A DNA stretch of 33,739 nt, from IMG/VR virus record IMGVR_UViG_3300025770_000057, positions 1 through 33,739 of that record. The stretch is one strand, 5' to 3'. The position numbers and the translations under genes are program-made. Below the pieces are notes generated by a model. It saw nothing but the letters and a program-made list of their open reading frames with translations. It was not told the DNA's origin and did no database searches. Positions 1-33,739 of the stretch are shown piece by piece. Origin of the DNA: a virus. Positions within the stretch are counted from its first letter, which is position 1. The number at the start of each line of letters is the position of its first letter.

Positions 1-495
1 GTAGTGACTTGTGCTGTTAGAAGTGTCTGTAAAATCATACCTTACATTAATATCGAAGTCTGTTTGAGTGCCTCTAGATATAGACAGATTATCAGATCCA
101 GATTGGTAGCTACCACAGTTAATACTGCCACAACCTGTAGAACTATATGTCCTAATTTGTGTTGTTGCTTCACCATCTGCTCCAGTTATTGTTACTGTTG
201 AGGTAACTGTAGAATTATAATTGTTCCAATGCCAATATCTAAAAGAATGGCTTGATGTAAAACCATCTTGTAATTGTGCCTCAGTTAAATTTGCATCGTC
301 TTTTAAACTTACATCATCAGACTTAATATATGTATTATTAACAGCAGCAACTGTACTGTTGCCGTGTCTGCCAGTAGCAGTACCAGACCAACCTGTAGAA
401 AAATCTTGACTAATTAAATTATTTGTTGTGGTTTCTTCTGCTGAAGTTGTGTGGGTTAACATCATCAACAAACTTATTAATACGATAAACCGCAT
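1..495 (-). CDS. Secreted protein, second copy (3' end cut by window edge)
   Basis: This open frame starts with ATG at 495 and runs without a stop to base 1, so only the first 165 residues are visible. It begins with a signal peptide (about residues 1-19, hydrophobic core VLISLLMML). A Ser/Thr/Asn-rich, probably beta-structured domain follows, with a close cysteine pair in the segment GCGSINCG. It is a paralogue of the N-terminus of the secreted gene at 1608-3242: about 20 substitutions over roughly 145 mature residues, with two residues missing at the signal-peptide end. The start lies inside the 37-aa ORF at 419-532, in another frame, and the ribosome site GGAGCAGG falls within that ORF. 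Function is unknown; export to the periplasm or cell surface is inferred from the signal peptide. Whether this copy also has a Glu/Met-rich tail cannot be seen here. Confidence 0.8.
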   Translation of the reverse strand, partial: MRFIVLISLLMMLTHTTSAEETTTNNLISQDFSTGWSGTATGRHGNSTVAAVNNTYIKSDDVSLKDDANLTEAQLQDGFTSSHSFRYWHWNNYNSTVTSTVTITGADGEATTQIRTYSSTGCGSINCGSYQSGSDNLSISRGTQTDFDINVRYDFTDTSNSTSHY

Positions 496-532
496 AACCT
501 GCTCCTATTATCATTATCATTAACCAAATCAT
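419..532 (-). CDS. 37-aa membrane peptide overlapping the secreted protein out of frame (copy 2)
   Basis: This short ORF starts at ATG 532, which overlaps the TGA of the upstream 69-aa gene (ATGA), and stops with TAA at 419. The first 16 residues form one hydrophobic span and the C-terminus is basic and Asn-rich. Its last 77 nt overlap, in a different frame, the 5' end of the secreted protein gene at 1-495. It aligns without gaps over residues 1-33 to the ORF at 3178-3279. Shared positions are MIW 1-3, I8, G10, YA 13-14, Y16, NKF 19-21, D23, VNP 25-27 and NF 29-30. Conservation in two copies, the ATGA junction and the preserved membrane span in the non-overlapping half argue that it is expressed. 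A small holin, spanin-like peptide or translational coupler are possibilities; function is unknown. Confidence 0.68.
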   Translation of the reverse strand: MIWLMIMIIGAGYAVYRINKFVDDVNPHNFSRRNHNK

Positions 533-738
533 TTTAAAATAAGTTTAAGAATTGATTTCTCACCTAAATAAATTTCGGTCTCTGCCATAGACTTTATGCA
601 CTGATATTGTATGTGTTTTTTAGAATCACGCATTGCAATTCTTTTACCTTTTAAACAATCTGACATAGATTCTTGTATTCTGTGTTCCTTGATCTCTCCG
701 TTGATTATCATTAATAGGGCTACCACTAGCTCTGTCAT
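529..738 (-). CDS. Small conserved-type hypothetical protein (69 aa)
   Basis: The product begins with a hydrophobic, possibly membrane-inserted stretch (TELVVALLMII). A more polar part follows with cysteines in SDCLKGKR and QYQCIKS. The start overlaps the stop of the upstream 56-aa gene (ATGA at 735-738), and the stop overlaps the start of the 37-aa membrane peptide at 532, so the gene sits in a tight translational chain. An uncleaved N-terminal anchor with a short cysteine-containing domain outside the cytoplasm would fit, perhaps with one disulfide. It sits with other small membrane proteins in the left-end cluster, but I do not recognise a named family and assign no function. Confidence 0.7.
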   Translation of the reverse strand: MTELVVALLMIINGEIKEHRIQESMSDCLKGKRIAMRDSKKHIQYQCIKSMAETEIYLGEKSILKLILK

Positions 739-905
739 ACTGTTTTACCTTTGTTGGGTCCTTCTTTCAGTACATATTTCTGTGTACCGTGCTTACCTGT
801 TTCTACTTCTTTTTTTAAATCTTTTGCTAGACTCGCAGCTTTGTTCTCTTTGTTTATCTGTGCTATGTGATCTAATACTTTTCTATTAATGCGCCCCGTT
901 GCCAT
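735..905 (-). CDS. Small basic hypothetical protein (56 aa)
   Basis: ATG at 905 lies within the 3' end of the gene at 886-1266, and the TGA at 735-737 overlaps the next ATG at 738. The product is lysine-rich and helix-prone in its first 35 residues (RINRKVLDHIAQINKENKAA). It ends in a polar tail with GTQKYVLKEGPNKGKTV and has no membrane segment or cysteine. Overlaps at both ends and the absence of any other gene in this stretch support it as real despite its length. It is probably cytoplasmic. Function unknown; a nucleic-acid contact is conceivable from the charge but not shown. Confidence 0.65.
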   Translation of the reverse strand: MATGRINRKVLDHIAQINKENKAASLAKDLKKEVETGKHGTQKYVLKEGPNKGKTV

Positions 906-1266
906 TTGCCCTTACCTTATCTTTTAAATCTTCTATATCACTTAATGCTTTTTCTAATTGATCTCTTAAAAATTCTATATTAACTTTGTTTGTCATATTC
1001 ATCTCTTGAGTCTCTTCCATTTTCTCTACAGATTTATACAAATCCTCGATTAAAAAATGTTGCTCCTGGTCTGTTGGAACCTGTTCACTTTTTTTAAGCA
1101 AATCATTTTCAAACAACTCACGTGATGTCTCTAACGATACCAATCTTGAAGTCAGCTCGGTATATGCGAAGACGCCCATTGCAACGAGAATAATTAGACT
1201 AGCTACGGTTTTCATCGGCATCTGTACGGCGGCCGACTCCGATATGTTTAAGGGTTTGTCTGACAT
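886..1266 (-). CDS. Single-span membrane protein with coiled coil (126 aa)
   Basis: The product has a short polar N-terminus and one transmembrane segment (about residues 19-37, TVASLIILVAMGVFAY). A long charged heptad-like helix to the C-terminus follows (ELTSRLVSLE, then SVEKMEETQ and EKALSDIEDLKDKV). This topology, one N-terminal anchor and an extended coiled coil outside, is that of inner-membrane spanins (Rz-type) and of some virion or adhesion proteins, so a lysis role is one option. It follows the 117-aa anchor/coiled-coil gene by one base and overlaps the 56-aa gene at its 3' end. Start choice rests on ATG 1266 right after the upstream stop. The family looks like one recurring in pelagiphage-type contigs, but I cannot name it. 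Confidence 0.72.
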   Translation of the reverse strand: MSDKPLNISESAAVQMPMKTVASLIILVAMGVFAYTELTSRLVSLETSRELFENDLLKKSEQVPTDQEQHFLIEDLYKSVEKMEETQEMNMTNKVNIEFLRDQLEKALSDIEDLKDKVRANGNGAH

Positions 1267-1267
1267 T

Positions 1268-1621
1268 TTAATTTGATAGTGGATTTTTCGTAGATACCTT
1301 TATCTCTTCTATTTGAACTTTTAATAATTCGATTTCTTTTTTATTTATTTGACTAATAGTATGACCATGCTCAGTATCATGTGTATGTTCTACTACGTCA
1401 TGAGTATGTGATGTGTCAACATTCTCTAGTTTATTAACTTTTTCTTCTAATACTGCAAGCTTACTTTCAATTGCTGATGTATCAACAACAGACTCTTCTT
1501 TAGCTTCTATTGCATCTAATTTAGTCACAATTTCGCCATATTTAACAAAACCTCCGCCTATTGCAACTATCGCTGCAATCAAAGCTGCTATTCCTGCAAG
1601 TTGATCTTTAAGTTTGCCCAT
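1268..1621 (-). CDS. Membrane-anchored coiled-coil protein with His-rich segment (117 aa)
   Basis: An N-terminal hydrophobic segment (about residues 9-27, GIAALIAAIVAIGGGFV) is followed by an acidic coiled coil (KLDAIEAKEES to VLEEKVNKLEN). A histidine cluster comes next around residues 72-88 (SHTHDVVEHTHDTEHGHT), then a second helical part (KKEIELLKVQIEEIK). The His-Thr-His-Asp pattern could bind Zn or another divalent metal, as comparable HxH motifs do in phage fibre tips and metal transporters; this is inference. The start overlaps the 3' end of the 544-aa secreted gene by 14 nt. Like the next gene it is a one-span anchor with an external coiled coil, so the two may act as a pair, for example in lysis. 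Confidence 0.72.
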   Translation of the reverse strand: MGKLKDQLAGIAALIAAIVAIGGGFVKYGEIVTKLDAIEAKEESVVDTSAIESKLAVLEEKVNKLENVDTSHTHDVVEHTHDTEHGHTISQINKKEIELLKVQIEEIKVSTKNPLSN

Positions 1622-3242
1622 TTTTTAACATCTCCAATTCATACAAAAGCCGTTGCTTCTTAAGATTAAGTTCTCCAAGTTTTCTTGCTTTGATCTCCAT
1701 CTTATCATTTTGGATATAAGTTGCAAGACTCTTATCTGCATAAATTAACCTACTATCAAATATAGGTAATTGCTCTAAATATATGTTTTTTGGCTTATAA
1801 AACTGTGTATTTGCGTATGCATTTAATGATGCTTGTTCACTTGTCATTGCATCCATTTTTATAATATTTTTAATAGCTAAATTTTTAGAAATATCTTTAA
1901 TATCTTTGTCAACTTTGTCCATTATTCTGGCAAGATTTTTGACAATAGCTTTTTTCTGTTGTATCTTTTTTTGTTGGGCAAGCTTCTTAGTCTGAACAGC
2001 GGACTTTCTAGGAGTCTCGCTATCAGATTTCTCTTCTTTAACTTCTTCTTTTTCTTCATTAGTTGCTTCTACCATTTTAGTAGGCTCTTCTTCAACAGCT
2101 TCTTCTTTAGCCATCTCTGTGTTTTCTTCTTCTATCATTTCTTCTTCAGCCATTTCAGTGTTTTCTTCTTCAGCCATTTCTTCTTGGAATGTTTCAGTCA
2201 TCGCAGGTTTCTCTTCCATCATCTCTTCTTCTTGAAAAGTTTCAGCCATTGCAGGTTTCTCTTCCATCATCTCTTCTTCTTGAAAAGTTTCTCCGTTCTC
2301 GGTTGATTCCATGAATATGGGTTCATCTTCTGTGACGAATGATTCCTCTTCCTGAGAAACCATCGGTAAGAATGTTGCAACGATTTCGTTTGATTCTTCA
2401 TAAATTTCCTCTATCATTTCCTCGTTTTCAAAGGTAAGCATTGGGCCATCTTCAAACGCCATACCTTCATCTTCCATAGAAAAGTCTTGCTCTTCCATAA
2501 AGAAATCCTCTATAAATTCTTCTGCAAATGTAAATGTCTCCATTTCCATAGGCATCTCCATTTCAAACTGTGGCTCCTCGCTAAAAGTAAAAGTCTCTTC
2601 TTCAAAAGTAAATTCCTCCATATCTTCAAAGATTTCTTCTTGTAAATCTTCAAAAATAGTATTTATTTCATCTTGAATAGACTGATCTATAGGTTCTGAT
2701 TCATAAGCGACTGTAAGAGAAGGCTCTTTTAAGTCTACAGAATAGTGACTTGTGCTATTTGAAGTGTCTGTAAAATTATATCTAACATCTATATCATAAT
2801 CAGTTTGAGTATTTCGAGATACAGAAAGAGTGTCAGCGCCAGATTGATAGCTACCACAGTTAATACTACCACAACCAGTAGAGCTATATGTCCGAATTTG
2901 TGTTGTTGCTTCACCATCTGCTCCTGTTATTGTGACTGTTGAGGTGACTGTGGAATCATAGTTATTCCAATGCCAATATTTAAATGAGTGATTAGTAGTA
3001 AAGCCATCTTGTAGTTGAGGTTCTGTTAAATTTGCGTCGTCTTTTAAACTTATATCGTCAGATTGTATATATGTATTATTAACTGCAGCTACAACACCAT
3101 TACCATGTCTTTGAGTCGCAGTACCAGACCATTTGGAAGAAAAATCTTGGCTAAGTAAATTATTTGTTGTTGTTTCTTCACTTTTTATGGAAGTTGTAAG
3201 GATTAACATAATCAGCAAACTTATTAACGCTGTATATCGCAT
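1608..3242 (-). CDS. Secreted protein with Glu/Met-rich repeats (544 aa)
   Basis: A signal peptide (residues 1-21, core ALISLLIMLIL) leads into a Ser/Thr/Asn-rich domain of about 155 residues with a cysteine pair in GCGSINCG. This part is duplicated at 1-495. From about residue 185 to 410 the protein is extremely acidic and methionine-rich, built on degenerate EEE-x-M units; two near-identical 16-residue units are EEEMMEEKPAMAETFQ-like. A basic, helical C-terminal domain follows (QTKKLAQQKKIQQKK, then KARKLGELNLKKQRL). The ribosome site is AGGAGGA. The 5' end overlaps the 33-aa membrane peptide ORF. Charge separation (acidic middle, basic end) suggests an extended or self-associating exported protein. 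Function is unknown; envelope disruption, receptor masking or metal binding are all speculative. Confidence 0.82.
   Translation of the reverse strand: MRYTALISLLIMLILTTSIKSEETTTNNLLSQDFSSKWSGTATQRHGNGVVAAVNNTYIQSDDISLKDDANLTEPQLQDGFTTNHSFKYWHWNNYDSTVTSTVTITGADGEATTQIRTYSSTGCGSINCGSYQSGADTLSVSRNTQTDYDIDVRYNFTDTSNSTSHYSVDLKEPSLTVAYESEPIDQSIQDEINTIFEDLQEEIFEDMEEFTFEEETFTFSEEPQFEMEMPMEMETFTFAEEFIEDFFMEEQDFSMEDEGMAFEDGPMLTFENEEMIEEIYEESNEIVATFLPMVSQEEESFVTEDEPIFMESTENGETFQEEEMMEEKPAMAETFQEEEMMEEKPAMTETFQEEMAEEENTEMAEEEMIEEENTEMAKEEAVEEEPTKMVEATNEEKEEVKEEKSDSETPRKSAVQTKKLAQQKKIQQKKAIVKNLARIMDKVDKDIKDISKNLAIKNIIKMDAMTSEQASLNAYANTQFYKPKNIYLEQLPIFDSRLIYADKSLATYIQNDKMEIKARKLGELNLKKQRLLYELEMLKNGQT
2184..2279. 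repeat. Two 48-bp tandem repeats in the Glu/Met-rich region
   Basis: Two adjacent 48-bp units (2184-2231 and 2232-2279) differ at only a few bases, and a partial third unit continues from 2280. Each encodes 16 residues of the acidic region of the secreted protein (EEEMMEEKPAM core). The length is a multiple of three, so copy-number change keeps the frame. Confidence 0.85.
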
Positions 3243-3279
3243 AACATCCTCCTACTATTATTCCTATTATCCAGATCAT
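3178..3279 (-). CDS. 33-aa membrane peptide overlapping the secreted protein out of frame (copy 1)
   Basis: ATG at 3279 overlaps the TGA of the upstream 241-aa gene (ATGA), and the stop is TGA at 3178. Residues 1-16 are hydrophobic (MIWIIGIIVGGCYAIY). The tail is polar, with NKF, VNP and NF, and ends in HKK. The last 65 nt overlap the 5' end of the 544-aa secreted gene in another frame, and the AGGAGGA ribosome site for that gene lies inside this ORF. It matches the ORF at 419-532 position for position over 33 residues. Two conserved copies with the same overlap make chance unlikely. It should insert in the cytoplasmic membrane with its basic tail inside or its tail outside; orientation cannot be decided here. 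Candidate roles: small holin, spanin-type partner, or a coupler that sets expression of the secreted protein. Confidence 0.7.
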   Translation of the reverse strand: MIWIIGIIVGGCYAIYSVNKFADYVNPYNFHKK

Positions 3280-4001
3280 CTAGGATCTTTCCATTTTATT
3301 TTCTTTTTAGCTTTTTCCATATCTTTATCTAAAGCGTCTAATTCTTTTGTCATTTCGGCTTCTTCTTTAAATCTTTTCTTTTCAGCTAATGCTGCTTCTT
3401 TAGCTATTTTCTTTTCTTTTTTCTCTCTAGCCTTCATACGTTTAACATAGATATCGTAATCAGGTCTTTCATGATCATATTTAGACCACAATGATTTTGC
3501 TTCTTTACCAATTTTACCATCTATTGGGCAAGGAGTACCAGCTTGAATCATTGATTCAAACACACGCTCATCTTGGCAGAGAATTGCAACTGCTGCAACT
3601 TTCATACCGAAGTCGTTCAAAATTCTTGCTAACTTTAATCGTTCACAATTTTCATCAATCACATGCTTTCCTCCAGAAAGTCCAAGCCCAAATGTTTGTA
3701 CACCCATTGAAACTCCAACAGCGCAAACGTCTTGTGTCATAGAATTATAAGAAGGTGCTGCAGCCGAAGGTGGTGCAGATCTTATATCTGAGTTTGTGGT
3801 ATTGTTAGTTGTAGATGTAGATTCGGAACCTGATTCATAAGTAGTTGTAGCAGTTGACTCATATCCACCATCGATACTTGTGTTTGAACCTGAGGTATTC
3901 GTTTGTGTAGTGTCTGCTTTAGCTGGTCTTGCACAAAGAGCTAATGTCACTAGCATTATGATTAAAAATCCTGTGACATAATAATTCATAAATCTATCCA
4001 T
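3276..4001 (-). CDS. Exported four-cysteine protein with charged C-terminal helix (241 aa)
   Basis: A signal peptide (about residues 1-29, hydrophobic core VTGFLIIMLVTLAL, cleavage-like ARPAKA-D) precedes a Ser/Thr/Asn-rich low-complexity linker to about residue 85. A compact domain with four cysteines follows at about residues 92-160 (QDVCAVG, ENCERLK, AILCQDE, GTPCPIDG), probably forming two disulfides in the periplasm. From about 180 the protein is a Lys/Glu-rich helix. Domains of this kind occur in hypothetical proteins of marine phages, but I know no function. It overlaps the 56-aa Cys-rich gene upstream by 8 nt and the 33-aa peptide downstream by 4 nt. Its place in the membrane/secreted cluster suggests an envelope-directed late or host-takeover role. 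Confidence 0.75.
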   Translation of the reverse strand: MDRFMNYYVTGFLIIMLVTLALCARPAKADTTQTNTSGSNTSIDGGYESTATTTYESGSESTSTTNNTTNSDIRSAPPSAAAPSYNSMTQDVCAVGVSMGVQTFGLGLSGGKHVIDENCERLKLARILNDFGMKVAAVAILCQDERVFESMIQAGTPCPIDGKIGKEAKSLWSKYDHERPDYDIYVKRMKAREKKEKKIAKEAALAEKKRFKEEAEMTKELDALDKDMEKAKKKIKWKDPR

Positions 4002-4164
4002 CGTATTTTATTTCATTTTCATAAGACATATCCGTCCCATGATCCTTTTCTTTTTTATATTCTCTTTTACATTGACAATCGTCGCAAACACATAAACCAT
4101 ATTCATCTGAGTGTAACTCTTCCTTACAATGGCAACCGTGACTACATTTTTTACATTTTGTCAT
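3994..4164 (-). CDS. Small cysteine-rich probable metal-binding protein (56 aa)
   Basis: I chose ATG at 4164, which has a GAGG ribosome site six bases upstream, over an in-frame TTG at 4176. The product starts TKCKKCSHGCHC and continues with LCVCDDCQC, giving eight cysteines plus histidines. That is enough for one or two Zn or Fe sites in a rubredoxin- or zinc-finger-like knuckle. The remainder is acidic and hydrophilic. It is probably cytoplasmic, since no signal peptide is visible. The stop overlaps the next start by 8 nt. No named family recognised; Zn binding is inferred from the cysteine spacing. Confidence 0.7.
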   Translation of the reverse strand: MTKCKKCSHGCHCKEELHSDEYGLCVCDDCQCKREYKKEKDHGTDMSYENEIKYDG

Positions 4165-4202
4165 TTTTTTCCTCAATTTGGATGAGCCACATAATTGCCT
4201 TC

Positions 4203-4231
4203 ATCTAACGCAAGTATGTGAGCGCAGTCAA
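4203..4231 (-). promoter_or_regulatory. Weak candidate sigma70-type promoter for the left-end gene cluster
   Basis: Reading leftward, TTGACT (4226-4231) is followed after 17 bp by TTAGAT (4203-4208) in the 80-bp gap upstream of the Cys-rich gene. The -35 is good and the -10 matches only three of six consensus bases. Location at the head of the membrane/secreted gene cluster is the main support. Confidence 0.3.
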
Positions 4232-4244
4232 CAGTAAATAAATA

Positions 4245-4361
4245 TTAATTAGTAATTAAATGTACTACTATAATGACAGCAACTACAACTACAGCTGTAG
4301 CCTTTTTGTTGCTTATTGCTAAGTTCCATATTCTCTTAGCGTTTTGTATTACTTTTTCCAT
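4245..4361 (-). CDS. 38-aa single-span membrane peptide
   Basis: ATG at 4361 has a strong ribosome site (GGAGGAG, 6-7 bases upstream), which decides this start over longer readings that run into the polymerase gene. The product has a basic amphipathic N-terminus (MEKVIQNAKRIWNLAISNKK) and a C-terminal transmembrane segment (TAVVVVAVIIVVHLI). It sits 13 bases after the DNA polymerase stop and before the secreted/membrane cluster. Size and topology, a positively charged cytosolic part followed by one span, fit a small holin, antiholin or other membrane toxin-like phage peptide, but sequence alone does not decide. No family recognised. Confidence 0.7.
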   Translation of the reverse strand: MEKVIQNAKRIWNLAISNKKATAVVVVAVIIVVHLITN

Positions 4362-4374
4362 AATTCTCCTCCGG

Positions 4375-6240
4375 TTAATCGTAAATATCCCCCCAATTTT
4401 CACCTGATTCATAATCAACTTTATTAGGGACATGTAAACTAACAGCATTTTGCATAATATCAATGATTTTATTTGCATGTTCTTTGGACTCTATTGATAT
4501 ATCTAATTCATCATGTATCTGTATATGAGGTATAATTTTTTCTTCATATAAATCTAACATTGCTTTTTTTGTCATGTCTGCTGCACTACCTTGAATCAAT
4601 TTGTTTAAAGCTTTGTAAGTGTACGCTCTTCTAATATTGTTTTCTCCAAATTTAGAACTAGCCTCATCCCATGTCATTGGACTTGTAAGTCTTCCAGGTC
4701 TAAATGCAGCTTCTTCCCACGTATCAAATCTACATCTTCGGCCAAGTAAGGTTGTGATATATCCATTTCTTTGTGAATCTCTTGAAGTATTATTCATTAA
4801 GTCTTTAACAAAAGGTACACGACTATGATATTTTTCAAATAATTTTTCAGCTTCTTCTTTAGTATTCAAACCTAGCTCTGCCTGAAGTTTAGCTTTACCC
4901 ATTCCATAAAACAATCCTAAGTTAATTGTTTTAGCTTGAATTCTTTCTATACCTGCCATGTCTGCTACAGTTTGGTGGAAGTCTACATCGTTGTTCTTAA
5001 ATCTTTCTACTATATTTTTAACTTCATCATCTTCTCTAAGTTTCGGGCTAGCTGCTGCATAGTGAACTACTAGTCTTGGCTCTTGTTGTGAATAGTCAAA
5101 GCATCCCCAGATATGATTTCTCTCTGGTAAAAATAATGATCTAATCATTGGTCCTAAATCTTTATTTCTTGCTGGGACCTGCTGGAGATTTGGATTCGAG
5201 TATGAAAATCTTCCGGTTACTGTTCCTCCTTTTTCACCTCTTACTGGATTTATATCTGCATGTATTCTACCTTTATATTGATACTTAATAATTGTATCAA
5301 TAAATGTTGTATGGGCCTTGTTTATTTCTCTAGCTTTTGCTATACATTGAACCAATGGGTGTTTATGCACCTGTAAAAAATTTTTAGTAAAGGAAGGTGC
5401 TTTTGTTTTTGCGGTTCGTTCAAAAGGTAAGTTTAATTTTTCAAAGATTTTACCAATCGATCTTGCTGCCCATATTTGAACATCTTCTCCTGTTTCTTTT
5501 TTTATTTTTAGCAATAACTGCTTTTCTTGTTCAGATAATTTATTTTTTAATAAGTGAGCGCGTTCAACGTCTACTCGGACGCCCTTAACTTTCATATCGA
5601 TTAAACATGGAAACAGTCTAGTTTCTAAATCAAATACTTCAGTTAAATTTTCTTTTCTAATGTCTAATGACAAGTGTTTAAATAGTTTTAAAGTTAGTTC
5701 AGCATCTTTTTCTGCATAGTTTCCAACATACATAGCTGGAAGTTTATACATTTCAGCTTTAGGATCAGCTCCTGCTTTTTCAGCTGCAGTAGTTAAAAGA
5801 CCTTCATCTTTAACTTCTCCTAAGAGATCATAACAAAGACTATTTAAAGAATAAGAAAATCTATTCTCATTTACTAAAGCTGCCATAACCATTGTATCAA
5901 TAATATGTCCATTTACATTGATGTTATATGATCTTAGCCAACACATATCGTACATAGCGTTGTGAAATAATTTTGTTGATGGAAGATTACAAATTTCTTG
6001 AAGCCAATCTAAAACTTTTTGTTTAGGTAAATTTCCTTCTCTGTGTGCAATAGGAAAGTATCCGGACCATCCTTCAACAGCTACGGCTATCCCTATTATC
6101 TCACCTTCACCTACTAAAGATCCAGAACCCCTTGATTTTAAATTAGGGTCCCTTGTCTCTAAGTCGATTGCTATATATTTATGTTCTTTTAAATCTGGAA
6201 AATTTTCGGGACAAACCCATTCTGTTGCTGCACTAAACAT
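4375..6240 (-). CDS. polA: DNA polymerase family A with 3'-5' exonuclease
   Basis: This is the replicative phage DNA polymerase. The N-terminal 3'-5' proofreading domain has all its acidic residues: D26 and E28 (IDLET), D98 (HNAMYD) and Y175/D179 (YAEKD). The polymerase domain has motif A at D382 (DYSQQEP) and motif B around 433-443 (R-x3-K-x3-L-x3-Y-G). Motif C is H576-D577-E578. No 5'-3' exonuclease domain is present; 621 aa is normal for a phage enzyme of this class. In motif B the residue equivalent to E. coli F762 is Leu441, a substitution associated in published work with slower, more faithful synthesis and proposed to mark less virulent or temperate lifestyles. It follows the zinc-ribbon gene with an 8-nt overlap and ends the replication operon. 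Confidence 0.97.
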   Translation of the reverse strand: MFSAATEWVCPENFPDLKEHKYIAIDLETRDPNLKSRGSGSLVGEGEIIGIAVAVEGWSGYFPIAHREGNLPKQKVLDWLQEICNLPSTKLFHNAMYDMCWLRSYNINVNGHIIDTMVMAALVNENRFSYSLNSLCYDLLGEVKDEGLLTTAAEKAGADPKAEMYKLPAMYVGNYAEKDAELTLKLFKHLSLDIRKENLTEVFDLETRLFPCLIDMKVKGVRVDVERAHLLKNKLSEQEKQLLLKIKKETGEDVQIWAARSIGKIFEKLNLPFERTAKTKAPSFTKNFLQVHKHPLVQCIAKAREINKAHTTFIDTIIKYQYKGRIHADINPVRGEKGGTVTGRFSYSNPNLQQVPARNKDLGPMIRSLFLPERNHIWGCFDYSQQEPRLVVHYAAASPKLREDDEVKNIVERFKNNDVDFHQTVADMAGIERIQAKTINLGLFYGMGKAKLQAELGLNTKEEAEKLFEKYHSRVPFVKDLMNNTSRDSQRNGYITTLLGRRCRFDTWEEAAFRPGRLTSPMTWDEASSKFGENNIRRAYTYKALNKLIQGSAADMTKKAMLDLYEEKIIPHIQIHDELDISIESKEHANKIIDIMQNAVSLHVPNKVDYESGENWGDIYD

Positions 6241-6418
6241 TTTTTTTCTCCTTATAGTCGTTATATTCTTTTATTAATTTTTCTGAAGGGTGCCATACAT
6301 CAACAGCACAATGACACTCAGGACATGATAAGTTACTCACTATATCATAATCCTCATTATCCTCCGTATCGTGATCTCCACCCCATATTAACTCTGTATC
6401 ACAGTGCCAGCAGTTCAT
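6233..6418 (-). CDS. Small zinc-ribbon protein (61 aa)
   Basis: Two CxxC knuckles, C3-WH-C6 near the start and C32-PE-C35 (SCPECH), separated by an acidic loop, define a probable zinc ribbon. The rest is a short charged helix (EKLIKEYNDYKEKK). The gene overlaps the SET-domain gene stop by four bases (ATGA) and the DNA polymerase start by 8 nt, so it is translationally coupled to the polymerase. Small zinc ribbons next to replication genes may bind DNA or proteins of the replication machinery; that role is inferred only from context. Confidence 0.75.
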   Translation of the reverse strand: MNCWHCDTELIWGGDHDTEDNEDYDIVSNLSCPECHCAVDVWHPSEKLIKEYNDYKEKKNV

Positions 6419-6807
6419 TTAGTTCTCTCCTTTGTTTGTCTTACTGATTCTTGGTAAGATTCCTCTAATTCTTTTTCCTCTTTTTTAGATTCTTCTAAAA
6501 AATCTTTTTCTATAGTGTAGAAAGTATATTTTAATGTCAATTCTTCTCCATTCTTAATATTTCTTAATGTTAATAAATTCCATTTGTCCGTGACAGAACC
6601 TTCGGCCCTCATTTCAACTTTGACACAATTAGCATTTTCATCACAATTAATAAAACCACCTAATGGCATTCTGAAAATTTCACCATCAACTTTTATATGG
6701 GTGGTTCCTAAGTTTGTTCCTTGAGCAATGCCCGCTGTTGCAAAAAGCCCTAAACCATTGATTAAAGAGGGTTTTATAGTAAGGCGCGGAGGTAATGGAT
6801 TATACAT
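6415..6807 (-). CDS. SET-domain protein, putative protein-lysine methyltransferase
   Basis: I chose ATG at 6807, which overlaps the upstream stop by 8 nt, rather than the TTG at 6825. The first 100 residues carry SET features in order. There is a GxG turn at 18-20 (INGLGLFA). The core FIN at 52-54 and NC at 60-61 correspond to the N-H-S-C-x-P-N S-adenosylmethionine site. The C-terminal GEELTLKY at 87-94 carries the tyrosine expected in the active site. A charged Glu/Lys helix follows from about 105. SET enzymes methylate lysines on proteins; a target could be host or phage replication or nucleoid proteins. It lies within the replication operon between DUF3310 and the zinc ribbon. The histidine of NHS is replaced, so activity is likely but not certain. 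Confidence 0.82.
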   Translation of the reverse strand: MYNPLPPRLTIKPSLINGLGLFATAGIAQGTNLGTTHIKVDGEIFRMPLGGFINCDENANCVKVEMRAEGSVTDKWNLLTLRNIKNGEELTLKYTFYTIEKDFLEESKKEEKELEESYQESVRQTKERTK

Positions 6808-7015
6808 CTGGGTAGTCTCTTTCAAGTATCATTTCTAAAAAATGTATTGCTTTTAAAATATCTTCCTTCTTTCCTTTTAGTCTGTGGCGACATATATATT
6901 TTATAGCGCATCCTTCCGGAAAAAGCAATTCATTCTCTACAACAAATTTACTTGGTTGAATTTTAAATTTTTGGTAGTGTGATCCTCCGTGTTGTTTGTC
7001 CCATACGTTGCTCAT
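6800..7015 (-). CDS. DUF3310 family protein (71 aa)
   Basis: The sequence matches the DUF3310 pattern: HY at 13-14, IQPSKF at 19-24, then LLFPEGCAIKYICRH at about 30-44, ending with KKEDILKAIHFLEMIL. The family is common in phages and resembles part of the nucleotide kinase gp1.7 of T7-like phages, so a role in nucleotide metabolism is possible. At 71 residues it is near the family's usual size. It starts on the overlap with the 28-aa membrane peptide stop and its end overlaps the SET gene by 8 nt. It is a cytoplasmic helical protein within the replication operon. Confidence 0.88.
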   Translation of the reverse strand: MSNVWDKQHGGSHYQKFKIQPSKFVVENELLFPEGCAIKYICRHRLKGKKEDILKAIHFLEMILERDYPDV

Positions 7016-7098
7016 ATTATGAATACTAAATAAAGTTTGATTCCAAAATAAAATGTCATCATTGATAATAAAACAAGTTCGCTTGAAATAGTGTGCAT
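7012..7098 (-). CDS. 28-aa hydrophobic microprotein between helicase and DUF3310
   Basis: ATG at 7098 overlaps the TAA of the helicase (TAATG), and TGA at 7012 overlaps the ATG of DUF3310 at 7015 (ATGA). The frame therefore fits exactly between its neighbours. After MHTISSE the product is almost wholly hydrophobic (LVLLSMMTFYFGIKLYLVFII) with one lysine, enough for one membrane span. The exact stop-start junctions at both ends are the main evidence that it is translated. It could anchor nothing by itself, so a regulatory or membrane-perturbing peptide, or simply a translational bridge between two operon genes, are the options. Confidence 0.6.
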   Translation of the reverse strand: MHTISSELVLLSMMTFYFGIKLYLVFII

Positions 7099-8618
7099 TA
7101 TATTATTGGGTATCCTATATTGTAAAAGTTAGTTTGTGTACTTTGCATAATGTATAAATTTTGTTTTGCTCTAGTTACTCCAACAAAAAATAATCTATGA
7201 ATTTTATCTGGATCTTTATCTGCTTCTCTTGCTAAAAAATCATTTTCATCTTCTGAACCAAAGTCAATATATAAAATTACATTTTCACATTCTCTTCCTT
7301 TAGCTCCGTGAATTGTTGATAGCTCTATCTTTGAATCTGTGGTAAGATTATCGCCGCTTTTTAATAAAAGTTTAATGTAATTTTTTTGTTCATCTGACAT
7401 ATGAAGATGTTCCCAGCTGCCCGCCACTAGAAGCCCGTGATCTTTCTGTAGTTCCTCTAATGTCACAGTAAATACTTTGTCCAATAATTTTCCTTTTCCA
7501 AAGCCATGTTTTACTTCCTTTTTTGTTAAGAACTTTTCAATTACATGCTGTGCTTCTTCTCCTGAAACACTTGCACCATCATTTAACCTGGTCCAGATTC
7601 TATATGCTCTAAGTAAATCTGCAGGTAGTAATTCATTTTGTCCACCTCTGTATCTTAAATTTAAATCATTTAAGAATTGTGCGGCTTCTCTTAACTGTGC
7701 ATTAGTTTGAGCAAGTATCATCCAATTATCTTTTTTAAAATCAAAATCAGTTAGTAAACAATTTTCTTTATAAGTTCCTTCCTCGCCCCTCGCTTCCCAG
7801 GGCTTGTCTAATCTTTCATTTATATGTTTTAAAATTTCTAAAGCTTTAGCGTGTATCTTTTTAGGTACACGATGTGATTTTATTTGATTATCAAAAGTAC
7901 CTTTTAAATTTATAAAGATACTAGGATCTGCTCCTTGAAATCCATAAATAGTTTGATCATCATCTCCTGCAATATAAGATCTCTTACATTGCTCTTCGAT
8001 ATGAAAAAACATATCCCATTGCAGTGGACTTAAGTCTTGTGCTTCGTCAAGGAAGACGGCATCGAGAGCAAGACGCTTATCTTCCTTGACAAACTGGGTA
8101 ATCATATCTGAGAACTCTACCATTCCGGTTTGTTCTTTATATGATTTTAAATCTTCGTCAATTTGTTCTGTTAACCATAAGTCAACAGAATGATGTAAAT
8201 CTAATTGTAAAGCTGCTTCTATTAAACTAATTTTTTTAGAACGTGAGTAAGTTATAATTCTCATGTGATGATTTTGATGAATAGTATTTCCAGATATATC
8301 TTTTTTAGTTTCAAAGTTCATTCCTCTGCAAATTTGCGATTGACTTGTAAATTGTTTCCACTTTCTGTCTTTTAATAATTGTGTGGTAGTATCAATATTA
8401 CATTCTCTAGTTCCAAGATGATGCAGTGTAGATATATAAAGAAGAGGATATTTAATTCTGTCATACGCTTCATTTGCAGCAGCATTACTGAATGTCACAT
8501 AGACTATTTTTTTAGGATTAGTCTGTAAACCATTGATTTCATTAGATAAATAGTGATTGACTAATCTATAAGTTTTACCTGTTCCTGGAGGACCAGGAAT
8601 TATAGTTCTTACTGCCAT
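7098..8618 (-). CDS. UvrD/Rep-like superfamily 1 DNA helicase
   Basis: The SF1A helicase motifs are present in order. Walker A is GPPGTGKT at residues 9-16 and Walker B is DEAQD at 191-195. Motif III is GDDDQTIYGFQG shortly after. Motif IV-type SHRVPKKI, motif V STIHGAKGRE and motif VI FVGVTRAKQNLYI complete the set in the C-terminal third. At 506 aa it is shorter than UvrD (about 720), as in compact phage helicases of the Dda type. It should translocate on single-stranded DNA and unwind the duplex ahead of the polymerase. Its start overlaps the primase stop by 10 nt, so primase and helicase are coupled. No DnaB-type helicase appears in the window, so this enzyme may be the fork helicase. Confidence 0.93.
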   Translation of the reverse strand: MAVRTIIPGPPGTGKTYRLVNHYLSNEINGLQTNPKKIVYVTFSNAAANEAYDRIKYPLLYISTLHHLGTRECNIDTTTQLLKDRKWKQFTSQSQICRGMNFETKKDISGNTIHQNHHMRIITYSRSKKISLIEAALQLDLHHSVDLWLTEQIDEDLKSYKEQTGMVEFSDMITQFVKEDKRLALDAVFLDEAQDLSPLQWDMFFHIEEQCKRSYIAGDDDQTIYGFQGADPSIFINLKGTFDNQIKSHRVPKKIHAKALEILKHINERLDKPWEARGEEGTYKENCLLTDFDFKKDNWMILAQTNAQLREAAQFLNDLNLRYRGGQNELLPADLLRAYRIWTRLNDGASVSGEEAQHVIEKFLTKKEVKHGFGKGKLLDKVFTVTLEELQKDHGLLVAGSWEHLHMSDEQKNYIKLLLKSGDNLTTDSKIELSTIHGAKGRECENVILYIDFGSEDENDFLAREADKDPDKIHRLFFVGVTRAKQNLYIMQSTQTNFYNIGYPII

Positions 8619-10150
8619 GGTTCTTGTTCTACTTTCAATTTTCTTGGGTTTGGTTTTTCTAATTTAATTGTTTCCATTATTAATGTTCTAATTGATTTAC
8701 TTTCTACCTTTATATTTTTTTCCTCTACTCCAAACAAAGATTCTAAAAGTCTTAATGTTTTTTGATAAGGATAGGTTTTTTCAGACCAAGATTTAGTTTT
8801 TAATAAATATCTCCAGAAAGATTTAAACTGAAAAAAAGTACTTCCTTCTTTATTGGTATATGCGATACCTCTTAGCACATCGGTTAATTCTTTTCCTGGA
8901 GCTTTGTTAATATAATCTGCTAGTATTTCTGTTAATCGAACTTCTAGTTTAGAAGATTCTGGTGCAGGAAGCGTTTCTAGGTTAGTAAATAATTTTATTA
9001 ATAGTTTTCTCCATGCATGTTTAGGAACTGGCATCATTGGCATTCCTATTTGATTCATACAAGCTAATGAAAATTTTTCTGGATCATGTAATGTTGCGTC
9101 ATCTACGTCTACACCTTCTCCACCTATATCTACAAAATAAATAGGTGGGTCAGAATCATATTTTCTTATTTGTGTTATTTCTGGTGTGGGTCCATCATCC
9201 CCTACTCCAAATTCTCTCGTTGAACATTTTTTAGCATCACAAAAACTATGTATAGGTTCGTCTTTACATTTGTATTTGTAATCTTTACCGTCTAAAGATT
9301 CAATTAAAGTATTTATTTCTCCTACATCTAAAGGTGGCTCCATAAATTTTTTATTATATGTAAACATATGACTTTGCCATTCATCTTTTTCAGGATATCT
9401 TTTTTTTAAATAGACTCCTACATTGTACATACAATTATTTCTCTGACCATTTGGAACACCATCACTTAACAAAGTCACTAAACATGGCGGTATACCTTTA
9501 AAAAAATCATCACCTTCTTTATTATTTGCAATTTTTAAATTTTTTAATTCATCTAAAGACATAGCTTTTTCTTTGTATGCTTCAAAAAAGTCTTCAATTT
9601 TTAAAGCTTCTCCATTTTCATCATATGCAAATCGCATAGTTCTTTCGTCGCCATGATAAGGTAAGTTTAAGAAACTTCCGGTATCTCCTCTATCTACTCT
9701 TATGTAATCTTGTTTTGGAAATATTTCTGCTCTTGCAAATCCTAATGCTGAAGCTATTAGTTTAAGTTTAGCTCTCATTATAATTGCTGGAACAAAATCA
9801 TTTGTAAATAAGCACGCATGACCTCCTCCAGATTTAGATCTGAAAAGAATTATTGGAATATTTTTTGATTTTAATTTAGTTAAGAAACTTTTGTGATCGA
9901 AAGGATATGTGTCTATATCGATGCAGCCCCATTTACATTTATTTTCTTTATTGATTGGAACAATTCCTAATCCAGGATCAGTTCCTTTTAAATGGTCTTG
10001 CCATATTTTAATTATAGGTACTTGACCTACTGTATATGATTTAGTTTTATGCTTTCCTCTTTCGTCAAACTGATCTGTTTTGATAGTTTGTCCATAAGCA
10101 GAATCTAATCCTTCAAATATACTTTTAAAAATTTTTACTTTATCTGTCAT
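8609..10150 (-). CDS. Archaeo-eukaryotic-type primase (AEP, TOTE/PriCT-like)
   Basis: The N-terminal half resembles the AEP primase domain found in TOTE-type systems. The catalytic D78-x-D80 lies in CIDIDTYP, SGGGHA is at 107-112, then EIFPKQDYIRVDRG and FLNLPYH. A helical primase C-terminal region follows (about 210-290: PPCLVTLLSDGVPNGQRNN, KRYPEKDEWQ, EINTLIESL). Next is a cysteine cluster C-x8-C-x4-C around KCKDEPIHSFCDAKKC that probably binds Zn. The last 170 residues contain a helical domain of unknown role. It would make RNA or DNA primers for PolA and may also act with the SF1 helicase. It is not a DnaG/TOPRIM primase. The ATG at 10150 follows a hairpin-containing 55-bp gap. Confidence 0.85.
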   Translation of the reverse strand: MTDKVKIFKSIFEGLDSAYGQTIKTDQFDERGKHKTKSYTVGQVPIIKIWQDHLKGTDPGLGIVPINKENKCKWGCIDIDTYPFDHKSFLTKLKSKNIPIILFRSKSGGGHACLFTNDFVPAIIMRAKLKLIASALGFARAEIFPKQDYIRVDRGDTGSFLNLPYHGDERTMRFAYDENGEALKIEDFFEAYKEKAMSLDELKNLKIANNKEGDDFFKGIPPCLVTLLSDGVPNGQRNNCMYNVGVYLKKRYPEKDEWQSHMFTYNKKFMEPPLDVGEINTLIESLDGKDYKYKCKDEPIHSFCDAKKCSTREFGVGDDGPTPEITQIRKYDSDPPIYFVDIGGEGVDVDDATLHDPEKFSLACMNQIGMPMMPVPKHAWRKLLIKLFTNLETLPAPESSKLEVRLTEILADYINKAPGKELTDVLRGIAYTNKEGSTFFQFKSFWRYLLKTKSWSEKTYPYQKTLRLLESLFGVEEKNIKVESKSIRTLIMETIKLEKPNPRKLKVEQEPWQ

Positions 10151-10166
10151 ATTGCTCTCTGTGGCA

Positions 10167-10196
10167 TAGGCGGCCTAAGTCTCCCTCAGCCGCCTA
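10167..10196 (-). other. GC-rich intergenic hairpin upstream of the primase gene
   Basis: TAGGCGGC (10167-10174) and GCCGCCTA (10189-10196) form a perfect 8-bp stem with a 14-nt loop, between the stop at 10206 and the primase ATG at 10150. No U-run follows in the leftward direction, so it looks less like an intrinsic terminator than an mRNA processing, stabilising or partial attenuation element. It is much more GC-rich than its surroundings. Confidence 0.65.
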
Positions 10197-10205
10197 CTAT
10201 TCACA

Positions 10206-10922
10206 CTATTTGCTAGCTAAACTAGTGTAAAACTTTTTAGCTCGCTCATATAAAGTTGAATCTTCTACAGGTCCAACCCTAACGACATTGTAACCATACC
10301 ATTGATTACCTTTGCCTGAGTTTAAAACAGATGTTAGTCTATATTTATGACTAAATGATGGCGGCGTATAAGGGCCCTTTTCTCCATCAAGAGTAATGGA
10401 CATCATCATTGAGTTCCATTTTTTACTTATTTTACCTTGAGTTGCACTCATAGATATTAAAGCATTCTCTGTGGAACCATCTTCTACGATTAAAACAAAG
10501 TGTTGTCCAACAGTTAGAATATAATTTCCATTTTCTAATCTGTCTTTTCTGTCACTACCTTGAGTTGTTTTTGAAAGTATGTCAGAATTAGCATCGTAAA
10601 TGTTTTCAGGTCTACCTGATCCAGTTCCGAAATCTGCCCACTCTTGGTACTCCAGTTTATAATGACAAGGTATAACTTCTATACCTTCTGCTCCATTATA
10701 CAGTTTTTTAGTGACTGTATTTAAAAGCATTCCCGGTTCTGCACCTTCAACATAATTTTGATTACGTTTCTGTGCTTCTCCAGAGCCATTTTGCAAAAGT
10801 TTTAAGATAGGTAAAGCCAAACTTGATGTCTTTACATTCTCAAAACCTGCATGAGCATCACCTTCATACAAAGCTGTAGATGGTAATCCTCCTTCTTTCT
10901 TTGTTGCTACATTGTTTTCCAT
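10206..10922 (-). CDS. Probable replication-associated DNA-binding protein (238 aa)
   Basis: A mixed alpha/beta soluble protein with no membrane segment. It has a conserved-looking core LALPILKLLQNGSGEAQ near residue 36, GMLLNTVTKKLY near 64, and IEVIPCHYKLEYQEW around 82. Further on come an LENGNYILTVGQHFVLIV strand and a GKGNQWYGYNVVRVG segment near the C-terminus. This type of protein is frequent in replication operons of marine podoviruses and siphoviruses, where it has been suggested to be a single-stranded-DNA-binding protein. I see no classical OB signature and no acidic C-terminal tail, so the assignment is tentative. It has an AAGGAG ribosome site and precedes the hairpin and the primase. 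Confidence 0.6.
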   Translation of the reverse strand: MENNVATKKEGGLPSTALYEGDAHAGFENVKTSSLALPILKLLQNGSGEAQKRNQNYVEGAEPGMLLNTVTKKLYNGAEGIEVIPCHYKLEYQEWADFGTGSGRPENIYDANSDILSKTTQGSDRKDRLENGNYILTVGQHFVLIVEDGSTENALISMSATQGKISKKWNSMMMSITLDGEKGPYTPPSFSHKYRLTSVLNSGKGNQWYGYNVVRVGPVEDSTLYERAKKFYTSLASK

Positions 10923-10926
10923 GTTT

Positions 10927-11475
10927 CTATTTTCTCCTTGTTATTTTTGTACTGTTACCTGCGTAAGTTTTAAAAAGATCAGAGGGCATCTCTTGTCCAG
11001 ATTCGAGACGCTCTCTGACCACTGCTTTGAGTGTCTGAGGATGAACACCAATTTTCTGGACTGGTTCAAACCCCTGACCTCGTGCAAGGACAGCATAATC
11101 TGCTGCCTTGTTGTCTTCGCCACGACCAAAGGTAACGGTAACATCGTTTTTAATGATGTCACCTAGGCCGTTATTTCGAAGCCATGTAAAAGCTTTATCC
11201 TGATAATCAGGAGGGATAGATGCACCATAGATTTTTTTAATCTCTACAGATTCTCCATCTTTTAGCTTTAATTTTGTAATATGCATTTCTTCCATCATTT
11301 GTGGAACTATTACATTTGAAATATATTTAGCTTTCTCTTTTAATTTAGATAAACTTTCTTCTGCATTCTCTATTTCATCTTCTAAATCTTTTAATTCTAT
11401 AACTTTATCTGATAAAGTTTTAGCTGTATCTGTTTGCGTTACAGATTGTACTCGGTCTTCTTCATAATTAATCAT
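10927..11475 (-). CDS. Coiled-coil replication-operon protein (182 aa)
   Basis: The N-terminal 70 residues form a coiled coil (SDKVIELKDLEDEIENAEES, KLKEKAKYISNVIVPQMMEE). A compact domain follows with ITKLKLKDGESVEI, AFTWLRNNGLGDIIKN, VTFGRGED and GVHPQTLKAVVRERLE. A helix pair followed by a small beta strand with charged residues recalls phage Gp157-type proteins, but the match is weak. It lies between the 98-aa protein (8-nt overlap at its start) and the 238-aa DNA-binding candidate, four bases downstream of its stop, so it is probably cytoplasmic and linked to replication or recombination. Function unassigned. Confidence 0.65.
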   Translation of the reverse strand: MINYEEDRVQSVTQTDTAKTLSDKVIELKDLEDEIENAEESLSKLKEKAKYISNVIVPQMMEEMHITKLKLKDGESVEIKKIYGASIPPDYQDKAFTWLRNNGLGDIIKNDVTVTFGRGEDNKAADYAVLARGQGFEPVQKIGVHPQTLKAVVRERLESGQEMPSDLFKTYAGNSTKITRRK

Positions 11476-11764
11476 TTATCTTTAATTCCTTTCTAATAAT
11501 TTCTATTTCTTTACAAGCTTTACGATATCTATTCCATCTAAACGTACTTAAAATAAAATCTAATAGTCTAGAAGGTAGATATAAAATAATAAAAATAAAA
11601 CCTAGAAAAGGCCTGTCTTTATTAAGTGCTTTTCTAGCATTTTTAGAAATTGATCTATGTTTTTCTACATCTAAAAAATGCTCGGCCCATTTTTGGGTAT
11701 ATTTTAATCTTTCTTTTAATTTATTACGTGTCTTATTAGTCATTAGTTGATCAATTGGGCTCAT
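11468..11764 (-). CDS. Hypothetical basic protein with hydrophobic hairpin-like segment (98 aa)
   Basis: A lysine/arginine-rich helical N-terminus (NKTRNKLKERLKYTQKWAEH) leads to a hydrophobic stretch (PFLGFIFIILYLPSRLLDFIL, about residues 52-72) and then a basic helix (RWNRYRKACKEIEIIRKEL). One membrane-inserted or amphipathic segment is likely, which could tie early gene products to the membrane. The start overlaps the 73-aa gene (ATGA at 11761-11764) and the stop overlaps the 182-aa gene by 8 nt. No family recognised. Confidence 0.65.
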   Translation of the reverse strand: MSPIDQLMTNKTRNKLKERLKYTQKWAEHFLDVEKHRSISKNARKALNKDRPFLGFIFIILYLPSRLLDFILSTFRWNRYRKACKEIEIIRKELKIND

Positions 11765-11982
11765 AATTTAGACACCTTCGGATTACAGTCACATGCTTTT
11801 TGTTTATAAATAGCACACCAACTATCGTGTGCTACTTTTATATGATGTACTCCAGGTGCACCATTAAAAGCATTTAGATTTGTTAGTATCTTATCAATTT
11901 CTTGATGATAATTACTTTTTTCGTAATCTTTTATTTTAGTATCGGTTACGTATAGTTTTGGTTTATTTTCTTTTTCACTCAT
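11761..11982 (-). CDS. Small hypothetical protein with C-terminal cysteines (73 aa)
   Basis: The sequence is polar at the start (SEKENKPKLYVTDTKIKDYE) and helical in the middle. It ends with a distinctive HHIKVAHDSWCAIYKQKACDCNP containing three cysteines (C-x6-C-x-C) and histidines, a possible single metal site. The start overlaps the tiny ORF at 11975-12049 and the stop overlaps the next gene. The ribosome site AAAGGAA lies about ten bases upstream. It resembles small proteins of marine phage early operons, but I cannot name a family. Metal binding is inferred from the residues only. Confidence 0.65.
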   Translation of the reverse strand: MSEKENKPKLYVTDTKIKDYEKSNYHQEIDKILTNLNAFNGAPGVHHIKVAHDSWCAIYKQKACDCNPKVSKL

Positions 11983-12049
11983 TTATTTTTCCTTTCAGTT
12001 TTATTTTTTTCATATATCTAAAATGTGACGCTTTTAAGGCATCAATCAT
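11975..12049 (-). CDS. Possible 24-aa microprotein
   Basis: ATG at 12049 overlaps the stop of the 119-aa gene, and the TGA at 11975 overlaps the next start by 8 nt (ATGAGTGA). The product is short and basic (MIDALKASHFRYMKKIKLKG then KINE). It could be a leader peptide that carries ribosomes across the gap, or the remnant of a longer helical protein. The ribosome site of the next gene lies inside it. Only the exact overlaps support it. Confidence 0.35.
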   Translation of the reverse strand: MIDALKASHFRYMKKIKLKGKINE

Positions 12050-12401
12050 CTATTTTACCTTTCTCATATAAATTAATTTCTAATGGATAATACATTTGCT
12101 CTTGTCTGTCCCACTTAAGAAGATTAAATTTACCATTATTTATATCTGATACAATTGCAACAGCAATTCCAATTACTGATGGATCACCAGATAACAATAA
12201 ATAATCTTCGGAAGTATAATTTTTTAATAAACGTCTTAGTTCAAAAATTATAGGTCCAGGACTCATAATGATTTGTGTATTTTCTTTTAAAAGAACTTGT
12301 AGCTTACCATATTTTTGAGCACCAATAATATTATATTTAGGACGCCCGATGCTTGTCCCTGGTAACTCTTGTAATACGTAAACTGTACTTTCTTTTTCCA
12401 T
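12042..12401 (-). CDS. Hypothetical protein, first gene of the leftward replication operon (119 aa)
   Basis: A soluble alpha/beta protein: N-terminal strand ESTVYVLQELPG, then GRPKYNIIGAQKYGKLQVLL, a proline-containing turn MSPGPIIFELRRLL, SGDPSVIGIAVAIVSDI and NLLKWDRQEQMYYPLEI. There are no cysteines or membrane spans. It is the first gene behind the leftward promoter at 12422-12449, with a leader of only about 13 nt, so it should be among the earliest products of this operon. Early position suggests a regulatory or host-interaction role, but I recognise no family. Confidence 0.68.
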   Translation of the reverse strand: MEKESTVYVLQELPGTSIGRPKYNIIGAQKYGKLQVLLKENTQIIMSPGPIIFELRRLLKNYTSEDYLLLSGDPSVIGIAVAIVSDINNGKFNLLKWDRQEQMYYPLEINLYEKGKIDD

Positions 12402-12412
12402 AAATAACTTTC

Positions 12413-12441
12413 TTGACTTCTTATATAATAATGCTTATATG
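12413..12441 (+). promoter_or_regulatory. Rightward sigma70-type promoter for the SNF2 helicase gene
   Basis: TTGACT (12413-12418), a 17-bp spacer, then TATATG (12436-12441). Transcription would start near 12448, about 20 bases before the ATG at 12468. The leader is purine-rich (AAGAAAG) with only a weak ribosome site. Confidence 0.65.
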
Positions 12442-12449
12442 TTTGTCAA
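12422..12449 (-). promoter_or_regulatory. Leftward sigma70-type promoter for the replication operon
   Basis: Reading leftward, TTGACA (12444-12449) is followed after 16 bp by TATATA (12422-12427); an 18-bp reading gives TATAAG. The expected start lies near 12414, inside the -35 of the opposing promoter, so both promoters cannot be occupied at once. Confidence 0.65.
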
Positions 12450-12467
12450 GAAAGAAAAAAGAAAAAA

Positions 12468-13901
12468 ATGATAAATTATAAATTTAAGACGAAGCCGTAT
12501 GCGCATCAATTAAAAGCGTTAGAGATGTCCTGGAATAAGGAAGTTTTTGCTTATTTCATGGAAATGGGTACTGGTAAATCTAAAGTACTTATAGATAATA
12601 TTTCTATGCTTTATGATAAAGGTAAAATTAATGCTGCCTTAATTATAGCACCAAAAGGTGTTGTTAAAACATGGTATGAGTCTGAAATACCCAATCACAT
12701 GGCAAATCACATAGATAAAAAAGTAGTTTTGTGGCAAGCGTTAATTAATAAAACACAAAATTCTAAACTAGAAACTTTATTTAAAGCAGGTGTAGATTTA
12801 CGTATACTAATTATGAACGTTGAAGCTTTTTCAACTAAAAAAGGTTTAGAGTTTGCTAAAAAATTCTTAAATTGCAGCAGTGCACTTGTTGCAATAGATG
12901 AATCAACTACAATAAAAAATCCAAGTGCTAAAAGAACTAAAGCTATATTATCTTTATCTAAAATGGCTAAATATAGACGAATATTGACAGGTTCCCCTGT
13001 AACAAAGTCACCCCTAGACTTATATACACAGTGTTTTTTTCTAGATTCCTTCTTGTTAGATCACGCTTCTTATTACTCATTTAGAACTAGATATGCCTTA
13101 ATGAGAACAGCTAATTTTGGAGGTAGGTCGGTACAAATAGTAGTTGGGTATAGGAATTTAGGTGAATTATCAGAAAAATTAAAACCTTTCTCTTATAGAG
13201 TATTAAAAGACGACTGTTTAGACTTACCTAAAAAGACTTTCATGAAACGAATCATAAATTTAAGCCCAGATCAATTTAAGATATACGAGCAAATGCGTAA
13301 AACTGCGCTTGCAACACTAAATGGTAAAATGACTACCACTGTAACAGCTTTAACTCAAATAATGAGACTGCAGCAAATTACATGTGGTCACTTTAAGGCC
13401 GATGATGGCACTTTACAAGATATTCCTAATAATCGTATAGATGAATTAGTTAATGTATTAAGTGAAATAGAAGGGAAAGTAGTTATTTGGGCCCATTGGC
13501 AAAGAGACGTACATAAAATAATAGAAGTTATAAATAAAGAATTTGGAGAAGGTTGTTGTGTCGATTATTATGGACTTACACCTCAAGATGAAAGACAAGA
13601 AAATATTAGAAAATTTCAAGAAGATGAAAAAGTTAGATTTTTTGTTGGAACGCCTCAAACAGGTGGTTATGGAATTACTCTGACAGCAGCATCTAACATG
13701 ATTTATTATTCTAACGGATATGATTTAGAAAAGAGAAAACAGTCTGAAGCAAGAATTGATAGAATAGGTCAAACTAAACCAATGACTTATATAGACATTC
13801 TCGCGGAAAACACTATTGACGAAAAAATCGTCGAGGCCCTCCGCAAGAAAGTTAACATAGCTTCAGAGATAATGGGCGAAGAGTTAACGGCCTGGATTTA
13901 A
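12468..13901 (+). CDS. SNF2-family (SF2) helicase/translocase, the only plus-strand gene
   Basis: Motifs of the SNF2 group appear in order. These are a Q-type YAHQ at 11-14, Walker A MGTGKS at 33-38, IIAPKGVVKTW, Walker B as DEST at 144-147 in place of DEAH, and LTGSPVTKSPLDLY. The second RecA lobe has VVIWAHW, FVGTPQTGGYGITLTAA (motif V) and QSEARIDRIGQ (motif VI, from residue 425). At 477 aa it is the bare motor with no accessory domain. It would use ATP to translocate on duplex DNA and remodel protein-DNA complexes; in phages such enzymes are placed near replication or recombination genes. It is transcribed opposite to everything else from its own promoter and converges on hsp20. Confidence 0.92.
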   Translation: MINYKFKTKPYAHQLKALEMSWNKEVFAYFMEMGTGKSKVLIDNISMLYDKGKINAALIIAPKGVVKTWYESEIPNHMANHIDKKVVLWQALINKTQNSKLETLFKAGVDLRILIMNVEAFSTKKGLEFAKKFLNCSSALVAIDESTTIKNPSAKRTKAILSLSKMAKYRRILTGSPVTKSPLDLYTQCFFLDSFLLDHASYYSFRTRYALMRTANFGGRSVQIVVGYRNLGELSEKLKPFSYRVLKDDCLDLPKKTFMKRIINLSPDQFKIYEQMRKTALATLNGKMTTTVTALTQIMRLQQITCGHFKADDGTLQDIPNNRIDELVNVLSEIEGKVVIWAHWQRDVHKIIEVINKEFGEGCCVDYYGLTPQDERQENIRKFQEDEKVRFFVGTPQTGGYGITLTAASNMIYYSNGYDLEKRKQSEARIDRIGQTKPMTYIDILAENTIDEKIVEALRKKVNIASEIMGEELTAWI

Positions 13902-13907
13902 TCTCAG

Positions 13908-13959
13908 AAAATGTAGGACATACGCGCGAGGCGTTGTGATTTTCGAAACCTACTATTTT
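13908..13959. terminator. Candidate bidirectional terminator between convergent genes
   Basis: AAAATGTAGG (13908-13917) can pair with CCTAC-T-ATTTT (13949-13959) with one bulged T. A smaller hairpin, ACGC/GCGT (13922-13934), lies in the loop. The A- and T-rich flanks suit both directions. The position, between the SNF2 stop and the hsp20 stop, is where a two-way terminator is expected, but the long loop makes the call weak. Confidence 0.35.
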
Positions 13960-14360
13960 ACAGAAATTTTCTTTGGCTTCTTGTTTTCAGGTGGATCGTA
14001 TTTCAATTCCACTTTCAACATTCCATCCTCAAGCCTAGCTCCACTGCATTCAACATACTCTGACAACTGAAGTTGTTTTTTAAATGCACGTTTAGCTATA
14101 CCTCTATGAACAAAGTCTTCTTTATCTTCAGAATTTTTTCCTTCGATAGATAGGACTCCGTCTTGCACCTGGACATCAATGTCTGACTTCTTATAGCCAG
14201 CCACTGCCATCTCTAGTGTGTATTTATCTTCACCTGCTTTCTTTATATTATAATGCGGAAAGCCTGCGTTTATATTTGGTAGTCGATGAAATCTGTGAAA
14301 GAAATTCTCGAAACCAATTGCGTTGTTTAGGAAATTGTTTAAATTTATTAGATCAGTCAT
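13953..14360 (-). CDS. Small heat shock protein Hsp20 (alpha-crystallin domain)
   Basis: An ATP-independent holdase chaperone of 135 aa. The N-terminal arm has aromatic-rich FENFFHRFH and FPHYNIKK at about 34-41. The alpha-crystallin domain runs from about 43 to 122 (YTLEMAVAGYKKSDIDVQVQ, GVLSIEGK, then AFKKQLQLSEYVE, LEDGMLKVELK). The tail PENKKPKKISV carries the I-x-V anchor for oligomers. It is closest to the IbpA-type class. Phage Hsp20 genes are known in cyanophages and other marine phages, where they probably protect virion or replication proteins during assembly. It has a strong ribosome site (AAGGAGGT) and its own candidate promoter at 14419-14446. Confidence 0.95.
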   Translation of the reverse strand: MTDLINLNNFLNNAIGFENFFHRFHRLPNINAGFPHYNIKKAGEDKYTLEMAVAGYKKSDIDVQVQDGVLSIEGKNSEDKEDFVHRGIAKRAFKKQLQLSEYVECSGARLEDGMLKVELKYDPPENKKPKKISVK

Positions 14361-14390
14361 AGTAACCTCCTTGTTTAGACAGTTAATAAT

Positions 14391-14413
14391 TAAGAGCCCC
14401 TAAAGCACTCTTA
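14391..14413 (-). other. Hairpin in the hsp20 leader
   Basis: TAAGAG (14391-14396) and CTCTTA (14408-14413) form a 6-bp stem with an 11-nt loop. The stem sits at about the expected start of the hsp20 transcript. It could fold in the leader RNA or be an operator half-site pair. Confidence 0.35.
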
Positions 14414-14418
14414 CTTCT

Positions 14419-14446
14419 TATATATACTATTTTTGTTAAATTACAA
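14419..14446 (-). promoter_or_regulatory. Candidate promoter for hsp20
   Basis: Reading leftward, TTGTAA (14441-14446, overlapping the stop of the 66-aa gene) is followed after 16 bp by TATATA (14419-14424); an 18-bp spacing gives TATAAG. This would uncouple hsp20 from the virion operon. Confidence 0.45.
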
Positions 14447-14641
14447 GGCTAAATGATTAATTAAACTATATATTAAAAAAGCCATGGCAGTGATTAATGC
14501 TCCTGAACATGTTAATAATATCTTCTCGAGTCTCTTTACTCGTTCTTCTATTTGATGTATTTTTTTATGTGTTAATTTCTGCATAATTCTGCAAAGTTTT
14601 TCGTGTGATTCTATTCTTTGTAATGCGTTACCTTTTGGCAT
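14441..14641 (-). CDS. XhlA/holin-like coiled-coil membrane protein (66 aa)
   Basis: A basic, heptad-like helix (LCRIMQKLTHKKIHQIEERV, KRLEKIL) occupies residues 16-43, and one transmembrane segment follows (GALITAMAFLIYSLI, about 47-61). This helix-then-anchor layout is that of XhlA-type proteins, which act with a holin in lysis by some Bacillus phages, and of several small phage holins. It starts on the TAATG overlap with the 769-aa virion protein and is the last gene of the virion operon, where lysis genes are often found. No endolysin lies beside it, so the lysis role stays tentative. Confidence 0.6.
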   Translation of the reverse strand: MPKGNALQRIESHEKLCRIMQKLTHKKIHQIEERVKRLEKILLTCSGALITAMAFLIYSLINHLAL

Positions 14642-16950
14642 TAAATTAACCTATTTTCTACTTGTCTTAATACTTCTTTATTAAACCCATTTAATTCTAA
14701 CCCAGCATTGTGTAAGAAACCTTTAGCTATACCATCGCCATTGTAGTCTGCAAATTCAATGTCTTTAATAAATATTCTTCTGCCTGTTGTATCTAATGAA
14801 TATACAACGGGTATCTTGTCGATCTTAACAGATATTGGACTGTCTTGAACCATTATAAATTTGCCATCTTCTTTCACATAGTGACTTCCTGCAACTGTAA
14901 CACCTTTGTAATCATGTATCTCATCAGTTGCTTTAAATTGGAATACACCTGTAACTTCTCCACCTTTAGTATTGTCTCCCAATTGAATTTCTTTAATTCT
15001 TTTCTCAGATCCATCGGCCATTTGTACACGCGTGTTTGGATCAAAACAAAATCCACCGTAATCTGATTCACCGCTGCTTGAAGATCTACCACCGGAACGA
15101 TCACCTTCTCCGCCACCGCCTTGGTTTCGTCTAGCTGCTTCTCTTCTAGCTGCCGCTAGTCTGTCAATCTCTGCTTGTCTTCTAATTTCATTTTGTCGAG
15201 TAACTTCTGCTCTTTGGTTAGCTGCTCTTCGTTCAGACTCTCGTCTCTCGGCTGCTATTTGTTCTTGCATTACTCTTTGAGCTGCTGCTTGTTCAATTGC
15301 TGCTGCTTCAGCATCAAAAGCCGATGTTGTCGGCGCATCTTGTGAAATGTCTATATCATAATCATCACCCATTGTTTGCCAATCTGTAATATAATCTGGT
15401 GGATAAGTATCCCATCTATTTGTTGCTGGTTTTATTATTCCTGTTGGTGTAGTTGGTTCAACCATATCGTAATGTTCATCGTAACCGATTAAGTCATCTT
15501 CTATTACTGGTGAAGTATCTAGCATCTCGCTGCCCGAATCATCGTCAGCTGATTGTATGCCAGCGTCTACTGCTTCTTGTAAATTAATTGCATCTTGTTC
15601 TTCTTTAGTAACTAAATCACTTGTATCATCTAAAAAACCAGCCTCTCCTGATCCTAATGTTATACCAGCTGTTTTTGTAATTGGATCATATTCTGTTATA
15701 GTATCACCGCCTGCAGCTCTTGCTACTGTATTTAAATTTTCTTTTAATGCTTCTTCTCTTTGACCTAGTTTAGTAGGCTCTCCCGTATCAGGATTTAATT
15801 TTGGAGTGCCGTCTGCATTATAGAAACTACCATTATACTTTTCATTTTTAGTTTTTTCTAATGTAGATAGTCTATCAACTATAGATTCTTGTATTGTACC
15901 ACCACCTACTGATATGTCACCTATTCTTATACCTGTTTCACCTGGACTATATCTAGCCATTACATTTTCTGGTGTGTCGTAATCTAATCCTACTTGTTGA
16001 ATTCTACCAATATCATCAAGAGTAACTCCTTCTTCTTCAAATTGATCTGAAACTAATTTTTGTTGCGCTCCACTAGCTGATTCTGCTCCGCCTATAAGAT
16101 CTATTGCTGTACCTAATAAAGGTATTCCTAAAGCTGCTTTGCCTGCTAAATTTAAAATAGCTGTTCCAGCCATATTACCTATATCTATTCCTTTATCTTT
16201 AAGATCTGTAAAGAAATTACCTACATCTTGTCCAGTTTGAACAAATTTATCTCTTAAAGCTTCCCACTGAGCTGGATCTTTTTGTTGTTCAAAAGTTTGA
16301 CCTAGTACTGCATTTTGATCAGCGATACTTCTTGGTGTTTGATAAGGTTGTCCTGTTGTAGGATTTATGCCATAAGGAGAACCTTGTGTTTCTTGTTCTT
16401 CAGGAACAATTCTTGGATCTCCAGTTGGATTACCTAAATCCACTTGATCTAAATCTATATCTTCTAAAGAAGCACCACCTGCTGCTCCTGAGACTAAAAA
16501 AGGATCACTTGAAACAGGTATCTGATTAAATGCATCCATTTCTTCTTGTGTAACTGGCATCTCGCCTGGAGCTACAACAGGATCGCCTGGTGCTCCTTGC
16601 ACTCCAATACCTTGATCTAATAAATTTTGTTCGAAAGGAGTATTTTTTGGACTGTCAACGTCAAAACCAGGTAATGTTGCTTCACCTCCTCCGCCACCGC
16701 TACCGCCAGGTGTTGTTGCTGGTGGTGTTACAAAATCATCTTGCGCTGCATCGAATCCACCGCCTAAGTAAAGATTATATAAGTCTTGGTATCTATTGTA
16801 ATCTGTAGTCGCAGATTTAATTCCTTCAAATTCTGGTACAGAGGAAAGAGCATAAGGACTTCCTTGATATACGTCAGTCCCTTGAATCCCCGCCTCTAGC
16901 TCCGCAGCTATTGGATCTTTTTTATATAGAGATGTATATTTTTCAGCCAT
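14641..16950 (-). CDS. Virion-module protein with C-terminal Hint (intein-like) domain (769 aa)
   Basis: The N-terminal 540 residues are acidic, Gly/Pro-rich and mostly low complexity, with a short hydrophobic stretch (AGTAILNLAGKAALGIPLLG, about 260-280). An Ala/Arg/Glu helix (about 550-612) and a Gly/Ser linker follow. From C635 (GFCFDPNTRVQM) to N748 (GFLHN) is a 114-residue Hint fold with the block-B histidine H690 (AGSH) and terminal His-Asn. The residue after N748 is alanine, so trans-esterification with a +1 Cys/Ser/Thr cannot occur. Cleavage at C635 or N748, as in bacterial intein-like (BIL) domains, is more likely than splicing. It is the last large gene of the virion operon and may be an internal or ejected protein that is self-processed. 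Confidence 0.8.
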   Translation of the reverse strand: MAEKYTSLYKKDPIAAELEAGIQGTDVYQGSPYALSSVPEFEGIKSATTDYNRYQDLYNLYLGGGFDAAQDDFVTPPATTPGGSGGGGGEATLPGFDVDSPKNTPFEQNLLDQGIGVQGAPGDPVVAPGEMPVTQEEMDAFNQIPVSSDPFLVSGAAGGASLEDIDLDQVDLGNPTGDPRIVPEEQETQGSPYGINPTTGQPYQTPRSIADQNAVLGQTFEQQKDPAQWEALRDKFVQTGQDVGNFFTDLKDKGIDIGNMAGTAILNLAGKAALGIPLLGTAIDLIGGAESASGAQQKLVSDQFEEEGVTLDDIGRIQQVGLDYDTPENVMARYSPGETGIRIGDISVGGGTIQESIVDRLSTLEKTKNEKYNGSFYNADGTPKLNPDTGEPTKLGQREEALKENLNTVARAAGGDTITEYDPITKTAGITLGSGEAGFLDDTSDLVTKEEQDAINLQEAVDAGIQSADDDSGSEMLDTSPVIEDDLIGYDEHYDMVEPTTPTGIIKPATNRWDTYPPDYITDWQTMGDDYDIDISQDAPTTSAFDAEAAAIEQAAAQRVMQEQIAAERRESERRAANQRAEVTRQNEIRRQAEIDRLAAARREAARRNQGGGGEGDRSGGRSSSSGESDYGGFCFDPNTRVQMADGSEKRIKEIQLGDNTKGGEVTGVFQFKATDEIHDYKGVTVAGSHYVKEDGKFIMVQDSPISVKIDKIPVVYSLDTTGRRIFIKDIEFADYNGDGIAKGFLHNAGLELNGFNKEVLRQVENRLI

Positions 16951-19900
16951 TATGTAGTCATTCCCCTTTGTCTAAGTCTTATAGATTTTTCTTCGTTAGA
17001 AAGCAACGCTTGTTCTGTATGTGTTAATCCAGTTTCCATAACATTAGTGCTTGGTAATACTTGTTGCATTAACGCTGGGTTTACATCTGGAGTAGGTGGT
17101 AAACCTGCTTGAGGTACTTGAGCTTGTCCTTCTGGTTGTTCTGGCTCAATGTATTGTTCCATTTCAAAATCAAATTCATCGTCTAAATCAAGTTTTCTTA
17201 AGTCTTCTCTGACTGAACGTAGACTAGCTAATAAACTATTAATTTCGGTTTCTGTAATAGAACCTCCTGATCCTTGTGCAAGACCCACTCTTCCCCCTTG
17301 ATTAAAACTTTCACCTATATCTAATTGTCTAAAATCTCTTTGTAATGCCATTAAGTCAGATCTTGCGTCTCTAAACGCATCTGGATCTCCTAAGTCTTTA
17401 GCTATTTCTCTAAATCTAGCTATGATTTCTTTAGATGGGAAGTAAGGATCAAATCTTCCTCTTTGTAATTTTCCAAAAGAGTCCATACTTATTTGTCTAT
17501 CTCTAAATTCTTTTCTTAAGTCTGGATTACTAACACCTAAAGTATTTGCAGCGCTAATATTTTTAAACATTTGTTTTTGAACATTAAATCTTGCACGATT
17601 AGAAGCTATGTATCTATTTATAACATCATCTTCATTAATAGGACCACCTCTTAGTAATCCAAAGAAGCCACCTGTAAATTCTCTTCTAGCATTTCTTATA
17701 CCTGTTTGATATTCTGCAAGCTTGAATCCCATTGCTCTTACTGGGTCTACTGTAATAGGTTTTAAACCCATAAAGCCAAGTACTTCATCAGGCATACCCA
17801 ATGTTTCACCTTCTAAGAACTGCCCTGTCTTTGTTGGAGCACCTGTTGCTGTTTTAATTAATCTTCCATATTTTGCAAGAGAAGGGTCTAATGATTTTAC
17901 TAAATGATTAATTCTTATCCATTGTTTATCTCCAAAAGAAGTTTCATCTGTATATAGTCTTGCTCCATCTCTAGTTACTCCACCTCTTCCAATTAAATCA
18001 CTCATAGCTTCTGTCCAAATAGATTCATCTATAAAAGGAGAAGCTAATTCTGTTGTCGCGTCATACATACCTCTAGCAAAACCAGCCATAACTGTTTCAT
18101 CGTTTTGTTGAGCATCATTTATAGATAGTGCTAAAGTTCTAAAAGGACGCGCCATTAAATCGTATGCATTACTGTGACTAAAGTCCATGTATTTTAATTC
18201 ACCTGTATTATCATCTCTAATTGGTACTATTGTAGAATTTTTAGACCAATCAGGAACAAATTGTCTTAGTGCTTCAATCTCATCTTCAGTTACATCATAA
18301 GCTAATTTGGCCATTTCAACCGTAGCTGTTGGTACAACAGTTAAAGTTGTTGCCATTCCTAATGCTCTTTGTACTCCAATGCCATACATTGGGTTGTCAT
18401 TTTTTACAAATCTTCCTAATTCTACATCCCAAACTGTAGGTAATAAATTACTTCCTTTAGTAGGTCTAGAATGTTTTAATTCTCTTACTATTTGCTCTCC
18501 AATTCCTGAAGATGTTCTAATTATTTCTGAAGGGAAAGACATGAAATTACCAAACGGAGATGATCTTGCAAGTCTTACAAAGTCACCAACAAAAGCATAG
18601 TTAGGTACAGTATTTTTTACAATATGTGCTGATTCTTTTTTTAAAAAATCATCTCCATATCTTTGTTTTCTTCCCATAAAATCTATAACTTCATCACCTT
18701 CTTTAATACCTGCTTTAGCATAAGCTTTTCCTCTTCTGGACATTTCTACAAAGTGATTTGTAATTTTCCAGAAATCATCTTCTGCTACATATTTACCTTG
18801 AAGCCATTTTGGAATAGCTTTTAATCTAGACATTAGAGGATTTAATACAGCATCTACATTTCCTACATCATCACCAAACTTTGCAGCTCTAAACAATCCT
18901 TTTATGTCCCCAACTTGAAGTTGTTGATTAACAATACCAAGTTCTAATAATTCTCTGTATGCTTTTTCATTATCAGCTGCTTTAGCACCTGCTTTAAATA
19001 AACCTGAAACTCTTGCACCTTCTTTAAATGCATTTGCTAAATCTTTTGGATTAGTAAATAAAATACCATTAGCACCAGCGAAAGCACCAGCACTTAATAA
19101 GTTTCTTATGTGAGTTGGAATAGATAAAACTGTTTTAGCTAATTGAGATGCTCCTTTAGGAATCAATAAAAGATTTCTATATAACCAACTCGCTCCTTGC
19201 GCCGCGACGCTAGCGTCATCTTTACCTTTTGCAAAAGATGTAAGAAAATCATCCTTAAGACTATTAGCTAGAGCTAAACCATCTGCAATATCTTTTGTAG
19301 TATATAAGTTGTGAAGTGGATTAAGTACATCTTCACCTGATACTTTTCCTAGCCCAGATAATGTGTCTTTTACCGGAACTATATCTACTGCTCTATTAGT
19401 GGCTTCTTCTGCAGCTTCTCTAGTTTCCCAAAAAGCTCCTCTTTCTCCATTTGCTTGAAGCTTTCTATTTGATTCATATAAATCATCTAAGAATTTAGTT
19501 TGTCTACCTACAGCTGATAGATGAGTAACAGCATTAAAAATAGATAATCTAGGGTCTTTTATTTCACCAAACAATTCTCTGATAACTCTTGGGGGTTGAC
19601 CTGTTTTTTCCATAACATCTTTTACAAACTGTCCTCCAGGGCGACTACCTAAAGTTTTATTTATAAATTCTAAATTAGGAAGGTCTCCTGCTTTTCCAAC
19701 TCTAGTTGCATCATCTATAAGATTATTTACTATTTGTCTTGCTTCTTGTTCGTATTGATTTGGACCAGGAAGCCCTACTCTTGTAGTATCTTTTTTTGCA
19801 ATTTGATCTCTAAAAAAACTAATAGCTTTATTTATTGATTCACCAGTAGGTCTGTATCTATTGAAAATTCCTAAGATAGGTTTGTCTTCAAATATTCTAT

Positions 19901-21080
19901 AAGTATTACCTACCATTTTTGAAATTCTGTCTTTTAATACATCTGTTAATTCACTTTTTGTACCTTGTGTTAAACTCGCAAGCTCTGAAAAATGTGCTCT
20001 TGCGTCTTGTAAACTATTCATTATTCTTCCACTAGTTTCGTCGGCAACACCTAACGCTCTCATTTCATTTATTGCATCATCTACTCTGTTAGGATCTAAC
20101 ATACCTTTAGATATGTCACCTTCAAACAGTAAATCATTTAATTTTTTATAGAATTCTTTCTTTTCTTTTGGTGTTACAAGTTTATCCATTACCTTTTGCA
20201 TTTCAGGAAATGATTTATCTACCGCTTTAGTTAAATTTCTTACTATTTCAGTAGCCCTGTTAGTATCTACTGATTTTAAATACTCCATATATTTCTGAGA
20301 TCCGAATATTTCTTCTGTAAGTTTTCCTTTAGGAGTAAACGCGCTAGCTATTTTATTTACTGCTCTATCAAATTTAGAACTGCTATAAGCTAGATCTTTT
20401 CCTCGTGTTGCTAGAGCTTTTCCACCTTTTGCAACAGCTCCAACAAAAGGAGTAATTAATAATCCTTCTGATGCAAACTTAAATCTATTCATTAACTTTC
20501 TAGTAGCATCTTCTCTGCCTTTAGTATCGTATCTATCTAATTCTGTAGGTGCAGAATCAAACATGTCTCCAAAAGTTCCTATCTCTTCTACGTCAGCAAC
20601 CAAAGTTTCACCCGCTGCTCCACCCGCGACACCTGCTGCAAATCTTAATGTTCCTTCACCGCCTGGTGTTTTTTGTACCAGTTTATTTAATCTGTCTGCT
20701 TTCATAGCGTGCTTAACAGCATTTCTACTTCCAACGCTAAAAGACGTTCCTGCTTTTCTAGCATCTAATGCTTTCTTTGCTAGTTTACTTCCTATTTTAA
20801 ATCCGTATGTACTTGGAACACCAATAGAAACTAATGCTTCAGTTAATCTACCTGCTCCATGTTCTTGTGCTAGTTCATCAAAAGGATTTATTGTATCAAA
20901 AAATTGTTCTACTTTACCTGCAAGATTTGTATCTAATCCAAGATCAATTAATTCTGCTGCTAATGAAAACACTCCTTCAGGAACTTTAAATAAACCTGAT
21001 GCAATACCAGCAGCTCCTGCTGTGTACCAAGCTGTATCATTACCTTCTTCTTCAGAAATTAATGGAATAAATTCAGCCAT
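16950..21080 (-). CDS. Very large probable internal virion / DNA-ejection protein (1376 aa)
   Basis: A long, mostly helical protein with several moderately hydrophobic segments (TAGAAGIASGLFKVPEGVFSL near the start, RFAAGVAGGAAGETLVAD, LLITPFVGAVAKGG, and ATTLTVVPTATVEMAKLAYD around 930) but no signal peptide. Size and position among the last virion genes match the largest internal core proteins of podoviruses (T7 gp16 is of similar length), which enter the cell envelope during DNA ejection. I see no lytic transglycosylase motif. The C-terminal region holds one NQGGRVGL motif (GGR at 1262-1264), an acidic stretch and a conserved-looking end (TEQALLSNEEKSIRLRQRG). Start and stop are coupled by TAATG at 16950 to the Hint gene. 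The ejection role is inferred. Confidence 0.65.
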   Translation of the reverse strand: MAEFIPLISEEEGNDTAWYTAGAAGIASGLFKVPEGVFSLAAELIDLGLDTNLAGKVEQFFDTINPFDELAQEHGAGRLTEALVSIGVPSTYGFKIGSKLAKKALDARKAGTSFSVGSRNAVKHAMKADRLNKLVQKTPGGEGTLRFAAGVAGGAAGETLVADVEEIGTFGDMFDSAPTELDRYDTKGREDATRKLMNRFKFASEGLLITPFVGAVAKGGKALATRGKDLAYSSSKFDRAVNKIASAFTPKGKLTEEIFGSQKYMEYLKSVDTNRATEIVRNLTKAVDKSFPEMQKVMDKLVTPKEKKEFYKKLNDLLFEGDISKGMLDPNRVDDAINEMRALGVADETSGRIMNSLQDARAHFSELASLTQGTKSELTDVLKDRISKMVGNTYRIFEDKPILGIFNRYRPTGESINKAISFFRDQIAKKDTTRVGLPGPNQYEQEARQIVNNLIDDATRVGKAGDLPNLEFINKTLGSRPGGQFVKDVMEKTGQPPRVIRELFGEIKDPRLSIFNAVTHLSAVGRQTKFLDDLYESNRKLQANGERGAFWETREAAEEATNRAVDIVPVKDTLSGLGKVSGEDVLNPLHNLYTTKDIADGLALANSLKDDFLTSFAKGKDDASVAAQGASWLYRNLLLIPKGASQLAKTVLSIPTHIRNLLSAGAFAGANGILFTNPKDLANAFKEGARVSGLFKAGAKAADNEKAYRELLELGIVNQQLQVGDIKGLFRAAKFGDDVGNVDAVLNPLMSRLKAIPKWLQGKYVAEDDFWKITNHFVEMSRRGKAYAKAGIKEGDEVIDFMGRKQRYGDDFLKKESAHIVKNTVPNYAFVGDFVRLARSSPFGNFMSFPSEIIRTSSGIGEQIVRELKHSRPTKGSNLLPTVWDVELGRFVKNDNPMYGIGVQRALGMATTLTVVPTATVEMAKLAYDVTEDEIEALRQFVPDWSKNSTIVPIRDDNTGELKYMDFSHSNAYDLMARPFRTLALSINDAQQNDETVMAGFARGMYDATTELASPFIDESIWTEAMSDLIGRGGVTRDGARLYTDETSFGDKQWIRINHLVKSLDPSLAKYGRLIKTATGAPTKTGQFLEGETLGMPDEVLGFMGLKPITVDPVRAMGFKLAEYQTGIRNARREFTGGFFGLLRGGPINEDDVINRYIASNRARFNVQKQMFKNISAANTLGVSNPDLRKEFRDRQISMDSFGKLQRGRFDPYFPSKEIIARFREIAKDLGDPDAFRDARSDLMALQRDFRQLDIGESFNQGGRVGLAQGSGGSITETEINSLLASLRSVREDLRKLDLDDEFDFEMEQYIEPEQPEGQAQVPQAGLPPTPDVNPALMQQVLPSTNVMETGLTHTEQALLSNEEKSIRLRQRGMTT

Positions 21081-21088
21081 TTAGACTC

Positions 21089-21928
21089 CTAGTATCCTCT
21101 TATCGCAGCTATATCTTCGTCGAGTAAATTACCCTCGCTTTTTTCTTGTTCTCTAAAGTCTTGTGCATCTTGGTAAGGAGTTGAAGTCTCAGTAGCAACT
21201 CCTGAAACAGGTGAAAAATCAATACTATCTACTGAATCAAATGCTCGCCACTGTAATTGTCCATCCATTTCAACTAACTGTTTAATCTTACCATCATAAG
21301 GATCATAGAAGTATTTTCCCATTCCTGTTTTTTTCAGTTTAGAAATTTTCTTTCTTTTTTGATCTTTACTTAGAGTATTAAAATTATCTTCTATAATTCC
21401 ACCTATTAAATTACTACCAACTTTTTGTCTTAATTTATCTTGTATGTCTGTATGATAGGCAGCAAAACGTTGAGCTTCTGCTCCAGACATACCTCGTTCA
21501 ACACCTTGGTTTAAATATACATTGTATAGAGGTGATTTCTCTTCAGCTTTTTGCGCTCTTATTTGATTCATTTTCATTTGTTGTTCAACACCAGTGTTAG
21601 CTGCCATCATTCTTAGTTGACGATCGTAATTTGCTTTTTCATCATCTGCTTTAGTCCATTGTTCATAAGGACCTTTTGCTGATCTAACAAGATTCTGTAC
21701 AAAACCATCACCTGCATATTGACCTGAAGCTAAATTTAAACCTACTTGACCTAAAGGAAGTCTAGTTTGTGGAGGAGGAACCATTTCTTTCATAAGATCA
21801 TAAACTTCGTCTGCTGTTTTTCGAGCACTTCCCTCAGTATATCCTTTACGATCAACTATTCCATGCATGATACCCTCGTTAGGAGTACCACCCGTTCTAA
21901 ACATTGGTCTTTTTAATATTCTTGACAT
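21089..21928 (-). CDS. Virion-module protein with RPMFRTGG-type N-terminus (279 aa)
   Basis: The protein opens with SRILKRPMFRTGGTPNEG and continues with IMHGIVDRKGYTEGS, a glycine-rich N-terminal signature related to the GGR-x-G motifs of its neighbours. The middle is helical and polar (EQQMKMNQIRAQKAEEKS, SKDQKRKKISKLKKTGMGKY) and the C-terminus is acidic (EQEKSEGNLLDEDIAAIRGY). No membrane span or catalytic motif is visible. It sits between the 545-aa and 1376-aa proteins with gaps of a few bases, so it is probably a structural or internal virion protein made together with them. No named family recognised. Confidence 0.6.
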   Translation of the reverse strand: MSRILKRPMFRTGGTPNEGIMHGIVDRKGYTEGSARKTADEVYDLMKEMVPPPQTRLPLGQVGLNLASGQYAGDGFVQNLVRSAKGPYEQWTKADDEKANYDRQLRMMAANTGVEQQMKMNQIRAQKAEEKSPLYNVYLNQGVERGMSGAEAQRFAAYHTDIQDKLRQKVGSNLIGGIIEDNFNTLSKDQKRKKISKLKKTGMGKYFYDPYDGKIKQLVEMDGQLQWRAFDSVDSIDFSPVSGVATETSTPYQDAQDFREQEKSEGNLLDEDIAAIRGY

Positions 21929-21930
21929 AA

Positions 21931-23568
21931 TTAACTCGTCTTTGGTAGCAGTCTACTATAGATATCCGCTCCTGCTAGTCCAACACCTAGTGCTGTAGCT
22001 AGTGGGCTGCTTTGAGCTGTAGCTGGTGCTTCACCAATTCTAGTTGAATAAGGTGACATACCCCCCATTACTCCCATTACACCCGATCCTAGCATATTCA
22101 TTCTATTAACTGGTTCTTGAACTGCCATAGTTGCAAATTGTCTTTGTGCATCTAGTACTGCTTGGTTTTGTGCTTGTTGACCTGCACCTAGTGTACCTAG
22201 ACCTGCAATCTGTGATCTAGCGAAATCTTGTTGTGTTCCACCTAGACCTTGTTGTAAATTAGATATACCCATTTGGTTTGATAAATCTTGTTGTCTTCTT
22301 TGCGAAGCTTGTTGAAATCCTGTTGATCTTAAATTAGCTAATTGACTAGCTCTTCCTCTATTACTTAATGCATCAAATTCTGCTTCTGCAATTCCATGAC
22401 GACCGGAACCAAATGCTCCCCCTGCTACTGCTTGTGCACCTAAACCTGTTCTAGATTTTGCTGCTTGTGCATCGTAGTCTGCCATCGTTGTATCGATTAC
22501 TTGTTGTTGATAAGGCGACATGTAAGATTGTATTGATCCTGCTCCAGTCCCTGCACCTGTACCTGTTAAAGCTGTAGCTGCTCCTGCTGCTGTTCCCGCT
22601 GCTTGCAGGTAAGGTTGATATCCTCCTAATCCTTTTGTTGGATCAGTTGCTTGTGCATAAGCTGCTGCTTGATACGGATCTTGCGCTGCTACTTGCGGTG
22701 CAAGGTCTGCCATTCCAGCTTTTGTAATACCAAATTGTTGTGCTTGTGCTTGTCTTTGTTGCCATTGCCCAGCTGTTTCACCTGGCTGTTGCGCTGTAGC
22801 TGTAGTAATAGATGGTATACCAGCTTGTTTTGTAAGATCAGCTGCATACGTTTTACCTAATGCTTCGACCCATTCTTGTGGTAATTGTCTTGTTTCTGTT
22901 ACTCCACCTGTTTGAAAACCTGTTCTTCCACCTGAATTATATCCTGCTCTGCCACCACTAGCATATGATTTGTCATAGTCTGGATCAGGTGCATTATTAT
23001 CTAACCATTCATTAAATGTAGTATCAGGTGAAATTATGCCATCTTCTAAATCTTGTTTGTATTCTTCATAAGGAGAGCTACCATTAGAAAAACCTATTCT
23101 TCCGCCTTGAGCTGCCATTTGTATACCTTTTGGTTTAGGTTGAAAAGGGTTAACTGGTTTAGTTGGATCTTCTGGTAAAGGTTGACCGCCAGACATTTGT
23201 CCTTCGGCTATAGCTTGTTCCATAAACTGTTGGAAAGACATGATAGAATTTTCTTGTCCCATTTCTATCATTTCATTAACATACTTATCATAAGCTTCTT
23301 CTAATTGAGCCATCTTCATTGGTGCTTGTGGTCCTTCATTACCTTCATAAGTAATATCAGGTGCGCCAGCATCTAGACTACCTATACCTTCTTCAGGTGT
23401 TCCAGCATACAGTCCAATTCTTCCGCCTCTATTACCTGGTTCTCTGTAAGTATTTGCATCTGTAAATGCTCCTGTAACACTATTAAATAATTCTTCTATT
23501 TCTATAGGAGACATTCCTTCAAGCATATCTCCATATCCTTTGTTAATTAAAAATTCTTTTTTGTCCAT
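21931..23568 (-). CDS. Probable internal virion protein with four GGR motifs (545 aa)
   Basis: The N-terminal half is acidic and flexible, with four copies of a GGR-(I/A/T)-G-(L/F/Y) motif (GGR at 48-50, 155-157, 205-207 and 213-215) between predicted helices. The C-terminal half, from about 230, is Ala/Gln-rich and helical (QWQQRQAQAQQFG, YMSPYQQQVIDTTMADYDAQ, GAFGSGRHGIAEAEFDAL, AQNQAVLDAQRQFATMA). Ala/Gln-rich helical proteins in this position resemble the smaller internal core or ejection proteins of podoviruses such as T7 gp14; this is an analogy, not a family hit. It starts on the TAATG overlap with the 964-aa gene. Function inferred from location. Confidence 0.6.
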   Translation of the reverse strand: MDKKEFLINKGYGDMLEGMSPIEIEELFNSVTGAFTDANTYREPGNRGGRIGLYAGTPEEGIGSLDAGAPDITYEGNEGPQAPMKMAQLEEAYDKYVNEMIEMGQENSIMSFQQFMEQAIAEGQMSGGQPLPEDPTKPVNPFQPKPKGIQMAAQGGRIGFSNGSSPYEEYKQDLEDGIISPDTTFNEWLDNNAPDPDYDKSYASGGRAGYNSGGRTGFQTGGVTETRQLPQEWVEALGKTYAADLTKQAGIPSITTATAQQPGETAGQWQQRQAQAQQFGITKAGMADLAPQVAAQDPYQAAAYAQATDPTKGLGGYQPYLQAAGTAAGAATALTGTGAGTGAGSIQSYMSPYQQQVIDTTMADYDAQAAKSRTGLGAQAVAGGAFGSGRHGIAEAEFDALSNRGRASQLANLRSTGFQQASQRRQQDLSNQMGISNLQQGLGGTQQDFARSQIAGLGTLGAGQQAQNQAVLDAQRQFATMAVQEPVNRMNMLGSGVMGVMGGMSPYSTRIGEAPATAQSSPLATALGVGLAGADIYSRLLPKTS

Positions 23569-26462
23569 TAAACTACTCTCTTTTCTAAATTTTTCATTGT
23601 ATCATACATCTTTTGTGCTCCTAATTCAATATCTCCTCCGCCTGCGCCTCTTACAGCATCAGCAGTGAAGACAAATTCGTTTTTAGCTAACATAGCAGGT
23701 ACATCGTCCTTACCTTCTTTTTTACCTAGTCCTTGAAAACCACCATTCATTCTCATATCAAATTCCATTCCATCAGGTGCTCTTCTTGGTATTCCTGGTA
23801 AACCTTGTGGTCCTGTTCCATACATCTGACCTACTCTGCCGCCTTGAGCTACCATTTGTTTTTGTTCAGCAACTTTTTGTCTACGTTTATCTTCTAAATA
23901 TTCTCTATAAAGTTCTTCTCTGCTTCGTTCTGCATCAAATTTTTGTCTACCTTGTAACCATTTTTGAAAGTCGGTTCCAGTGCTATAACCAATTCTTCCG
24001 CCTTTATTATATCCTTGTATATCCAACATCATTTGATCTAGTTCAGCTAAAGTTTCATTACCTGTAAGTTGAATGTGTGGATAATCATGTTTAAATACAT
24101 CTAACATATCATTATAAGAACTCTTTCCTGAAAATGGATCAATATTTCTACCATCAGCAAAACTTCCATATTTTTCAATATCCGCATCAGCTCTAGCAAC
24201 TCTTTCATTCGTATAGTTGTCCATAATCTGATCATAGGTTAATCCTTGATTTACACCTGAAGTTAAATAATCTAATTGCGCTTTTTGACCTGATGGAGTA
24301 GGTATTCTCTCTCCTCCTAAATCAATCATACCTTCACCAACTGGTCCAAAATCAGGTATTAAATTCTCATCTGCAATTCCAGCTGTTCTTTGTTTTGTTC
24401 TTAAACCTTCAAGTTGATCATAATAATTTTGTGTTAAAGTAGGTAGTTCAGGCGCTGTGCCACTTGAATAAGTTTCTCCACTATATGGTTTTTGTTGTAC
24501 TGGTGTACTACCTGAAGGTGGTCCTCCAAAAGGTTTTTGTTGTACTGGTGTACTACCTGAAGGTGGTCCTCCAAAATGATTTTGTTGTAATACTTTACCT
24601 TGAAAATTAATTGAGCTAGGTGTATGTCCTGGTAATCTTGCTCTCGCTGCTTGTAACACGTCTTGATTAGACATTCTTTGTGCTTGGTTAGCTGCAATGT
24701 TTTGTGTTAACGTATTACCCATACTAATACCACCAGCCTGATACCCAACTCTGCCGCCTTGGTTTAAACCCATTGCTGCTTTATTTCTTGCTAATACATC
24801 TTCATAAGATTCATAACGACTTGGCATTGTTCCTGTGGTTCCTGTAGGTATTACTCCAGGCATTCCCAATACTTGTCCCCTTTGTATTCTTTCTGCTTCA
24901 GGTATTCCTGCAGCAATATCTTTTTCTAATTGTTGTTCATAATAGACATCATAAGGAGTTCTCATTGTAGCTATACTACCACTATATATATCATCATATG
25001 ACGCAAATTGAGGATCGTAATCAGGATTTGGTATACCATCAACATCTTTATAATATTTATGCATTAAATCTTGTGGATCACCTGTTAAAAGATAATCCAT
25101 ATATGCTCCTGGATTCATACCTCCTAAAGTTTCTGCTTCTGCTTTATAAGGATCACCTCCAATAAACTCAGGCATAGTTTTTACACCTCTACCATATGCT
25201 TCTAATTGTTTTTGTTCCAACGCTTGATAATAAGCTTTAGCTTTAGCTTCTCGAGCAGCTGTCGCATCTATAGACGCTTGTTTGTTAAAAGTTGGAGCAG
25301 TGTTTGTTTGAGAAACTGTTTGATTACCTAGCTGACTTGCCATGCTTCTTATTATATTGTCTCTTTCACTAGAGGTATAAGTCATTTTTCTATTACCCAT
25401 ATTAAAAGTTCCAGCAGGCACACCAGTGTTTTTACCATGAAAATATTTATTATATATATTTGTAAGACTACCACCAGGATCATTTGGATCTGCAGATCTC
25501 ATAGCTGCATCTAAAATACCTGTAGCTTGTTGCGTATTTCTAGCTCCTTGTAACACGCCTTGGTTAGCCGCTGCTTGCGCTTTATTAGCTGCAATATTCT
25601 GTGCAAGAGTATTACCCATACTAATACCACCAGCCTGATACCCAACTCTTCCACCTTGATTCATATTAGCTTTTGCCACTGTTTCATCTTTCTGTTCATC
25701 TGTCATAGTTGTCCACGCTGGATCATAAGCACGAGTGTTATCCATATATTGTCTCATTAATTTTCCAACAGCTACTTTTCTTCTTGCCATATATTCGTCT
25801 ATACTCTCACCTGGTTCTTGTGGTATTTGATTTTCAAACCATTGAGCAATACCTGCTATTGCACCGGAGCCTACACCAACGATTGCTGTTCTTGCTTCTG
25901 CAGGTAATTCTTGAAATTTATTCCAAATGTTTTTAAGAGAAGATGGGTCACTATCTATTCCTTTTTCTCCGAGAGTACTTATTAAATCTTGTTTATCACT
26001 AATTTGTCCAATATCTTTACCTGGTGTATCTTTACCTTTAAATAAATCTTTAATTCCTTGTGTTCTTCCCTCACTTAAAGGAGAACTAAAACCAGATTTA
26101 AATCCTTCTTTTGTAAATGCTCCACCTTGTGTAAACGGATTACCTGTTTGAAGTGGCGCTCCACCAATACCTCTAGCGAATTGTCCACCAGCCCAAGTTC
26201 CAATACCCTGTTTAAGAGCATCACTCATGCTGCCTCTTTGATCGAATCTTCCTATACCTCTCATCATTCCTGCAATAGCAGGATTAAAAGGTGCAGCGAA
26301 TGGAGCAGCTTTAACTGCAACATCTGCTAGTTCATTTGGAATTAATTTTCTTGCTCGTTCTTTTACCCAACTACCAATACCATATTTCTGTCTCGGGTAT
26401 AAATCGGCTATCCCGCCGCCTTTGTATAATTGTCTTCGCATATGTGTTCTGTTCATTGGCAT
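23568..26462 (-). CDS. Large glycine-rich virion protein with repeats and four GGR motifs (964 aa)
   Basis: The N-terminus is basic (RTHMRRQLYKGGGIADLYPRQ), then a Gly/Ala-rich region. A block of about 40 residues with NQGGRVGYQAGG occurs twice (GGR at 270-272 and 569-571). A 15-residue Gln/Pro/Gly unit is repeated in tandem around 630-660, and two further GGR motifs lie at 821-823 and 874-876. The C-terminus ends MLAKNEFVFTADAVRGAGGG, then ELGAQKMYDTMKNLE, a signature I associate with structural proteins of many marine phages. No enzymatic motif is visible. ATG at 26462 follows a 79-bp gap without a clear ribosome site, so the internal ATG at 26456 is an alternative. A virion or tail-associated role is inferred from the module. 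Confidence 0.65.
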   Translation of the reverse strand: MPMNRTHMRRQLYKGGGIADLYPRQKYGIGSWVKERARKLIPNELADVAVKAAPFAAPFNPAIAGMMRGIGRFDQRGSMSDALKQGIGTWAGGQFARGIGGAPLQTGNPFTQGGAFTKEGFKSGFSSPLSEGRTQGIKDLFKGKDTPGKDIGQISDKQDLISTLGEKGIDSDPSSLKNIWNKFQELPAEARTAIVGVGSGAIAGIAQWFENQIPQEPGESIDEYMARRKVAVGKLMRQYMDNTRAYDPAWTTMTDEQKDETVAKANMNQGGRVGYQAGGISMGNTLAQNIAANKAQAAANQGVLQGARNTQQATGILDAAMRSADPNDPGGSLTNIYNKYFHGKNTGVPAGTFNMGNRKMTYTSSERDNIIRSMASQLGNQTVSQTNTAPTFNKQASIDATAAREAKAKAYYQALEQKQLEAYGRGVKTMPEFIGGDPYKAEAETLGGMNPGAYMDYLLTGDPQDLMHKYYKDVDGIPNPDYDPQFASYDDIYSGSIATMRTPYDVYYEQQLEKDIAAGIPEAERIQRGQVLGMPGVIPTGTTGTMPSRYESYEDVLARNKAAMGLNQGGRVGYQAGGISMGNTLTQNIAANQAQRMSNQDVLQAARARLPGHTPSSINFQGKVLQQNHFGGPPSGSTPVQQKPFGGPPSGSTPVQQKPYSGETYSSGTAPELPTLTQNYYDQLEGLRTKQRTAGIADENLIPDFGPVGEGMIDLGGERIPTPSGQKAQLDYLTSGVNQGLTYDQIMDNYTNERVARADADIEKYGSFADGRNIDPFSGKSSYNDMLDVFKHDYPHIQLTGNETLAELDQMMLDIQGYNKGGRIGYSTGTDFQKWLQGRQKFDAERSREELYREYLEDKRRQKVAEQKQMVAQGGRVGQMYGTGPQGLPGIPRRAPDGMEFDMRMNGGFQGLGKKEGKDDVPAMLAKNEFVFTADAVRGAGGGDIELGAQKMYDTMKNLEKRVV
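24487..24576. repeat. Two perfect 45-bp tandem repeats inside the 964-aa gene
   Basis: Units 24487-24531 and 24532-24576 are identical, with a short partial third copy after 24576. Each encodes 15 residues (FGGPPSGSTPV core, flanked by QQ). Identity at every base, including silent positions, indicates recent duplication. Confidence 0.9.
24712..24752. repeat. 41-bp perfect direct repeat (other copy at 25609-25649)
   Basis: Bases 24712-24752 and 25609-25649 are identical and lie inside longer similar segments (about 24651-24773 and 25546-25667) in the same frame. They encode the NQGGRVGYQAGG block and the following helix of the 964-aa protein, so this is an internal segmental duplication about 900 bp apart. 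Confidence 0.88.
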
Positions 26463-26541
26463 AATGTTTGTTAATTTATATTAAAGGCAGGGATTTCACC
26501 TGAGTTTCTACTATTACTTGTTTTTTACTCGTAAATCAAGC

Positions 26542-26904
26542 TTATGTTGTAACTATTCTTGGTAACACTTCCATAGCAGATAGGATTACATGAAGCCTGT
26601 TTGCTGCAGATGCTGATACTTTTATAATGTCTCCAGTTTCAGCGACTAAAGTTTTACTTAATACTTCTATTGGGTCTCCGGCTTGTCCCTGTGCCCCTTC
26701 AATTACTTTTTGAAAAGCAATACTAAAAACAGCGTCACTTGAATTAGTTAGGGTTATGTTTAATTGAGCCGATTGCCCTGATGCATCATCATTACTTACT
26801 AATATAGACTTTATTATAGCCGTTGTAGCAGATGGCACTGTATACAAAGTAACCGTTGCATCTGATGTTAAATCTACTTTTTTACTTATAAAACTATTGG
26901 ACAT
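26542..26904 (-). CDS. Small beta-rich virion protein (120 aa)
   Basis: The sequence alternates hydrophobic and Ser/Thr residues typical of a beta sandwich (DLTSDATVTLYTVPS, TTAIIKSILVSNDD, SAQLNITLTNSS, DIIKVSASAANRLHVILSAME). It has no cysteine, signal peptide or membrane span. Small proteins of this kind in the tail region of phages are often decoration, tail-tip or fibre-connector proteins. It is coupled by TAATG to the 55-aa gene upstream and is followed by a 79-bp gap before the 964-aa gene. Role inferred from fold type and position. Confidence 0.65.
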   Translation of the reverse strand: MSNSFISKKVDLTSDATVTLYTVPSATTAIIKSILVSNDDASGQSAQLNITLTNSSDAVFSIAFQKVIEGAQGQAGDPIEVLSKTLVAETGDIIKVSASAANRLHVILSAMEVLPRIVTT

Positions 26905-27071
26905 TATTCACCTAAAAAGAAAACAATGGCATCATTGTCTTCTGTTTTCTCCTCTTGAAAAGTTGTATTTAATTTTTCAATTAAACCATTTAAATCTCTT
27001 ACTAAGGATAAAAATGTTGATTGATCATATTCTCTTGGTGGCTGTGTTAATGATTGTACTATTTTTGCCAT
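26904..27071 (-). CDS. 55-aa hypothetical protein in the tail module
   Basis: ATG at 27071 overlaps the stop of the 712-aa gene (TAATG), and its own TAA overlaps the start of the 120-aa gene at 26904 (TAATG again). The product is helical and acidic (SLTQPPREYDQSTFLSLVRD, LNGLIEKLNTTFQEEKTED) and ends in VFFLGE. The perfect fit between two coupled neighbours supports it strongly despite the length. It may be a small structural or assembly protein acting with the adjacent tail proteins; no family recognised. Confidence 0.72.
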   Translation of the reverse strand: MAKIVQSLTQPPREYDQSTFLSLVRDLNGLIEKLNTTFQEEKTEDNDAIVFFLGE

Positions 27072-29209
27072 TATCTTCTTCCATCCGGTTGTATATCTAA
27101 TCTAAAAGTACCAAGTTTCCAGTGCTGAGTGCTGCCGGTGTTATCTACTTTTAAAGCAATAGCTCTTGCTCTAGCACGTGTATCTATTTTAGTTGTAGAA
27201 GTTGTTGTTGTAAAAGGACCAAGTGATGAACTTGTTTCTGCATCTGTTGGATAATTTTTTAAATTTAATGTAATTCTTGCATCTCCTGTTTGAGTTAAAA
27301 AGTCAGGGATAACTCTTCTAATTTTCATCATGTATTCACCATCGCCAGCTAAACCTTTTTGGTCTAAATCAAAATCTCCTGATTGTATATTTGCCACAAT
27401 AGCTGATGTTGCACCTGCTTTAATTTGATTAGTTCCAGTCTCATGTTCAAAATAAGTTGTAACACCATCTGTATTACCAACTGTTGAATCACTTGTAGCA
27501 TCTTCATCATATTCAGTTCCATGAGGTTTACCAAATATAGCTGAATCTACCCAAGTAGAACGAGCTAAAGAACTTGTAGTCCATATAGGCCGCTCGCTGC
27601 TCGAATCCATATAATTGTATGTAACAGCTCTAGAATTAGCTGTAGCTCCACTACCTGGATAAAACCAAGTAACTTCACCAAATAAATTATTTAAACCTGC
27701 ATAAATATGTTGTCTAGGTACACCTGCTAGATCATCATAAACATAGTCTTCAACTAAACATGGCATTGATTGTAATTGTCCAGTGTATCTAAAAAAACCA
27801 TTTTCTGACATCCAGTATGCAGAACCATCAACTTCAACAGCAGCATTCTGTCCAATCAATCCACAGTTCGTTCCAACTTGTTGGAATGAGAAAGTAAATG
27901 GTGGACCAACAAATCTCATAGTAAATAAAGCTGTATCTGTCCAAATGTAAATTGCATCTCTACCTCTTATTGCTCCAACAATTCTTGTACCATCTGCAAG
28001 TCTTTGTGTACCTGCAGTGTTAGTTGCTGTTGGTGTCCAAGTAGTTAAGGATTCTTGTGAAGACCATCTAATATACATATCATCTTGAGTAGATGTTGTG
28101 CCAATTGTAGTTTCTGTTCCAAAACAAACTAAGTGTCTGTCCGGTGTAGAAACTAAAGTAAATTGTGTTGCAGTTGGTGCTCCAGATACAATTGTTGCTC
28201 TAATTGACGTTGCACCTATTGCATTTGAATTCCATTCAAAAGTTGAACCATCTGAAATAGTTGCAATAAGTTTATTACCAAAATTATCTAGTGACCACAT
28301 ACCAGGAGCTGTTACAATGTCACCTGTTTGTGATGCACCCCATTTAGTATAATCAGATGCGTTAGTTACTGTTGCTGCATCAGAGTGTGATGCCGCTGTT
28401 GTATTGTCTGATCCTCTTGTTAAACCTGATAAAGTGTCTGTTCCTGTAGTGTTTGAAGTGTATGCAATTCTTTCATTATCTATTACAACTGTTCCTGATG
28501 CAGGAAAGGATCCTGAATCATCGAGTATAATACTAGATGAACCTGAAGTTAAAGCACCATCTAAAGTTGATGATCCTGCACCTAATGCAGTACCTCCCCA
28601 TAATCCTAATCCAAAACCAGCTGCTGATTCTTCGACCGCAGGTCCTATTGAATAATAATGTTTTACTCTTACTCCGCCTGATGTTGATGCTCCTGATCCA
28701 GATTCTGCTGATCCCATCGTAACCGTAATTGTCGTTGAAGTTGGAACGGTTGCCACCATAAACTTATTATCATCAAAGTCAGAAGAACTGTAATTAGAAT
28801 TGGTAGCAGAGCTAAAATTATCACAAAGAATAATATCGCCTTTAGAAATATTGTGATCAGATGCAAACGTGATCGTGACTGTTGTTGAACTTTGTGTTGT
28901 TGTAAATGCACTAGTTAATGTTGTTGTACTTTTAAGAGGAGTTATATCATAAAAAGCTCCTCCTGAATACACATATAAAATTCTATTTGTTCCAAGTGCT
29001 GCGTATTTAATACCATCTGAGTTGACAAATTGGTGTAAAGCTGTGTTTCTTCCAGTTAAAGTAATATCTCCTAACTGTGCCCAACCCCCTATTTTTTCAG
29101 GTGAGCCATATCTAAAACGCACATAGTCGCCACTAACCCATTGACCCTCGCCGCCCGTTGATGTGACTTGTTTATTAAATCCTGGTTGTATGTTAATTTT
29201 TTGTAGCAT
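27071..29209 (-). CDS. Large tail/connector structural protein (712 aa)
   Basis: A beta-rich protein with no membrane segment. The N-terminus (INIQPGFNKQ, GGEGQWVSGDYVRFRYGSPE, KIGGWAQLG) resembles the start of the tail-tube or DNA-stabilisation proteins of podoviruses (T7 gp12 and P22 gp10 type). It continues with repeated strands (ALGTNRILYVYSGGAFYDIT, DRHLVCFGTE, DAIYIWTDTALFTMRFVGPP, SAYWMSENGFFRYTGQ) that suggest a beta-propeller-like core. Residues about 120-260 are a Ser/Thr/Gly-rich insertion of two small domains. Its place after the tail-fibre genes and before the internal proteins fits a nozzle or hub. The family name is tentative; that it is a virion protein is more secure. Confidence 0.68.
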   Translation of the reverse strand: MLQKINIQPGFNKQVTSTGGEGQWVSGDYVRFRYGSPEKIGGWAQLGDITLTGRNTALHQFVNSDGIKYAALGTNRILYVYSGGAFYDITPLKSTTTLTSAFTTTQSSTTVTITFASDHNISKGDIILCDNFSSATNSNYSSSDFDDNKFMVATVPTSTTITVTMGSAESGSGASTSGGVRVKHYYSIGPAVEESAAGFGLGLWGGTALGAGSSTLDGALTSGSSSIILDDSGSFPASGTVVIDNERIAYTSNTTGTDTLSGLTRGSDNTTAASHSDAATVTNASDYTKWGASQTGDIVTAPGMWSLDNFGNKLIATISDGSTFEWNSNAIGATSIRATIVSGAPTATQFTLVSTPDRHLVCFGTETTIGTTSTQDDMYIRWSSQESLTTWTPTATNTAGTQRLADGTRIVGAIRGRDAIYIWTDTALFTMRFVGPPFTFSFQQVGTNCGLIGQNAAVEVDGSAYWMSENGFFRYTGQLQSMPCLVEDYVYDDLAGVPRQHIYAGLNNLFGEVTWFYPGSGATANSRAVTYNYMDSSSERPIWTTSSLARSTWVDSAIFGKPHGTEYDEDATSDSTVGNTDGVTTYFEHETGTNQIKAGATSAIVANIQSGDFDLDQKGLAGDGEYMMKIRRVIPDFLTQTGDARITLNLKNYPTDAETSSSLGPFTTTTSTTKIDTRARARAIALKVDNTGSTQHWKLGTFRLDIQPDGRR

Positions 29210-29211
29210 AA

Positions 29212-30273
29212 TTATCTCGCGTTACAAGGTACTCCGTTTGAATTTACGAATGGATTTTCAGCGAAAGCCATGTAGATGTATGTTTCTCCAGAACCATTTG
29301 TTTGAGCATCCGTATCTCTTATTTTAAATCCATTACTTAAATAATCTAAATCCCACTCTGCACCTTCAGCACCACTTGAATGTGGCATTAGTCGTAAATC
29401 AACTGGATTATCTATATCTCTTTTATTATCATGCATCCACCAAACATCTACTCTACTTGATGCTTTACCAATTACCATAGCAGGTTTAAATCCTGTATAA
29501 ACAAATGTTCCATCGGCATTTCCATTTCCTGTGTAGCTTCCAAATTTTGAGTAGCCTTGTTTCTCTGCGAAGCAGTAGGCTATCATTGGTGAAGATGATT
29601 TATTTGTATTATCAGCATTTCCTACACTAAAAACAGCAGTTGTTGGTGATGTGCTATTAAAAGCATGAGCAGCTGTATTTTTTGCACCAGTTGTATTTAA
29701 ATGTAATCTTTCTGTATTTGCTAAAGAACCATGATAAACATCCCAATCTGTTGATGTGTTTCTATTTTTAAATATAATCATTTTAGGAGCAGTTGATAAA
29801 CCATGTTTTACAGTTGCGTTACTTCCAGTTCCTGTGTATGAACAAATTGAAAACCCAGCATCAGTTGATACACTCCCAGCACTATCAATACTTCCAACTC
29901 CAGTTGAACTTGCGTCATTGGTAAATGATGTTCCAGCTTTCCAGTTCCATGCTACATGAGTACCTGAACTGGTATTAAAACTGCCAGACACATTTGTAAC
30001 ACCAACAGTAAAACCATCACTATCAAAACTTTTTAAATCGTTAGTTGAAGCTGCTGATGTTTCTTCTGCACTAGTTAAGTCAGCAAAAATTACTTTACTT
30101 CTAGTTCTTACACTATCTACTAAAGCATGACTCCTAATTGCACCCCTTTCTTTAAACCAGATCCAATCTGGTTGAAATCCAACTCCTGTAATAGCTAATG
30201 AACTACCTGTACCAGTATAAAGTTTTGTATTAAAATATATTGCTGGATCGTCTATTGTTGTATAAACTGCCAT
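29212..30273 (-). CDS. DUF7483-like tail adhesion protein (353 aa)
   Basis: Two related modules of about 150 residues each follow a short N-terminus (IDDPAIYFNTKLYTGTG). The first has GVGFQPDWIWFKER and AWNWKAG. The second has GLSTAPKMIIFKNRN, PMIAYCFAEKQGYSKFGSYT, and TGFKPAMVIGKAS with MAFAENPFV at the end. The pattern of (G-F-x-P-x-x-(V/I)) strands and WYxKxR-type motifs matches domains seen in phage tail proteins now listed as DUF7483. These are probably surface-binding modules near the fibre. It lies between the LamG/SPRY adhesin and the tail/connector gene, each separated by a few bases or less. Receptor unknown. Confidence 0.68.
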   Translation of the reverse strand: MAVYTTIDDPAIYFNTKLYTGTGSSLAITGVGFQPDWIWFKERGAIRSHALVDSVRTRSKVIFADLTSAEETSAASTNDLKSFDSDGFTVGVTNVSGSFNTSSGTHVAWNWKAGTSFTNDASSTGVGSIDSAGSVSTDAGFSICSYTGTGSNATVKHGLSTAPKMIIFKNRNTSTDWDVYHGSLANTERLHLNTTGAKNTAAHAFNSTSPTTAVFSVGNADNTNKSSSPMIAYCFAEKQGYSKFGSYTGNGNADGTFVYTGFKPAMVIGKASSRVDVWWMHDNKRDIDNPVDLRLMPHSSGAEGAEWDLDYLSNGFKIRDTDAQTNGSGETYIYMAFAENPFVNSNGVPCNAR

Positions 30274-31731
30274 TTAACCTCCATATGCTCCTAAATTTTT
30301 AGTACATAATGCGTAATATCCACTAGGTACTGCGTATTCAAAATTTCCATAACCATCTGCATCTGCGTTGCCTGATGAGATTGCATAAGGTGGAGAGCCG
30401 AAATTAAATTGATTCGTAAATGTTGTAGCTGCTGCTCCTGCGTGTAGATTTATAAATAATGACATAGGACCTTTAATTATATTTGCACTATTTGTAAGAT
30501 AACCATTTCCAGAAGTTGGGTCACCTCCTGTTTCTGCTGTATTATAATTCCACCAAACACCATTTATACCAAAATAATATTTTGTATTATCTAAGTCTAA
30601 AGCATACATAAAAATATCATTAGCAGATGGAGCAGTATAAAAACCATCAACTTCAGTAGTGTTTCCTCCACCATCATTTGAACCGTCTCCATTTACTGTA
30701 AGTCTAATTCTTGAATATCCAGTAGCAATAGAAACTTCATTTGCTGGGAATGTAGTACCTGTTCCAATATTTTCTTCATAAGAACAAATTCCAAGTCTTG
30801 TTCTGTCACTAGCACCAGATGTAATTAATTTTGATTCCCAGTACCATTTTCCAGATGTAGGTGCAATTGTATTTGCTATAAATAGTCTTGAAAAACTTTG
30901 ACCACTTACAGTTGCCTCTAAATTTCCATTAGATAAAGTATAACCATTTGGTGGGTTTGAAACAGCATTTAATGTATTAAAATTATTTGTGCAAGTATCA
31001 GTAGATTGATCTATTGCTGTAAGGTTATTAACTGTAAAGTTATTAGAGTTACCAGATACGTCTGCACCTAAAGCACCACTATTTTCAAAGTCTAAATAAA
31101 AACCATTATCGCCAAATGTTAATCCTGATACATCTTTCGGTTTCCAAATTGTTGGACTATCTTCGTCAAATTCTCCAAATGATGTGTGGTCTAACATTTG
31201 TCCATCAATAGCAACAAATTCTGCCATATACATATCAACATAGTATGCACTACCATTTTGACTAGCTCCTATTCTTGAATTTAATCCATTTCGTAAAAAT
31301 TGTGATACATTACAACCAGCATTTGTTCCTAAAGTTTGTAAAGTTCCATTTACATATATTTTAACTTGATTAGCTGCACCAGTTGCTCCGCTATTTCTTG
31401 CTACAACAATATGATACCAAGCAGAAACATCTCTAAACTTTGCACTTGTAGTATTAGCACCAGCGCCACTTCCATTGTATGAAAGAGTATCATCTGTTTC
31501 AAATTCTAAATCATCTCCAGCAGCAGCAGAGCCATCATAAGCAGCAAAAATTGATTGTCTTGTTCCTAAAGCACCTCTTTTAACCCATACTGAAACAGTA
31601 AATGCTGCTGTGCTTGTTTGACTAGCACCAAATGCTCTAGTCATATAATCACTACTTCCATCATTAAACCTACATGAGTTGGCTACGTCATAGCCTGTGT
31701 CTTTTATGGAGTTAGTTCCAAGAATGATCAT
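30274..31731 (-). CDS. LamG/concanavalin plus SPRY-type tail adhesin (485 aa)
   Basis: Residues about 20-180 form a LamG (concanavalin-like) domain: AFTVSVWVKRG, WYHIVVARNSG, QVKIYVNGTLQTLG and VDMYMAEFVAIDGQ. Residues about 285-450 are a SPRY-like domain: SGKWYWESKL, TRLGICSYEENIG, IFMYALDLDNTKYYFGINGV and MSLFINLHAG. Both folds bind carbohydrate or protein surfaces, so the protein probably contacts the host cell or decorates the tail. It begins right after the fibre-assembly candidate (shared base at 31731) and ends one base before the DUF7483 gene. Assignment rests on the characteristic strands; the exact ligand cannot be read from sequence. Confidence 0.82.
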   Translation of the reverse strand: MIILGTNSIKDTGYDVANSCRFNDGSSDYMTRAFGASQTSTAAFTVSVWVKRGALGTRQSIFAAYDGSAAAGDDLEFETDDTLSYNGSGAGANTTSAKFRDVSAWYHIVVARNSGATGAANQVKIYVNGTLQTLGTNAGCNVSQFLRNGLNSRIGASQNGSAYYVDMYMAEFVAIDGQMLDHTSFGEFDEDSPTIWKPKDVSGLTFGDNGFYLDFENSGALGADVSGNSNNFTVNNLTAIDQSTDTCTNNFNTLNAVSNPPNGYTLSNGNLEATVSGQSFSRLFIANTIAPTSGKWYWESKLITSGASDRTRLGICSYEENIGTGTTFPANEVSIATGYSRIRLTVNGDGSNDGGGNTTEVDGFYTAPSANDIFMYALDLDNTKYYFGINGVWWNYNTAETGGDPTSGNGYLTNSANIIKGPMSLFINLHAGAAATTFTNQFNFGSPPYAISSGNADADGYGNFEYAVPSGYYALCTKNLGAYGG

Positions 31732-32354
31732 TAACTCTCCAATGTTGGAAGTTCGCCTAATGGTCTTGATTGAACTCCATCTGTTGTAGTGTAAGTATAT
31801 AAAGTCTCTAATGCTGGAGTATCACTTGCGTTAGTGATTTGAGTTTCCATACTTGCTTGTTTAGTTCTAACTGCATCTCTGTGAGTAGATATAGCACTTG
31901 GTATAGCAGTAGATTTTTCTGTGTTCCTTGTAATGTACCAATCAGTATTATTTAATATTCCAGCTACTTGTGATTTTAAAGTTCTAATTAATGTTGTTTT
32001 TAAACCTTCAACCTTTACATCTCCAACTGATTTGTCATCTGGTAAATCTCCATCATCACTATCTTGTTGTGTCCATAAAGTATCTGCGTGTGCTTTAGCT
32101 GTACTTGATCCGTAAGTTGCAGTTACAGTTCCAGCATCTGCATCATAAGCATAAGATTGATTAGTATTGATATACCATTGTTCATCTTTTTTATTACTAT
32201 CATCAAAGACTACTTCGTAAATACCTATGGCATTTAATTCTGATGTAGACCACAACTGAAATATTTTAGCTGGATATTGAGTATCTCCAATAATCATAGC
32301 TTTAGGATGATTGATAAATTTTGAAATTGATCCGTCTGTTATTAATGCGTACAT
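31731..32354 (-). CDS. Probable tail fibre assembly-type protein (207 aa)
   Basis: The N-terminal segment (MYALITDGSISKFINHPKAM, then IGDTQYPAKIFQLWS) and the position directly after the fibre gene resemble the DUF4376/tail-fibre-assembly proteins, in which an N-terminal domain is followed by a helical tail. The C-terminal half here is helical (LIRTLKSQVAGILNNTDWYI, AISTHRDAVRTKQASMETQI). Such proteins act as fibre chaperones or as minor fibre components. The start is three bases after the fibre stop. Confidence is moderate because the family is defined by weak motifs. Confidence 0.6.
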   Translation of the reverse strand: MYALITDGSISKFINHPKAMIIGDTQYPAKIFQLWSTSELNAIGIYEVVFDDSNKKDEQWYINTNQSYAYDADAGTVTATYGSSTAKAHADTLWTQQDSDDGDLPDDKSVGDVKVEGLKTTLIRTLKSQVAGILNNTDWYITRNTEKSTAIPSAISTHRDAVRTKQASMETQITNASDTPALETLYTYTTTDGVQSRPLGELPTLES

Positions 32355-32357
32355 ATT

Positions 32358-33739
32358 TTAAGCCTCACTTAAGTTTAATGTTCTTCCAACTTCTTGCCAA
32401 ACAGCACCTGAATATTTAAAAACTAAAATATCGGTTTTAGCATTTGTTGAAGTAAATGTTGGTGCAGTTGATGCTGCAAATTCAAATACAGTATTAAAAG
32501 CTATTGTGTGTGAACCATTGTAGTTAATCTCTATACAAATAAACGCACCTTCAATTGGATTACTTGGTGCAGAGAAAGTCGTATTTTCTGTTGTTAAATG
32601 ATATGCGTTTGGTTTAGCAGAAGCATCCCAAGCTATAGCATTTGAAGATGATGTTAATGCTTGTTGTGATACATTAGCAGCATTAAAAGTTAATACTCCA
32701 GCACTACTTCCAGAAATCCAAGTTGTAGTTGTTGAACCATCAAAGCCAGCAATTTTTAATTGTCTATCACCAGTAGCACTAGCAGCATCAACACTTCCTA
32801 TTACTACATTACCAGCACCACTTGTTATATTATCTCCAGCTCTATAACCTAAAAGAGTATTATAATTAGCGTCATTACCTGAAATTAAATTTCCAGAATA
32901 TTCTCCAATCGCTGTGTTAAAATCTCCACTAGAATTAGCTTGTAATGATCTTCGACCAACAGCAGTATTACTTGCACCTGTGGTCAATGTAAGAGCCAAT
33001 CTTCCAACAGCAGTATTTCCAGGAGAAGCAGTAACTTTAGTTAATGTTCCTTGACCAACAGCTGTATTTGAATCCCCACTTGTTATTTCGTCTAAAGCAC
33101 CAATACCAACTCCAGTATTATTCTCTGCTGAACTTAAAGTTCCTGTTGTTGCATGACCAATTAATAACGATCCTGTAAAATTTGTTCCTCCAATTTTTCC
33201 TGGTACTGCAAGGAATGTAGCATCTTTACCATCTAATAAATTTAGTTCTGTTGCTGTTGAAGAAACAGCTGTACTTCCTAAAGTAAGTTGTCCGTCAGGT
33301 ACAATAAGACCCGCTCCACCATTAAATATTAAATCATCTGCTGAAGTGTCCCAAGTAACGTTTGCACTTGCTGTATCTCCGTAAAGTATAACATCGTATC
33401 CTTGATCATTTGCACCGATAGTTAATGTTGCATCTAATTGAACTGCACCATCAATATCGACAGCGTCTAAATTTGTAGTTCCATCTATATCTGCATTGCC
33501 TGATATGTCTAAAGTTGTAGCATCTAATTCTCCAGCTACTGTTACTACACCATCAGCAAGTGTTATTAAATCTATATCACTTGTATGCCCAATTGTAGCA
33601 CCGTTAGTAATAACATTATCAACGGTTAAAGTTGTAAGAGTACCTAAGCTTGTTACATTTGCTTGTGCTGCTGTAGATAAAGTACCTACAAAAGCAGTAG
33701 ATGTAATTGAAGTTGCTCCTGTAACTACTCCTGCATCTA
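32358..33739 (-). CDS. Tail fibre protein with NTAVG-type repeats (N-terminus beyond window)
   Basis: The frame is open from the stop at 32358 to the window end, about 460 residues, so its start lies outside; TTG at 32999 is only an internal codon. The first visible part is beta-rich with tandem degenerate repeats (LTVDNVITNGATIGH, LDATTLDISGNADIDGTTN). A series of about 20-residue NTAVG-(x2-3)-L motifs follows (SNTAVGQGTL, GNTAVGRLAL, SNTAVGRRSL, FNTAIGEYSG, YNTLLGYRAGD), as in YadA-like and phage fibre stalks that form trimers. The C-terminal 130 residues form a separate beta domain ending RTLNLSEA. It is probably the main receptor-binding fibre; the last domain may meet the receptor. Confidence 0.82.
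   Translation of the reverse strand, partial: DAGVVTGATSITSTAFVGTLSTAAQANVTSLGTLTTLTVDNVITNGATIGHTSDIDLITLADGVVTVAGELDATTLDISGNADIDGTTNLDAVDIDGAVQLDATLTIGANDQGYDVILYGDTASANVTWDTSADDLIFNGGAGLIVPDGQLTLGSTAVSSTATELNLLDGKDATFLAVPGKIGGTNFTGSLLIGHATTGTLSSAENNTGVGIGALDEITSGDSNTAVGQGTLTKVTASPGNTAVGRLALTLTTGASNTAVGRRSLQANSSGDFNTAIGEYSGNLISGNDANYNTLLGYRAGDNITSGAGNVVIGSVDAASATGDRQLKIAGFDGSTTTTWISGSSAGVLTFNAANVSQQALTSSSNAIAWDASAKPNAYHLTTENTTFSAPSNPIEGAFICIEINYNGSHTIAFNTVFEFAASTAPTFTSTNAKTDILVFKYSGAVWQEVGRTLNLSEA

Follow-up and report, generated by a model that had tools for sequence, protein, structure and literature searches.

The window analyzed here is a 33,739-nucleotide stretch of the virus record IMGVR_UViG_3300025770_000057, with genes located mainly on the minus strand. 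The DNA polymerase A encoded at 4375-6240 is closest to those of HTVC023P-type pelagiphages (60% to 023Pt_psg01, 57% to HTVC027P, and 53% to HTVC023P), which identifies the window, by sequence affinity, as an HTVC023P-type pelagiphage, that is, a podovirus-like phage of SAR11. The hosts of pelagiphages are the commonest bacteria of the ocean. Several other minus-strand genes of the window encode recognizable proteins: a small phage-encoded SET-domain protein close to the DNA polymerase (6415-6825; PF00856 above the cut-off), a primase-like protein with a match to the AEP primase domain found in TOTE conflict systems (8609-10150), a small heat-shock protein of the Hsp20/alpha-crystallin family (13953-14360), and a virion-like protein (14641-16950) with a C-terminal CFDPNTRVQMADGSEKRIKEIQLGD that resembles a Hint domain, for which a Pfam search gave no match.

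Overlapping frames at the locus

Near the left end of the window, two short open reading frames overlap the 5' ends of genes for secreted proteins (B1 and B2). Both belong to a microprotein family of 33-42 aa with a single predicted membrane span. The features of the locus are the following:

3276-4001, minus strand: protein A, secreted or anchored, 241 aa; N-terminal hydrophobic helix, low-complexity stretch, Cys-containing domain, and long C-terminal helix
3178-3279, minus strand: microprotein copy 1, 33 aa, MIWIIGIIVGGCYAIYSVNKFADYVNPYNFHKK, one predicted membrane span; its ATG overlaps the TGA of gene A
3248-3253, minus strand: Shine-Dalgarno sequence of B1, AGGAGG, within the microprotein coding sequence (from the sequence and the Shine-Dalgarno survey)
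3178-3242, minus strand: overlap 1, 65 nt; microprotein tail over the B1 signal peptide, with B in the +1 frame of the microprotein
1608-3242, minus strand: secreted protein B1, 544 aa; signal peptide, beta-jellyroll, acidic disordered region, and C-terminal helices
1268-1621, minus strand: TM and coiled-coil protein, 117 aa; its family is found after B in most contexts
529-738, minus strand: protein of 69 aa (phrog_24646), encoded ahead of copy 2; represents one of the four gene types that end at the microprotein start
419-532, minus strand: microprotein copy 2, 37 aa, MIWLMIMIIGAGYAVYRINKFVDDVNPHNFSRRNHNK; its ATG overlaps the TGA of the 69-aa gene
502-506, minus strand: Shine-Dalgarno sequence of B2, AGGAG, within the microprotein coding sequence (from the sequence and the Shine-Dalgarno survey)
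419-495, minus strand: overlap 2, 77 nt; microprotein tail over the B2 signal peptide
1-495, minus strand: secreted protein B2, cut by the window edge

A preliminary description of this DNA had singled out the two short frames as coding for a conserved membrane microprotein out of frame with the secreted protein that they overlap, a view that the homologs and selection tests reported below strongly support. The two frames are real, align without gaps, and contain one hydrophobic stretch each. The ATGA starts, over the stop codons of A and of the 69-aa frame, and the overlaps of 65 and 77 nt with the secreted-protein genes were likewise borne out. A DNA motif derived from the N-terminal parts of the two copies has two occurrences in the window and none in 100 dinucleotide shuffles. 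The glycine stretch conserved in the membrane span is partly imposed by the Shine-Dalgarno sequence of B, which itself lies inside the microprotein gene.

The structure model of A is of low confidence, and no solved structure matched A in sequence; rows from annotated phage records were excluded from the structure modeling. The N-terminal domain of B is a beta-jellyroll resembling carbohydrate-binding modules, and the type of domain differs between relatives. When B of the window (1608-3242) is compared with its relatives, the mature domains form a mosaic, with several N-terminal domain types behind one signal-peptide cassette.

The translation signals of the two genes differ. No recognizable Shine-Dalgarno sequence precedes the microprotein in 47 of 78 cases, whereas all 78 have one of at least 4 nt before B, inside the microprotein gene; the distance from the microprotein start to the B start, in the +1 frame, is 37 nt across most of the pelagi-podovirus clade. 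This pattern fits reinitiation for the microprotein and independent initiation for B. The microprotein would be translated via termination-reinitiation at the junction with the upstream gene, B would start independently from the strong Shine-Dalgarno sequence, and a single DNA stretch would encode both the conserved tail of the former and the signal peptide of the latter. Most of the microproteins have an uncharged N-terminus and a net-positive tail; by the positive-inside rule, we lean toward a topology in which the span lies in the inner membrane with the tail in the cytoplasm (N-out, C-in).

Distribution and gene neighborhood

A scan for relatives of B yielded 75 viral contigs, one for the microprotein gave matches on 211 contigs (80 were retrieved), and a scan for protein A gave at least 570. 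From these, 93 distinct microprotein contexts were collected, in which the microprotein starts at or just past the end of the upstream gene and, in every case, a possible ATG of B is present in the +1 frame within the overlap. The isolates HTVC023P and HTVC202P carry the microprotein. In a bacterial genome collection, the single match was on a phage-like contig of a SAR86 MAG. Searches against Pfam, PHROG, and NCBIfam gave no match beyond weak ones to families without assigned function; among these, phrog_19190, a 74-position profile of unknown function matched weakly by 8 of 22 microproteins (best E 2e-4), is longer than the microprotein and only a possible homolog. No description of the gene was found in literature searches.

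The T4-like phage Mosig and its relatives have a diverged microprotein, MDYDTINVILWSCVLAYASIKFYNFMHGLNPYDFSNKSK, at the same junction. Profile comparison with the rest of the family gave a probability of 96% (E 2e-9) across the tail half, where the motif NPY(N/D)F is common to both. Because this half is the region in which the signal peptides overlap, shared DNA ancestry is expected there, and the weight of the comparison lies in the survival of the microprotein frame in the Mosig clade. In some Mosig-like phages and in HTVC115P, the 3' end of A apparently uses the third frame and encodes a hydrophobic C-terminus that lies over or beside the microprotein region (at the A/B junction, about 2670-2770 in locus L249 and about 4390-4450 in L241); up to three frames may be used at this junction in such phages.

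The gene ending at the microprotein start is A in 43 contexts, a phrog_24646-like gene in 22, a gene for a 40-aa basic protein in 20, and one for a 60-aa membrane protein in 5. B is linked to the microprotein in all 93 contexts, and A is within reach in 88, the TM/coiled-coil cluster in 69, a 3TM holin-like protein in 15, and the M15 endolysin family in 14, so that lysis genes are within reach in a minority of contexts only. The M15 endolysin is present in 13 of the 49 contexts that extend at least 1.5 kb beyond B. A contig that is 96.5% identical to the left end of the window over 1.26 kb has the gene order B, TM/coiled-coil protein, M15 endolysin; in Mosig, the gene preceding A scores above the Pfam threshold for a 3TM holin (PF11351), and HTVC033P encodes an amidase in the corresponding region. 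Six microprotein contexts include, about 2.1 kb downstream of the microprotein, a gene for a 51-aa lipoprotein (MKKLFFIIALFALSSC...) with a clear lipobox and weak similarity to Cor superinfection-exclusion proteins, which is a possible o-spanin candidate. Nothing was found that ties A or B to the curli/T8SS link of the pelagiphage papers (PMC9599517, PMC9004378).

The microprotein is absent from 31 distinct B genes; in these, the ATGA junction serves as the start of B itself, whose signal peptide is of an unrelated type (MKWLIPFLFLFTAAQADS and others like it). The existence of such genes indicates that the microprotein is dispensable for B, and the unrelated signal peptides imply that the microprotein and the signal peptide overlapping it behave as one exchangeable 5' cassette. 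An obligate pairing of the microprotein with B is not supported, given the many B genes that lack it.

The preliminary description had further taken the two copies in the window to be duplicated as a unit, which now appears doubtful. In the tree of 5' ends, copy 1 is nearest to the clade with the 65-nt overlap (distance 0.10) and copy 2 to the clade with the 77-nt overlap (0.06), whereas the two are 0.40 apart, each being closer to copies in other viruses. Since the 5' ends come from different subclades, a recent tandem duplication in the window is disfavored, and separate acquisition or recombination seems the better account of the two copies. Their mature B domains are 83% identical.

Selection on the overlapping frame

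A signal-peptide pattern blind to the microprotein collected 75 distinct B genes with the overlapping type of signal peptide, and the microprotein frame is open in every one; three of these sequences have no ATG or GTG at the exact expected start position. The preliminary description had named frequent breakage of this frame beside an intact secreted frame as evidence against it, and no broken frame was found among the 75. An open frame by itself is weak evidence because, per sequence, it survives resampling of the B codons in about 39% of cases. The resampling is more telling for the residues: heterozygosity of the microprotein is 0.25, compared with 0.60 after the synonymous codons of B are resampled (minimum 0.57 of 200).

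The suppression of synonymous change and the dN/dS in both frames, proposed earlier as checks, point in the same direction. At identical B residues, the same codon is used in 76-85% of cases in the overlap, compared with 57-73% past it (pairs 50-95% identical; the pairwise comparisons are between related sequences and are not phylogenetically independent). The 31 control B genes without the microprotein show no such suppression, with 40-74% in the corresponding region and 48-74% past it. Omega in the overlap is 0.335 for the microprotein and 0.683 for B, and codon models give 0.397 for the unshared N-terminus of the microprotein, values that come from 11-18 codons, carry no confidence intervals, and are non-independent in overlapping frames. 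Chance openness of the frame is ruled out by the residue conservation of the microprotein together with the synonymous suppression.

Outside the overlap, codons 4-9 of the microprotein are free of stops in all 68 sequences, and none of them encodes a charged residue, an amide, or His there (two have Ser). In neutral simulations on the tree, stops appeared in a mean of 13 sequences and charged, amide, or His residues in 39, and in none of 1000 simulations were both absent. The three codon positions of the unshared N-terminus are equally variable, and therefore it is mainly the hydrophobic character that is conserved there.

Amino-acid identity of B is lower in the overlap than past it in all bins except the most distant (50-65%). 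In most bins, the 5' end accumulates amino-acid changes faster than mature B, which rules out recombination or a 'young' 5' end. Two of the hallmarks of same-strand overlapping genes under dual selection, a frame kept open in homologs and synonymous suppression limited to the overlap, are found here. Very probably, then, this is a genuine overlapping gene whose product, a membrane microprotein of 33-42 aa with a single span, is under purifying selection and is probably translated by termination-reinitiation. The joint claim, that the gene is genuine and that its product acts in the membrane, is likely.

Possible functions and comparison with known systems

The safest statement on function is that the product would be a membrane microprotein of a lysis or envelope neighborhood. 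Its locus adjoins genes for holin-like, TM/coiled-coil, and endolysin proteins, so a role in lysis or in the envelope is a fair guess, and a lysis or envelope accessory is plausible. More specifically, purely from its location, we tentatively propose that the microprotein may be an accessory of a module comprising A, B, the TM/coiled-coil protein, holin, and endolysin. There it would, for example, tune the action of the holin or, alternatively, hold the envelope proteins A and B at the membrane. Comparably tentative is the broader possibility that marine phages widely share a hitherto undescribed cassette for lysis or the envelope, with the microprotein built into the sequence encoding the B signal peptide and both traveling as a fixed 5' unit; if this holds, the envelope-binding domains of B would be swappable while the unit itself stays fixed.

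Small membrane proteins of phages often serve superinfection exclusion or other functions in the host envelope, and the microprotein could be one of these, located merely beside lysis genes. The patchy presence and cassette-like exchange of the microprotein would fit such an accessory trait. Nevertheless, we regard this main alternative as rather unlikely, given the tight linkage of the microprotein to A (88 of 93 contexts) and B (93 of 93) and the lack of similarity to known exclusion families in family searches. It is less probable still that translation of the frame serves only as a leader or coupling device with an inert peptide, in which ribosomes open the mRNA and tune the initiation of B. 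The ATGA coupling, the weak or missing Shine-Dalgarno sequence of the microprotein, and the location of the B start and its Shine-Dalgarno sequence inside the microprotein gene, 37 nt past its start in most of the pelagi-podovirus clade, are all compatible with a leader; however, a leader has no need of a conserved membrane span, the residues themselves are conserved (omega 0.34-0.40; resampling test), including the NPY(N/D)F tail motif in the Mosig clade, and the B genes without the microprotein start directly on the same junction.

That the conservation is a by-product of the B signal peptide, of RNA structure, or of the recent recombinational spread of a shared 5' module is very improbable. 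The mosaic of mature B domains behind a shared 5' module does imply that the module moves between genes, but recent spread would lower amino-acid change too, and the residues of the signal peptide differ more than those of mature B in most bins; moreover, synonymous sites are frozen in the overlap, an effect absent from the control class. The faintest prospect is a component of a new overlapping spanin-like pair, an idea encouraged by the overlapping frames, the lysis neighbors, and the N-terminal hydrophobic helix and long C-terminal helix of A (in the low-confidence model). Against it, a lipobox-like motif is found in only 3 of 93 microproteins, 33-42 aa are too short to bridge the periplasm, and the signal peptide of B is plain.

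An unannotated gene under clear selection provides a concrete handle on the pelagiphage A-B-endolysin neighborhood. The gene also illustrates that overlapping microproteins escape standard annotation, as the records of both carrier isolates list the flanking genes only. A signal peptide that also encodes the tail of another protein is a clean case for the study of dual coding.

Holins and pinholins oligomerize and permeabilize the inner membrane at a set time. Like holins, pinholins, and antiholins, the microprotein is a small, predicted inner-membrane protein in a lysis neighborhood, but it has no similarity to known holin families in Pfam, PHROG, or NCBIfam, and several of the same loci encode a separate 3TM holin-like protein.

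Among spanins, the o-spanin is an outer-membrane lipoprotein with a lipobox, and the i-spanin combines an N-terminal TMD with a periplasmic domain that reaches the o-spanin (PMC6139136). Judged against these defining features, the microprotein is ruled out as a spanin by lipobox and size: neither the two microproteins of the window nor the signal peptides of B1 and B2 contain a lipobox, and all family members are 33-42 aa with a tail of about 20 aa, so that the periplasmic domain of an i-spanin is not accommodated. The preliminary description had likened the arrangement to Rz/Rz1, and of this likeness the use of overlapping frames stands; the missing lipobox, a length insufficient for the periplasm, and the 5' position of the overlap in the secreted gene do not fit. 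As in lambda Rz/Rz1 and the overlapped two-component spanins (PMC6139136), two envelope-targeted proteins are encoded in overlapping frames with holin and endolysin genes nearby. Unlike in Rz/Rz1, the microprotein has no lipobox or periplasm-spanning helix, it overlaps a large secreted protein at the signal peptide, and B also occurs without its partner. The microprotein and the overlapped spanins (PMC6139136) are alike in one further respect, namely, that annotation often misses the overlapping gene.

Follow-up and report, generated by a model that had tools for sequence, protein, structure and literature searches.

A C-Terminal Hint Domain without Block G, Exchanged as a DNA Cassette between Virion Genes of Marine Phages, Is a Candidate for N-Terminal Self-Cleavage

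Our computational analysis of a phage virion-module protein revealed a C-terminal Hint (Hedgehog/intein) domain that keeps the N-terminal catalytic residues of inteins and lacks block G. Marine, pelagiphage-like phages exchange its DNA among their virion genes as a cassette bounded by Cys1 and the stop codon. From the computed fold, residue pattern, missing block G, C-terminal position and cassette exchange we infer both a cleavage and its purpose: the domain probably severs itself from the preceding protein at the F634–C635 bond. In the open-access literature we found no account of phage virion proteins that carry Hint cassettes at the C-terminus.

Results

The Gene and Its Genomic Setting

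The window, by which we mean the whole stretch of DNA analysed, is a linear IMG/VR virus record of 33.7 kb, and the domain lies in an uninterrupted open reading frame on its minus strand (Table 1). In the INPHARED set, the nearest cultured relatives are the Pelagibacter phages HTVC027P and HTVC023P, with the uncultured 023Pt_psg01 equally near; the window's helicase is 66.5%, 40.3%, and 64.9% identical to theirs, respectively. The Hint-protein gene comes directly after that of a 1376-aa protein with 37.9% identity to a "putative structural protein" of HTVC027P. The first-pass annotation was right to see a C-terminal Hint domain in a protein of the virion module. Residues 1–634 comprise low-complexity stretches, a hydrophobic stretch (residues 258–290), and an Ala/Arg/Glu-rich probable helix, and yielded no matches in Pfam and PHROG searches.

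Other minus-strand genes of the window include one for an Hsp20 protein (13953–14360; phrog_432, E = 6e-38), two genes downstream of the Hint-protein gene, and one for a SET-domain protein (6415–6825; Pfam PF00856, above cut-off). Two tandem paralogues (1–495 and 1608–3242) with a signal-peptide-like start are 84% identical over 152 aa, the second running on into Glu/Met-rich repeats.

Table 1. Features of the Hint-protein gene, in window positions
Feature	Positions	Strand	Remarks
Whole gene, 769 aa (82.6 kDa), encoding a virion-module protein that ends in a Hint domain	14641..16950	-	
N-terminal region, residues 1–634	15049..16950	-	Variable, often unrelated among relatives
Gly/Ser-rich linker, residues 609–634, ending G-G-F634	15049..15126	-	
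Mobile DNA cassette, 405 bp	14644..15048	-	DNA homology edges at the C635 codon and the stop codon
Hint core, residues 635–735	14746..15048	-	AlphaFold2 model; superpositions with Z 12–14; Pfam Hom_end_hint below cut-off
C635, block A Cys1, proposed nucleophile of an N-S acyl shift	15046..15048	-	Invariant in relatives
H690, block B His	14881..14883	-	Invariant in relatives
V716–Y736, equivalent of blocks F and G, VYSLDTTGRRIFIKDIE-F-A-D-Y; D735 at the catalytic-Asn position	14743..14805	-	
H747-N748, earlier candidate for block G	14707..14712	-	Unconserved, outside the fold
Tail of ~34 aa, residues 736–769	14644..14745	-	Two low-confidence helices after the fold

Hint Fold and Retained N-Terminal Residues

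The predicted structure is that of a true Hint fold, with a likeness far beyond chance. Our confident AlphaFold2 model was built from 41 diverse sequences and has a pLDDT of 83.6 overall and above 90 for most of domain residues 1–100; 91%-identical relatives had given a pLDDT of 40, and the remedy was to add subgroups retrieved with a degenerate DNA pattern. The model superimposes on inteins, BILs, and Hedgehog with Z scores of 12–14 and 1.5–2.1 Å over 98–103 residues. Over domain residues 1–101/103, the individual matches include T. thermophila BIL2 (6y75; Z 14.1, 1.5 Å), MchDnaB-1 (6riy; Z 14.1), Hedgehog (1at0; Z 13.1), and a C. thermocellum BIL (2lwy; Z 12.7). Matches to the Pfam Hint models begin at residues 632–635, all below cut-off.

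That C635 and H690 are in place had been noticed in the first-pass annotation; both prove to be the exact block A and block B residues of the fold, kept in 141/141 distinct full-length domains at identities to the window down to ~32%. They belong to 19 near-invariant columns of the domain alignment over that range. At the block B Thr position (687) the window's group has Ala and other subgroups Ser; the block F Asp is replaced across the 141 domains, with Ser taking its place in the window's subgroup, and replacement of the block F His is nearly universal. The block B Thr and block F Asp assist the N-terminal step of inteins (PMC4031507), and the Ala and Ser in the window's subgroup would count against such a step.

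Absence of Block G

Superposition of domain residues 1–101 stops at the terminal residue of gp41-1 (125), MchDnaB-1 (145), Mxe GyrA (198), and Mtu RecA (440), positions that we take to be the last residues of these inteins. Because the superposition ends there, D735 stands at the position of the catalytic Asn. The surrounding residues, F733-A734-D735-Y736, include neither His nor Asn, and therefore all of block G is gone, the +1 nucleophile included, whereas the first-pass annotation had considered that nucleophile alone to be missing. Across the 141 domains the block G positions read [A/G/T/S]-Asp and never His-Asn, with Asp at the catalytic-Asn position in 140 and Asn in none. The residue that follows is Tyr or Phe, so the Cys, Ser, or Thr found at +1 in inteins is lacking, and the domain always closes the protein, leaving no C-extein. 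When the domain was compared with a type-A-like BIL by HHalign, only block A aligned confidently, and for this reason the argument on block G rests on structure comparison and conservation.

The pair H747-N748, followed by Ala, had earlier been proposed as the C-terminal site of a BIL-like domain that would free a short tail after N748. The letters are indeed present, and that much of the proposal stands. They do not form an intein C-terminal motif: position 747 in 62 distinct close relatives is occupied by Ala (28), Thr (14), Ser (6), Asn (5), His (4), and others, and the pair (domain residues 113–114) falls in a low-confidence helix of the AlphaFold2 model beyond the Hint core, 12 residues past the end of the fold. 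We rejected H747-N748 as block G on these two grounds; its "HN" is a chance occurrence, and cleavage after N748 is very improbable indeed.

Junction and Tail

The residues just before Cys1 are conserved in a linker that otherwise varies (mean entropy of 3.0 bits at −13 to −30): among 57 distinct sequences of the window's group, −1 is Phe, Tyr, or Trp in 52 and −3 is Gly in 53. This pattern looks like what would be expected if the F634–C635 bond is a substrate. It also bears on the suggestion that the domain is a catalytically dead Hint fold that serves for structure or binding at the C-terminus of a virion protein. In favor of this suggestion one may cite the replacement of the block B Thr, block F Asp, block F His, and block G in the window's subgroup. 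A dead fold would sit poorly with the conservation of −1 and −3, which lie outside the domain, and with a Cys1 and block B His that stay invariant among the 19 near-invariant columns down to ~32% identity, and we judge this explanation improbable.

The tail is conserved inside the close group and completely different between subgroups. It overlaps with DYNGDG (residues 735–740; window 14731–14748), a D-x-N-x-D-G pattern resembling a partial Ca-binding loop of the EF-hand/dockerin kind, which begins at the Asn-equivalent D735, is invariant in the 62 close relatives, and is missing from other subgroups.

A Mobile DNA Cassette

Across 141 matching stretches, the median start of DNA homology to the window cassette is 4 nt ahead of the C635 codon, and the median end is 10 nt past the last sense codon. 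In 123 of 290 phage pairs, DNA homology extends no further than 30 nt from the domain. In one such comparison (L046 versus L048), DNA identity is 93.8% from exactly the Cys codon, and the two genes occupy different places in their genomes. Fast-evolving flanks could by themselves produce such confinement, and we therefore ran controls on synonymous identity and tree topology. Over the expectation from codon usage, the excess of synonymous identity is 0.37–0.38 in the cassette versus 0.07–0.13 in three neighboring genes of the same phage pairs; selection on DNA or RNA could explain part of this high value. The trees of the cassette and of the gp10-like protein reject each other (delta lnL 527 and 6144, SH p = 0) and have 14 of 46 splits in common.

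Distribution of Relatives

Relatives of the last 135 residues are encoded by 129 IMG/VR stretches, the best 80 of the 129 at ≥84% identity; sister groups with ~32–41% identity to the window were reached by degenerate patterns and alignments. The Hint domain is always C-terminal, behind N-terminal regions of 65–1735 aa that are often mutually unrelated. Pfam and PHROG searches of these regions were uninformative except for one locus (L112:3539–4684), in which a lambda gpI-like tail assembly protein (phrog_32, E = 1.1e-46) carries a sister Hint domain. The Hint gene follows a gp10/stabilization-like gene in 97 loci, some of which are overlapping views of one contig, and a giant structural gene, as in the window, in six. 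At the usual gene position, HTVC027P encodes gp76, which has no Hint domain and aligns weakly with the N-terminal region of one relative (E = 3.6e-5), up to 3 aa before that relative's Cys1. Such an alignment would fit the idea of a mature protein devoid of the Hint domain.

Neither the protein nor the domain has a match among the cultured phages of the reference set at E thresholds of 1e-3 and 1e-2; at E up to 10 only fragments appear, many of them in known intein-bearing genes. Two weak matches to a sister domain (E 0.6–0.8) were set aside, that in Vibrio pVp-JHP1101 because the region is untranslated and that in Caulobacter CcrSC because it lies on the strand opposite to the CDS. Two pattern-based scans of bacterial and archaeal genomes returned zero relatives; these scans need exact peptide patterns, and absence from such genomes is thus unproven. 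A further pattern scan recovered the known loci and none beyond them.

Tandem Arrays with Canonical BILs

In some relatives, a canonical BIL with Cys1, TxxH, and HN lies directly upstream of a window-type domain. These upstream, type-A-like BILs have Lys after the HN in 29/29 cases and Ser at −1 in 28/29, and the DNA edges of their cassettes are just as sharp (121 of 202 pairs). In virion-module proteins, we observed type-A-like HN-Lys BILs ahead of the window-type domain at L058:2761-3198, L071:4295-4732, L180, L182, and L207:5001-5864; L207 has three Hint domains in series, two of the HN-Lys kind and then one of the window type. At three further loci (L178:3637-4974, L197:217-2262, and L202), an HN-Lys BIL and a Gly linker are followed by another small C-terminal domain near a Cys, with starts such as CTMMN... 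or CTELN..., as if it were an alternative to the Hint domain.

Discussion

We propose the following model for the window protein. The domain would have kept the N-terminal half of the intein machinery, Cys1 and the block B His, and lost the C-terminal half, the His-Asn of block G. C635 would attack the F634–C635 peptide bond by an N-S acyl shift, and the resulting thioester would then be resolved by water, a thiol, or another nucleophile. The 634-aa virion protein would thereby be parted from a 135-aa fragment of Hint domain plus tail, with neither a C-terminal cut nor splicing. We place self-cleavage at this bond because the retained parts permit only the first step of the intein reaction, as in type B BILs and Hog. 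Cleaving rather than splicing, with a 634-aa N-terminal product, had already been predicted in the first-pass annotation, and we concur; the expected by-product changes, from a short tail to the whole Hint domain with its tail, there being no second site.

How would the thioester be resolved? A specific nucleophile, either a lipid or an amine of another virion protein, might take up the N-terminal protein in a covalent bond, as in Hedgehog, with the ~34-aa tail acting like the substrate-recognition part of Hog. Preservation of the N-terminal half-reaction alone is a trait shared with Hog, 1at0 is among the best fold matches, and a conserved, group-specific tail stands behind the fold. The acceptor is hypothetical, however, and the tail is wholly different between subgroups and modeled at low confidence, so that we consider such a transfer unlikely. 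Hydrolysis of the thioester appears more likely than transfer to an acceptor.

What is the relevance of a self-cleaving domain at the end of so many different proteins? Because the cassette passes between unrelated phage proteins as one exact unit, it looks like an interchangeable, self-removing tag; self-removal would allow one cassette to be carried by many different proteins. We tentatively suggest, as a possibility to which we give rather less than even credence, that these are mobile "terminal inteins". Such Hint cassettes would cleave themselves off, lack a homing endonuclease, be recombined onto the 3′ ends of unrelated virion genes, be tolerated because the domain removes itself, and stack in tandem with HN-Lys BILs. 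In the close group, over half of the domain is strongly conserved, which suggests a selected role besides self-removal. On the suggestion in the first-pass annotation that self-processing could time maturation or entry, our results weigh neither for nor against.

Most descriptions of BILs concern bacterial proteins. In the present case, virion genes of abundant marine phages exchange two Hint families as exact DNA cassettes whose edges coincide with the predicted self-processing boundary. Provided that they are active, they would form a natural plug-in system: a single small domain would trim whichever protein carries it, with a bearing on the maturation of virion proteins and on the persistence of intein-like elements without homing enzymes. 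Compact C-terminal self-cleaving tags are also potential reagents.

The window domain can be set against several known systems. Ig-like and similar promiscuous domains likewise occur as a single module on unrelated phage virion proteins. Unlike the window cassette, whose edges coincide with a predicted self-cleavage site, those domains are not self-processing. The domain shares with inteins such as gp41-1, MchDnaB-1, and Mxe GyrA the fold, the anatomy of blocks A and B, and a superposition that ends at their last residue. In contrast to inteins, it has no His-Asn, +1 nucleophile, C-extein, or homing endonuclease, and it closes its protein instead of interrupting a conserved one. Hog (1at0) has the same fold and no C-terminal Asn chemistry, and performs only the N-S shift (PMC7664689), the one step predicted for the window domain; the latter differs in being part of a phage protein, in which we found no sterol-recognition region, and in its hypothetical acceptor. 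Phages of this kind also carry type A BILs as cassettes of their own, in some cases immediately before a window-type domain (L058, L071, L180, and L207). These BILs end in a His-Asn that the window domain lacks, followed here by Lys (29/29). Type B BILs have no block G and cleave without splicing (PMC4031507, PMC7765530). The window domain resembles them in its Hint fold, its N-terminal Cys motif and block B His, the lack of an intein-like block G, and its place in variable, non-conserved proteins (PMC4031507, PMC7765530). With blocks A and B present (the block B Thr and block F Asp/His being replaced) and block G absent, the type B BIL is the nearest class, an assignment made by motif content. 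What sets the window domain apart from type B BILs is its occurrence in virion-module genes of phages, its invariably C-terminal position, the near-invariant Asp (140/141) at the Asn position, and its exact DNA cassette.
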